From Heliocybe sulcata (lineage: Eukaryota > Basidiomycota > Agaricomycetes > Gloeophyllales > Gloeophyllaceae), in NCBI GenBank assembly GCA_004369045.1, contig ML213504.1, forward strand, positions 1,459,508 to 1,523,507: a stretch of 64,000 nt of DNA. The letters run 5' to 3'. Below the pieces are notes generated by a model. The model was not told the origin of the DNA and did no database searches. It worked only from the letters and a program-made list of their open reading frames with translations. Within the stretch, counting starts at the first letter, position 1. Every line of letters begins with the position of its first letter. A program made the translations under genes and the position numbers. Positions 1 to 64,000 of this stretch are shown in pieces.

Positions 1-3000
1 TACAAGATGGCTTTTGCCGCCGTTGGGATCTTTCCTCAGACCAATGAGCCTATCCTCGCGGCTCACATAGGCAAGTTAATCATGGCCTGTTTCCCCCTTG
101 CGGCCAAGGCGGAGAAGCCGCCGAACTACTACTTTCTCTTGCGAGCTCTCTTCCGAGCTGTCGGAGGCGGTGGCGGGCGATTTGAGCTGCTGTACAAGGA
201 GGTACTTCCCCTGGTGCCGGAATTGCTTGAGAGTCTGAACCGGCAGCTCTACACCTTCCAGGGGCTAAGCAAGGATATGATTGTCGAGCTCTGCTTGACT
301 GTGCCTCTGCGTCTGACCCATTTGCTACCGCATCTTCAACATCTTATGCGTCCATTGGTGTTTGCGCTTCGTGGAGCGCCGGAGTTGGTGTCACAAGGGC
401 TTAGGACTCTTGAACTGTGTATCGATAATCTCACGCCGGATTTCATAGACCCGACGCTCAGTACAGTGCTGCGGGAACTGTCGGAGGCTCTGCATAGTCA
501 CCTGAGGCCTCTCCCTTCAAACCTCCATCATGCCACCACGGCGGCGCGTATCCTCGGGAAACTCGGTGGCAGAAACCGCAGGCTGTTGTCTCGTGAGCCT
601 CACTTGGAGTATCATCTATGTGCGGAGCATGCCAGCATCTCTCTATCGTTCGGCGGGAGAATAAGAGACGTCGACCTCGGCCCTGTGTCCGATCTAGCGT
701 TGCGAGCTTTGCACGGTCCTGTCCCGGCGCTGCGCTCTCAAGCATATGCATACTTGGAGAACTGCCTTACTGTTCTCTCGCATGACGTACGTTTTTCACG
801 ACTTGGTCGAAATGCCTTCTCATTCAGGCTTCTCATAGGGGTTGCACGGGCCTATCAGGCAGGAGATCTTCACTAGATGTCTTGAAGGTATCTTCAACGC
901 CATTCATATGCCAGACTTCTCAGCGCAGGCCGAAGAGTATACAAGGAAACTCTCTCAAGTTATCTTCCGCACAGAACCGAGGCGAATGCATGCCAAGGAC
1001 GTTACTGCTCGAAAGTGGCCCAGTCCGCTTCTTTCCTGCTATCTGGAAGCATTGCCACATGCTTTGACGCGAGAGAGTCAGTCGGAAGTGGAGAAAGCCA
1101 AAGAACTCGTTGCGGCCGTCATCAAGGAGCTCATAGATATGAGCAACAATGTGCTCGCAGCTCAGGACGTTCTTCCCACTTTCCAGCATATAGCGGGCCG
1201 CTTCAGCGCTCTTTGCTTCGAAGACTCCTGGGCTCGAAAGAGTGCTGGATGTGCCGGTATCAAGATCATAAGCCGCATTCCGGACGCCGGCGTGAAATGG
1301 ATTACTGACAGAGAAGTGGATTTGGTGCGCAATCTGTTGCACGTGCTCAAGGACCTTCCATCAGATCTTCCTCGAGACGTGGATGAGGTGCTAGACGTAA
1401 TGACATGTGTGCTGCGTGTCAGTAATTCCGAACTGATGGCACCTCTGGGGCAAACCACCGAGGAGGCCCTCAACGCTCGCAGAAGCAAGATCGTCCACTC
1501 GGCGGGCATTTTTTTCTCAGAACTGTCTAGTGCCAACGCAATCGTACGCCGTGCGGTTCAGATGTGCATCGGATTGCTAGCAGAAATCAGTGGGAAGTCC
1601 GTTGTGGAGCTCGTGCTGCCTCATCGCGATCGCCTGTTGTCTGGGATATATGCAAAGCCCCTGAGAGCAGTTCCCCTGCCAATTCAGATTGGAATGATCG
1701 AAGCCATTCGATACTGCATTGAGCTAGATCCACCTTTGCCAGAACTGAACGAGGAGTTGCTGCGTCTTCTGCACGAAACCCTGGCGCTCGCTGATGCCGA
1801 CGACGCAAACCTACTCGGGCGAGGGAATGCTCGGCAGGGGGGAGTCGATATCATCAACCTTCGCGTAGCATCGATAAAGCTGCTGACCGCGTCAATGCCT
1901 ATGACCGATTTCTTTTCGAAGCACACGGCGACTCGCCAAAGGTACGATGATGGATGACCTTACTCCAGAGACGAAATGCTAAATTTATGCAGGGTAACCA
2001 CTGTCTACTTCAAGTCCTTGTATTCATCTTCACCTGAAGTGAAGGATGTAGCACATGAAGGCCTTCGCACTGTTTTGACCCATCAAAGCAGACTTCCGAA
2101 AGAGCTCTTGCAGACTGGCTTGCGGCCTATCCTGATGAATCTTGCAGACCCGAAACGACTATCTGTCCCGGGACTTGAGGGCTTAGCCAGGTTACTGGAG
2201 CTCTTGACGAATTATTTCAAGGTCGAAATCGGCCACAAGCTCCTTGATCATTTCCGAGTCGTTGCTGATCCGCAGATGTTGCAAGAATCGTCCCGGCTGC
2301 CTTTGACCGAAAACGAAGGAATTACGAAACTCGTTCGGCTTGCGAACATATTCCATCTCCTACCATCAGCCGCAAACATATTTCTTGATCAGCTTGTTAA
2401 CGCGATCGTTCAGACGGAGGCGCAGATGCACTTCTCCGGAGAGTCACCTTTCTCAGAACCGCTCGGAAAATACCTGGATAAATATCCCCACGACGCTCTC
2501 GAATTCTTCATGAAGCATCTCCACTTCCCCCGCCATATGCGAACGCTTCGGACGATCCTGCAAGCCGATCTCGCACCGGGCGTCCTTCGAGAGTTAGCAG
2601 CGAGGACATCCACTCTGGTCACTACATGCTTCTACGGTAGCGACCAAAGTCTCATTCTGCCGGGTCTGCAGCTTTGCTCAGATCTGAATAAGTATGTACC
2701 AGGCTGGCTGCACGACAATGTCTACGCTCTAGACGGACTGGTCCATGTTTGGAACATGCCACCGAGCAATATTGACCAGAGCACGGCACTGGGAGTTGAC
2801 TCTGTCCAGCGGTATTCTCTGGTTCTATCTATTTTTCAGAAGGCCTTGGAAAAGTCGCCTCGAATCGACATCCTGTTCGAGATAGTCGCGATTTACACCC
2901 GGAGTGTGCCCATGGATTTAATGAAGCTTTCTCACTTCCTCTATCGGCATGTCGCTCTCAGTGACTCTCTTGCTTACAAGCGCAACATCTTGCTTCGGTT

Positions 3001-6000
3001 CCTCTTCTGGTTCAAGAATCCAGCTGCGCTTTGGCCTCGTAAAGCCCACTTCCTACGATACATTGTGACGCCCATGCTCTTGGCTCACGCATCTGGCCCA
3101 TGGGCTAAGCAGGGTCTGCTGGACGCAGAGATCATAGGGAAGGTGCTCAGTTGTATATGGACCCCTATGCTCAACAACATGACGTTTTCTGATTCGGATA
3201 GTATGTGCAAGGTGGAAATGCTGCATCTCACCACTGTGATGGTGCAGCATTATCACGACGTGCTTGGCCCAGTGAAGAAAGAGCTCATCCGACTTGCGTG
3301 GGACTACATCAATCACGAGGACCCGGTCGTCAAACAGACTGCCTATCTCCTCGCCGCTAGGTTCTTCGAAGCGTTTGACACTCCTTCTAAGTTCATCCTC
3401 CGCGCCTGGACTGGCTTGCTAAAGCAACCTCAAGCCGAATTGCGCAATCTCATTCGCCAAGCTCTGGACATTATCGCACCAGTACTACTGCGGCCGAGCG
3501 CGCAAGATCAGGGCAGTCAGAACTGGGCCAAGACAACTCGAAGGCTGCTCGCAGAGGAAGGCACAGCTCTTCCTCAGGTAATGATCGTGTACCAGGTCAT
3601 TGTCCGGCAGCCACCGTTATTCTATCCTTTCCGTGCTCTTTTCGTCCCCCACATGGTGAATTGCCTCACGAGACTAGGCCTATCGATCATGGCACACCAC
3701 GAGTCGAGACTGCTCTCCATTGATATTCTCCAAGTCATCTTTGACTGGGATCAGAAGACTCTGTCATCTGGAGTAGCAGACGATACAACTGTCTCGGCAG
3801 ATAACAGAGCGAGCGCTGGGTGGGTGACACCGCTGCCATTCCGCGAAACTATGGTGAGCTACCTGGTGCGGCTTGCAACTGCACCGCACGAACCCCAAGC
3901 CAGAAACGTCCTGGTTCCTCGAGCTCTAGGTTTACTACGGACGATGCTCAGTACGAATGGGTGGAGTGATGTCACTGTGAAATTGCACTACTTTTCCCGA
4001 GCGTTGGAGCAAGTAAGTCTGAATCTTTGCTCCACTTGCTGATTAGCTGATTCCGTTTAGAACGATCTTAGCAATGAGGCCGCACTAAGCCAAGCGATCA
4101 GCTCCGCAAAGGTACTGCAGGTTGTTTCCGCGGACAAGGGGGATGCTTGGTACAGTACGAATGCTGTTATTCTTTACAAACTGGTGCGGAAGGGTCTCGC
4201 CGTAGACGAGACTGCCCTGCACGACGCCCTGCACCCTGTCTTCGACCGTCTGGTTCGGTTATTCCCTCCCCCGCCAGAGGAGGAAGAGCATCAGGAGGAA
4301 ATTAGCGAATTTCACCGCTTCGTCTATTCCACAATCGGCGACGGTCTGCGCAACGGAACTAATTTGCGAGGTATCTTTCTCATGTTGAAGTCCGTCCTGC
4401 AAGCTGTGCCGGAACGTATGAAGCACTTCAGTGCATCAGTAGCGAGAGTGTTGCAGAAACTCGCTCGGGACCACACGACAGCACCTCCGGGGACTCCGAG
4501 CTTCGAAACCGGCGTGAATCTATGCACATCCGCCTTAGATATATGCCAGCTTGGTATGTTGTTCCTGGGAGAGGATCGCACGACTCTCTTCCGGACGATG
4601 GTACACCTAGCAGAGAAGTCTAAGAGCCAGCGTCTTTGCCAGTACTTGCTGCAGCTCGCTCGTGACTGGGCAGTCCAGAGGCGGGAAGCATTCCCGACCG
4701 TCAAAGAGAAGGCAGCATTACTGCAGAAAATGGTTGCCTTTGAAGCTCGCGGCGACGACCTCTTCAGTGACTATCTCAATCTCATCTACGATATCTACAC
4801 CGATCCTTCTTTACGGCGCAGCGATCTGACGACACGGCTGGAACAAGCTTTTTTGATCGGTTGCCGCTGCCGGAAGGAGGCCATCCGCGACAAGTTCCTG
4901 GATCTTCTGGATAGCAGTATCCCCAGAAACCTCTCTGCGAGACTAGCCTACGTGCTTGGAGTCCAGAATTGGGAAGCTCTGGCTGACTGTAACTGGATAT
5001 ACGTGGCATTGCACCTCCTGCTGGGCGCCGTCGATGGCGAGCACGAACTAATTGATGAACGAAAGGGCTCCCTTGATCCATCTCTTTCTGCTGTCTTGGG
5101 TCAAAGACGAGCGCATGAAGTCGTGCGGCCCATCCAACGCTTGCTGTTCTTGGATCCGCAGGTTGCCCACGATACTTGGATAGCTGTTTTCCCCGCTGTA
5201 TGGGGTTGCTTGTCTAGACGAGAGCAAATGGATATTACGCAGCATATGATGGTTCTCTTGAGCAAGGAGTACCACTTGAAGCAAGCTGACCTTCGACCCA
5301 ACGTTATCCAATCTCTACTGATCGGGTTACATGCCTGTTCACCACCCATGGTGCTTCCGCCTCATCTGGTGAAGTATCTCGGTAAAGTCTACGGATGCTG
5401 GCACGTCGCCTTGGAACTGTTGGAGGGCTCCCTGGACCAAAATGGTAGAGATGACCCTCCTGTCAGAGAGGCAATCTTAGATTCCCTATCTGAAGTCGCT
5501 GCAGAGCTTTGCGAAGATGATGTCTTCTATGGCGTGTGGCGACGCCGCGCCCCTCTCCCCGAGACGAATATTGCTTTGGCTTTCGAACAGAATGGTATGT
5601 GGGAACAAGCCTCCATCATGTATGAAACCGCTCAGGGGAAAACGAGGGCGGGTGCACTCGCGTTTACCGAACACGAGTACTGTCTTTGGGAAGATCATTG
5701 GATGTTGGCCGCTGAGAAGTTACAGCAGTGGGACGTCCTTTCCGAGCTGGCCAGGACAGAAGGGAATGTCGAATTACAACTGGAAAGTGCTTGGAGAATC
5801 AAGAATTGGGCTGACGAGCGAGCTTCACTGGAAGATCTCGTCAACATTCTTCCGGATGTCGGAACCCCGCGCCGTCGAGTCTTCGAAGCTTTTATCTCCC
5901 TCTTGAAACTCCCGGAGTCTCATGCTCCGTCTGGGCCAAATGCCGCGAACCCACAGGTAATCGCAAGCGCTACGCAAGAAGTTGCCAACGAGGTTACCCG

Positions 6001-9000
6001 AATACTGGAAGATGCTCTGCAACTTTCACTACGGAAATGGATCGCACTCCCTCCGTACTTGTCGGCTGCTCATGTTCCACTCTTACAGCACTTCCAGCAA
6101 TTTGTAGAACTGCAGGAGGCGATCCAGATATTTAATTCGCTAGCGGCAACGAACGCCCAAAACCTGGAGAAGAAGTCATCAGACCTCAAAATGGTCTTGC
6201 AGGCATGGCGCGAACGGCTTCCAGATCGCTGTGATGATATCAGCTTATGGAGTGACCTCGTTGCTTGGAGGCAAAACGTTTTCCATGCCATCAATAAGCG
6301 ATACCTACCTCTAATCCAGCAACCAGGAGCCAACGCGAGCGGAAGTGGAGGGACTTCAAACACGTTCGGCTATCGAGGATTCCATGAGACGGCTTGGATC
6401 ATCAATCGGTTCGCGCACGTTGCGCGCAAACACGATCTGTTAGACGTTTGCTTTACTTACTTGAACAAGATCTATACATTGCCGAATATCGAGATCTCAG
6501 AGGCTTTCCTCAAGCTTCGTGAACAGGCTCGCTGTCATTATCAGAAGCCCAACGACTTACAAGCCGGTCTAGAGGTGATCAACAATACCAATTTGATGTA
6601 CTTCACTCAAGCGCAGAAGGCCGAGTTCTTCACTCTCAAGGGAATGTTCCATGCTCGGGTCGGGCGGTATGAAGAGGCGAACCATGCGTTCGGATCTGCA
6701 GTACAACTCGACATGAACCAAGCCAAAGCCTGGGCAGAGTGGGGCAAGTTCAACGACAGGATGTTCAAAGACAGGCCGAGTGAGATGACATATGCTGCTC
6801 ATGCCGTTAGCTGCTACTTGCAAGCTGCGGGCTTGTACAAGAGCGGGAAGAGCCGTCCCTTGCTCACTCGCGTCTTGTGGTTACTCAGCGTCGATGATGG
6901 CAACTACACCATCTCTCGCGCCTTCGACACGTACAAAGGCGATGCAGCGTTCTGGTACTGGATCACCCTGATCCCTCAGCTGTGCCTGTCCATCTCTCAA
7001 CGGGAAGTCAAACAAGCTAGGTATGTACTACTTAACTTGGCTAAGCTATACCCACAGGTACGTCCATAACAGCTGTATCACCGCAAATCCTGACATCCCC
7101 ATAGGCTCTCTTTTTCCCTCTACGGACCACGAAAGAGGACATGATGATTGTGAAAAAGCAAGCTGCTCAAGCTGCCGCTGCTCGCGCTTCCGCTAGTCAA
7201 GGAACGGCGCAGCAGACGGTAAATCCTAACCAGAGACAAAATGACGGCGACCATGCAATGCGAGAACCAGGCGCAGAAGCAAGCGATGGGAAGAAGGAAG
7301 CTGACACGGTGGCCTTGTCGCAACCGGCAGTTACCACAGCAAGACCCGCTGCAGATGGCACTACCCAAGAGATTGGCCGACCTAATCCTCCTGTTTCGGG
7401 CGCCGCTCCAGGGAGCGAAGCTTCCCTGTATTATCCCATGAAACAATCTTGGGAGTACATAGAGGAGATCGTCAATATCCTGAAAACGGCGTTCCCGCTT
7501 CTTATACTCGGCTTGGAGACATTGGTCGATCAAATCAACCAGAAGTTCAAGGCCTCTCCTGAGGAGGATATCTACAGATTTGTGTGCATGCTGTTGCTGG
7601 ATGGTATCAACGTAAGCTCAGTGCATTCAATTGGCCATATTCATAGTGCTTACAGAATTTATTTCTAGACGTACCTGTCGAGGCTATCTGTCTCTGAAGA
7701 CGATGGGCAATTGCCGCCTCAGACTCACATGAACCTACAGCGCATGGTTGTCAACTTGACTGGCACTGCTCGGGTGCGTCTTGTGTGTTCGCTAACGCTA
7801 ATATGGCTCTACTCATGCCCGTTCAGAAGGACTACGAGGACGATTTCCTGAAATCCAAACTATCTCAGGTTGAATACATCGCAAAGCTGCAGCAATGGCG
7901 GGACAGATATGAGAAGCACCTTGATTCCCGGCCCCGCCTGCAACCTTTGGATATGCTCAGCCATTATCTCACTGAGTTCCAGCTCGGCAAGTTCGATGAG
8001 ATCGAGGTGCCTGGCCAATATACAGAGGTTCATCACCTATGACCCGAGCTGTCAGCGGTACTAACTTCTGTATTACAGGACAAAGATAACAATCAGAACT
8101 TCGCTAGGATTCAAAAGTTCGGTCCCAAGTTTGAGAACTGCAGATCTCATGGCTACTGCTGGAAGCGTCTCACAGTCCATGGCACCGACAATTCGATCAC
8201 GACTTTCGCGGTGCAATTGCCATCTGGTCGTCATTGTCGTAGGGAAGAACGAGTGATGCAATTGCTTAGGACTTTCAATGGGTACGCGCTGCTCTTCTTC
8301 TCCAGGTCAGGTTGCTGAAGACGTTGCAGGACCTTGGCCCGCAAGAAGGAGAGTAGAAAGAGGAACCTGACATTCCATCTTCCAGCTGCCGTGTCATGCG
8401 GCGCCAATTTAAGATTGTTACAGAATGATTCGTCACACGTGACGCTCGGCGACATATACGATCAACATTGCGAAGAGGCTGGTACAAGCAGAGAAGATCC
8501 GATATTCGTCGTCGGCGAGAAAGTCAAGACCGTTCTGCGAGAATTCCACCACCATGAGAAGAAACTGGTACTGTACATTCTTGGGGATATACACGCTCAG
8601 TTTACTAATATTACGGGTTAGCCGAACAAATCGGAGTACTTCACGTTGAGGAAGGATGTCCTGACTGAAGTGATGGAGAAGGTTGTTCCTGATGACATCC
8701 TGTTGCGTGTATGTGGTAGTGGTTTCGTTCTTGAAGACGCGGCTAATCTTTCATCAAGTATATGCTTCGTAGTATGGCAGGGCCGAGCGACTTCTGGCGC
8801 ATGCGGAAGCAGTTTACTATGCAGATAGCAAGCACCAGTTTTATGACCTATGTGCTCTGTCTCACGAGTCGCCTACCCTCTCGTTTCCATGTCTCTCGCA
8901 ACACCGGGCTTATAGCAATGAGCGAGCTTCTGCCAGGTGCGTATCTCTCGTGCGTTCACTCTGCAGCCTCGCGATTGACCCGTTCCCGCAGGTGTTGCCC

Positions 9001-9546
9001 AAAATATGCCGCATTTTGCCTCTCCCGATAGCGTGCCCTTCCGTTTCACGCCCAATATGCAGCGCTTCATAGGCAGCATCATGACGGAAGGATTGTTGAC
9101 CACTAGCATCCTGGCTATTGCGCGAAGCTTGACAGAGCCTGAGGTATGCACACCAGTCCAGACCTTTTCCATTTGACTGACGCTTATTATTCTAGTTCGA
9201 ACTCGAGCAACAACTTTGCTTGTTCGCGAGAGATGAAGTCATAACCTGGCTTCACAACCGGGCGAAAGTCTGGAATGCAGGTGATATCACATTCCGGAAC
9301 CATGTGACTACCAATATCGCCGTTGTCGTCAAGAATGCAGAGACAATGGCGTGTAAAGTGGAGAGAGAACAGGCAGGTATCTCAGTTGCGACGACTATTC
9401 GAGATCTCATTTTGTCTTAGGCTGCTCAGAACCCGACAACGCCACCCTCCGCACCAGTCGTACAGACTATCACTAATCTCATCTCCCAAGCCACGAATCC
9501 TGTCAATCTCTCAAGAATGCAGGATCAGTATAGTCCTTGGTTCTAG
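1..9546 (+). CDS. TRA1: TRA1/TRRAP-family PIKK-like scaffold (5' end outside window)
   Basis: Tra1 is the huge HEAT-repeat pseudokinase that docks activators in the SAGA and NuA4 acetyltransferase complexes in the nucleus. The frame is open at base 1 and gives about 2960 residues, so roughly the first 800 residues of a usual Tra1 lie upstream. HEAT-repeat regions fill about 1-5500 (family-typical ARILGKLGGRNR near 540). The FAT domain lies at about 5600-7600, followed by a kinase-like domain (8079-9420) with RIQKFGPKFE and PDDILLRYMLRSM. The FATC tail ends in YSPWF at the TAG of 9544-9546. I infer thirteen introns: 787-838, 1942-1992, 4013-4060, 7058-7104, 7612-7668, 7774-7826, 8028-8078, 8282-8329, 8568-8621, 8709-8758, 8937-8991, 9144-9195 and 9373-9420. 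The last is best read as GC-AG, and the 8028 donor is an unusual GTTCAT. The identity is secure; single splice sites are inferred. Confidence 0.97.
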
Positions 9547-9695
9547 TCTTGGATGTTCTGTCATGGGTATCTGGATGCCATTGCTATCGACTCGCTTATG
9601 TATAATCATCTGATGTATCCCTAGACTGTATATTACCAGTATTGCTAGTTATTCATAGTCTCCTTAGGACAACCTGGACGACATAAACGGCGTGC

Positions 9696-11979
9696 TCAGA
9701 TACGATGAACGCCTCGTACGAACCCCTCCGTCTGGCGAAATGTATTGATGTGTGCCTCGCTATCCAACATCATCTGTGCATGATGCAAGGATCAGGATAT
9801 CGGACCATTCCCATCAATTTTGAACTGACCTGTTCAGCCATGTAATAAATATCAGATCCCGGTCGATTGTACATCATTGCGTTGGCAAAGATGAGGTAGA
9901 TATCGCGCTGGAATTCAGACGAATTTACTATAAGACCGTCCTTGATCTTTTGCTTGATTGTCTTCAGATCCATTGGCCTTCTCACAATGTCGTGATAATC
10001 AGGTGCCTCCGAAGTTTTGATAGGATTTTGAAAGATAGCTCCGTTGCGATGCTGAGCGATTTGTGAATGCAGCATGTTAATGACCGTCTGGAACCTTTTG
10101 AGAGCGGCTGGATCCACGTCTGGGACTGGTCTGGCGCCGCGCCGACGACCGGTAACTGAAAGGAGAGCATATATCAGCTAAAACCCCGTCGTGAAACAGG
10201 ACGGACTTGCAGCTTTGTGTATCTTCGTCCGCAGCCTCTGAGTCTTCCCTGACTCTCTTTCGGTCCCTGAGTGAATCGGCAGCTTCAGACGCCCTGCGTT
10301 TCCCTAAACATTCGTCAGTGCGCTTTTCAAGCGGTAGGAAGTCCCCTACTAACCCCCTCTCCGCCTTGGGATATCGCTGTCGGCACTGGGAGTGGCCTCC
10401 TGCTCGGCGGCGCCGGGCGTAGCCTCTTGCTCAACCGTGCTAGGTGTAGTCTCTGTCTCGATAGCGACAGGACTGGCCTCTTCCTCTGCAGCACTGGGAG
10501 TTGCCTCCTGCTCAGCCGCATCGGGGGTAGCCTCTCGGTCGGCCGTATCAAACGCGGCCCGTGGAGATTCCTCTTCGTCTGCTTCAACTTCAGTTGCCTC
10601 TGTTACTTGCTGGAGTTCTACGTCCTCAGGATTAGGGGCTATCTCTTGCTCTTCCTCAGCGGGACTCTCTGCATCTGCAGCCATTTGGACGTCCTCGCCT
10701 GCATCTACCTCGTCCACTGCTACTTCTCGGGGTACTTCCAGCTCTAGAGGCGCGTCCGGGCTTGCTGTGTCTCTCAAAGGCAACTCTGAAACACGGAGAT
10801 CACGCAATTGTAAGCATCGTTAAAGTGGACATGGTAGTGTACGTACCTTCGTCAGCGAGTGAGACGGCGTTCTCCAAAGACATCGTTCCAGGGCCCGATG
10901 GACTGGCTTCCTCCGCGACAGGCTCAGCTTGCGCGCCTTCAGCTTCCTCGTCAGAGCTCTGGCTTTCCTGATTTACTACTACAGCTGAATCTTGATCGAC
11001 GTGGGACGGTCCTTCATGGGATGGCGCCTCGGGAGCCTCTGAACTGATCACATCTTCATCTGGTGCTTGGCCAGCGCCGAGTGCAGCATCTTCCTCCGGA
11101 TGCGAGATAACTGTGTGTTCTGCCGGTACTGGAGATGGCGAGGCCATATTCTCATCAATAGGGGCTTCAGTAATAGTATCCCCATGTATAGGAGTCGACG
11201 GACGGATCTCTGGAGTTTCCGCAATCTCCTCGAAATATGCGTGAATATATGGGCTTCCGGATGCAGAATGTACACACTGGAGCTGTCGCGACAATCGCAG
11301 TAGGTGTAGCATGCTGCGACTGGGTGGCACTTCTCCGTTTAGATTGTATCTTTTCGTCCCACAGCCCTGCGCGTATTTCGTCGATTTCTTTGACCAGATT
11401 TCTGAGACCATATGAGATCCGCTCGGAACAATAGTGCATTTGGCACTTACTTGAACTTCACTTCTTCGGCGGAGATGAGGTCTCTCAACTCAAACACGCG
11501 TGCTTGATAGTGTCTTTGCGCTAGCTTGAGATGCACAGGAGCTAACCAAGCATGTCAAAAAACACGCTCAGAGAGAGGACAAGTGGCCCACCATGCACCG
11601 CGTTTTGGTTGTCGGGGCTGTACTGCTACCTAAGAAGACTACTTGCAGTAATTGGGGATGAGCTTACAGGTTCAAGTTTGCATCTTGCATGAGCTGAGTA
11701 TATAGTTCCTCGCATAACTGTTGTGATCACAAGATAAAGACATTTATTTCAGACTGGACGTCTACGAAGAACAAATGGTACACTAACGTCGGATGTAAAG
11801 GTATTCTTAGGACGTGTGATTAGGGGATGTTTGGTCAGGAGCTTGGCTACTTCAACCCAAGCATCTCCACCGAGCTCATACACGGCTTGAGCTAACAGAA
11901 GCCGCTCCGTGTTCGAAAGGGAAGAAACGTCGAGTTCCAGAGGAGCGTTCCGCTTCGTCGAGCGCGTTTTCGAGGCCAT
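9696..11979 (-). CDS. BRD8/Bdc1-like bromodomain protein, probable NuA4 subunit
   Basis: The start codon is at 11979. The N-terminus has the SANT-like module seen in BRD8 (LSNTERLLLAQAVYELGG, then DAWVEVAKLL). A helical stretch follows (LVKEIDEIRAGLWDEKIQ), then a long acidic, low-complexity middle with degenerate EQEATP/AEEEASP repeats (about 10370-10800) and a basic patch (GKRRASE, RKRVRED). The C-terminus is one bromodomain: LKRFQTVINMLHSQIAQHRN, PIKTSEAPDYHDIVRRPMDL, ANAMMYNRPGSDIYYMAEQ. The last intron is 9829-9774, and the final exon carries MMLDSEAHINTFRQTEGF, a BRD8-type ending. BRD8 and fission-yeast Bdc1 belong to NuA4, and the gene is convergent with TRA1 at a 149-bp gap. Splicing between about 11690 and 11500 is unclear to me. 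A generic bromodomain protein is the alternative; the N-terminal module argues against it. Confidence 0.85.
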
Positions 11980-12231
11980 CCCTTCTTAACGTCGTGATAA
12001 GTAACCGGCACAGGAAGAGAAAGAAAAGAAGGCCAGCGACAGGAGTAGACGCGGACAAAGTTGTAAAGAGCGGAGGAGATGCCATTTCCCAGACGCGTGC
12101 CGTAGGCCGGAGAACCGGAGACGCGCTAGGGATCCCCGGAAGTATCCTGGTCCCGCGGCCGGGTAACAACGAGACGCAAGTACGTCAACCCGCCGGACGC
12201 AGCAACGTTGGCTTGTTCCCTCACCACCACC
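11980..12231. promoter_or_regulatory. Shared divergent promoter region, BRD8-like / proteinase A
   Basis: These 252 bp separate the start codons of two divergently oriented genes, so both must use it for initiation and 5' UTRs. The sequence is GC-rich and I see no clear TATA box. Confidence 0.5.
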
Positions 12232-13801
<1,570 letters not shown>

Positions 13802-14122
13802 GCGCTCCACGGACACGTCTTCATATATCTCACGTTACGCATACCAGTAGTACACGATCATGTTCACCACTTGTTTGTACCAACAGCTTTGGCACATTGA
13901 TGCCTAATAATATGTTCTTGCAAGAATGATTAGAGTGTACGCAGCATCCTCGCTGCAGTTATGCGTCTATGACGCTCCGGCTGCATAGACCGGGTCGGCC
14001 ATGCATTTAAAGGATTTAGATCTGGCTTGGGGAATCCAACTGACCTTGTCTGCCTTTCGTGAGTGCTACTGCAAGCTACCTCCTTTACTCTCATAACGCT
14101 CCTAACATCCTGCCTAAAACTG
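13802..14122. other. Intergenic spacer, PEP4 to DCAF-like gene
   Basis: It contains the 3' UTR of proteinase A and the promoter of the next gene. I see no coding or RNA feature in it. Confidence 0.5.
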
Positions 14123-16315
14123 ATGGAGAATGCCTCTACGAGTGTTGCGGGTTTTGCGGAGAATTCTGCTGCGAGCCTGCCATCAATTGGAGTTCCGCCA
14201 CTCTTAACAAGCCTAAGAGGCGACTTACCCTCTGCTTCATGGGCCGAACGGCGCAGGAAATCGAGATTATCGTATGCTCTGCATTACACATGGGACCGGG
14301 TGAAGGTCCTTGGGGATGAGGACTATGGACATACGGGGTGCGTTCATGGCTTCACTACGGACAAGACTTAACTATATGATGGTTTTGTAGTTGCGTGAAT
14401 GCTCTGAGCTGGGCTCAAGGAGGGGAGACTTTGCTCAGCGGTGGAGATGATAGAACGTACGTCTGTATCGGGACTACCGTGGGGTCTGAGCTATGAACAA
14501 ACTCCTTGCGCAGGGTTAGGTTCTGGCGGATAGTTCAGGACGACTCATCTGGCTATCCCTATGTTTGCACTACGGTGATTAAGACGGGACACCGCGGGAA
14601 CATCTTCAATAACCAGATGCTCCCGCACTCCTCGAGAATGTATGTGTCCGCTGCTGCTTCTCGCGCTGTATCACAGACTAATGGCTTCCTTGTAGAGCCA
14701 CAGTTTCGGGAGACAGCCAGGTTCGAGTATTTGATATTACGGAAGCCACTGGCCATGCAACTCCCAGAGCACCTGAGACGGAGTATAACACGGGGGAAGC
14801 GTGTATTCGAGTTTTCCGGTGTCATTCCGGTGCGACCAAGAGGATAGTCACGGAGGAGAGTCCGGATACGTTCCTTACAGTATCTGAGGTATATGATGTT
14901 CACTCTACCTTGAAATGAGGGCGACAACTAATCTCTTGTCAATCAGGACGGCACGGTTAGACAGCATGACTTGCGGCACCCACACACTTGTACCTCGGAC
15001 TCGTGTCCACCGCCGCTGATCAAGCTGCCGCACGACCTTTACTCAATAGGCATCTCTCCTCTCACTCCTTATCAATTCGTCGTGGCGGGAGAATCACCGT
15101 ACGTGCGTACAACCACGTTCACAATGTGGTGCTGATTACAGATTAAACATATTGTGCGCAGGGTTACCTGTTCGATCGTAGACAAGTGGGCCGGTCGTTG
15201 CGAGAAGAGGCGGGTGTCCCAGATGATAACGAAGACCTTGCCAGATGTGTACGTCGCTTCGGCAGAAAGCCGAGGCGGAGTAATCGGAGGACGAGAAGAC
15301 AGTATATCTCGGGCGTCAGGATGGCGCAGACTAATGGTCATGAAGTTCTAATGAGTGGGTGTATGCTGTATAGTACACGTCATAAGCAGAAGCTCACTCG
15401 TGCCATCTAGCATATGGTGGAGATGCTGTATACCTATTCTCCACCTTGGACGACACTGGAGTCAAGAATATCTGGTTAGGAAAGCGTTCACGGAGCGTGA
15501 TCCTACCGTCGAATCGTAAAAGGAGCCGTTCAGACGAAAGCAGGGCGGAATTGAATGAATCATCGGACGAGGTGGAGATAGGTTCAGACTCGGACTTCTT
15601 CGATGACGCTTCTTTGGAGCCAGAAGAAACCGATCCCGATGAGTTAACACCACGACGAGGAGTCGACGCTGAGACGAACGCAGAAGAGGAGGAGGAGGAG
15701 GAGGAGGAGGAGGAGGAGGAAGATGAACGCGAGGATCCTGATCCCCACGCCGACGTCCCCATCATCCATCCACGGATTCGTTTCGCAGGTCATTGCAACG
15801 TCGAGACGATTAAAGATGGTGCGTGTCCGTAATCTGCATTACCTTTCACTGTTAAATCTCGGGATGCAGTGAATTTCCTTGGGCCCGACGATGAATTCGT
15901 TACTTCCGGGTCAGACGACGGCAATTTCTTCCTTTGGAGAAAGTCAACAGGCAAATTACACGGTATCTATGAAGGCGATGGCAGCGTCGTGAATGTGGTC
16001 GAAGCCCATCCTCACATGCCTTTGGTAGCCGTGAGTGGTATCGACACAACTGTCAAGGTCCGTTGTTTCTGGGTCCGTTAGTTGATTGACTTATCTCCTT
16101 CTCTATCACAGCTTTTTGCCCCGGCTCATGGGGAAAGCCAATGGTCGCGGATGCGAAATGCGGATAGCATTATGAGCACGAACCAGCGGTCCTCGCGGGC
16201 AAGCAGCAGCAATCTGCGTGTGAATCTAGACCAGTTGCTGCTTCATTACAACCTGGCTGTTCGAGAGAGGGGAACAGAGGGCGCTGCTGGAGAGCCGTCA
16301 TGTACCTTCCAATAA
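14123..16315 (+). CDS. DCAF-type WD40 protein (putative CUL4-DDB1 substrate receptor)
   Basis: A 582-residue WD40 protein of the DCAF5/6/8-WDTC1 group, whose members bind DDB1 and present substrates to CUL4 ubiquitin ligases. Visible blades include LGDEDYGHTGCVNALSWAQG with SGGDDRTVRFWR, VSGDSQVRVFDI, LTVSEDGTVRQHDLR, LMTYGGDAVYLFS and VTSGSDDGNFFLWRKSTGKL. The motif TGHRGNIFNNQMLPH is characteristic of this group. Between the last two blades lies an acidic Ser/Glu insert with a pure GAG-codon run (about 15687-15720). Introns are 14338-14390, 14457-14513, 14640-14695, 14889-14946, 15103-15161, 15355-15410, 15819-15869 and 16058-16111, and the exons sum to 583 codons. ATG 14123 is the first in-frame start before the first WD repeat. 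The orthologue within the DCAF group is not resolved. Confidence 0.85.
15687..15720 (+). repeat. GAG trinucleotide tract encoding poly-Glu
   Basis: About eleven GAG/GAA triplets in a row lie inside the acidic loop of the DCAF-like protein. It is a microsatellite likely to vary in length between strains. Confidence 0.8.
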
Positions 16316-17086
16316 GTATCCCAGCGCATGTATCCATTCAAGCTGCTTGTAACTGTACAAGTACATTGTACTATGTACGTATAGCATGAAGTGCCAGCGT
16401 TACCTGTAGTCTGGGACAGCGCGAGGGGCTCTGCATGCCCCCGGCAGCCAGTTGCCACACCCCCGGACTTTCCAGGTGAGACACTTCCCTTCAAGTAACC
16501 GTCATGAATCCGGGCGAGCGAAGACTTTCCTTGGTGCTCTTCCGAAGATGTACCTCATCTATGAAGAGCGTTTGATAGTTGTATAAAAGTGTTTAGTGTG
16601 GGAGGACGAGCCTCGGTGGTGTACCTTGCGTTCAAGCTTGCCTCGGGCCCATCTTTCGTTGTCCGTCGCTGCATTGTTTCCTCAGCATTGGCCGACCACC
16701 AGCAAGGACTGTACGTCTCCCTCTTCTAGCATCGGGAATCATATTGGGATTGCGGTCTCCTCCCCAAGCCTCGCATGCTCCCCTATCCAAATCGTTATGT
16801 AAGTTTTCACCGTGGTCTGCCAGCGGACAACATGCGTTGACGTTGTATGGGTCTGGTCATCATGGTGTCTCATTTGACTCTCTTTTACAAGCTCGCTCCG
16901 ACTTGTGTCTAAGCCGCTGAGTGTCGGAAGATTTGGTATTGTTGAAGGTGCCAACAAGGCGTCGCCCTATCCGGCGCTTGACCTCTTCTCTGCACACCAT
17001 CAACATCTCAAGTCCTTGTTGACTGTTGGCACCGCACGTCGACGAGGCGCTCGTGTCTATTCTCTCTTCTTCTTCTGCGACCCGCT
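16316..17086. other. Spacer with the CTK1 promoter / probable 5' UTR
   Basis: There is no supported coding region. A TATAAAA at 16582-16588 is followed by about 500 bp rich in CT and short GT/AG pairs, which would fit a long or spliced 5' leader of the kinase gene. A short non-coding transcript starting here is equally possible. Confidence 0.35.
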
Positions 17087-20000
17087 ATGCATGCATCCGG
17101 TGGCAGAGCTCGACGTGCCAACGAGGATGACGAGGTGCCGTTGGTCTCACGGCGGGACGACTCCAGCCACGAGCCGTCTTACTCTCGCTCACACCACTAC
17201 CCTCATCGCGCTGACTCCTACAGAGAGCTTGTACCTAGGAATATGAGTCCTGAAGCATCAGGTTCTCGCCGACGAGATCCCGACGACTGGCGTCGTGGCG
17301 AATCCTCTCATTCTCATGACCGGCCATATGGGTCATCGAGCGACGTGCACCGACACTCTGCTCGTGATAGCCGCGACGCCTACGAAAACGGCTCACGCAG
17401 GCCTGATAATGGCTGGGCTACACGGGATGCTCATTTTACAAACAGAAGTCGCGACTGGGATGACCGTCATGACCATCGTTATTCTCCACCACCTTATCGT
17501 GAGTCCAGCTCATGGGGTCATGAGGCGGGACGATATGACCGAAGTCCTCGACGGGATGATGGACGTGGAGGGCGTCGTGGTTGGGATGAACGTTATCAAC
17601 CAGAAAGAGAAGATTCTGGGTGGCGCAAGGATGATCGTAGAGACGACCGCAGGGATGATGTCCGAGAAGGAGGGGACGCGGGAGACCACCGGTGGCATAA
17701 GGACGCGCGCGACGAAGTCGAACGATGGCAGGAACTCAGGCGCCAATGGAGCGATTCGAAGCCCGTAGGTCCGCGCAGTAACGATGATGCTCGTTCATGG
17801 GAGCCTGCTGCATCTTGGAAGCCGGACAGTACCACCAATGAGCCACGGCAGCGGAATGCAAACCGTACTAATGCATCTGGGAAGAAGAAAAAGGGGAAGA
17901 AGAACAAGGACCGAGAATGGCGGAATGATGACGGTCCTCTCAATAAGTACGATGTTTCAGTTTTGCTATCACTACGACTGTTCATATTGTGCCCATAGCT
18001 GGCAGAAGAGGGACATGGGACCACCAGCAAAGGCGGATCGTTCACCTAAAAAACGCCGATCTAGAGGATCTCTTTCTCGTTCACCCTCCCGCTCCCCACG
18101 ACCTTTTTCTCCAGGTCGCCGGGCTTCCAGGTCCCGTTCTCGTTCGCGGTCACGATCAATCTCTCCAAGACGACAACGACGCAACTACAGTCCGACACCG
18201 CGTGGGCGTTCACCCGTTTATGACCGTGCACCTGCCAGTAAGCGACAACGCATTCGGTGGTCAAGGTCGCCAGCCTCCTCGTACCGAAGTTATGACAGCC
18301 GAGGGCGGGGTCGCAAAAGGAGTGCGTCGCCTGCTTCCACTATAACGAGAAGTCCCAGCAGCAGCCCGCCTCGCCGGCCCAAGGCCGTCCATCGCCTACC
18401 ACAAGCTACGTCCGTGGAGGAGATCGCCATCAATCTCTCGAAAACTGCGAAGAAGAAACGCAATCGTGGCGGAGCTGCTAATGGCAAGCAACCGGATGTG
18501 GGCATTCCCGTACTATCGTTTTCTCTTACGTTATTAAATTCGTAAACTGTCAGAATCGACCAACCGACGTGTCTCGTACGAAGCCAGAACCCAAGTCTCG
18601 CAAAGAAGAATCGCATGTTACTTCGCAAACAAGCAGCGTGCAAGAGGGTCACTCCAACGGCCAAGATTTCTCTTCAAGTCTGACTGTGGAAGCAGAAGCA
18701 AAATCTGGCGCTGCCTCTGGAATCCGTGTGAAGGCAGGATTCAGACCGATTGGGCAAGTGAACGCGGCGAGCTCCTCGCTCAAGCGTTTCTTTCCTGATG
18801 CCGAGGAGGAAGACAGCGAACTTCCTGCTCGAAAGGCGACAACAGCGGCTGTGGCTGCCGACAACAAGTCTTTAAATCGGGTGGACCACCGTCATGACAT
18901 CGCTTCGCCCTCTTCCAACTTCAGCTCGCTTCGCTCAGCACCTGGAGCTCCGATGGACACTGACGTTGCCAAGCGTCAAAATGATGACGGGTCTCGCGCA
19001 CCGTATCTTCCAGGTCCTCCTACTACCCCGTCTTCGGCACGTCCGTCGTCGTTGCAGGAGAATGGTCGAGGATCGCATGGCCGAAGGCCGGAAATCCAAA
19101 TGCAGAGCGGACTGGCGACTCCTGTCGCTCAATCGTCTGACAATGCACCTGATTCTGCGAGACGCGCTGATCTCTACGAGATTGTAAGTCAAGTCGGTGA
19201 AGGTACCTTCGGCAAGGTATATAAAGCTCGTAATACGGTTACTGGCGTGCATGTCGCTCTCAAGAGGATTAGGATGGAGCAGGAGCGTGACGGGTTCCCA
19301 GTTACGGCTATGCGGGAGATCAAGCTCCTTCAGTCGCTTCGCCATCAGAATGTAGTGAAGTTGTATGAGATGATGGTGTCTCATGGTATGATTGGCAATC
19401 TGCTTGACGCGACCTTGCTTACCCTCTTTAAAGGTTCCGTCTACATGGTCTTTGAGTACATGGATCACGACTTGACGGGTGTCCTCACGCAGACGCAGTT
19501 TTCCTTCACGGATGCGAACTTGAAGTCTCTCTGCCAACAGATGCTTGCAGGCCTGGCCTACCTTCACCACAAAGGTGTCATCCATCGGGACATCAAGGGG
19601 TCCAATATCCTACTGAACAACCGCGGCGAGCTGAAACTGGCAGACTTTGGTCTCGCGCGTTTCTACCAGAAACGGAGGCGCAGTGACTACACCAACAGGG
19701 TTATTACGCTATGGTACCGACCTCCAGAGCTATTGCTAGGAACTACCGTGTACGGACCTGAGGTCGATATGTGGAGCGCTGGGTAAGCCTTTTACTTGTT
19801 GTATGCCAAGATATACCTAACCTTGGTAAAGCTGCATAATGCTCGAGCTTTACACCAAGAAGCCTGTGTTCCAAGGGAACGACGACATGTCCCAGCTCGA
19901 CGCCATTTACAGGGTCTTCGGTACACCGACGCCCGAGCGCTGGCCGGGTGTGGCGGATATGCCGTGGTACGAGCTGGTGAAGCCCAAGGAGACTATCGAG

Positions 20001-20321
20001 GATCATTTCCGAGTGTTGTTCAAGAAGTGGTTGTCGCCTGCAGCGTTGGATCTGGCGGAGCAGTTGTTGACCTACGATCCGACGAGACGAGCGACGGCTG
20101 CACAGGCACTAGAGGCGCCGTACTTCACGCAGGAAGAGCCGGCTCCTGCGCTTCCAACTCGGTTCGTTCCTGCAATCCTTGTTGTCGCGGTCGGAATGAT
20201 GGATTGCATCTATTTCAGATTGTCCACGTTGGAAGGTGAGTGGCACGAGCTGGAGGCGAAGCGCGAACGGGAGCGGGTGAAGAAGCGCAGAAGGACGGAA
20301 GGCGAGGCGGTACAACAGTGA
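17087..20321 (+). CDS. CTK1: CTK1/CDK12-type cyclin-dependent kinase (RNA polymerase II CTD kinase)
   Basis: A 990-residue kinase expected to phosphorylate the RNA polymerase II C-terminal domain during elongation. The first 480 or so residues are disordered: Arg/Asp/His-rich, then RS repeats (SRSRSRSRSIS) with nuclear-type basic runs (KRQRIRW, KKKRNR). The catalytic domain starts at YEIVSQVGEGTFGKVYKA. It has ALKRIRM, the cyclin-binding helix PVTAMRE (the PITAIRE equivalent), MVFEYMDHDLTGVL, HRDIKGSN, ADFGLAR and the T-loop SDYTNRVITLWYRPPELLLG, which all fit Ctk1 better than Bur1/CDK9. Introns are 17947-17998, 18498-18553, 19386-19433, 19783-19831 and 20162-20218, and the exons sum to 991 codons. 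The intron at 19386 is 48 nt, in frame and free of stops. The gene is convergent with CSN4 at a 98-bp gap. Confidence 0.93.
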
Positions 20322-20419
20322 TATATTGTCGTCGAGCATGGATGCAATGTACAAGTAATTATTGTGATTTCCCTCGACGTCCAACCGACACGATATGCTC
20401 TACCTACAGTACATAATGT

Positions 20420-21984
20420 TCATGCAGTTACTGCACCCAGAAGACTCTTGTTGGAAAGGTGTTGGACGATGGATTCCACCTGCGGAACGTGTCAGAACAT
20501 ATACGATTGAAGGAAAGGGAGGCGGACCGACCTCTGCTGCTGTCATGCGGATCTGCATGTCCCACCGTTTCGTGAACGCCGCGCCTGTATCCTCGGTCTC
20601 CTGCTCAACGTCGCCCAGGCCTCCAGCCTTGTTCTGTGCTTCTTCGTCCTCATTACCAGTCTCAAACCAGATCAGCCTATCCACCTGATCGATGAAGCCC
20701 TTCAGCCGACCCTGCTCGATCATCTTCCGTGCCATGGTCTCCGCCGCACCAGGAGTCAAATCCAATAGAGCACCCAAGCCGCGGAATGTGATATTATTAT
20801 AAATCCTCGAGCTCGCCAGCAAGTTATGCTCCAGCACGGCGCGGTCCAATACCGTCGAGGGACCCTTCCTCTTACTGATACTTGCACCCTCGTCATCATC
20901 ATCGTCGTCGGCGATGGACGCAAGGCGGTCATTGGAGGACATATTGATCTTGGCGAGCTGGTGGGTCTTGAGGGTGCCCTCAAACTCGTGGATCTCTGCG
21001 GGGCGGAGGATGCGGTCGAGGAACATCTTGGACAGGATGTTGTAGGTGGGGAGGTCGGCAGTGCGCTCGTCACGGCAGAGGGAGGCGAGGACGCGGGATC
21101 GATTAGGACCGGCAGGGGTGAGAACAGCGCAAGTTACTGCTGCTGAACTGCGTGCAACGTGTGAGGATTGGGAGAGGGGAAGTGGAAGAGGCGGAAGCGG
21201 CCTACAGCATCTGTTTGCGTTCCTCTTCGTCAATGTCCGCGACCCAGCTGAGTTCGTTGTAACGCTGGGCTGCTTCAAGGAAGCGGCGGTTGTAGTCCAT
21301 GATCCTAGCTTGACAAAGCTTGAATGCAAGTTGTGTCTCTTTGTCTGTCGTCGTGTGTGCGAGCAGGGCCGCGCGGTTGTAGTATGAATCTGCCTGGGTG
21401 GAGTCTTCATCTTCGAGAAGGAGGCGAACGATGCGGATGTAAACGCGCAGCTTTTCTTCGTCAGATACGGATCTGGGTGATTGTTCAGTTGGGTGGCATG
21501 CGGGGTGAGGGAATAGGGACGTACCGCTGTCCGGATTCGAGAGAGATGCCCATCAGAACGCGGGCTGCGTCGCTCCATTCTTCTTCCGCTTCGAGGAGGT
21601 CGGCGAGTTGGAAGCGCAAGACATTGACCTGCACGCGGCTCGCATTAGTTCCAAGTCTGAAAGCACTCACGTCGATCACACCTGTTCCTCGTAGCTGACT
21701 AGCCTTGGCTGCACAACCGCTAGTGTATCCTCCACAACCTGCCTCCGTATCGCAGAATCCTTGATGGCTGCTGCGCCTAATGCTTTCGCAAGGTCGGCCA
21801 AGACCTGCCTGCCCACTACCGGCCCCACGCTATCGTTGTTCACGACATGGTCGACGATTGTGTGGATATCTGCCGCAAGTCTTGACTGATCTGGATGCGA
21901 TAGAGTCTCCTGCAGCAAGGAGAGATATGCAGGGGCCTTGTCCTTCTGACCCAGGGACGCGTACTGGGCGAGTGTCTGATCCAT
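20420..21984 (-). CDS. CSN4: COP9 signalosome subunit 4 (PCI-domain protein)
   Basis: CSN4 is a structural subunit of the COP9 signalosome, which removes NEDD8 from cullins. It starts at 21984 with MDQTLAQYASLGQKDKA. TPR-like helices follow (FQLADLLEAEEEWSDAARVL, YNRAALLAHTTTDKETQLAF), and a C-terminal PCI/winged-helix domain carries NNITFRGLGALLDLTPGAAE, MIEQGRLKGFIDQVDRLIWF and AFTKRWDMQIR. Five short introns are inferred. The last joins TAAE to VESIVQHLSNKSLLGAVTA, placing the stop at 20420-20422; reading through that intron instead would add a proline-rich tail not seen in the family. There is an acidic Asp run (about 20890-20915) ahead of the winged helix. The identity is firm; the last exon is less so. 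Confidence 0.9.
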
Positions 21985-22079
21985 GCCTCTACTCGCAGTA
22001 GCTCAGCGGCATTGGCCGCCACCTGCTACTCGCCAAACGGGGGGTTGGGCAATATTCCTCGGTCACGCGAATTGCTTAG

Positions 22080-22780
22080 TAAGCCAATTGTGGCGCTGAT
22101 GTGGCTAGAGCAAATGGCAAAATTCCGACGGCTCACTTCTGCCATCTGCCGGGCAAAATGGCAATTGCCAAGGGTGGCAGAAAGGTGGCAAAATAAAAGT
22201 CATGGCAAATATAACATAAAGTTAACAAGAGATATCCTAGTGGTATTTACATGTTTACTCATCAGAAATCCCGCGTTTTGCAAGCAGAGAATCAGCATCC
22301 CGTGACTGTGCACCTGCTGGAGGTCCCTGTACAGTCTGAATGTCATCGTTGAAAGAGTCTATAAGAGTGCCTTTGTTGATCCACTGCAGCCCATCCAAGT
22401 CATAGACATCCCTAGCATTAATCTGTGCACCCTCCACGTCCGGGTTCATGGTTGAGTGGTGGCTGTGCTGCTTGCGCCGCATCCATCGCTGTGAGCGGGC
22501 TTTTTCAGACGAACATGGTTTCAAGGTGTTCGACTAAGTTGGCATTTATCCCAGTGGTATCCTGTTAATTATGGTATTATATATCGTTTTTCTACGATTG
22601 TGTAATGCCGGGTATACAATAGCCATGTCGCGGGATATGAATCATATGTCAAATAGTTTTGCCACCTTTTTGCCAGCCACCAGATTTCTTTTGCCATTTG
22701 CCATGGCTATTGCCAGGGTGGCAAAAGTGGCGTGGCAATATGGCGACATATTGCCAACAACACTAGATGTGGCGTAATTA
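22080..22780. mobile_element. Possible non-autonomous DNA element with TGGCA/TGCCA-rich arms
   Basis: Two arms dense in TGGCA and TGCCA flank a core of about 450 bp. GGCAGAAAGGTGGCAAAA at 22176-22193 is matched in inverted orientation at 22657-22674 with one mismatch, and both arms contain small palindromes (TGGCAATTGCCA in the left, GGCTATTGCC in the right). AT-rich stretches border the core, which has an 89-codon open frame on the minus strand (22255-22524) of no recognised family. This looks like a MITE or a deletion derivative of a DNA transposon. I could not fix the outer ends or a target-site duplication. Confidence 0.4.
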
Positions 22781-23739
22781 GCGTGTCGAAGATGAGGATG
22801 TGCATGGAGACTTAAGTAGTGCCATGCCACGGGATCCGACCATGAACCCGTCGACACAAATTAAGCCCTTTGTAGAGTTTCTCGATGAATGTTTCGAGGT
22901 ATCTCGGTACAGTCGTTCCCATCGTGATGTAGCGGCTACTAACCAAGCCGCACAGGGCAGACGCGGCCTCAAAGCACAATCCAAATCCCTTCCCTGACGT
23001 ATAAGAACCATATGAACGTCCCCCTGCCCGTGAATTCTACCCCAACAGTCGCAGAAAGCCAATATATTGTCTCGGATGGCTTGTTCCCCAGTTTGACCAA
23101 CCTTTGTACATAAACCCTTATCCCGGTCAAGAGTTGTCCACGCAGTATCCCATCCTTGCGTTACGGAAGAAGTCCCATCCTTGTGTTACGGAAGAAGTGG
23201 CATGAGCTTGGGGCACAAGAGAAGAGTTCGACTATCCCATTTTACCGGAGCTCCTCTTCTTATCATGCTCGCATAATCGCCAAGCCACTTCACGGCTCCG
23301 TACAGACACGAAGTGCAGGACTATAATCTGTTTGCAATTGTGTACAACATCCCGGAGCACTTTTTCATTTGTGCGACGCCAACTCCGAGTGGGACCCGAC
23401 CCTGATACGCGAGCTAGTGCGGGTCAGTGCAGCCTCCATGGGTTTGCCAGATGAGATGGTAGACCGGGTCAAGTGGTGGAACTACTCTTCGTTGTTGACT
23501 CCTAGAGCGGTAAGCACGCTTCATTCGGAGCTGCAAACTGCTGTTAATATTCTTGTGAATCTCCAGACTCTGACGTTGATGAACACGAACACATGACGAA
23601 ACCCGGAAAGAGGAAGACCTAAACAAACAACAACAACCACACACCAGCACCAATCCCTTGGTGCTGCTGCGGCTGCGAGGCCCCAGGGATCGAAGGGTAT
23701 GAATGTAGTTCAGAGGGAGTCAATGGGAAATATAGGACC

Positions 23740-24200
23740 GAGACCACAAGCCACAAGAGCGACGTAGCGAAGCGCTAAAAATAGAACAAGCGGCGAAAGC
23801 GACCGGGAGCGATGGAGAACGCTACAGAAGTGACAAACGCACTGAACGCTAAAAATAGATGTAGACTCTAGCAATAGAACGAAGCGAAAAGACCTCTGGT
23901 GTCTGGTGAAACACAGACAGCAAAAGCTCTGAAAGAAACGGACAGAAAGCGAACAATGAGTGAAACAGTGAGGCGTGGGAAAATATGACGAAGCGACAGC
24001 AGCGGGTGTAGCGACAGCGCCCAATAGCTGGCAATAGCTAGGGACGACTCGGAGCATAGAGCGGCGAAGATTTCGTGAAGCGCAGGATAGTGAGCGATGC
24101 TTGCCAGCAGTTTAGCGACAAGCAGCGACTTTAGCGACGATTAGTGACGAAGAGCGGGATTAGCGACGGCGACGCAGGAAACTCAGACAGAGATGCAGGA
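23740..24200. repeat. Degenerate AGCGA/GCGAC-rich tract
   Basis: The sequence is dominated by AGCGA, GCGAC and GCGAAG words and contains two copies of CGCTAAAAATAG (near 23773 and 23848). It has the look of transposon-derived or minisatellite DNA and no coding potential. Confidence 0.4.
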
Positions 24201-24564
24201 AAGAGAGGGGAACACTGGATTGCGCAGGGAGGACGAGATACAAGCTCTGGGGGACTCTGGTAGACTCGGAAAACCTAAATTACGAGTACAGGAGGTGCTA
24301 CTCTAGTAGTCTACCTGCCTAAACCAAATATCCGAAGTCCCTGTGCTAAACAATAAGAACAATAGCTATATGCAAAACAATAAGACAGGCCAGACCAAAA
24401 CCCGAACCTCGGAACAAGCTCCAGGAGCTGCAGCGTCCATATACGGAGGCGGCCGCTGGCTGACGCAAGCGTGGGAAAGTGCGCTCGTCGCATCAAAAGC
24501 GCTGCCGATGAGCGGCCGGACGACGGACGGTGCCGGCAAGGCACGCACACTCTCAGAAATGACT

Positions 24565-25198
24565 CGAAATGACTGAGGCGACCTAGAACAAGACTGCCGG
24601 CCATTGCCAAAACGTCGCTGCGTCGCTGCACCGCACCGCTACGATGTGCCGCCGACGCCGACACCGACACCGACGCAGCGCCACTGCAGCGCTGCATATC
24701 GAGAGGCCAGCGACAGCCTGTGGAACGATTCGGAGAGGTTGTCGGGCGAGGTCGGAGCTCGGGAAAAGCCAGGAAATAACGGAAAAATCCATAGAAACTT
24801 GAATATCGCTCGTAGCGCGACGCCGCGGATACGCTCACTATCGCACAGAGCGTGGGAATCTGCGCAAATGTAGTGANNNNNNNNNNCGAAATGACTGAGG
24901 CGACCTAGAACAAGTCTGCCGGCCATTGCCGAAGCGTCGCTGCGTCGCTGCACCGCACCGCTACGATGTGCCGCTTGCGCCGACGCCGACAGCGACGTAG
25001 CGCCACTGCGGCGCTGCATATCGAGAGGCCAGCGACAGCCTGTGGAATGATTCGGAGAGGTTGTTGGGCGAGGTCGGAGCTCGGGAAAAGCCAGGAAATA
25101 ACGGAAAAATCCATAGAAACTTGAATATCGCTCGTAGCGCGACGCCGCGGATACGCTCACTATCGCACAGAGCGTGGGAATCTGCGCAAATGTAGTGA
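24565..25198. repeat. Tandem 312-bp repeat, two copies around an assembly gap
   Basis: Copy 1 is 24565-24876 and copy 2 is 24887-25198. They are the same length and by eye about 95% identical, starting CGAAATGACTGAGGCG and ending AAATGTAGTGA. Ten Ns lie exactly between them, so the real copy number and spacing are unknown; a longer collapsed array is possible. An open frame on the minus strand crosses both copies, but it is a by-product of the repeat. Confidence 0.85.
24877..24886. other. Assembly gap (10 N)
   Basis: Ten consecutive Ns at the junction of the two 312-bp repeat copies. This is a placeholder, not a measured length. Confidence 0.99.
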
Positions 25199-26830
25199 AA
25201 ATGCGTTTTCGGCGCTCAGAGACACGTAGGGCGTATTAACGTCTAAGCTAGTAAATTACGCTGACGCAGTATGGGACGCCAGATCCCGTCGCAAGGAAGA
25301 GCTGCAGTCTGGCTCAGACATGTCGGACTAGAACATCTTGCCGAGAGCTCATTTCTATCTGGCCTGAACTGAAGATGTTATCGGGGTTCCTTCCACAGAG
25401 TTTGGACATAATGTTTTGCAACGAGACATGATCGTATACCGCGGCACCGTTTTGTACAATTGCATTGAGCTGCGCTGCGCTAAACGAGGTTTGTAGCAAG
25501 TTTTAAATTTGGCCTTCCGTGGAATTAATCACGGCGGCATAGGCTCTCTTGCCAGACTGACTGGACGTGCCACCGATGCTATTAAGGAACTTGGAAGTCC
25601 GAGGCCTCTACGGGTATCAGAGGCGCATATTGGATGGCGGGTGGTGGTTCCGTCAGGAAGATGAGGGATCTTAGATTTGAGTCCGTCCGTTAGGAACATG
25701 CTGTCCAGTCGATACGCCTATTGCTACGTGGACAGGATGGCGAGGCGAGTCTTCGTCTTATCCTTGTCGCGGTCGGGCGGTGATGCTCGAGGAATCATCG
25801 CGGCCTCTTTCACTGCGCGGGTCCTGACATCTCAGATACATACCGCATCGAGTGGCAGATCATGACTTCAAGCTTCAACAGTACTTATAACGCGGTCAAT
25901 GAGAAGGCTGAGTTTTCTGAAGACGGGAAAAGACCTGAAGACTGGATAGAGTTTCGGAGAGCGGTTTAAGTCTGGTACAGAAACTGCGTCCAGGTGAATG
26001 AGGCCGAGATAATATCTTGATAAGTGCCCACTATTCCATCCTGAGCACCTTGTTAGCTTCCTGGAACGTTTACGGCATAGTGGATTTATGTCTATTCCGG
26101 GATCTTCGTCACTTGTTCTTCCTCATCGAGACCCTCGGGGAGATGCTCGCGAGCGTCCCTTGCGTGTCGAGGGTCGTCACGGGATAACTGCGACAGGATG
26201 GGTCGAGGGACGCAAACGTCGGTCCGAGGGACACTTTGACCAGACGCCTCCTCCAGGTCCTCCGGATGGGTACGGAAGAGAGAGTCTTCAGGTCCTGTTA
26301 GGGAGAAGGTAGATGTATTTCTGACCGATGTATTTCCGTGCCGGCGGCAAGACCTGTGGCTGTGTGATTGAGATGAGGCGTGGGAAGTCGATCGAGTCGT
26401 TGCTAGGTGCGGTAAATTGGCAGCGCAGACTCTCATCCTTCCAGGTGCTTTGGTTATCGTTCCGGGTGCTTATTCCCCGCAAGCACAGGAGGCAGGCCTC
26501 TCCTTCGTTTTCATCTGCCGCTTTTTTGCTGTCTCAGTCGTTGTCCTAGCGATCCCCGGAGGTATGAATGATGGATATCAGCAATCAAGCAATGCCTAAG
26601 CACAGCGCTGATGTTTTCTCACTCTAGCGACTATTAGAGTCCATTCAGACCTCACCGCCATCGAACGGACACTCCCTTGACGGCCCACATCTTTCCGACA
26701 CGACTGCGGACCCGAGACCTGCTCTAACGCGGTGCCACAACCCCCCGAAGTGTATCTATAATCGCTGCTAGACGGCTGACACACGTCCAGTCATTCAAAG
26801 CCTACGTTCCTTACACCGCTTCCCAGCTAA

Positions 26831-29800
26831 ATGTCTCGTTTTACTTCTACGCCTTTCCATAAGCCTTCGCCTTTCGACGTCCCAAGAGCCGTGCACCCTC
26901 TCAGTCCTCCCGACACGGACTCCGACTTCATGGGTCCCGCTCAGCAATCCACCGTGTCCATGACTTTGGGCGGAGATAATGAGTCTGCTACCATTCCCAT
27001 AGCCGCCCCTGCGGAGACGCCTGCTTCACGATTCAGGAAGATATCTACGCTTGCGTATCTCAACTCAGGTCTCAGCGGGTCGCGAGGAGCAGAGCCGCGC
27101 GAAAGAGTGCAACCTAGGACGAAATGGCTGGTCGTTGTCGTCCCTCCCAATACCTTCCCTCAGGAACCGGGCCATCTCGGTCACACTCTTTCTTCCGGTC
27201 CGTCCAATCGCCTGTCTTCCGGTCTCTTGATGCCCCTGTTCCCAACCGTGAGCTTGATACTCCTATTATGCCCCCCAATGTAGCTGATCACTGCGCAGAT
27301 GTACGGCCAGCTGTCAGCGATCGCGAAGGAGTTCAACTTCCCGAGCACGACCGGACTCTGCCTGTACCTCCACGTAACCGAGAGCGGCTTCACATTCACA
27401 CCTCGAATCTCGGATGAGTCCTGGCAACTGCTGTGGGGCCATCTCTTCGAGGCCCGATCTCCCGTCACTTCTTCACCGCAACTGCCCATCAGTGGGCGCA
27501 TCGAGTTCGACATCGACCTCCGGAAAGCCCGGTGGTATGATGGTTGGGTTGCCAACTCCACCCGAGAGGCCTTCGAGCTGTCCGTGCCTGCGTCTCGAGC
27601 GCCGTCAATGTCACATTGGCGGGCTGATAGCAGGACAACCTTCGCAGGGGAGGAGCAAGGTCTCGAGGATCAAGTGGAAACGGAGTCTATTACACAACGC
27701 ACTAGGACTTTGCGTCACGTACCCAGGAAGCTGTCTCTCCTAGACCGGTTCGATACCGTGTCGGTGCGTTCCGCATCGAGAGCGCCTTCGCATGCCGAGA
27801 TATCTCCGAAGCAAGAAATTCCTGATCGCAGAGCTGCTCTGTCTCCCATTGTGCAGGAAGATGAGCCAAAATCGGGGAAGAAAGATCTCGAATCGCGCGT
27901 GCGCTCCTGGCGAGCCAGCTCCTCGGTGGCGCCTACGCCCATGGCCGTCACCGGGCAACTCAGCTTGGACCCTGTGAACATGCCGAATACCGTGTCTCTT
28001 GACTCACCGGTCGTGGAACAGGGTGAGGGGGAGTATGAGCTGAACTTGGATGATTTCACGTGGAGTATATCATCTGCTGGTCCTGAGGAGTATTATTATG
28101 AGTTGGATATGGACGGGGAGGAGGGGGAGAGTTGGCGTGCGCCCTCTGTGCATATGGACCGCAGGGTGGAGGGGTCAGTTTGCCTGACGCCCTCTGTAGC
28201 GACGTCCATGGGTCCAGAGGATTATGATCTGTTGTACTCGCCAGTGTCGAATGTGTCAAGACTGCCATCCCCGGATCTGGGTCTTCGTGTCCTGGAGAGC
28301 GTCCCGCCGACGCCTTCCACCGCCACCAGCTGGGGCCCATCTGACCGTTCCCTTTTGTACTCCCCAATGTCCAACGTCTCCCGCCTTCCGTCGCCTGATG
28401 TTGGTAGGAGAATGCTGTCTAGCGTCCCGCCCACGCCATCGACCGCTACCAGCTGGGGCCCCGCCTCGTACTACTCCAACTCCAACCCTAGTTCGCCCGC
28501 GTATGCCCAGTCTGTGGATCTCGGGCAGAGGAACTTGGCGAGCAGACCGAATACGCCGTCTACTGCGACAAGCTGGGGCCCTGGTTGGGCGAGTTACCCG
28601 CCGAGCCCTGCAAGCCCTTACTATGTGCGCACTCCTGACCTCGGGCAACGCCGCGCGGTTGAGGGTGAGGGTGAGGAGAGTGAGAGGAGGTTTGGGTGGC
28701 CGTATTATGATGCGTTCCGTGGGCAGCCGTGGAAGGGGGTGTGGCCGTATACTGACGAGAGGAGGGAACGGGAGTCAGAAATTGAAATTACTGTGGTGGA
28801 TGTGGACGTGGAGGTTGGTCCGGCGCCGAGGGGGAAGGTGAAGGGGAGTAGGAGTGATGTGAGTGGGAGCGTGAGCAGGATGGGGTTCCCCTATTATAAA
28901 GCCCAGCCAGGTGAGCCCTGGACCGGGGTGTGGCCGTACCAGCAAGAGACGGCGCAGCCGTGGAGCCAGGTGTGGCCGTATCGCGCGCAGGGAGAGGAGG
29001 AAAAGGGCGTTGAGGTGAGGTTGAAGGCGAAGTACCCCGCGTTCTCGCTCTACCCTGCTACGTACCCGTATATGGAAATTTACCCGCCTGTGGTCGAGGG
29101 GCGTGCAGATGAGAAGCTGGCGGTGTCTTACCCGCGGTTCTCGCTCTACCCGGCTGTCTACCCGGCTTTCGAGATTTACCCTGGGCATGTGTGCGGCGTC
29201 GTCGCAGCGGAGGACTCGAAGACGATCATTGTTACTCTTACCCCTTCGTACCCGACCGTGGAGGTCTATCCAGCGGTTTATCCTCACCTCGAGGTCTACC
29301 CTGTCTGCGTACGGCTGACCCGCGCTTCTCCGGTCAAGGTCACCGCTGCTAGCGGCACCGGGCGGTCTGTGCCAGCTATCTGTGAGTGCTTGGGTACATG
29401 CTGAAATGTCATTGGGCTGAGATAGGATTTGTAGCTGCTGGACGGTACCCTCATCTTGTGATCTATCCGGCTGTTCGGCAGCGCAAGCAGCAGGCGGAGA
29501 TCCAACGGTCAATTACGATTCTCTTGGAGTCGAGCTATCCAGCTCTGAGCATTTGTCAGTGTAGTTGTTGCTAACCGTTTTGCTGTTGCTTACCATGTCC
29601 CAGACCGCGCCGCGTACCCGCATATGGAGATTTACCCCGGGCATGTCCACAAGGCAGACATTGAGCGGGCTATCGTGGTCGCGCTCCGCCCTTCCTACCC
29701 CGCTCTTGACATCTGTGAGTAGCCTCACTGCAGGGCTTCGTATGTGGCTGACTTGTGGCACAGACCCGGCTGTCTATCCCTGGAGTTTGGTTAGTATCTA

Positions 29801-31634
29801 TCCTACTGGCGCCTGTCACACTTCGCCCAGGGGACGCAAGTCTATACCTGGGCAGTATCCGGACTTTGACCTTTGTACGTGGATTATATGTCTCTTCCAT
29901 CCTCAGTCACTGATGACGATGTGTTGCAGACCCCGCGAAGCACTATCCTTGCCGCGATGAAGAGTACTACAAGGCTCGCACGGTGCAGCTAAAGGCGGCG
30001 TATCCTGCCTTGGACCTCTGTGAGTTATTCGAGACAAAACGTGATGGATTTGCGAGCTCATGGGTGCTCAGACCCCGCATTGTATCCTTACTTCACCATC
30101 TACCCAGCTGCTAGTGGTATTGTCGGTGCTGTGCCTTTGTCGAGGCCCAGTGGCAAGGCAGCATCCGTCGACTCTCCACGTCAGTTATCGGTAACCATCT
30201 ATCCTTGTCTGCTAATTTGTGAGTGTTGGACTGCGGCGCTTGTTCTCCAAGTCCTGATCTTCCATAGATCCTGCCGTCTACCCTTGCTTCGATATCTATC
30301 CTGCGAGCACACCTGCTATGAAGGCAGATGTAGAGCCCATTCACCTCACTGCCCGCTATCCGATCCTCAGCCTTTGTAAGTGTTCCGTAGATGTTCCGCT
30401 TCCACTGCTGATCCGGATTGTTAGATACTGCCACCTACCCGTTTTTTGAGATCTATCCTGGAGTAGTTTGCAATGGTGCTCTCAAGGCTCACATCTCGGT
30501 TCGTCTGGACGCACAGTACCCAGCTATCCGGACATGTAAGTTGCTTTGTCGTGAAAACTGCCTGCTTATCCTTAAGATATCTTCCAGATGAGTCTGTCTA
30601 TCCTTACCTCGACGTGTATCCTGCAGCCTCGTGTTCGTCGGTATCCTCTGTGACAGCTGTCAGGCGGCGACGCACTCACGCAGAACTGCATGATATTGTG
30701 CTGAAGTCGGAAACAAGGTCAATGGTCGTCCAGAGGCAGCCTCCCCGAAAGACCCACTTCCAGCTGCACAAGGAAACACTTGCTCCGCACCTTCGAGTTG
30801 AGACTGTCGATCAGAGACGGCGCACTCGGAAGACCCATATACAGCTGCGCGATGAAGTGTTTGCCGCGCTGGCTCAAGGTGGCAGAAGTAGCCCGTCCTC
30901 CGAATCACCTTCGCGTGAAGGGAACTCGTCTCCAGAGGGGAACACTCGTCGACGAGTCTCTTTCGCGGCTGACACCGTCATAGAAGCGCCGCCGCGCGTC
31001 AGCCGCTCACGGTCTGGGACTGTTAGCAGGAATGCTATTCCTCCTGTCCCCCCTATCCCACCCCAGTTTGCCACGAGGCCTCCAGCGTCTGCGATGCGCC
31101 GTATGCCAAAAGCTGGTGATCCGTCCTCTAATCCTGCGCAAATCACCAGACCGATGTCCACGGTGATTGACAGCAACGTGAACAGAATGCGCGGGTCATC
31201 GGTGTCGCCGGTTACAGAGAGTCCCACTCCAAGAGCCTCTGTAATGACGGCTAGGGTAGAGCGAGCAAAGTCGATGATTTTGCCTGGGATATTGCCTGAA
31301 AATCCAGTATCAGACTTGGACAGATCGAATTCTTTGAATGGTACGGTCAGGAGACCAGGCCGGACACGGGAGAGTCTGGTATCTGAGCGCATGAAGGCCT
31401 TCAATACCTCGCCAGCCACATCTCCTTGTACGTGGTAGCGTGATCTATGGTTGCCATCTCACTTACCCACCTTCTTGTGTTGCAGCCGAGCGTAGTGATT
31501 CTGACGCCCCTCCGATGAAGATCACCCTCAACGCTCTGTCTCAATTCCCCATGCCCCCGGCACCCAAACTCCCGCCTCTTCCCAACGGAAGGCCGGTGTC
31601 AAAACTGGATAGATCGAAGTATCCTTTCGCATGA
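26831..31634 (+). CDS. Tyr-Pro-repeat protein with one repeat per exon (function unknown)
   Basis: I do not recognise a family. The spliced product is 1428 residues with no signal peptide or membrane segment. A Ser/Pro-rich head leads into a small domain (WLVVVVPPNTFP, FNFPSTTGLCLYLHV). Then come about four copies of a PPTPSTATSWGP module spaced by RLPSPDLG-type linkers (28180-28650), and WPYY/GVWPY motifs (28690-28990). From 29020 there is a long series of units of the form YPALDI-YPAVYPHLEIYP. The tail is basic and Ser/Pro-rich. Introns are 27248-27298, 29382-29434, 29555-29603, 29715-29763, 29875-29929, 30020-30071, 30219-30267, 30376-30424, 30536-30587 and 31428-31485. The seven exons between 29435 and 30535 (120, 111, 111, 90, 147, 108 and 111 nt) are all multiples of three, and their introns interrupt a codon after its first base, nearly always a Tyr codon. 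The exons sum to 1429 codons. Confidence 0.85.
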
Positions 31635-32336
31635 TCCAGCTGATCGTCCTTGATATTCCTTATTCGCTTTCTTCACGTTCGTCTAGATTTGCTGCACTTG
31701 CTCTATTTATTCCCCAGGTTGATGGCGATATTGGGAGGGGGAAGTCTCTCGTTCTTAGTGTAGGAGCACCATCGGTGGAATGCTGTAATATCGTGTGGAT
31801 CACTATATAATAGATTTGGACGACAGGCCCAGGCTGCTTATAAGTAATGTAGTATCCCCAGTGCTGCGCGATTGTCTTTGCAGCTAGGTCTACAGATACT
31901 GACCGACAGTCTAGCATAGCCAGTAGTGAAACATTGCAATATTGTGTTGATCGCCATACAGATGCTCTCGCTCTCAGCAGGTGCGGTCGGAGGCCACCAA
32001 ATGGAGCACTTACGGACGCACTGAGGCTCGCGAAAAGTAATCAAGCCGGCGATCAGCAGCGTGCCACGCTTGGTTCGCGGTTGTGGTCGCCGAGTTGGAG
32101 GCTGTTGGCGGTGACCAGCTCTAGCCGAGCTGCCACCAACATCAACGTGGTCCTCACACTATCCCATCGTCTTGTCTCTGCCTGCATGGCTAATGCATTC
32201 TAGGTATCTAGCACTCCTTTGAATTAGTCTAAGGTGAGACCGGCAGTCCGACCCTGGTGATGGTACTTAATTGTATCAATTCTGAAGGCAAACGCCCTTT
32301 TAGCCTTCGACTATCGAGCGGGAGTCGTTTTGGATC
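31635..32336. other. Intergenic spacer
   Basis: About 700 bp between two genes on the same strand. I see only short open frames without recognisable content. Confidence 0.5.
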
Positions 32337-35300
32337 ATGGCGACTAACGGTGCGCTCAACCCCGAGTCTATGGCTTTCTTCCCTGGAGGAAATCGCTCTG
32401 GCGAAGAGGAACACGGTTACCGACTGCGAGAGCCTGATCGCGCCTCCGTGTCCTCGTTATCTATATCGCCATCCGACTATCGTTCTGTCAGATCCTCACC
32501 CAGCCCACCCGAAGACGGTATTACCCCGCTTCAGCGCTCTCCATCCGGCGACGAAGCGCGCCTATCGCCGGGCATACGGCATATACAGGCTGATAGGACG
32601 TATCCGAACATAGAGACGCGGGTGGTTCGGCAAGCGAGCATGGTGGGCAGTTTCGACACTCTACCTGATACCGAGGACATGGGTGCTCCACCGGAGAAAG
32701 GGGTCATGATTGCAACACCTGGTAACCACTTGCAGCGCGACAATACGTATTTCTCTGCCATCTTCCAGCAGAATCGCGAACGCGCGACGCCGCCAGTGCT
32801 CAGTAGCAGCTTCAGGTCGTCCTCATTCCAGAATGGAACCTTCGTCTCGTCTTCTCCCGTGTCATCTTTGGGTTCTGGCAGCCAGTTCGCTTCCGGAGGC
32901 GCTTCGGGAGACAATTTGTCCAGCTTCGAGGCTCAGTTGAGGGCTTCGCCCCTGATCAACGATGTGCTGGAGAGGCTTATGCGCTGCGAGCTGTCCAATC
33001 GAGAAATTCAGCGTGAACTGGGTGACGTCAATCGCAAGCTTAGCATTCTTTTGGACCGGTCTCTTGAGACGAACGTACAGCCGGAGTTCAAGAATCCCTT
33101 TGCACCTTCGAGTTTCCCTGGCTCGAACAACTTGAGTGGACCTCGCGGTTCCATCGCCGGAATTCCTCCGCACCAAACGCCTCCCGTGGATGATATCACG
33201 CAGATCAACCGAAGGCTGAATACTCTGACCTCATCAATCGGGCAGATCCTGGCTATCCAGACGCAGCAGGTGCAGAACATCAGCTCTGCAGGACCCAGCA
33301 GCTCACAATTCAGCAACAGTCCGCAGTTGGACGTCGGTAATCATGTCATGACTCCACCGATTAGCACCCCTACGTCTATGCTAAGTCATGGCCTACCTAG
33401 TCGCGGAGATGGGCGAACGAGTACTCGTACACCTAACCCCCCGATGCGTACATGGTCCGCTGGTACCCTGGATATGCCCATGCGGTCTACACCTGACCTG
33501 TCTGCATCGCTGAGTCGGCAAGAGCCAGGTCTGCGTGATAAGAGGCGTTCGGTTATAGGGTTGTCTCGAAGAGACTCAGGCGGGGTTGGTTATTTCCTTC
33601 ACAGCGCATCGGCACCCTAATACTGAACTTCTTGGTCAGACTGAAAGCTTCTCGAATTCGAATCGTGATGGAGGCCCGGTGATATCGAAATGGGAACAGT
33701 TGCCATTGGCCGCGGAATTGCTGCGATCCTTGAGCAAATTCGGGTAAGGCTTTTGCGACGAAAATTGATGCTCATGATACTCATATTGTCACAGCGTTGG
33801 CCCTCCGAATAAGATACAGCAGCGGGCGCTGCCCTTCCTGTTGCGTGGGGCGGACATTATTGCGCAGGCTCCTCCGACGCAGGAACGTATCGCGGCGTAT
33901 GTTATACCCGCGATACAAGTGGCGTTAGCGCACTCAGCAAATCGCCCTCCTAACCGAGGCCCCATCGTTCTCATGATCTCGACTACCGTGGACCAGGCTA
34001 CCCAAGCTCAACGTATGATACGTGATTTGGGTGGTCCAATTGGAGTACGTTCTGCCCTTGGCGTTGGCACGACCAGCATGAACGGCGACCTCAGCCAGGA
34101 GTTACGTCTCCTCCAGCAAAATATACCGCACGTCATCTGCGGCACACCTCAGAAGCTGCACGCTCTCTTCACTGCGCCCGGCGGTCTCATCGGATCGGAA
34201 GTGCGATTCCTGGTCATAGACGAAGTGGATCAACTCATCGCGCGCAACTTACACGAATTTGTCTTCAACATTGTCAAGATGTTACCTCCTCCTCGCTCTC
34301 GATCTCTACCATCTGGCTCTCCTAATTCGGCGCCGGGACCAGGTGGCTCGTCGTTTTCACCGCTGGACACTAATCTACTTTCTCCCTTCCCGAACCAGAA
34401 TCAATCTCGGCGACTGTCCGGAATAATCACTCCTAGCGCTGGCGACATTGCGGACGCGCCAATCGAACGCCAAACAGCACTCTTTTCTAACACGGTCCCA
34501 CAAGATGTATTGAACCTAGCTTCAGCTATTCAGCTGCGTGAACCAGTCCGCGTGCTCGTGCGACGGGACGGCAATGTCACGCACGCCGACACGAATCAAG
34601 GCGCTAGGGGGCTTCGCCAATTCTACCTGTACCTCGCGTTCACTGCTGGAGGTCGCGCGGAGCCCATGCCTCCTTCTGGAGGTCTCGGCATTATTGGTTC
34701 CGGTCGTAGCGCCTCTAGCGCCGAAACGGCTCAAGCGCGGGAGTGGAAGCTGGATGCTCTCGCTGACCTCTTTGATGATATAGATGTACCCCAAGCGATT
34801 GTGCATGTCGGGGGCATGAATGCGCTTGATTCCGTTGTGTATAAATTAGCCAGCCGCGGATTGGAGGCGGTTCCTCTGGTGAGTCCTCGTTCAATCCTCT
34901 TCACGTCCGGATCTCAAACTCGGTAACATAGCACGGGGACATGAACGCCGGCACTAAGCTCGCCGCTCTTAACAAATTCAGAACTTCGACGAGCAGTATT
35001 ATGAGACAGCCGACCACTAAAGTCCTTGTCGTCTACGACGTGCAAGTCAAAGCACCGGAGGTTTCTCACATCCCTCTTGTTATTAATTATGGTGCGTGCC
35101 GTTCCTTCGTCCTGGACTGCATCTAAGGACTTTGTTACAGATCTTCCCAAGGCCGTTGAAGAATATATGTCTCGGTAAGGCCTCCATCGTCAGTGATAAT
35201 GCATTCCTCCGTGGCTCATTTGTACACTGTAGTATCAACCCAGCTATCGCATCTAATCACGGACGTGCCGGGGTTGTCATCAACTTTGTGACCGCTACTG

Positions 35301-35495
35301 GTGGTGACGTCGAAATGCTCCGGTCTATTGAATGCCATTATAAGTGAGTCCCGTCCAGTCTCAACGTCTGCATATCGCCTAACAGAACGCACTCTAGGAT
35401 CAAATGTGTGAGTATCTCGCTCTCTGGCTTTTTGTATCGGCGTTAATGCTTCCGTGTAGCCTGAGGTTCCTATGAGCCTCCGCGATATCGTCTAA
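32337..35495 (+). CDS. eIF4A-like DEAD-box pseudohelicase with long disordered N-terminus
   Basis: The 928-residue product has about 450 Ser/Pro-rich residues with one coiled coil (LRASPLINDVLERLMRCELS onward), then a full two-lobe eIF4A-like core. The Q-motif region is GPPNKIQQRALPFLLRGADI. The ATPase motifs are altered: Walker A reads AQAPPTQER (eIF4A: AQSQSGTGKT), motif II VIDEVDQL, motif III FSNT (eIF4A: SAT). The HRIGR motif VI region reads SRINPAIASNHGR. Fold positions persist (PVRVLVRRD, LHGDMN, LVINYDLPKAVEEYMSR, AGVVINF, PMSLRDIV at the end). Introns are 33585-33639, 33744-33794, 34879-34931, 35092-35140, 35175-35232, 35344-35397 and 35408-35459, giving a 10-nt exon at 35398-35407; the exons sum to 929 codons. 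It should lack ATPase activity and may act as a scaffold or RNA-binding regulator; this is inference. Confidence 0.85.
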
Positions 35496-35738
35496 GTTTC
35501 TCCTCTCCTCTCTCTGTGTATCCCTACCTGTGCATCTCGGTTATCGGTTCTCGCTATTTCCATCAATTTACTTGCTATTTTATCCCGTCGCATCATTTTG
35601 CGCATTTCTGTGTTCTATACCCTTATCGTGCACATCCTAACCAACAATGTCTTTAGTAGTATTCCTGGGCTCTGCCCGCCTTCCCACTGTATAAGAGACT
35701 TCCTTCTATATAGTATGCATTGCGAATCTCCATATTCA

Positions 35739-38700
35739 CTATCGGACTACAAGTATTTTTAGGGTGCCATCTTCACTGCAACACGCAAGTTGACTTTGCA
35801 TGCCTTCCATGACCGGTCGCCACGCCAGACGGTAAATATGGTCGATATGAGTGAGTCTAACATGAGATTATTAGGGCAAGCCATAGCATGACAGTAAGTA
35901 TAGCGATACCTTCGATCAATCGTGCACTCTAGCTGCCAGTCAGAGACGGATGTTGTCGCGTTCTTGTATATTGTGATCTCCCCGGTTTCGGTTCCAACGG
36001 CCAACCGTCGCCTGTCGAGGAACTCAGTACGTCCTTGGAGGAAGAAAAACAGTTCTCACTTTCGGTTTTCTTCAAGAGTAAATGCGACAGCGGTAGCAGC
36101 TTCTTTAGTCTTCAGAGTGGCCACTGATGACCATTTACGTCCTTCATCTTCTGGGTGCCAAATTCTGACCTGAAGGCGTATGTCAACCGCGTAAGCACAC
36201 CACAGCTATGATAGTCCGCCAGGACGCACCGTCTTGTCTCGGGAAGCGGTGGCGAAGACATCACCCTCGTGCGCCCATGCACAATCCCATATAATGCGAC
36301 CGTGACTCTTATCGGCAGCAACGGGCGCAAAACCTGTGCACGTGAGATACGTTATCCCATCCACAATCAATACTGTCCTCCTCACCAGAGTCAGGCTGCG
36401 CTTCGAACAAGCGCCATGAGCGGTCTCGCGAAACGGTGAGAATGTATCGGTCATCTGGACTGAACGCTATCCGAGTGACGGTCAGTGAATGGCCTCCCAA
36501 AGGCTGTCCAACCGGCTGCCATTGCTGCGTGTCGAACACTCGGACGACGGCGTGCTCGGCGGTCGTTGATTTGCAGGCTGTCGCGATCAGCTTCTTGTTG
36601 GTCGATGCTGCGAGAGATATCGACTGTACGAGCGTTCAGCATTACACAGTGTTTCCGAGTATTTGCTGGGGCAGGTACCTCGTAACCGTGGCCAAAGACT
36701 TTCTCGATCTCAGGCCACAGGGTCATTGATGAGAGTTCGGCCTCGAACGGCCTCCTGTGCACCGCATTCCAGTCGTAGGCTGTGCTGACGATGCTTGCAT
36801 CTTTTACAGCCTTGTTGGAAAGACCCAATGGAGGCACACTAGCTGCGGCTGGCCTTTCCGTCTACACCATCGTCAGATCCACGTCGGAAGCGAGCACGCG
36901 TGCGACACATACCTCATCCTCTGATGGCAGGTTTGCCACCTTCAAGCCAACAAGAGCATCTACGAACGTCTGAGGTGCCTCGAAGACGCGCACGACCTTC
37001 TCGTCTGCGATGCTCACGAAACGGAACGGATCCAGGGGGACGACGTCTATCAGATCGTAGCCGTGGACTTGCGGTCTCGCGAGCTCGTGCCAGACTGGAG
37101 TTGTATCTCCATCTTCAAGAGGCACGGGTCCATGGATACGCGTCGTCTGGTCAAGACTACATGCGTCGTCACTATCTCGCGCGCAGGTGAATAGGACGGT
37201 GTCCCCACCTAGTAGAGATGAGGTATTCACCACTAGGGCTCCACGCAATCCCTCTGACAGGTCCATTGTGGCCAGTCACAGCACCTACCTCTGCCCATAC
37301 CTCTTCATCGTTCGAGGACTCGGCAGCACACCTCCATCTTCTCCACCCGCCAGACCAGCCCCACGCCAACGCCTCCGCTCCACCTCGAGACCATAAGCCG
37401 CCAACAAAGCCTCCGAGCCTTTGTCCGCCCACATCGCCGAATCGCTGGCGGTTGATCCAGATGGCGGTAGAGTCACCTTGGGCGGTAGAGATGATCGTAG
37501 ATGGGGACCAGAGGATGAGGGAGGAGTCTGTGGAGGTGGAGAGGAGAGTGAGGTTGTCCTCGTTCGAGTTTGAGTTGATGGTGGGTCGCCAGGCAAGGGA
37601 GGTGATCCCTGCTTCGTGGCCGACTAGGAGGGCATCAAAGGTTATGGAGAATTGTTGGGTGCTGGTAGTAAATATAAGGACCGGTTAGATCCTTCTCAGA
37701 AGTGCACTTCCTACCTGCCCTCGCTCGATTTGACTGTCAGGATATGACGCTTCATGGATATCTGCCGTCCGCCCTCTTCGGCATCTCCAAGGGTGCCAAG
37801 CGAGCTCTCGAATGCGTCGAGCAGGTCGTCGCTCAAAGACGCATCTGCTGAATCTGTTGCTCTGGAGGTGTTCCGGCTATACATCTCGAACTTCCACAAT
37901 CTTATCGTGCTGTCTTGCGAACCAGATGCCAGTATCAATGATTGTCCTTCGGATTCGTACGAGTGGAAGTCCAAGCCCCGGACCCAGTCTTCATGGCCAG
38001 ACAGGATTGCAGACCTTACAAACTGGATTAATTAGATACGGAGTGTGGTCAACATGCATAAGGAGCGCTCACAGAGTCATCTGAACGCGTCCAGACTTGG
38101 ACATTTTTGTCTGTCCCGCCAATCGCGAGAACGGCGGCTACAACATACGGAGGATACAATTATGTAACGTCTGGAAATATGTATTAACGCGTACCTTGGG
38201 AATTGAGGAGAGTCGTTAGTCGGACAGAGAGGGGATATTTCCCGCGGAGATCAATCGTCTGGGCTTCCTTGAATTCTCCAGTGGAAGAATCGACTGAAGA
38301 TTTCAGATATTTAGGATTCGAGTAGAATTACCGCCTATCTTAGATATCTTACCGAGTGTCCATATTTTTACAGAACCGTCAGAGGATCCTGTCGCAAGCG
38401 TCCGATCGTGGTGGTGCAAACATGACAGGCCCTTGTCGTGGGCCCGAAAGCTATAGGCTGCTTTCCACTGAAACGAGCAGTGTCATTTTCGAGCTATAGT
38501 AACATTACATGTTCCAACCTTGCCTCATTGTCTTTGAGCTGCCAGCATCTCATGAAACCTCTGTCATCTCCGCTTAATAGCAGATCGTCCCGAGCGAAGT
38601 ACGTGCAGGTTACAAGTCCTTCGTGGCCAGGCAGGGTCTGGTACACTCCGCGACCAGTGGCATCCTGAGACAAACCTATTCAGGTACTTCTTCTTCATAG

Positions 38701-38844
38701 TCTGACTGGGACACGAACAGCGGTGTTCCAAAGCGCTACATATTTCGAGGATCCGAAGGCGGTGAGTGACGATGCAGATGAACTCCCGGCCTGAGAATAA
38801 CGGTTTACTGAAGCAGAGATGTATGCTGTAGAAACCTGAACCAT
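35739..38844 (-). CDS. ELP2: Elongator complex subunit 2 (twin WD40 propellers)
   Basis: ELP2 is the WD40 scaffold of Elongator, which modifies wobble uridines of tRNAs. The start at 38844 gives MVQVSTAYISASVNRYSQAG, the usual Elp2 opening, followed by SSKYVALWNT. Family-specific blocks in order are LPGHEGLVTCTYF, LASGSQDSTIRLWK, GLWSRGGAEALAWGW, TGHNGPVRGIAWSPSGEYLI, DQTTRIHGPV, WHELARPQVHGYDLIDVVP, SIADEKVVRVFEAP, LGLSNKAV, LWPEIEKVFGHGYE, GHSLTVTRIAFSPDDRYIL, SRDRSWRLFE, VGTETGEITIY and HIYRLAWRPVMEGMQ, ending at 35739. The many short introns were not all fixed. It is convergent with the pseudohelicase gene (243-bp gap) and divergent from the SDR gene. Confidence 0.93.
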
Positions 38845-39383
38845 TTAGATTGGAAACGGAAGGTTGCAGGACGATGGCTTTCGAACGCGGAGGGACCCTT
38901 CAGTGGAAGATCTTTTGACTTCGATTCGGACGGTTTCGACCTTCGTGTGGCTGTGCCTGCCACACGCTCCGTGTTGTTGAATATCCTGAACGCGCTCTCT
39001 GTTCTCTCTGTTCTCATGTCTTGACCACTACAGCGATCTGTAGCTTTTGAATTCTTGATACATATGCGAACTATTCATATAAGCAGAACAGTACAAGCTT
39101 TGCTGGACGACCCCTCGAGAAGATTGTATCACAGGACCCAATGCAAGTGTGCCATGCCCGTGAGGTCCGCACGCCATTTGCACGATACGAAACATGCCCC
39201 AATCTCCTTCGCCGCTCTTGGCACCTAGAATATCAATCTGTGCTATAGCTGCCATGAGCTTACACATGCACTTACGATAGCGCAATCCCATGACTAATGA
39301 GCGAAAGCTCCTTGCCTACATAAGTCCAAGGGCGAAGACACTCGCTGTGAACCCGCTAATCCGTGCCCAAGTACCAGATAGCG

Positions 39384-40751
39384 ATGTCTACCAAGACGAT
39401 TATTTTTCTCACCGGTGCTACGGGTAGGTCCTCACTATGCACGCTCCCATGGCTAGCATACTTATCGTGGGTCCCACAGGTTATATCGGCGGCACTATCT
39501 TGCAGCGTCTTCTCTCGCACCCGAAGGCAGACACTTTTGTCATCAATGCCCTTACCAGGGATCTGAATAAGGCTGCACAATTGAGCAGCTTGGGCGTCAA
39601 GACTGTGATAGGCTCCCATTCCGACCTGGACAAGCTCGAAGATTCGGCTGCTGAAGCGGACATCGTTATAACTGCTGTATGTCATGCACTGGGCCTAGTA
39701 TATGACTATCTAATGCACGGATTTGTAAGGCCGATTGCGATGATGTGTCTGCTGCCACAGCCATCTTAAGAGGCCAGAAGAAAAAGTTTCTCGAGACTGG
39801 CAAGGCACCGATCTTAATTCATACCGTATGTCCCGTTCCATCCGTTCATTCCTACTGGCGCTAGATGATAGACCTACACGATGTGTACTAGTCTGGGACA
39901 GGCGTCCTGGTCGACAACGCAAAGGGCATGTATGCGTCAGATGTGGTATACTCCGATACGGACATTTCCCTTATCGAAACCTTGAAGCCTTCTCAACCGC
40001 ACCGTCCTGTGGATATCCTGGTGTCTGAGGCTGGCGCTGAAGGTGCCGTCCCTTTCGCAAGAACTTGCTCACCAGATATTCTAACCAGTCGAGTCTCCCC
40101 AGGATATGTCAAGACGCATATCGTTCTCCCCTCTACTATATACGGCATCGCCCAAGGAAGCTTGTTTGATAAGGGCATATCCAACCCACAATCCGTCCAA
40201 GTTCCAGCACTCATCATCGGCGGCTGGAACAGGGGGCAAGGTGGGATGATCGGGCAAGGGAAGAACATCTGGCCCTGTGTCCACATCGAGGAAAGTAAGT
40301 AATCCACCCTTGTCTGAAGTCGCAGTTGATAACAATTGCAAAGTCGGCGATCTGTACATGGTATTATTTGATGCGCTCGTCTCGGGACAAACCATTCCCA
40401 ATGGCCGGGAAGGATTCTACTTCGGCGAAAGCGACCATTACTTGGTCTACGACCTGGCAAAGTCGATCTCCGTCGCCCTAGCAGAGCTGGGACATAGCAA
40501 GAGCGAGGAACCCATTCCGTTTACTGATGACGACCGACAGAAATACTTGGGCGGTGTATGTACCTTTTCCGTATTCTCGAGTAAGATGTTGACTTCTGTG
40601 GCAGAGATATGTCCTTGCCGGTAATTCGCGATGCAGAGCAGACCGAGCGCGCGCTCTCGGATGGAAGCCAAGCAAGACCACCAAGGATCTTCTGGCTAGT
40701 GTTAAGCCTGAGCTAAAGGCCTTGCTTGCTAGTGGTAGAATCAAGGAATAA
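39384..40751 (+). CDS. Atypical short-chain dehydrogenase/NmrA-like NAD(P)-binding protein
   Basis: A Rossmann-fold protein of the extended/atypical SDR group. The nucleotide-binding motif LTGATGYIGGTI is split by intron 39424-39479. It continues with the strand DIVITAADCDD, an SGTGVLVD turn, AEGYVKTHIVLPSTIYGI and VHIEEIGDLYMVLFDALVSG, and ends in PFTDDDRQKY and DRARALGWKPSKTTKDLLAS. I see no convincing Tyr-x-x-x-Lys active site, so it may be a redox sensor (NmrA/HSCARG-like) or a sugar epimerase relative. ATG 39384 was chosen because it leads straight into the first beta strand. Intron 40043-40102 is 60 nt, in frame and free of stops; it is spliced here to keep the family-typical GYVKT. A partial paralogue lies at 57026-57292. 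Confidence 0.85.
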
Positions 40752-41412
40752 ACATAAGGACTACGTAGTTGTCGCCGTGGTCATGTACCGGAAGAAGAAT
40801 AACCTTGGTCGCATGCTGCATGTCCGACTCCTTCCGCCAACGTCCTAGTGAAAACCCCTCGCGCAGGACTCTCCGTTCACGCTTATGAACTATGTCTAAT
40901 GGACAAAGCTCGTCTACAGTATAGACCCTGTGCGACACTGTCGAATATGAGATGGAGTTCCGACTTGCAAGTGTCTTTCTCGATGGATATGAAACGTACA
41001 CGCTGCCCAGAAGCCTTGCGCTGCTAGTGGATGGGCCATTTGATCTTGTGGAATACGCACCAAATATCGCTGGGTCAAAGCCTAGACGGACTAGTGTCAT
41101 TAGGGGACCAGCGTCCTCCTCCGAAGAGTTGTCTACGTTCAGACGTTTAATTCATTTGTACATGTTAACACTGATGTGCAACTCAGTACGTTCTACATTA
41201 TGCCAAGAGGCTGCTCGTCCGGGCTCTATTCGTATGATATATGCGACTGAAAATGCAAGACAACGGGGGAGTTAGATGATGATGCGGAGGATAAACGATG
41301 CGTTTCTCCAAGACGTTAAGGTTCGTGAGGTAAAAATGCGTAAGTAGGAGCACAAACAACAGAAAACCGCTGTACCACCCGGCGGCGAATCCAAACCAGA
41401 ACATGCGGGCAC
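40752..41412. other. Convergent spacer, SDR to MscS-like gene
   Basis: About 660 bp holding both 3' UTRs. A 107-codon open frame (40952-41275, plus) has no recognisable content, so it is not called. Confidence 0.4.
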
Positions 41413-44400
41413 CTAGCCATCGGCACCCATACTGCGGAGAACAGCCTTTTTGCTTCTGCTCTTGCGAGCCCGGAGATGCGAACGGTCCTTGAGGGGTGGC
41501 TTAAACCCAAGCGCGGGCTCCATATCTTGACCGTCTTGCTCTTGCTGCTCAACGGAGACTTCCATGACGGATCCGGGAAGGGGGGACGGCGGCGGTTGTT
41601 CTTCCTCTCCAGGGGTGAGCATCCCATAGTCTTGCGTGTCCTCATCGGCCCATACGATTGGTATAGGCGACGCGTGGCAGACAATGCCCAGTTGTCGGCA
41701 GTAGAATTGCACTGCAGCGTGGAACGTAGTTTTACGTTGCATGCGCATGCCCCAATCCTGTCGATGTTAATCAGTAACAATGACCGCCTACCATCGTCCA
41801 ACACACTCACTTGCCAGGTTCTACAAAGCAAGCACTTATCAACGTAGCCCAGGACACCAGAATGTGCATCACCTACCCATTATGACCGATACCAATAGTA
41901 ATCTCCAGGAATCTCTGGTAGTCGATATGCTGCAGCGTCACGGACGTACTCGGCTCGAACCACCGGTTCTCTTCAGTTTGCAACCACTCGTTCATGCACT
42001 TTTCAAGCTGATCAAGCTTTTCTAGTGGTGTGCGCCAAGCGACCTGCATTGTCAAGTTCTCGAATGTTTTCTGCGCAAAGTCAGCATTTGGTGGAGTGAA
42101 CCAGTGGGCAACTTACCCCACTGCGGCGAGCATTAATACTTCACATCATCGTCAGCTAATGTAAGGCAGACAGCGAAATCGAACAACGCACATGAACTTT
42201 TGGAACAGGAGACTGTTGAAATAGTACGTCTCCGTGCCGTCGGCTCTCGTGAAGACCGTCTGGGTGGGTAAGAAATACTCAATGGACGGTGATACCCAGC
42301 ATTCGTAGAGTACTCACAGCAAACAAGCCCATCTTCTTTACAACAAAGTTCTCATCTAGACGCAGACGTGAGTCGCTTAACCAGCGCCGATACAAACATC
42401 TGCATCACCATCAATAAAGCACCGATCTCCCGTATCAAACGGACTATCCCACCCGTCAGCACAAACTTCGCACAAACCACAAAAAGCCACAACGCACTGT
42501 GTCACAAACAAGAATATAACAGCATCAAACGCCGAACTCGCCGCATTCTTGAATATGAAACTCGCCCCAATAAACAGCGAATACAAACTCGTCAAGCTAT
42601 TCTCGACGTTCACGTTGAACACGCTCAGCGATATGAAGAACAATATCGCCATCGCAAAGAACAGCAAGATCTGGTCCAGCGTCTTGAGCGCGATGCCCAC
42701 GTCGCGCATACTGCGACTGAGCAGGCGGCGTTCCTTGTACACCTTCAGGAGTGTGGTTTTGAGCTCGGCGCGAGACAGGTCGCCGTTGTTGTCCTTGTCG
42801 AAGACCCGGAAGGCTTTCCGTGCTATCTCCGCGTCGTGGTGGAAAGCTGGCTCAAAGTCGGAAGGGACGAGGTACTGCCGACCGGGGACCTTGAACGTAG
42901 AGTATATCGAGCGCGCCAGCCTCTGATACTAGAGTCAGCGTGCGACCGCACTCGATGTATACAATACCCCCACCTTTGCTTCATGCGCCGAGTTCACATT
43001 CCACCCCAGCGCACCAAGACCCTCCTCCTTCCCCTTGATATTCCTGGCGTCATGTAACACCGCCTTCCCGAGCACCTTCGCAGCCTGCAGCACCACCGTG
43101 GCGTCCTCCTCAGCTGCTGGGGACCGTCCCCCCACAGAGCTCACGCGACTCGGAATATGCAGCCCGGGGGACGTGACCTTTTCGGGCGCAGTATTCACCG
43201 CGGTCGCAACAGGGGGGTATTGATGCCTCGTCCGCTCATTATCCGACACGGGGTGCGATATCGGCGTCGCAGGCTCCGAGTCCGCCATCGCAGGACTCCC
43301 ATACCTCAACAGCTGCCGCCGCGCCTTATCCTCCTGCTTCTTATCACCCTCGCCATCCCTATCCTTCTTCTTCTTCCACCCAAACCTCACACTCTGCTTC
43401 CCCTTCGGCTCGTCCTCATCGCTCCCCGCCGGACTCTCATGCAGCGGCTCGGGCGTCCCTACGCGCCTCCGCTCACCGTTCCCGCCGCGCCTCTGCTCAA
43501 AGTAGTGGTCCGCCCCGAACATCGCCGAGAGCATCGGTGTGCTGCGCGCGCTGCGGTGGCCCAAGTGGCTGCGCTTGGGCTTGTAGTTGCGGAGGACCTC
43601 GATGACCTTGAGAGCTTCTTTGAGCGAGTCGATGCGTTCCTGGTAGGCGGTGCGGTGGAACGAGAAGGCGATGGCGTGCGAGAGCATTTGTTGCGCGCAG
43701 ATGACGAGGGCGAAGAAGAATAGGAACTCGATCACTTGGTACAGCTGCGGTATGCAATGTCAAACATCGGACTGGGTTAAACGACGCATATACGCACCCT
43801 AGGAGTGTAGGATGCCCGGCTCGCACCTTCATCATCCGCATTGTACAACTTGTAGATCCCCTGGAACAGGATGACCCAACTCGCCCACCCACTGGCCGCA
43901 TAGAACAGCGGCTTAATCGTGTCCTTCACACTGTCGTACAGCTCGAGGTTGCTCTTGATCGTCTCTGATACATGTCCCCATGCAATCGAGATAGCGAGCG
44001 TAAGAACACTCGGGACCAAGTCCACGATAAAACCCAGGAACCAAGAGACCAACAGGTTCGAGGCGGCCCAGAAGAGCCATGCGGAGACGTTCTGGAGGAT
44101 ATATAGACGCTCGCTGGTTGGATGGGGTTTATACCAGAAGAAGATGAGGAGGATGGGCGGTGTGACCAAGAGTGCTGCGAGGAAGACTGAACCAAGGAGT
44201 GTCGAGAATAAGAGTGTGAATATTCTGTCATGAGATGTAGGTTAGCGCTGAAGTCAACTGCGCACGACCAGACCCCGGTGGCGGTACTCTGCTCGGTTAT
44301 GAAGAGGAAGGGCGAAGCTGATAGCTGCACCGCTTCTTAAAAGGATACTAATACGCGCGGACTACACACCTTTTGGGTCCCCAGCCCTTCCTTATTTTCC

Positions 44401-44944
44401 TCGTTCCCATTTTCGCTTCAAACTTGGCCTCTTCGTCGACCAAGTCTTCCTCCGCGCTCCAGTCGTAATTATCCTCGTCCTCGTATTCGTCCTCCGTCTC
44501 CGCTCGTGAAGGTGCTCTGCTGTGGCCCATAGTCTCATCAGTGTCGAACCTGGGGACGGTACTTCGATAACTCGGGGCGCGGCCGTCATGGTCACGTATG
44601 CCAAGGTCAGCATCGAGGTAATGCACCGAGAGTTTACGTTCAGCCTTGCTCTTCTCGGATGGCGGTGCAGACGCGGACTGCTCAGCTCCTTCCGGCGGTG
44701 TCTTCACATGCGAGCTGGACTCGGCGACTTCCGAGTGCTCCTTCGCGTCCATGCCTCCGCTTCCGTCAGGGCTGAATCTGTACGCGGGGACCGTCTGGGG
44801 GGCGTCCTGAACGACAACGTTGGGCGAGGAGGGCTCGCGACGGTACGGCGGGGAGGGGAGGTTGTACTGGTCGTCGTCGGTGTTGAAAAAGGACGAGTTA
44901 TGATGGTGCAGGGGGGGAGGAGGCTCCCGGCGGTCTCCCTTCAT
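41413..44944 (-). CDS. EF-hand mechanosensitive channel, MscS superfamily (Msy1/Msy2-like)
   Basis: A large fungal MscS channel resembling fission-yeast Msy1/Msy2, which control calcium and volume responses in internal membranes. It starts at 44944 (MKGDRREPPPPLHHHNSSF). A disordered acidic cytosolic N-terminus of about 190 residues is followed by several membrane segments (VFLAALLVTPPILLIFFWY, VSAWLFWAASNLLVSWFLGF, IEFLFFFALVICAQQML), a charged loop (residue runs KKKKDRDGEGDKKQEDKARR), and a canonical EF-hand, FDKDNNGDLSRAEL. The pore-lining segments follow (TLDQILLFFAMAILFFISLS), then the beta domain (PFDTGDRCFIDG, ENFVVKKMGLFATVFTR) and a soluble tail ending LRSMGADG. Introns are short and only partly fixed near the 3' end (42020-42360). 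Confidence 0.9.
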
Positions 44945-45863
44945 TGTATCACGCAGCCGCACCAAATTAACGGTTCTTGATTAACGGTGACGGTACAGGA
45001 TCGCTTCTCTTCACGTGGAGAGGCGGTATGCGAGTACAGGACCCGAGTACGAAACGCCGGCAGAAGACACTGCGCAGAGTACTGTGGTGAGTGTGGTAGA
45101 AAGCAGCAACCGTTATTAGACATAAACTATAAGGGGCCTCTCATATCGACGGCACGGACTCTGTTTTCCCTTACCGATCGTACTCGCTTTGACAGGAGCT
45201 TGGATGACCGGGCGGTCCGCCAAGGTCCAGCGGGGACCATCGGGCTCTTGGCGTGCGGGCAGCCGACCCGGTGTGTCAGAATACTCTCGACACCGGAGAT
45301 GTGTCGCCATTGCGAGAATTGTGCGTTGGCCGCCAGCGCGGCGACCAACAAGTGCATCCGTCCATGTTCATCTGTATCATCAGATTGAGAGGATGTCAAA
45401 CAACCTAACAAAGTTGCAACGCCACAGCCCTCTCCAGGTCCACCGTCTGGTCCACCGAAGTCCAATACCCGGGTACAGCTAAGGTACGAGCAACCTTCCC
45501 GCCCCACAGCGGAGAAAGACTCTTTCCATAATTTGCTCGGTCCCGCGGGCTCGGAAAACCCTGAAGTGTCGAGCTGCGTTGATGCGGCGGCTCGCTTAGC
45601 ATGTCTAAAGCATATCCTGAGCGCGACATATCATTCTGCACTTATCCTGCCTCATGTCAGCGCAGCACCTTGGAGACGGTCCCTTCTATGTCAAACAACC
45701 TTCCGCATCGGTGCCAGTACTCCATCCACTGACAGCTATGACGTCGGTCCCCTACCGCACCCATATAATCACACTTGGCGCGCACCCCAGATCTATACTT
45801 GGTTATCGCTCTCATACGACTCCTGCCTAATACTAATAATTATCAAATAACGAGCGTCAAACA
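44945..45863. promoter_or_regulatory. Divergent promoter region, MscS-like / coiled-coil gene
   Basis: About 920 bp between two divergent start codons. There is a TATAA at 45764-45768, about 100 bp upstream of ATG 45864, a plausible core promoter for the plus-strand gene. I see no coding feature. Confidence 0.4.
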
Positions 45864-46578
45864 ATGTCTACTGATCCGCAAGTCAAGACCATCGAGAAGA
45901 TCATCGCAAACGAGGAGAAGCAGGACGAGAAGAGTCTCAAGCATGCTATCAAGGACTTGAAGGCGGGCGAGAAGGCGGAGAGCAAGGCTCACAAGGTGCC
46001 ACATCTCTCCGCTACCTGCCCACCCATTCTCGGAGTACTGATGTTCGCGATGTAGATGGCCGACAAGGCGCAGCACGCGCTGGACAAGGTCACCCGCAAG
46101 GAGCACGACTCTGCGAAAGCTATCAATAAGGCGAAGGCGAACCACGAGAAGGCGCTTACAGATGTGCAGCAGACGCAGAAGACTATTGATGTGAGACTCC
46201 CCGCTTCTTTAAGTTTCATGATGTTTGATCGATATTTGCATGCGACACAGATTAAGCACCAGCGCGAGGCGAAGCTCGAGGAGGACGTTCGCAGGCAGCA
46301 GACGCTAGTTAATGAGCTGCAGCAGAAGAAGGATCAGAATGACGTGCGTCTGACTTGCCCGCTGGGTATCTTCGTAGAATGCACATCTGATCGCATTCGT
46401 TCTACAGCAAGCACGCGAGGCTCGCATCGCGCAACTGCACACGCACGGCGCCGCAGGTGCGGGAGCAGGTTCTATGACGACCTCGCCAGCGTCCATGACG
46501 GGACCATCAGCTGCAGAGGGTGGCCCCACCGCCGCAGCTACTCAGAGTGGTCCCACTGCCCCGGTTGAAACTGCGTAA
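45864..46578 (+). CDS. Small coiled-coil protein, paralogue A of an inverted pair
   Basis: A 176-residue, highly charged, Ala/Lys/Glu-rich protein predicted to be almost wholly coiled coil (KTIEKIIANEEKQDEKSLKH, ADKAQHALDKVTRKEHDSAK), with a flexible Gly/Ser/Thr tail ending PTAPVETA. It has four exons (132, 135, 93 and 171 nt), all phase 0, with introns 45996-46055, 46191-46250 and 46344-46407. It is clearly homologous to the minus-strand gene 46919-47622. Similar mushroom proteins are, from memory, labelled Ncp1-like DNA-binding proteins; I cannot confirm that function from sequence. Confidence 0.88.
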
Positions 46579-46918
46579 TAATGTAATGGAAGAAGTGACG
46601 TGCGCGGCGGGATGAGATTGGCATGTATGATTGTCAGTGTACGATTGTAACGGCCTTGTAATTCACGATTATATATCCTGCGTTCTTGATTGTATTCCAT
46701 TCCACCCGTGTAGAATAACCATTTCATACTGGCCTCACGCACGCGCATCAGACACTGCTCAGATGCTCTATCCGAGGATTACAATTTATGGGCCATATCG
46801 TAGCGTATAGCGCGGTAAAGATACATGGAAAAATACAACAGATAGACACAGATAGACAGAGTCGACAATACAAACTATTCAAGCATCAATAAAACGAATG
46901 TCTCCTCCTCCATGACGA

Positions 46919-47622
46919 TCACGCAGTCTCTACAGGAGCAGTCGGCGAAGCCTGCGTATGCCCAGGCGCCGTCATGCTCCCAGGAGACGCGGTCCGAGCC
47001 ATCGGCGCGCCGTTCTCCGAATTGAACGTCCCCGCCCGCGACCCCGCCGTCGGGCTATGAGTGTGCAGCTCAACCATCCGGGACTCGCGTTCCTCCTGTA
47101 AATTGCGTGTCAGAGGCCAGCGCCACTTCAGGACGATGAAGATGGGGCGTACGTGGTTCTGATCTCTCCGAGTGCGGACCTCGTCGAGCAATGTCTGCTT
47201 GCGCTCTTTGCTCTGGCCCATGGTCGCCTCATTCTGCTTCTTGATCTGCACCGTCGTGAGCATGCTTCGCGAGCAGGCAATATAAATAAGTAGAGGCCGT
47301 ACGTTCAACCGCTCCCGCGCCTGATCGACGTCCGTCTCGATTCGCTCATGGTTGTGCGCAGCGTTATTGAGCGCCTTGGCGGCGTCGTGCTCTTTGCGAA
47401 GTGCCTTATCCAGTTGATGGTGCGCTTTGTCCGTATCCTACAAACTCACTCGGTTAAAATTCCCTCTACAGGTATATAGGAGGAGATCAGTACGGTGTGA
47501 GACTTGGCAGCAGCCTTCGACGCGTTCTTCAAATCACTGATAGCATGGTTCAAATTCTTCTGATCCGTCTTCTCCTCCTGCTCGATCGCCTTCTCGATCT
47601 GCTTCACTTGTGGGTCCGGCAT
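46919..47622 (-). CDS. Small coiled-coil protein, paralogue B of an inverted pair
   Basis: A 177-residue paralogue of 45864-46578, transcribed towards it with 340 bp between the stop codons. It starts MPDPQVKQIEKAIEQEEKTD (A: MSTDPQVKTIEKIIANEEKQ) and ends PTAPVETA exactly as A does. Exons run 47622-47494, 47437-47303, 47245-47153 and 47095-46919 (129, 135, 93 and 177 nt), so the two middle exons have the same length as in A and every intron is phase 0. The coiled-coil core is conserved (HHQLDKALRKEHDAAKALNN) while the Ser/Thr tail has diverged. Its function is unknown, as for A. Confidence 0.88.
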
Positions 47623-47742
47623 ATTTCGTAAATTCCGTTGATAGAGGTCAAGAAGTAGTGAGAGGGTATCGCGTGGGGCAGGGTATTACAGCAGCTGGAG
47701 TCTCCTCTACGGCGCGGGAGGCATTTAAAGTGGCTCAACTGG

Positions 47743-47750
47743 TGACGTCA
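47743..47750. promoter_or_regulatory. CRE/ATF-type palindrome TGACGTCA
   Basis: A perfect 8-bp TGACGTCA lies in the 272-bp interval between the divergent coiled-coil gene B and the phosphopantetheinyl transferase gene. This is the consensus for CREB/ATF bZIP factors (Atf1/Sko1 in fungi). Its position between two start codons makes a real site plausible, but one match is weak evidence. Confidence 0.35.
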
Positions 47751-47894
47751 TGGGCGATGATACAATCGTCCGGGTGCAGTGAGGATCTCCGATCGAAGAA
47801 CACTGGTGGCGGTGCCTGTCACACTCCCAAGCGCGTGTCCGTCACAGCACGCCCGCGTCGGTCGCTCCCTGACCTGCGCCTCCTCTGTGGCGTG

Positions 47895-48586
47895 ATGGGC
47901 ATCCTCGGCATCGGCGTCGACATCGTCAAAATGTCAAGGATCGCAAGCGTCGTCATACGCAGGGGCGAGCGGACCCTCGCGTACCGCATCCTCAGCCACC
48001 GCGAGACGGAAAATTTCCAGCGCCTGACGCAGGAGGCCTTCGTCAGCGGCGAGCCGAGCGAGGGCGAGCGGCTCGAGAATCTGAACGACCCGCTGCAGCC
48101 CGAGGAGTGGCTCACGAAGGACTCGAAGTGGCACAGGCGGATAAGGTACATGTGCGTCAGGTGCGTCTTCTCTACCTCCGCCGTGCGAGCTGCACTGGAC
48201 ACGGGAGTCACAGATGGGCGGTGAAAGAAGCCGCGTTCAAAGCCATGAACAGCGTCGTCCGTCCAACGTGGAAAGAGCTCACCTACGAGCCGCAGGGCGA
48301 CTGGGGGAACGGCCCGCCCCGCCTCCTGTACCACCCCGAGAACGACATGGACGCCAAGGCTATCGGCAAGCTCCTTGTGTCTGTCAGCCACGACGGCGAC
48401 TACGTCGTCGCGCAGGTTCTAGCAGAGGAGCCGAACGTCTTGCATATGCCTGAACCCCCGCCGCGGCCTGAGCGCGCGGAACCGCTGGCTCAGAGGTTAC
48501 TGAAGAGGAAATCGGAACTCGACGGGCAGAAAGCCCGGAAGCGCGGCATGCTGCACTATGATTTGAGGAACCGTTGGAAGAAGTGA
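47895..48586 (+). CDS. PPT2: AcpS-type 4'-phosphopantetheinyl transferase (holo-ACP synthase)
   Basis: This enzyme moves phosphopantetheine from CoA to a serine of acyl-carrier protein. A stand-alone AcpS-type protein in a fungus is usually the mitochondrial Ppt2. The 212-residue product opens with MGILGIGVDIVKMSRI (the magnesium-binding Asp of GVD) and carries WAVKEAAFKAM, the second signature with the catalytic Glu. A strand, LLVSVSHDGDYVVAQVLAE, and a basic tail follow. The intron is 48161-48213 (CAG|GTGCGT donor), and splicing restores YMCVRWAVKEAAFKAM. The frame stays open upstream of ATG 47895; an Arg-rich upstream extension could be a mitochondrial presequence if an earlier start is used. 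It is on the small side for the family in fungi. Confidence 0.88.
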
Positions 48587-49496
48587 TGGCATTGCTAGCG
48601 ACTACCCTCTTTTCCACGGCTGGGCGGTCAGACAATGATCGGACGTCATGAAGATGGGACGGTCGGGTTTCCACAGTCTAGCCCAGCTCAACGTACCTCC
48701 TTATGGCGGAAGGCAACCACATTGGCTTTGGTCCTGCAATGCCGGAGTCCATCTGGACTGAAGAAAGCAGGAAGCGCAGGGACACCATGGGCTGCTCCCC
48801 ATCAGAGCTTTGATGCAGCATTCACATCTATCACTCAGCTGCAAGCTGTAGGCGTATCCTGTAGGAGGGGACGGCGAGGAGCATGCGGCGCATCTTTGGT
48901 GGGGGGTACACATGCAATCAATTCTAGTCCTTTCTCTGCAGTCCATACCACGCAGAAAGACACATATTAGGCCATCTATCCATCTATTATCCGCGGAGAA
49001 GATAAAATCTGTGCCAAAGGAAGGCAGGGAGGGAAGGAACGGGGATGATAAACGAGGGAATGGATGTCCGATTATGAGGGAGCTGTCGTGGAGACCGTGC
49101 CCGGCCGCTCGAATATCCTGTGCATGCGCAGCTGTTCACTTCAAAAACCCTCCAAGTCCAGGACAACCGCCTGACACAATCACCGCCGTCATCACACCAA
49201 CAGCCCAGGAAAGAGACGACGGAAAACGAGCCACAGCGGCAGTGATCACACCGGTGGGCAATATCTGAAACCCTTGATTGGTAGGTAGATTACAATACAA
49301 ACATTATTATTGTATCTCGAACTCTATCCGCGACCCCTAAGAAGTTGAATCCTCTATGCTCAGAGTCCGAGAAATGCTACGTTTATTCATTTGCTACGAT
49401 CGAGACACCGAGAAGGATAGAAATGACCAACGATACAGACACCATTCAGCCAGCTTACACGCTTGCTTGTACAACTTAATTTTACTTCTTGCTAGT
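48587..49496. other. Convergent spacer, PPT2 to hexokinase
   Basis: About 910 bp with both 3' UTRs. I see no gene or RNA feature that can be supported. Confidence 0.45.
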
Positions 49497-51597
49497 TCAA
49501 CCTTGGATGAGGGCCTCCGGATGCTGCTTTACGGCTTGCAAAGCACAGAGGGCAGCTACAACAGCGCGTTGAGCGGTCAGTGTCCACGTCCCACCCAGAT
49601 CAAGGTGCGCTTACCTCCAACGCCACTTCCATCCTTGGCCATACCAATCTCCACAATCTTCTCAACCTGCGCTCCGACAAGACTACGCAGGGCATCCCGT
49701 ACCCGAATCTGGAATCTCGGGTAGAACTGGATAAGACTAGAGTACAATCATTCAGCATGCCGCCCGCCGCTTCGTAGCATGGTCAACCCACCTTCCATCC
49801 ACACCTACGCCAATTCTCGTCTTCTCCGCATCCTCGGGGACCGTACCATCCAACCGCGCTTGCCCGGTCTGCACGAGCACAGCAGCCACGGCAACACCAC
49901 TCAGTTTCGCAGCCCTCTCCGCCACCAACGAGCACGCCCACCGCACAATCGCCGCATCCCTCAGGGACACGTCCTGAGGCGAAGCGAAACCCAGCTGCTT
50001 GACTAGCACGGCTCGTATCCGCTCCAGAGCAGCAATTTGACGAGGCGAGTACGAGGCAGGTAGCGAAGACGGGCTCTTCATCTGATGCTGTGCGGCCTCG
50101 GGGTCGAACTTCAGCGTCACCTTCGGCGCAGGGGGAACCGCCTTTCCATTCACAATAGCATGGGCTTCGGGGCTCGTGCTCTCCAACACCGACTCGCCTT
50201 GCTGCTCGTCCCATGGGGTCTCCGGGATATCTTCCCATGCCTCCTCGACCTCGCTCATCACCGCGGTGTCGAGTCCATAATGGGTGTTGAGCGCTGTCGT
50301 ACTCTTGCCTCCGAACAAGATAGGCTTAGGCGTAGCATCGATGAGGGCAAGGAGAAGATTCCGCGTGATTTCCCCGAGGTACATCCCCGAGATGAACTTC
50401 TCAAAGGCCTGGAAACCAGGGTTGATAGATTCACGATCCAACTTCTTGTCGAAAGGAGTACTGGGCAGGACCACCCGCTGGATGCTGATAAGATTAGATC
50501 CTTTTGGATAGCGAAGATCAGTACGTACAGCGTTGTCGAATGCACCCCACTCTGTGTTGACGATCATCTTTCCGCCTTTGGCAACCGCCGGGGAATTCCC
50601 GAGCTTAGTGATCTTGGCAACATCTTCCAGGTAGGCGCCGTTGGTTCCCGTGCCGAAAATAGCACCTATACAAAGTCAGGTTCCCCGTCAAACCGACAAG
50701 GGAAGTAGCACGTACCCAGCAAGGACGCGCCAGCTGTATACGAGCGCGAGAGCAGTGCGCCTACTGTCTATAAGCAAGGTCACCCCAGGAAAGATCGAGA
50801 GCATGAAAAGCCGCTAACATCGTTAATAAGGGCGACACATTTGACATGCAGGTGTTTCCGGTCAAAGGCGTCCTGTAACAACTTGACCACATCCTTGCCG
50901 ATCGAGTTCTTCGCATTAAAGCCTTTCGTCCATGTCAAGATCTTGCCCTCAGCGAGACCGGTCTGCTCCACAGGGAAGGAGAAGGTCAGGCCAAGCGGAA
51001 TCAGGTCGGCATCGCCTTGCGGAGTGGCAGAGGAAGCATGATCGGTAAGGAAAGCGTCGACGGAGTCAGCCAAGTAGTCAAAGAGCACCGTAGCCTCTCC
51101 GGTCTTTAGCGCTTCGGATACTTTGTACTTCTGCTGACGGAGTGTGAAGGTGTTGTTCCCATGAAGTTCGACCTCGCAGACACGTCTAGTCATGCATGAA
51201 TAAGCGCGATCCGGGTGAGAAACTCGGAGACGTGGAATGCTTACAGATTTGTTCCGCCAAGATCGAGCGCGAGGAATGTGCTACGTGGCAAGTCAGCAAG
51301 CGCTGGTGTATGAGGCAAGCTGAGACTCACCCAGTTTCTGTGCCGTCTGGGACACCGGTAACGAAGGACGGACTTGGTTCCGAAGTGAGAAACAACACGC
51401 GCAGATGTAAACGCGAAAACGAACATCATTGCCATCGGATGGTTATACGCCGCCAATCCCACACTAAACTCCCTTAGAAACTGCATCGTCAACGTATGCA
51501 AGTCCTTCTCATCCATTCCGAACTGATTTTCGATATCATCGAGAATGCGCTGCGACGACTCGGGAAATGAGTCGTATATTGCGGAGGTGTTTGCCAT
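49497..51597 (-). CDS. Hexokinase/glucokinase
   Basis: ATP-dependent hexose kinase, the first step of glycolysis in the cytosol. It starts at 51597. The phosphate-1 loop is LALDLGGTNLRVCEVEL and the sugar-binding LTFSFPVEQTGLAEGKILTW. Catalytic Asp lies in ALINDTVGALLSRSY (split by an intron at about 50820-50766). Then come IFGTGTNGAYLEDV, VNTEWGAFDN, GMYLGEITRNLLLALI and the adenosine region RLSGVAVAAVLVQTG. Splicing at the 3' end gives GVDGSLIQFYPRFQIRVRDA and ends ALCALQAVKQHPEALIQG at 49497. After HYGLDTAVMSEVEEAWEDIP there is an acidic/Pro-rich insert of about 60 residues before the conserved VSLRDAAIVRW, longer than in yeast Hxk2. A CCCCCACCCCC run 10 bp upstream of the start could be a Mig1/CreA-type site, which is weak evidence. 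Glucokinase versus hexokinase is not resolved. Confidence 0.93.
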
Positions 51598-54299
51598 ATC
51601 GTGCGGGGGTGGGGGATTTGGAAAACAAATAAGTTAGAAACGCGGGGCAGAGAGCGCAGGCGAGCCTGGAAGTGGTAGATATAGAGAGCAGTCAACCACC
51701 GTCGAGGCGCATCAGGACCAATCCCGGTCAGCCTGCGAAGACTAGAACGTCATGTTTCCTTATCGAGGGTGCCGGTCCGAAGCCGTATTTTCTTTTCAGG
51801 ATCCGTTTTCCATAGCATTGAGTTCGTCGTCAAACCAGCTAGCTATGTGCCCGACCCAGACTGTATGCATGCATATGCAAATGCGGGACTTGGTGTGATC
51901 TCGTCTTGCCGATATTCGCTGATTGTTGGGTCATGGGTCGTGTGCCTCGGCGAAGATCTCGAGAGGCTCGGAACCGGACCAGGGACTTAGTCGTTAATCA
52001 TATGATCAGGAATAATGTAATCTCGGCGGTACCATTGCGAATAACACGATCCTCGCTAACGAAACAGCTGCAAGAATGCCGCGGATACGTGTCTCTGGTA
52101 ATAGCCGGTTTATCAATATTGCTGGAGAAAACCAGTTGTGCTGAAGTAAGGCGACGATTGACGGGAGACCACTGTGCACTCATCAGTCAAGAAAATCCAT
52201 CACGTAGAACGGACATAAACGAGGATCCTGTATTTGTAGGGAGCTGCGAACAGAACCCGACCTTTCGAAGTAGCAACGGAAGGGAAGAGCCAATACCTAT
52301 TACCTGCCCTCGTAATGATCCTCTGGTAGCGAGATCGAGAACAGACGAGATCTTCCTCCTCTGGATGTGGACGATGGTTGAGATCTGAGGGCCAAATGGC
52401 ATACAAGAGGAGGTCAGGAGACACTACGTGGGGTTTACTGGCCTTTCAACGGCGACAGTCGGCGAGGTGCGCTCCTCGTCAGCGGTATCCGTAATCAGAA
52501 AACTTTCCCGAAGCGCTGAAGTATGATGTATTGTTGCCCAAGACAGACCGTACGCAGGTAGGAATGACGTCTCAGTGGTAGTTGCGAGAGCCAGACTCTG
52601 GTGGATGCAGTCGCAGCGCTGAGAAGCAGATGACATGCCAGGAGAACCTCCTATACTAGTGCTCAACAGCCGAGTCTTGACGCATCATCAGATAGGTCCA
52701 TGTTGTACTGCGCAACTCGTCGCCTGCTGCTGCGCCTGCACGCCCGAGACGCATGCTTTCATGTATCGTCCTCGGAAATGAAGACGACTGATGAAACCTC
52801 GGGATAAGCTGGGGAGCCTGGTGAAATGACGACAAGGTCGCGACAGCCATGTATACAGGCCGTGGAAGATAAAAGGCTTGACAGATGCCCAGAGCCTTCT
52901 CGTCGCCTGCAGCTGTTATGCTCTGAGGTCTCTCTGGTGATACGGGCCTATTTTTGCTGAAACCTTTCAGGATAAGGCTGCGCTTGAAACCAAATTTCAC
53001 ATAAATGATACGGCTCCATGTTCCCAATTGACACGTATCCGCATCTGCCTGCTGCGACTTCCGGGCAGGGACACTTACTAGCCAGGACGGTACGTAACTT
53101 ACACCTATCCCTTGAGGGCGCTGACTCCAACGAGGTGGAACTAGCTCGGAGAAAGGGTCAGGAGACGATTCACTCTCGTCAATATCAACAGAAGGTATTC
53201 TGTTAAGTACCTCATTATCAGTGAACAACGTTCTAGATGCACAGGCTGCCAGGAGTCTGTCTTTGACACGACCTTCATGGATCTTCGAGCCTCGCAGAGG
53301 CACCCGTCCGACTTAGAAAGCACCAGCCTCAAAGTCTCGCGTCATGGATCGCCGGTTGTCTGCTTCCAGAGAACCCAACAGGATGAGCAATAATCCATTT
53401 TGCAGATTGAGAGAGCACGGATAGTTCCCATTCAAAAGCAAGAAGGAGGATGAAGGTCACACCAGGAGGCGTCAAGTGTATGGTCAAGTCGAGGCACGTG
53501 CCGGGTTCGCCCGTAACATCACGAGTTCCCACACTCTTCGGGACCACTGCGCAAAATGCTAAGTCACGCACCGAGGTAATGTCGTGAGGATCTTCGCATT
53601 TCGCGCAGATTGTCACAACGTTACGTTCAGATCTCACTATCAGGGTAATATCGCTCTAATCTGCTAGTTACACCAACATAATCTACACATTATATCACAT
53701 CCCCGGTCCATTATTCTGTATAAGTCCGACGCGTGAGCTCATGCACTTGCCGGGATCTTGCGAAAAGTAATGGCGTACGCGTACGCGCGTCGGATGCGAG
53801 TCGACGTGTCTTTGCTGCTTGACCTCCTCCACCTACCTTGACCGACGGCCCTGCTGTAGCCCCCTGCATCTCGTGCGTGCACTTTGGCCTGGCTGTCGCC
53901 ATCCGTAGAAATTAGCTCGGGTTTTCTGACGGAGTAAGGGAGTAGGTTCTACTATCAGACAATAGATGGCGAGCTTGCAGATGCCGCTTTCCCAAAGGTA
54001 TAGTACACTGCACGAATTCTAGTGCATATAGTCACTCAATTGCTCTTTTATGTGGCCACTGAATCAGGTATGGAATGTGGACTGCAAGTGTTCACTGGAT
54101 AGAGCAAGGCACCCGACAGACGAGGGAGCAGGTTTGAGGCCAAGGGGAGAGGGGAGGTCGAGTGGAGGCACCAGAAGCCTGGCTATGTAGCTTGTTGCAT
54201 CCCTCGATTAGTAGGTTGACCGTCCGATAATATTGCCATATCACACTTATTCTCATCACAAGGGTCCTTTGCAAAGAAGATAGCGATAGTTCTTCAGGA
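51598..54299. other. Sparse region with only doubtful open frames
   Basis: About 2.7 kb contain the hexokinase promoter but no gene I can defend. On the minus strand, open frames at 53902-53711, 53637-53329 and 53303-52656 (215 codons) could be exons of one lineage-specific gene, but the joins are not convincing and no motif is recognised. An open frame of that length is expected occasionally by chance in this much sequence. Confidence 0.3.
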
Positions 54300-54800
54300 A
54301 TGGAGTCGGAGGTAAGTCTCTCAGCTTCATGTTGGCGCTCCCGTAGCTAGGCTAACTATGTGATAATCAGCTGCTGTTCTTATCGACTGCAGCGTAACGT
54401 TTCAGCAGACACTGTCAGGCGATCACGAGCAGTGAAATGTATGTATCTTTATTGATTCTCAGTTGTCGACCCAATTGCTGACAAATTAATGTGTTTCTGC
54501 TTAGGTCTGAGGAAGAAGCTTCATGTCCACCGCCATCCACAATCGAGCTGTACCTTCCTAGCGACACCGGAGACGCTCACTCAGCTCTCCAGCATAGCAG
54601 ACTGCTTCTATGTAAGTCGATGCTTGACCTCTACACAGGATGTGTTTGGCTGACTTCTAAGCTTTTCACCGTGTCACGAATTCTCTAAGGCTTGGATAGC
54701 CACTTTCAGGGGAGCTGCATATGCCATCCGGCGGCATGCTTACGAGGGAGCGAGAGGCAGGGCGGGGAATGCGATAGCGCGGAGTGTCTTGAAGTTGTAG
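54300..54800 (+). CDS. Possible small hypothetical protein (91 aa, four exons)
   Basis: This gene is too fragmented for single-frame detection. Exons 54300-54311, 54393-54438, 54505-54611 and 54690-54800 join in frame (276 nt, 92 codons with stop), with good donors (GTAAGT, GTATGT, GTAAGT) and AG acceptors. The product starts MESERNVSADTVRRSRAVKC, continues LRKKLHVHRHPQ and DCFYAWIATFRGAAYAIRRH, and ends ARGRAGNAIARSVLKL. It is basic, with an amphipathic C-terminal half (AAYAIRRHAYEGARGRAGNA). I do not recognise a family. The consistent splice signals are the main support; a chance combination is possible. Confidence 0.4.
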
Positions 54801-55668
54801 CAACTGATTTGCTTCATGTATTCAAATGTCTTGTGGACCTCCAGTAGCCAGTCAATCCAGTTAATGCCCTTTATCCGCATTATCCATCGTGAATTACCTG
54901 GCACAAATGGAGAATTCTATAGGAGCTCGGAGCTGGCAAGCTACTAATAGCGGGAGAGACAAGATTACCTCGGAAAATAATCTGAGTGTGACATAGCGAC
55001 AATCTGGGTACAATGCTTGCGGAATGTTGTCATTCACAACATGTTACAAGATATCGTGACCTGGTTATGATCTCGAGACAATTCGTGCGAAATCCGCACA
55101 TTATCTCGCCATTACCTCAGTGCGTGATCTGGGATTTTGCGCAGTGGACTGTTCCTACGACTTTGCACGCGTCTTTGACGACTTTGACGATGTCGACCCT
55201 CGGGATCGCACAAACCGGAGACGGATGCGTTCTATTAAATCCTCGAGGTGACCCCGTGCTTATGCTTTTCATTAACAAGTAGGGGCGATTCTCGATGCTG
55301 TCATAGTGATGGCAAACCTTATATATGCCTCGAAGATCACAGTTTCTATCACTGGAACGCATCAGGCGTGTTAACTCGAGTCCGACGCGTACGCAAGGCT
55401 CCAATCTGCCTCTTACGGTGCCTTCTAACCTATCAAATACGCCATTATACTATGTTCCTCCAGCAAATTTCCGTGATATCACCGTTGCAATCGAGTAGTG
55501 GCAACTACTCTGGGACACTACGTATGAGTCCACGGGTGGTCTGGGACTCAAGCACAGTAGGTCCAAACCGCAGCAGTGTATCCATCGAGAGACATCGAGG
55601 CTATGACCACCCGCCGCCCGTGCTTGTCTCACATCATCCGCATGTGGTCTAATTCGAGACCGTCAACA
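54801..55668. other. Intergenic spacer
   Basis: About 870 bp upstream of the tyrosine-rich gene. I see no supported coding or RNA feature. Confidence 0.4.
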
Positions 55669-55675
55669 TATAAAT
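55669..55675 (+). promoter_or_regulatory. TATA box of the tyrosine-rich gene
   Basis: TATAAAT lies about 90 bp upstream of ATG 55762, with a CT-rich tract between the two, a layout common for strongly expressed fungal genes. Confidence 0.45.
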
Positions 55676-55761
55676 CCGCTGCAGCCTGCAGCGTTTGGCT
55701 AACCGGTTAACCTCCCCTCCATCGTTTCTCTACTCCTACTCTCGGGAAACCTGCGCATAAC

Positions 55762-56747
55762 ATGGCATACAGCGTCTACGATGGCAGTCGCCCCACTACT
55801 CCCCACATGTACGACGGAGTCATGTCTCGCCCCATCTCGCGTGCCCGCTCTCGGCACTCGTTCTCCTATGGGTCGCCTGCCTATTCATATGGTGGTGACA
55901 CGGTGTACGATGAACCTTTGATGTACGATGTAGGTACTCATCCATTCACCGCCGGTGTCCATGGCTGAGCGTGCTTTGCAGAGCTACGCTCCTCAGTCAT
56001 ACGCCGGATATGCTACTCCCCGCTACACCTCCCCTGCCTCCGGTAAGGCGCCAAGTCATTTTATATGAACTACTCTAATCAATATACATTACTTGATCTT
56101 TAGCTTACGACGATATGGGCCTCACGAGCTACAATTATTCCTATGGCACCCCGGCCTCTACGGCCTACCCTCTTTCACGAACACCGTCGCGCATGACGCT
56201 TCGACGAAACTCTACTTCTAGCAGCTACTTCCCTCGCATGCCCATGGGCGACGCCTTTCGCCGCGGGGGCACAAAAATCGTCAAGTTCAAGCGAAAGGGC
56301 GCCTTCCGCGCAGGTGTCTCTCTCGGGGAGTGTCTACAGAACGTCCGGCTCTCTGGCAATGATTCGTACACGTTCTATGACCTGAACGTCGATGCCAGGC
56401 AAAAGATATACATGAGAGTTACTGTAAGGATGGCGCTACCTATTCGGTTGGATCATTACTTATTAGTGTTTTTATGCAGTGGTCTGGGTACAGCTCCATG
56501 ACCTACGAGATCCCGATGCAAGGATATGGAGGCCACATTGATATGCAAGCTCTTGCAAGGCGAGTTGCCAGAGCCTGTATGCACTATCTGCAGGTACGTG
56601 TCATTTTTCCCTACTCCCATATGATGTATGCTGACCCATGCTACTCAACAGTCGCAGCATATGCCTCTGTCCTATGATCGAGTAGTGCTGCACCAGCTAG
56701 AAGAAGTATCCGTTGGCGTCTGGCAGCCGACCATGACCATCAGCTGA
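55762..56747 (+). CDS. Small Tyr/Ser-rich basidiomycete protein (DUF6741-like)
   Basis: The product has 252 residues. The first half is low complexity and rich in Tyr, Ser, Pro and Gly (RPISRARSRHSFSYGSPAYS, SYAPQSYAGYATPRYTSPAS). The second half is a compact domain: TKIVKFKRKGAFRAGVSLGE, RLSGNDSYTFYDLNVDARQK, TWSGYSSMTYEIPM and SYDRVVLHQLEEVSVGVWQP. That domain reminds me of the uncharacterised mushroom family DUF6741, from memory only. Introns are 55930-55981, 56043-56103, 56424-56479 and 56594-56651, and the exons sum to 253 codons. The function is unknown; the Tyr/Ser-rich head suggests a disordered, possibly phosphorylated region. Confidence 0.8.
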
Positions 56748-57025
56748 ACATCCTTTGCCGACCTCTCCTTTCTTGGCGTGTGTTCGTCTTCTCTGTAAGA
56801 TTAGATTGTCTCGTCACCGTCATTGCGCCATGGACGATCATGGTGTCATTTGTAAAACTACCACCCCCACTACTTTCGTTTGCACGCAGTGTAAACTACC
56901 ACCGTACCTCATACCATACCATATTTATGGACACGATCCGTCACGATCTGTAATGAACCAGAGATATATTATCCGGATTATATACACACTTAGGATTACG
57001 CGCGGCGATCGAGCGTTCTATAACC

Positions 57026-57292
57026 CTACCACTCATCAGCAAAACCTGTAATTCTGGCCACACCAGCCAAGAAATCCTTCGCCGTCTTCGTTGTCTTCCA
57101 CCCAACAGGCCGAGCTCGGTCCGGTTTGCTTCCCGGCTGCCCTCCGGAGGACCGAACTAAACTAATGACAGTGGAACAGCAAACCAGAGCGATGTACTTC
57201 CGCTGTTCTTCCTCAGTGAACGGCGTGGGTCCGTCCATATTCTTGCTGCGACCCAGCTGTGTCAGAGCAAGAATATTTGCCGCAGCAAACAC
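57026..57292 (-). pseudogene. Orphan C-terminal fragment of an SDR/NmrA-like paralogue
   Basis: The minus-strand frame reads LALTQLGRSKNMDGPTPFTE, EEQRKY, then KPDRARPVGWKTTKTAKDFL and ends at 57026. It matches the last two exons of the SDR gene at 39384-40751 (VALAELGHSKSEEPIPFTDD, DRARALGWKPSKTTKDLL). Nothing resembling the N-terminal Rossmann fold lies upstream; the space towards 57463 is only the leader of the next gene. The junction between the two conserved blocks is degenerate and lacks a clear intron. It is best seen as the remnant of a partial gene duplication. Confidence 0.7.
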
Positions 57293-57462
57293 GAAAACGA
57301 CTAACTAGGGACATTATCCCAGGATTTTGTGCTGTGACAGCCACATCACGTTTGGGAATACACGTGACGGTGACTCCGAGCCCCCTTTCACTGGTCGTTG
57401 CTGCAGACACTCTTGCCGCGCTCCCTAGTTTGCTTTATCCAGCAGAGACGCTGTACTGGACA

Positions 57463-60400
57463 ATGAACAAAAATCCCTTTGTTCCGACGCCATCTTATCC
57501 AACGCAGCAGCCCCCTCTTCCTCCAGGTCCTCCTCCGGCGGCGCCAGGTCAGCCCGATTATTCTGCATACTGGGCGGCAGCGGCGGCGGCCCAGCATCCA
57601 CAACCTCCAACCGTTGGCGCGTACAATCAACAATGGACTCCTTCACAGCCCGCTCAGGCGGCTCAGCAATCCGCACTGTACGCTAACTATGGCTATGGCG
57701 GCCAGCAAAATCTCCACTGGCAGCAGCAACAACGCCAGCAGCAGCATCAACAGCACTTTCCTCAACCGCCACCGCCCGTTGCTCAACCTCCGCCGGCACC
57801 GCCTGCTCAGCCTGCATACAATCCCTATCAACCCCATGCAGGCGCTTTCCAGCAACCATATGTGCCCCAAGCAGGTCCGGCACCCCAGCCACCTCTGTAT
57901 CAGCCACAAGCACCGGCCCCACAACCGTATTTTCCTCAACAGCAGCCTCAGATGCAGGGACCCCGTCCAAATATTCACCATGGATCCCCTCAACATCTGC
58001 CTCCTGCCAAGCGCCCACGGTTCGACGGGCCCAATCAACGCGGGCCTGTCCCTCCTCAACCTCAATTCCAAGCACCACCGCCTCCCCCAATGGCACAACA
58101 GCAGCAAGGGATGTATGGCCACGGCGGCGTAGGTCGTGGCGGAGGACCGGGTAACCAAATGGGACGGGGTGGCGGCCCCAATGTTCGCGGTGGTCCTCTG
58201 CGAGGAGGTAAGAGTGGATTCATGGGAGGCAGCAGGGGCGGAAACATGGGTAACCGTGGTGGACGAGGTGGTGGGAGTATGTATGGAGCTGGCAACCGTG
58301 GTGCCGCAGGCGGTGGTGGCCAGCAGCTCAAAAACCATGCCTCCAGAGGTGGCTTTTACGGTAATAAGGACTTTCATAACCGTAGAGGTGGGTCGTTCAA
58401 TAGTGGACATTCACACCATCACCCCTCGCAACAGCAAAACGGTTCCAACAACTCTAGCTTCCGCGGACGTGGGCAGGGGCATTTTACACACTCAAATCGA
58501 GGTGCAAGGCACGATTTCGGTTCTCGAGAGCCTACCCTTGTCTCGAGCGTTAGTTCAGCCGGTAAGAAAGAGGAGAATAGGCGTACCCTCACCGATTTCA
58601 AGATCGCGGGCCTGGAAATCAAGGAGCTGGGTTGGACTTGGGGCACGATACCCTCGAAGACTGAATCATCCAGACCTCCTGAAATTGCTGAAACATCTAA
58701 CGTCTCTGTTAAATCGGAAGTGGGCGAGACAAATATGATCTCTCAGGACGCGTCTGACAGCGCTCCGAAGCCTGATGCGGGCTCGGGCAGCTCAGACGCT
58801 GCCAGTGGCCTGGACATAAAGCCTCTTATCCCGCCGGGGCCTTCGAAATCATTGGCTTCTTCTGCGGCCGAGCCGTCTCCCCCTTCTCGTCTCAGGATCT
58901 ATTTCCATACTCCTGTTTCTCCTGATGATTCTCATCCGATCCCGCTTACTGCCTCATTTCTTGCTGGAGCTTCTGCTGCTGCTCCCGACACGAGAAAGGG
59001 CAAAAGAAAAAAGTTAGAGGATGACGATGGTGATTTTGAGGAGGAGCGTGCGCGTCCTCCGCCTCCTTTGATGAGCTCGGATGTGAATGACATCGATTCT
59101 GCCAGTGTGTCTGCGACTGCCGAGATGGATGGGCGTGGCAGCGTCGCTCCGAGTGTCACAGAGACTGCTAGCGAAGGCGACTGGCTCATGGCAGCCATCG
59201 GCGAGGACGAAGCAGAGGGTGCGCAGATGCACGGTCAAGAAGAAGGCAATGCAGAGGACATCTGGGCCCAGAACACGGAAGATGGTGAGCCTTGTTCTCG
59301 TATTCGTGAGCGTGCAAATTGTACGCCCGTCTCCCTTCTGAAGTGGGAGAGGGCAAACTGCGGCTCTACGGTAGTTCGTAGAACTGACTTGATTCCTCTT
59401 TTCGTCAAAGGTGACCATAAATATGTCCCTGAAGGGGAGAATCATGACATGGAACGGGCTCACGATGTTCCAATGGACAATGAGGGAGGACACGGTGACA
59501 ATACCGAGGCGGGTGCTCTAGCGGAGCTGCCAACGCAGAATGGTCATCATGAGCATACTAAGCCTTCTGTTGCGGATGCATCTACGTCCCAGAATCTCAA
59601 GAATTTCGATGCGCCCTCTGATTCAAAGGCAGCTTCGGAATCGATGGTCATCGAGGGTGATAGGACAGAGCCTGGACGATCTGTTCTCATGCCTGAAGAG
59701 GAGACCCCGACGGCCGACGGGGCGCAGGCTGAGAAGTTGGACGTCGGGACAGAGCCGCAAGTCAGCGAGGCTGCTCACGATGCCTCGGGAAATCTTGAGA
59801 CCAATGGCAGACCTCTGCAGCCCGGAGCTTCTTTTGCATCTACATCTCCTGAGTTCTATCAAGAAACGCAACCACTGGATACTGGCGATGCGGAGATGGA
59901 TGGTGAACGCACAATCGATGACGATACTTCCTATGAGCAGCACCAGGAGACGCCAGGCAATGACGAGCAGACTCAGCTTGAGGCTCAAACTCAGCCGGAC
60001 TTCACTCCTGAGGCGTCAACGTCTTCTGCCACCCTGACGCTTGCCGACCTTGGGCCAATTGAAGCCCCTCAGGAGACCAAGGGCCCGAAGATGCCCTCTG
60101 CAAACCGCTTATCTATCTCTTATGCTGCCGGCAGTCGACGGCTGGTCATCGACGCTGAGATTGTCGATAAGCTCAAAATCTACAGAGCGGAGGCCCGCAT
60201 AGAAATCTCCCTACGCATGGAGCGCGAGGGACCAGACGATTTAAAGGGAATCCTTGTAGGTTTTGTGGCTTACAATCTTCTTCGTCGGTGCTAATGTGGA
60301 TGCATTCCAGATCGAGGGCTTGTCTGAATCCACGCGTTCGTACTCGCCTCTGCCCTCTCTGGGCGACGCGACAGGCTCGGACCCTAGTTTACCTCCGTTT

Positions 60401-61092
60401 GCAAAGCTCATGCTGCCCGCCAAGACGATGATGACCATGTATCTTGAGACTGAGCGACCGCTGTCAGAACCAAAATGGGTCAAGTCAGGCGACGTACAGG
60501 AGTGGCTGAAAAGCATGTTTGGTAGGATGTTTTGGGTGGCTGGTGATGCTGCAGATGGCTGGGAAAGAAGGATTGAGGTGGCCGATCCTGATCCAGTAAG
60601 CAGCCATCCGTAGATTGGTGTGTCAAATCCTGACCGTTTTTCTAGGCCCCGACCATCTGGACAGTGCTGGAAGGTTGGGCGGCCAACTCTCCAGTAGGCC
60701 AGCCCATTGAGCGACAGCGTTTCCTGCGCACGCATATGACCGAAACCGACAACATCATGGAGATCCTTCTGAGACTCGTCAGAGGCGAGCGGGCCACACC
60801 TTTCTCTGCCTCGTCGTCTTCGATATCGACCCAGAGCATCTCTGGTCCCCTCCTTGCTGCTCTGTCGCCTGGCTCGCCTCATGGTGCACAGCAGACGCAC
60901 GTGTCTCTCGCCGTTCTGGCAATATTTAGGATGGCCGTTGAATATGCGAAGAAAGCTGTTGGCGACAAGGGTAAAGGAGAAGCTGAGGAACGAGTGGGCG
61001 AGATCATACGATGCTTGCCGTCTCACCTCCTCTACAAGAGCCTGGACGGCATCTTTAAGGAGTGGAAGGTCGAGAAGAAGGGCGGACGATAG
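57463..61092 (+). CDS. Q/P-rich RGG-box protein with conserved C-terminal domain
   Basis: Not a family I can name. The product is 1174 residues if the frame through 59285-59410 is kept, or 1132 if that stretch is an intron. Residues 1-210 or so are prion-like, rich in Gln, Pro, Tyr and Ala. Residues 215-350 form a Gly/Arg-rich RGG/RG region (GRGGGPGNQMGRGGGPNVRG), typical of RNA-binding, condensate-forming proteins. A conserved-looking block follows (RTLTDFKIAGLEIKELGWTW), then a long acidic disordered region with a basic KGKRKKLEDD patch. The C-terminal 300 residues look folded (SRRLVIDAEIVDKLKIYRAE, VQEWLKSMFGRMFWVAGDA, TETDNIMEILLRLVRGERAT). Introns are 60256-60310 and 60596-60645. The start is ATG 57463; the frame is open further upstream but lacks a convincing earlier start. 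Confidence 0.8.
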
Positions 61093-61296
61093 ATGTAGCA
61101 TAAACATCCCTTGCATAGCGTACCTGTATTATTCCTTGTCCTGTAATTTTTTGCAGACCGTCACGTAGGCGGCGATCTGCCTTCGCGTCCTTTGCGAAGT
61201 TCCCGACGAACTACTACACTTACCAAATCGGGACTAAAGCATCCGGGCATCTGCTGCACTTGAAAGACGCGTCACCTCATAACTTACGCGTCTACC

Positions 61297-62405
61297 ATGG
61301 TATGCTCCCCTACGGCGGTGTCTATGTTTTCGCGTTTCTGAAGCATTTTCGCAGTTCCGCAACACCTACGATTCAGACAACACCGTTTTCTCGCCCCAGG
61401 GACGGCTTCATCAAGTGGAATATGCACTGGAAGCCGTGAAGCAGGGATCGGCTGCTGTGGGCTTGCGATCCAAGACGCATTCTATTCTGTTGGCTCTGAA
61501 GGTTCGCATATTTGAACACTTCAAGAGATTTAAGTGCACACTTACACTGCCGTACTTGCCAGCGTTCGACTGGAGAGTTGGCATCGTACCAGCAGAAGAT
61601 GTTTCGAATAGACGATCACGTCGGGATTGCGATCGCTGGGCTTACGTCGGACGCGCGTGTACTTAGGTGCGTTTCATCTTTCCACCGTGGCTTCTCTGCA
61701 TTCATTCTGTTTGTCTATTTTCACAGCAACTTCATGCGGCAGCAGGCCATGTCTGAACGAATGGTGTTTAACCGACCCGTACCTGTCAACCGCATAGTGT
61801 CTGCAATTGCTGACAGTCTGTGTCTCTGTCCGTGAGCTGGAAGGTGATAGAGCTGACGCTCAATACTACAGAGGCGCAGTGGAATACACAAGAATACGGC
61901 CGGCGTCCGTACGGGGTCGGCTTCCTCGTCATTGGCCAGGACCAGCTAGGGTCTCACCTCTATGAATTCTCACCGTCTGGTAATTCATACGAGTACTATG
62001 CTATGTCCATCGGGGCCCGCAGTCAGAGCGCGAAGACTTACCTTGAAAAGCACTATGAGACCTTCATGGACTGTGCGTACTCTCGGCTTTCCCATCTTTC
62101 ACCGCATTTCTCATTCCCATTTTCCACCAGGTAACCTCGAAGACCTCATTCGACACGGCCTACATGCCTTACGGGAAACATTGCAGCAAGACAAGGAGCT
62201 CACTATCAACAATACATCGATAGGCATCGTCGGCCCTGCAAGCTCGCATGAGACAAACGTCCCTTCAGACGGTATATTCCGGATCCTGGAAGGCGAGATC
62301 ATTGAGCCTTTCCTGAAAACAATGATTCCGAAGGAGGGCGAGGGGGCTGCTGCAGCGCAGCCTCCACCAGCGGCTGGAGACGAGGACGTCCAGATGGCCG
62401 AATAA
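61297..62405 (+). CDS. PRE5: 20S proteasome subunit alpha-6 (PSMA1/Pre5 type)
   Basis: A non-catalytic outer-ring alpha subunit of the proteasome. After the start the protein reads [20 protein letters not shown], then [20 protein letters not shown], the alpha-subunit signature. [60 protein letters not shown] and [20 protein letters not shown] follow in Pre5 order. The acidic C-terminus ends DEDVQMAE. The initiator ATG (61297-61299) is followed at once by the intron 61300-61354, so the first coding exon holds only the start codon. Four further short introns are inferred, each restoring family sequence (for example [11 protein letters not shown] and MDCNLED). Confidence 0.94.
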
Positions 62406-62559
62406 ATGTATACTACTACCTTGTGTCTCGTGCTGTCGGGCGTTTTCTTCGCAGATTCCGATTGGACAATGACTACTGAACGGAAGTGAGTGGTGAGTAC
62501 AGCTAAAGGCTACAAGTATCCATACACCACGACCCAGGCAATCCTCGAAACGTTTGATT

Positions 62560-64000
62560 CTAATGCGATGCCTTCCGCTGCCTCTGTGCTGCCATTGACA
62601 CATCTCTCCAAGCCCTCGCTGCTGCACCTGGTCTCCGTAATGCCACCAACAGGTGGATCATACTCGTCAATAATGCTACACTGCCAGCTTGATGGCATGC
62701 CGCGAGTGAGACAGGTACAAGGTATAATAGGGTGGAGATCCCCAGGATCACCTGGATATTTGCGACGCCGAAAGCTGCTGCTGCGAAGCGCTTTGTCATG
62801 GGCGTTAAGACGGCGCGGTAAGCTGGTCGACGTGACGCTAGCCATAAGGCTGCGGTGGCGAAGTACGTTGTGGTCGCCTTTGAACAGGCCAGAAGTCAGG
62901 AGCTTGCGATGGTCTATTGTTAGGCAAGGAGCACGTACCAGTACACGGTGGTCAAATTGGACAGTAGTCGGGTTTTCGAAGATATTGCGCCACCATATAT
63001 CAGAACCGTTGGGGTCTTTGGCGTAAGCGGGGTCGAACAGTTCATTGGAAGGTGGCGCCAGGCGACCGCCCATCAATGGGAATTCGTTGTATAGAAGCCC
63101 GGCGTCTAATCCTGCGACAAAGGCACCTGCGGAGGAAACAGCTTCATGTACAATCCAGGAACCACAGTAGAAAATTACGGACCTGACAAAGCCGTCAGGA
63201 ACACGAGACCCGTCAAAGCCCATGATGCCCTTGAGAAGCGCTTGACGTGAGGATTCGATAGCACAGATTGCCAGGCTGAAGCGTCCTTGAGCCCGCTCCA
63301 CGCGCCCTGAGTCGCGTACTTCCAATCGAATAGGGCAGCCAAGCCAGTACCAAGCATGCCTCCATAGAGGACGAATGCTGTTCCCAAATGCGCTGCCAGG
63401 CGGTACTGCGACACGCGAGGGATGGAGTTGGTCTCGATGATAGAGTCTTCCAGGCCGGATTTGACCATGTACCAGCCGAGGAGGCCTTGCAAACCAATGA
63501 GCGCGGCCATGGCGGTGAGCTGCCGCGGCAGGGACGACGTGAGCTGCTTCCGGAGGGCGAAGTAGGCTAGCGGGACGACGAAGGTGATACCAATAATGCG
63601 ACCGAGGACGCGGTGGCCCCATTCCATCCAGAATATGCTCTTGAATTCCTCAAGCGAGATGGAGTGGTTCAGCCTTTTTATCACATATATTCATGAGCTG
63701 GTGCAGACGAGTTACAGGGACACGCACATCTTGAATTCGGGGGTAGCCTTGTATTTATCAAACTCTGCTTGCCATTCGCCTTGGGACAAAGGAGGTAGGA
63801 TTCCACTTATAGGCTTCCATTCGGTGATACTCAGACCGGACTCGGTGAGACGAGTGACACCTCCGACGACGATGACAGCAAATACCAAGGCAGACGAGAA
63901 TAAGAGCCAGCGACCGACCACCGGGGGTGAGAGGGTGGGCAGTGGAGGATCCAAAGCACCTGCACGGGCTGCATCTTGTCTGGCGCTATTGGAAGAGAAG
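62560..64000 (-). CDS. COX15: Heme A synthase, mitochondrial (5' end outside window)
   Basis: COX15 oxidises heme O to heme A in the inner mitochondrial membrane for cytochrome c oxidase. The coding frame runs to base 64000, so the presequence and start are missing. Visible segments are [60 protein letters not shown] (heme-ligand His), [74 protein letters not shown] and [17 protein letters not shown]. All four conserved histidine positions are present. Introns at about 63726-63675, 63239-63120 (one site near 63180) and 62935-62890 are inferred. The stop is at 62560-62562. Confidence 0.94.

Follow-up and report, generated by a model that had tools for sequence, protein, structure and literature searches.

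We found that the window, by which we mean the whole stretch of 64,000 nucleotides analysed here, carries on its plus strand (32337-35495) a gene for an eIF4A-like protein that is probably a dead duplicate of eIF4A, kept under selection for its fold and acting as a catalytically dead binding platform. In the sequence of events that we propose, an eIF4A gene would have been duplicated at the DNA level, as supported by common introns and the best match, and, to judge from its motifs, the duplicate would have lost the ability to bind and hydrolyse nucleotides and to grip RNA. Its two-RecA-domain fold appears to have stayed under selection, a view backed by statistical comparison with neutral decay. 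In front of the core lies a long low-complexity arm of disordered type, with about 430 residues and two possible short coiled coils. The folded core presumably uses a surface retained from eIF4A to hold a partner, and the arm could tether or cluster further ones. The best hint concerns the surface for MIF4G-type HEAT domains (eIF4G, CWC22), and a partner of this type is a guess.

The gene was modelled by splice signals and homology and comprises eight exons, starting with the ATG at 32337. All seven introns are of the GT-AG type with lengths of 49-58 nt, and the joined frame is open over 928 codons plus a stop. Exon 1 (32337-33584) encodes residues 1-416, a Ser/Pro/Arg/Gly-rich extension by composition, and exon 2 (33640-33743) encodes the end of this extension and, according to the alignment, the helix with which the eIF4A-like core begins (SKWEQLPLAAELLRSLSKFG). 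The intron between them was picked by frame and contains a branch-point-like box, CTAAT, 23 nt from its end. Intron 2 (33744-33794, phase 2) lies inside the Gly codon preceding the Q motif and is followed by exon 3 (33795-34878), which covers the remainder of RecA1, the linker and the beginning of RecA2. Intron 3 (34879-34931, phase 0) is located before HGDM, from where exon 4 (34932-35091) continues RecA2 to NY(D). The gene model is completed by exon 5 (35141-35174), an intron that interrupts the motif VI position (35175-35232), exon 6 (35233-35343; INPAIASNHGRAGVVINFVTATGGDVEMLRSIECHY), exon 7 with only 10 nt (35398-35407) and exon 8 (35460-35495), which encodes the C-terminal PEVPMSLRDIV and the stop. 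A previous sequence-only reading of this DNA had described an eIF4A-like core at 33795-35495 with an intact frame over 928 codons. The spliced open frame with its stop and seven GT-AG introns confirms the latter, and the interval corresponds exactly to exons 3-8, but the homologous core starts further upstream, with exon 2 giving the first helix.

The sequence on both sides of the gene shows several features of its own. A 300-nt direct repeat is present in two copies at 24565-25186, which are 96% identical and 322 nt apart; a short run of N lies between the copies, and the repeat is possibly an assembly-sensitive tandem duplication. The upstream gene (~26833-31640, plus strand) apparently encodes many YPxx(I/L)YPxVYP units, as judged by eye; several similar units are each followed by a short intron, which gives the impression of exon multiplication. 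Downstream, a WD40-repeat gene (~36200-38030, minus strand) is convergent with the eIF4A-like gene; three of its five reading-frame pieces match Pfam WD40 over the cut-off, a fourth matches below it and the fifth not at all. From its look by eye, this gene may be Elp2-like.

By sequence, the protein contains the two RecA-like domains of the DEAD-box family. Pfam DEAD matches residues 456-620 (E 3.6e-15, 56.5 bits against a cut-off of 26) and Pfam Helicase_C residues 769-878 (E 2.7e-7, 31.3 bits against 23.5), and since both scores exceed the curated cut-offs, a chance resemblance to the family is excluded. Residues ~432-928 match eIF4A, and the top PDB match is eIF4A-I (E 8.9e-40), followed by eIF4AIII, among the best 60 of 145 matches at E≤0.001. 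The Pfam matches and the alignment with eIF4A-I bear out the earlier view of an eIF4A-like core from the Q motif to the C-terminal SLRDIV. Identity amounts to 33.5% with the eIF4A of the same genome (331 aligned positions), 31.0% with its Fal1 and 27.3% with its Dhh1. A tree groups the protein with eIF4A, Fal1 and viral eIF4A, but the support is weak (72/56), and its branch is the longest (2.33).

Two introns are shared with the genome's own eIF4A: intron 2 interrupts the same codon, the Gly before the Q motif, in the same phase 2, and intron 3 before HGDM agrees in both position and phase 0. A rough hand estimate, comparing 6 with 5 introns over about 1,170 places, gives ~0.03 common places expected by chance. 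Because of these shared introns and the best match to eIF4A, an old DNA-level duplication of eIF4A is supported as the origin of the gene, even though three of the five own eIF4A introns in or edging the homologous region are not common to both genes, one located before the first helix and two near the 3′ end. Descent from Fal1/eIF4AIII is less likely than from eIF4A: the genome's Fal1 lacks the HGDM intron, and its intron at the first shared place is, in our reading, in phase 1. When the 31.6 Mb genome was searched with the core and exon 1, no second close copy of either appeared, and exon 1 matched itself alone; likewise, no second copy or allele turned up that could serve for polymorphism. 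Relatives of exon 3 were not confirmed in viral contigs.

To describe the helicase motifs, we used the genome's own eIF4A as reference, with the usual motif positions of eIF4A. At the motif I (Walker A) position (33868-33891, plus strand, like all features of the gene), the protein has APPTQERI instead of AQSGTGKT: the P-loop glycines are gone, Lys is changed to Arg and Thr to Ile. Motif Ia is changed from PTRELA to TTVDQA, the GG position reads GT, and motif Ib is changed from TPGR to TPQK. In motif IV, VIFCNTRR is replaced by IVHVGGMN, and in motif IVa, Q..R by A..K. The motif V position (35028-35063) carries VVYDVQVKAPEV where eIF4A has ITTDLLARGIDV; here TTDLLARGIDV corresponds to VYDVQVKAPEV, with KAPE in place of RGID. 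None of the RNA-gripping motifs Ia, GG, Ib, IVa and V is intact. At the intron-interrupted motif VI position (35170-35266), SRINPAIASNHGR is found where eIF4A has HRIGRGGRFGR; in the aligned columns HRIGRGGR has become SRINPASN with two inserted residues, and both arginine-finger positions are altered. Other parts are better kept. Motif II (34219-34230) is DEVD instead of DEAD, which is still DExD with D, E and the last D preserved; motif III (34486-34494) is SNT instead of SAT, with S and T kept; and the Q motif is changed from FPIQ to VPIQ, with Val for Phe and its Gln kept. The placement of motifs I, II and VI is the same in the alignment made by HMMER.

The individual letters given in the sequence-only reading (APPTQER, DEVD, SNT, a replaced HRIGRxGR segment, AGVVINF and SLRDIV) all recur in our alignment, but its statement that every ATPase motif is lost went too far: motifs I, Ia, IV, IVa, V and VI are destroyed, whereas DEVD is still DExD, and S and T of motif III as well as the Q-motif Gln are kept. 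Of the machinery for ATP and RNA, we infer that nothing is left but the acidic residues of DExD and the Gln of the Q motif. Among 28 other DEAD-type loci of the genome, motif I follows the strict pattern in 21 and is visible in two more; since it is unresolved across introns in the remaining five, we do not claim that this is the genome's only dead DEAD-type locus. Our motif names are the same as those in the available part of PMC9539457 apart from the Ib/GG split.

The loss of the motifs stands out against the state of the rest of the core. Retention was counted at the positions where human eIF4A-I agrees with both own eIF4A and own Fal1, comprising 56 motif and 177 non-motif positions. The eIF4A-like protein retains 18/56 motif (0.32) and 73/177 non-motif positions (0.41). 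For comparison, 12 DEAD-box loci of the same genome yielded 11 projections (none for L031), of which nine are neither eIF4A nor Fal1. A first count used five of these nine paralogues; a repeat included all nine, with projections that for some cover just 229-352 of the 366 positions. Their motif retention is 0.71-0.85 (lowest 40/56, highest 46/54) and their non-motif retention 0.28-0.47 (lowest 37/130, highest 81/172). So, outside the motifs, the protein is as near to eIF4A as active-looking paralogues are, and what it has lost is the extra conservation of the motifs. The difference between motif and non-motif loss inside the protein alone is not significant (p 0.27); the signal of selective loss rests on the contrast with the paralogues.

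The core is preceded by an N-terminal extension (residues 1-431), in which Ser (16%), Pro, Arg and Gly are abundant, Lys and Trp are scarce, and heptad-like patterns occur in two short stretches (residues ~209-236 and ~292-319). Exon 1 showed no known domain: no Pfam domain was found at E≤10, and the sole matches among PDB sequences were to one augmin subunit with a non-significant E of 0.15-0.16. According to the alignment, the largest inserts within the core are a low-complexity insert of ~60 residues between motifs II and III (34285-34465, approximate ends), ~30 residues after the linker and 8 residues before motif V.

The best-kept 15-column windows relative to own eIF4A are NFVTATDVEMLRSIE (11/15), LVINYDLPKAVEEYM (10/15) and FYQAREWKLDALADL (10/15), and the worst-kept windows include motifs I, IV and V. 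Among the best-kept segments is EWKLDALADLFDDID (34741-34785), which corresponds to the eIF4A segment with the eIF4G contacts D265 and E268; the FYQAREWKLDALADL window contains D265 and leads to E268. Of the eIF4G contacts of eIF4A named in the accessible text of PMC7470955 (R45, D265, E268, D296 and T298), R45 and D265 are kept, E268 is replaced by Asp (also present in own Fal1), D296 by Gly and T298 by Glu; the Arg equivalent to R45, numbered by hand count, lies in exon 2. Moreover, a D270K/D273K mutant of eIF4A3 fails to bind CWC22, as stated in the available part of PMC4482076, and by eye these two residues would correspond to the kept D..D of DLFD. We take the partly kept eIF4G/CWC22-binding surface as a lead, a weak hint of a role in translation or in mRNA regulation.

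MIF4G genes that might provide a partner are present in the genome. One region (L124/L125, G000:C10:612500-631500) contains three MIF4G-encoding stretches within 13 kb, apparently through recent copying of eIF4G. Two of them are in opposite orientation and at least one of those has a different upstream sequence, with their likeness judged by eye. These copies were rejected as the original partner, as they are near-identical by eye and hence too young for a protein that has diverged so far. If the protein is indeed a dead binding platform, our tentative guess would be that it acts as a competitor, place-holder or adaptor of a MIF4G-type scaffold. A more specific version is unlikely as a whole: the protein would be a lineage-specific mimic of eIF4A that sits on an eIF4G/MIF4G scaffold without ATP cycling, is tethered by its arm and in this way represses the initiation of translation or the assembly of mRNPs, or redirects them, in effect a built-in competitor of eIF4A.

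A serious possibility is that the same dead scaffold binds a partner unrelated to those of eIF4A, for example as a structural RNP module, with the N-terminal arm setting the specificity. In its favour, just three of the five eIF4G contacts named in that part of PMC7470955 are kept or conservative, and Utp25, as described in the available part of PMC9539457, keeps a DEAD-box fold without the motifs behind a disordered N-terminus. Nothing speaks directly against it, and it differs from our preferred explanation in the partner alone, with which it is not mutually exclusive.

It is improbable that the gene is instead a decaying duplicate, whose function was recently lost or is drifting and whose open frame is a remnant. 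We simulated such decay by randomly mutating own eIF4A, with stops forbidden, to equal identity (33.5%) in 500 runs. At 112 core positions that are hydrophobic in four family members, the eIF4A-like protein is hydrophobic in 100, compared to 73.7 ± 4.9 in the simulations (maximum 87), and its BLOSUM62 sum is 556 compared to 400.4 ± 25.9 (maximum 483), so that both values lie outside all 500 runs. As a control for alignment bias, 40 simulated proteins were realigned with MAFFT; their hydrophobicity was 0.656 ± 0.049 (maximum 0.732) against 0.893 in the eIF4A-like protein, and 40 further simulations at 29% identity gave 0.645 ± 0.042. Furthermore, the simulations had to reject on average 16.9 changes to a stop (minimum 6) over 331 codons, whereas the gene has none. 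Codon bias toward the genome's other DEAD-box genes also persists, with z of 4.3 for the extension and 4.8 for the core against a null given by the base composition of nearby non-coding DNA. This bias is weaker here than in the training DEAD-box genes (mean log RSCU 0.030 in the extension and 0.020 in the core, compared to 0.079).

Decay would be in line with the very long branch and with a RecA1 domain whose fold positions are less kept than in compared enzymes; moreover, the data come from one genome. Compared with 41 prokaryotic and viral proteins, RecA1 retains 9/23 motif positions (their minimum is 0.87) and 42/89 non-motif positions (0.47, compared to a minimum of 0.51 and a median of 0.83), although the consensus was defined by those 41 proteins, which favours them. 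They were obtained from 82 loci, 39 of them picked by hand for variety among 80 loci (out of 175 found) and both of two more, and motif III was not counted here. This lower non-motif retention counts against full constraint. Together, the tests point to a long constraint on the core, and solely a recent end of selection would be compatible with them and escape detection. The two-RecA-domain fold thus seems to have been retained, as far as sequence statistics against neutral decay can tell. The earlier proposal of a selected pseudohelicase is supported by the open frame, non-motif retention at the level of paralogues, core hydrophobicity above decay and mild codon bias. Our preferred explanation, a dead eIF4A duplicate held under fold selection as a binding platform, is weakened by the longest branch with its weak placement, the weaker codon bias and the lower RecA1 non-motif retention, as well as by the three unshared eIF4A introns and the loss of two of the five eIF4G contacts listed in PMC7470955 as far as available.

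It is very improbable that the protein is a divergent but active ATPase, in which DEVD and the Q-motif Gln are functional and an unusual loop takes the place of Walker A: the acidic residues of motif II, S and T of motif III and this Gln are kept, but the P-loop glycines, Lys and Thr are gone, RGID is KAPE, both arginine-finger positions are changed, and the eIF4A mutants DQAD, R362K and R365K are reported to be devoid of helicase activity in the available part of PMC7470955.

A pseudohelicase that can be traced to eIF4A by its introns and that exists beside intact eIF4A and Fal1 would reveal how much of eIF4A's surface is worth keeping without catalysis, and where. If it is true that an eIF4A partner is bound, the protein would be a natural tool that separates the scaffolding of eIF4A from its unwinding. 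Our literature search, with most subscription journals beyond its reach, found no fungal pseudohelicase derived from eIF4A, and the accessible text of PMC9539457 (2022) counts two pseudohelicases, Utp25 and one bacterial PriA. Like eIF4A and eIF4AIII, the protein has a two-RecA core that can be aligned all the way from its first helix to the C-terminus, and it has two introns in common with own eIF4A; unlike them, it has lost motifs I, Ia, IV, IVa, V and VI and carries inserts and an N-terminal extension of 431 residues. PriA of Deinococcus radiodurans, a DNA pseudohelicase, is likewise described as a helicase with negligible ATPase in the available parts of PMC4504706 and PMC9539457, but it is a different helicase that works at DNA replication forks. 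Utp25/Def, the pseudohelicase of the SSU processome, resembles our protein in having a DEAD-box fold without working motifs and a disordered N-terminus, again according to the available part of PMC9539457. An orthologue of Utp25 is ruled out, since Pfam at E≤1 gives DEAD and Helicase_C alone, with no match to the Utp25 family, and a separate gene on contig C5 of the same genome matches Utp25_C. The eIF4A-like protein appears closest to eIF4A in sequence, and, within what these sources describe, the nearest known thing to it in kind is Utp25.
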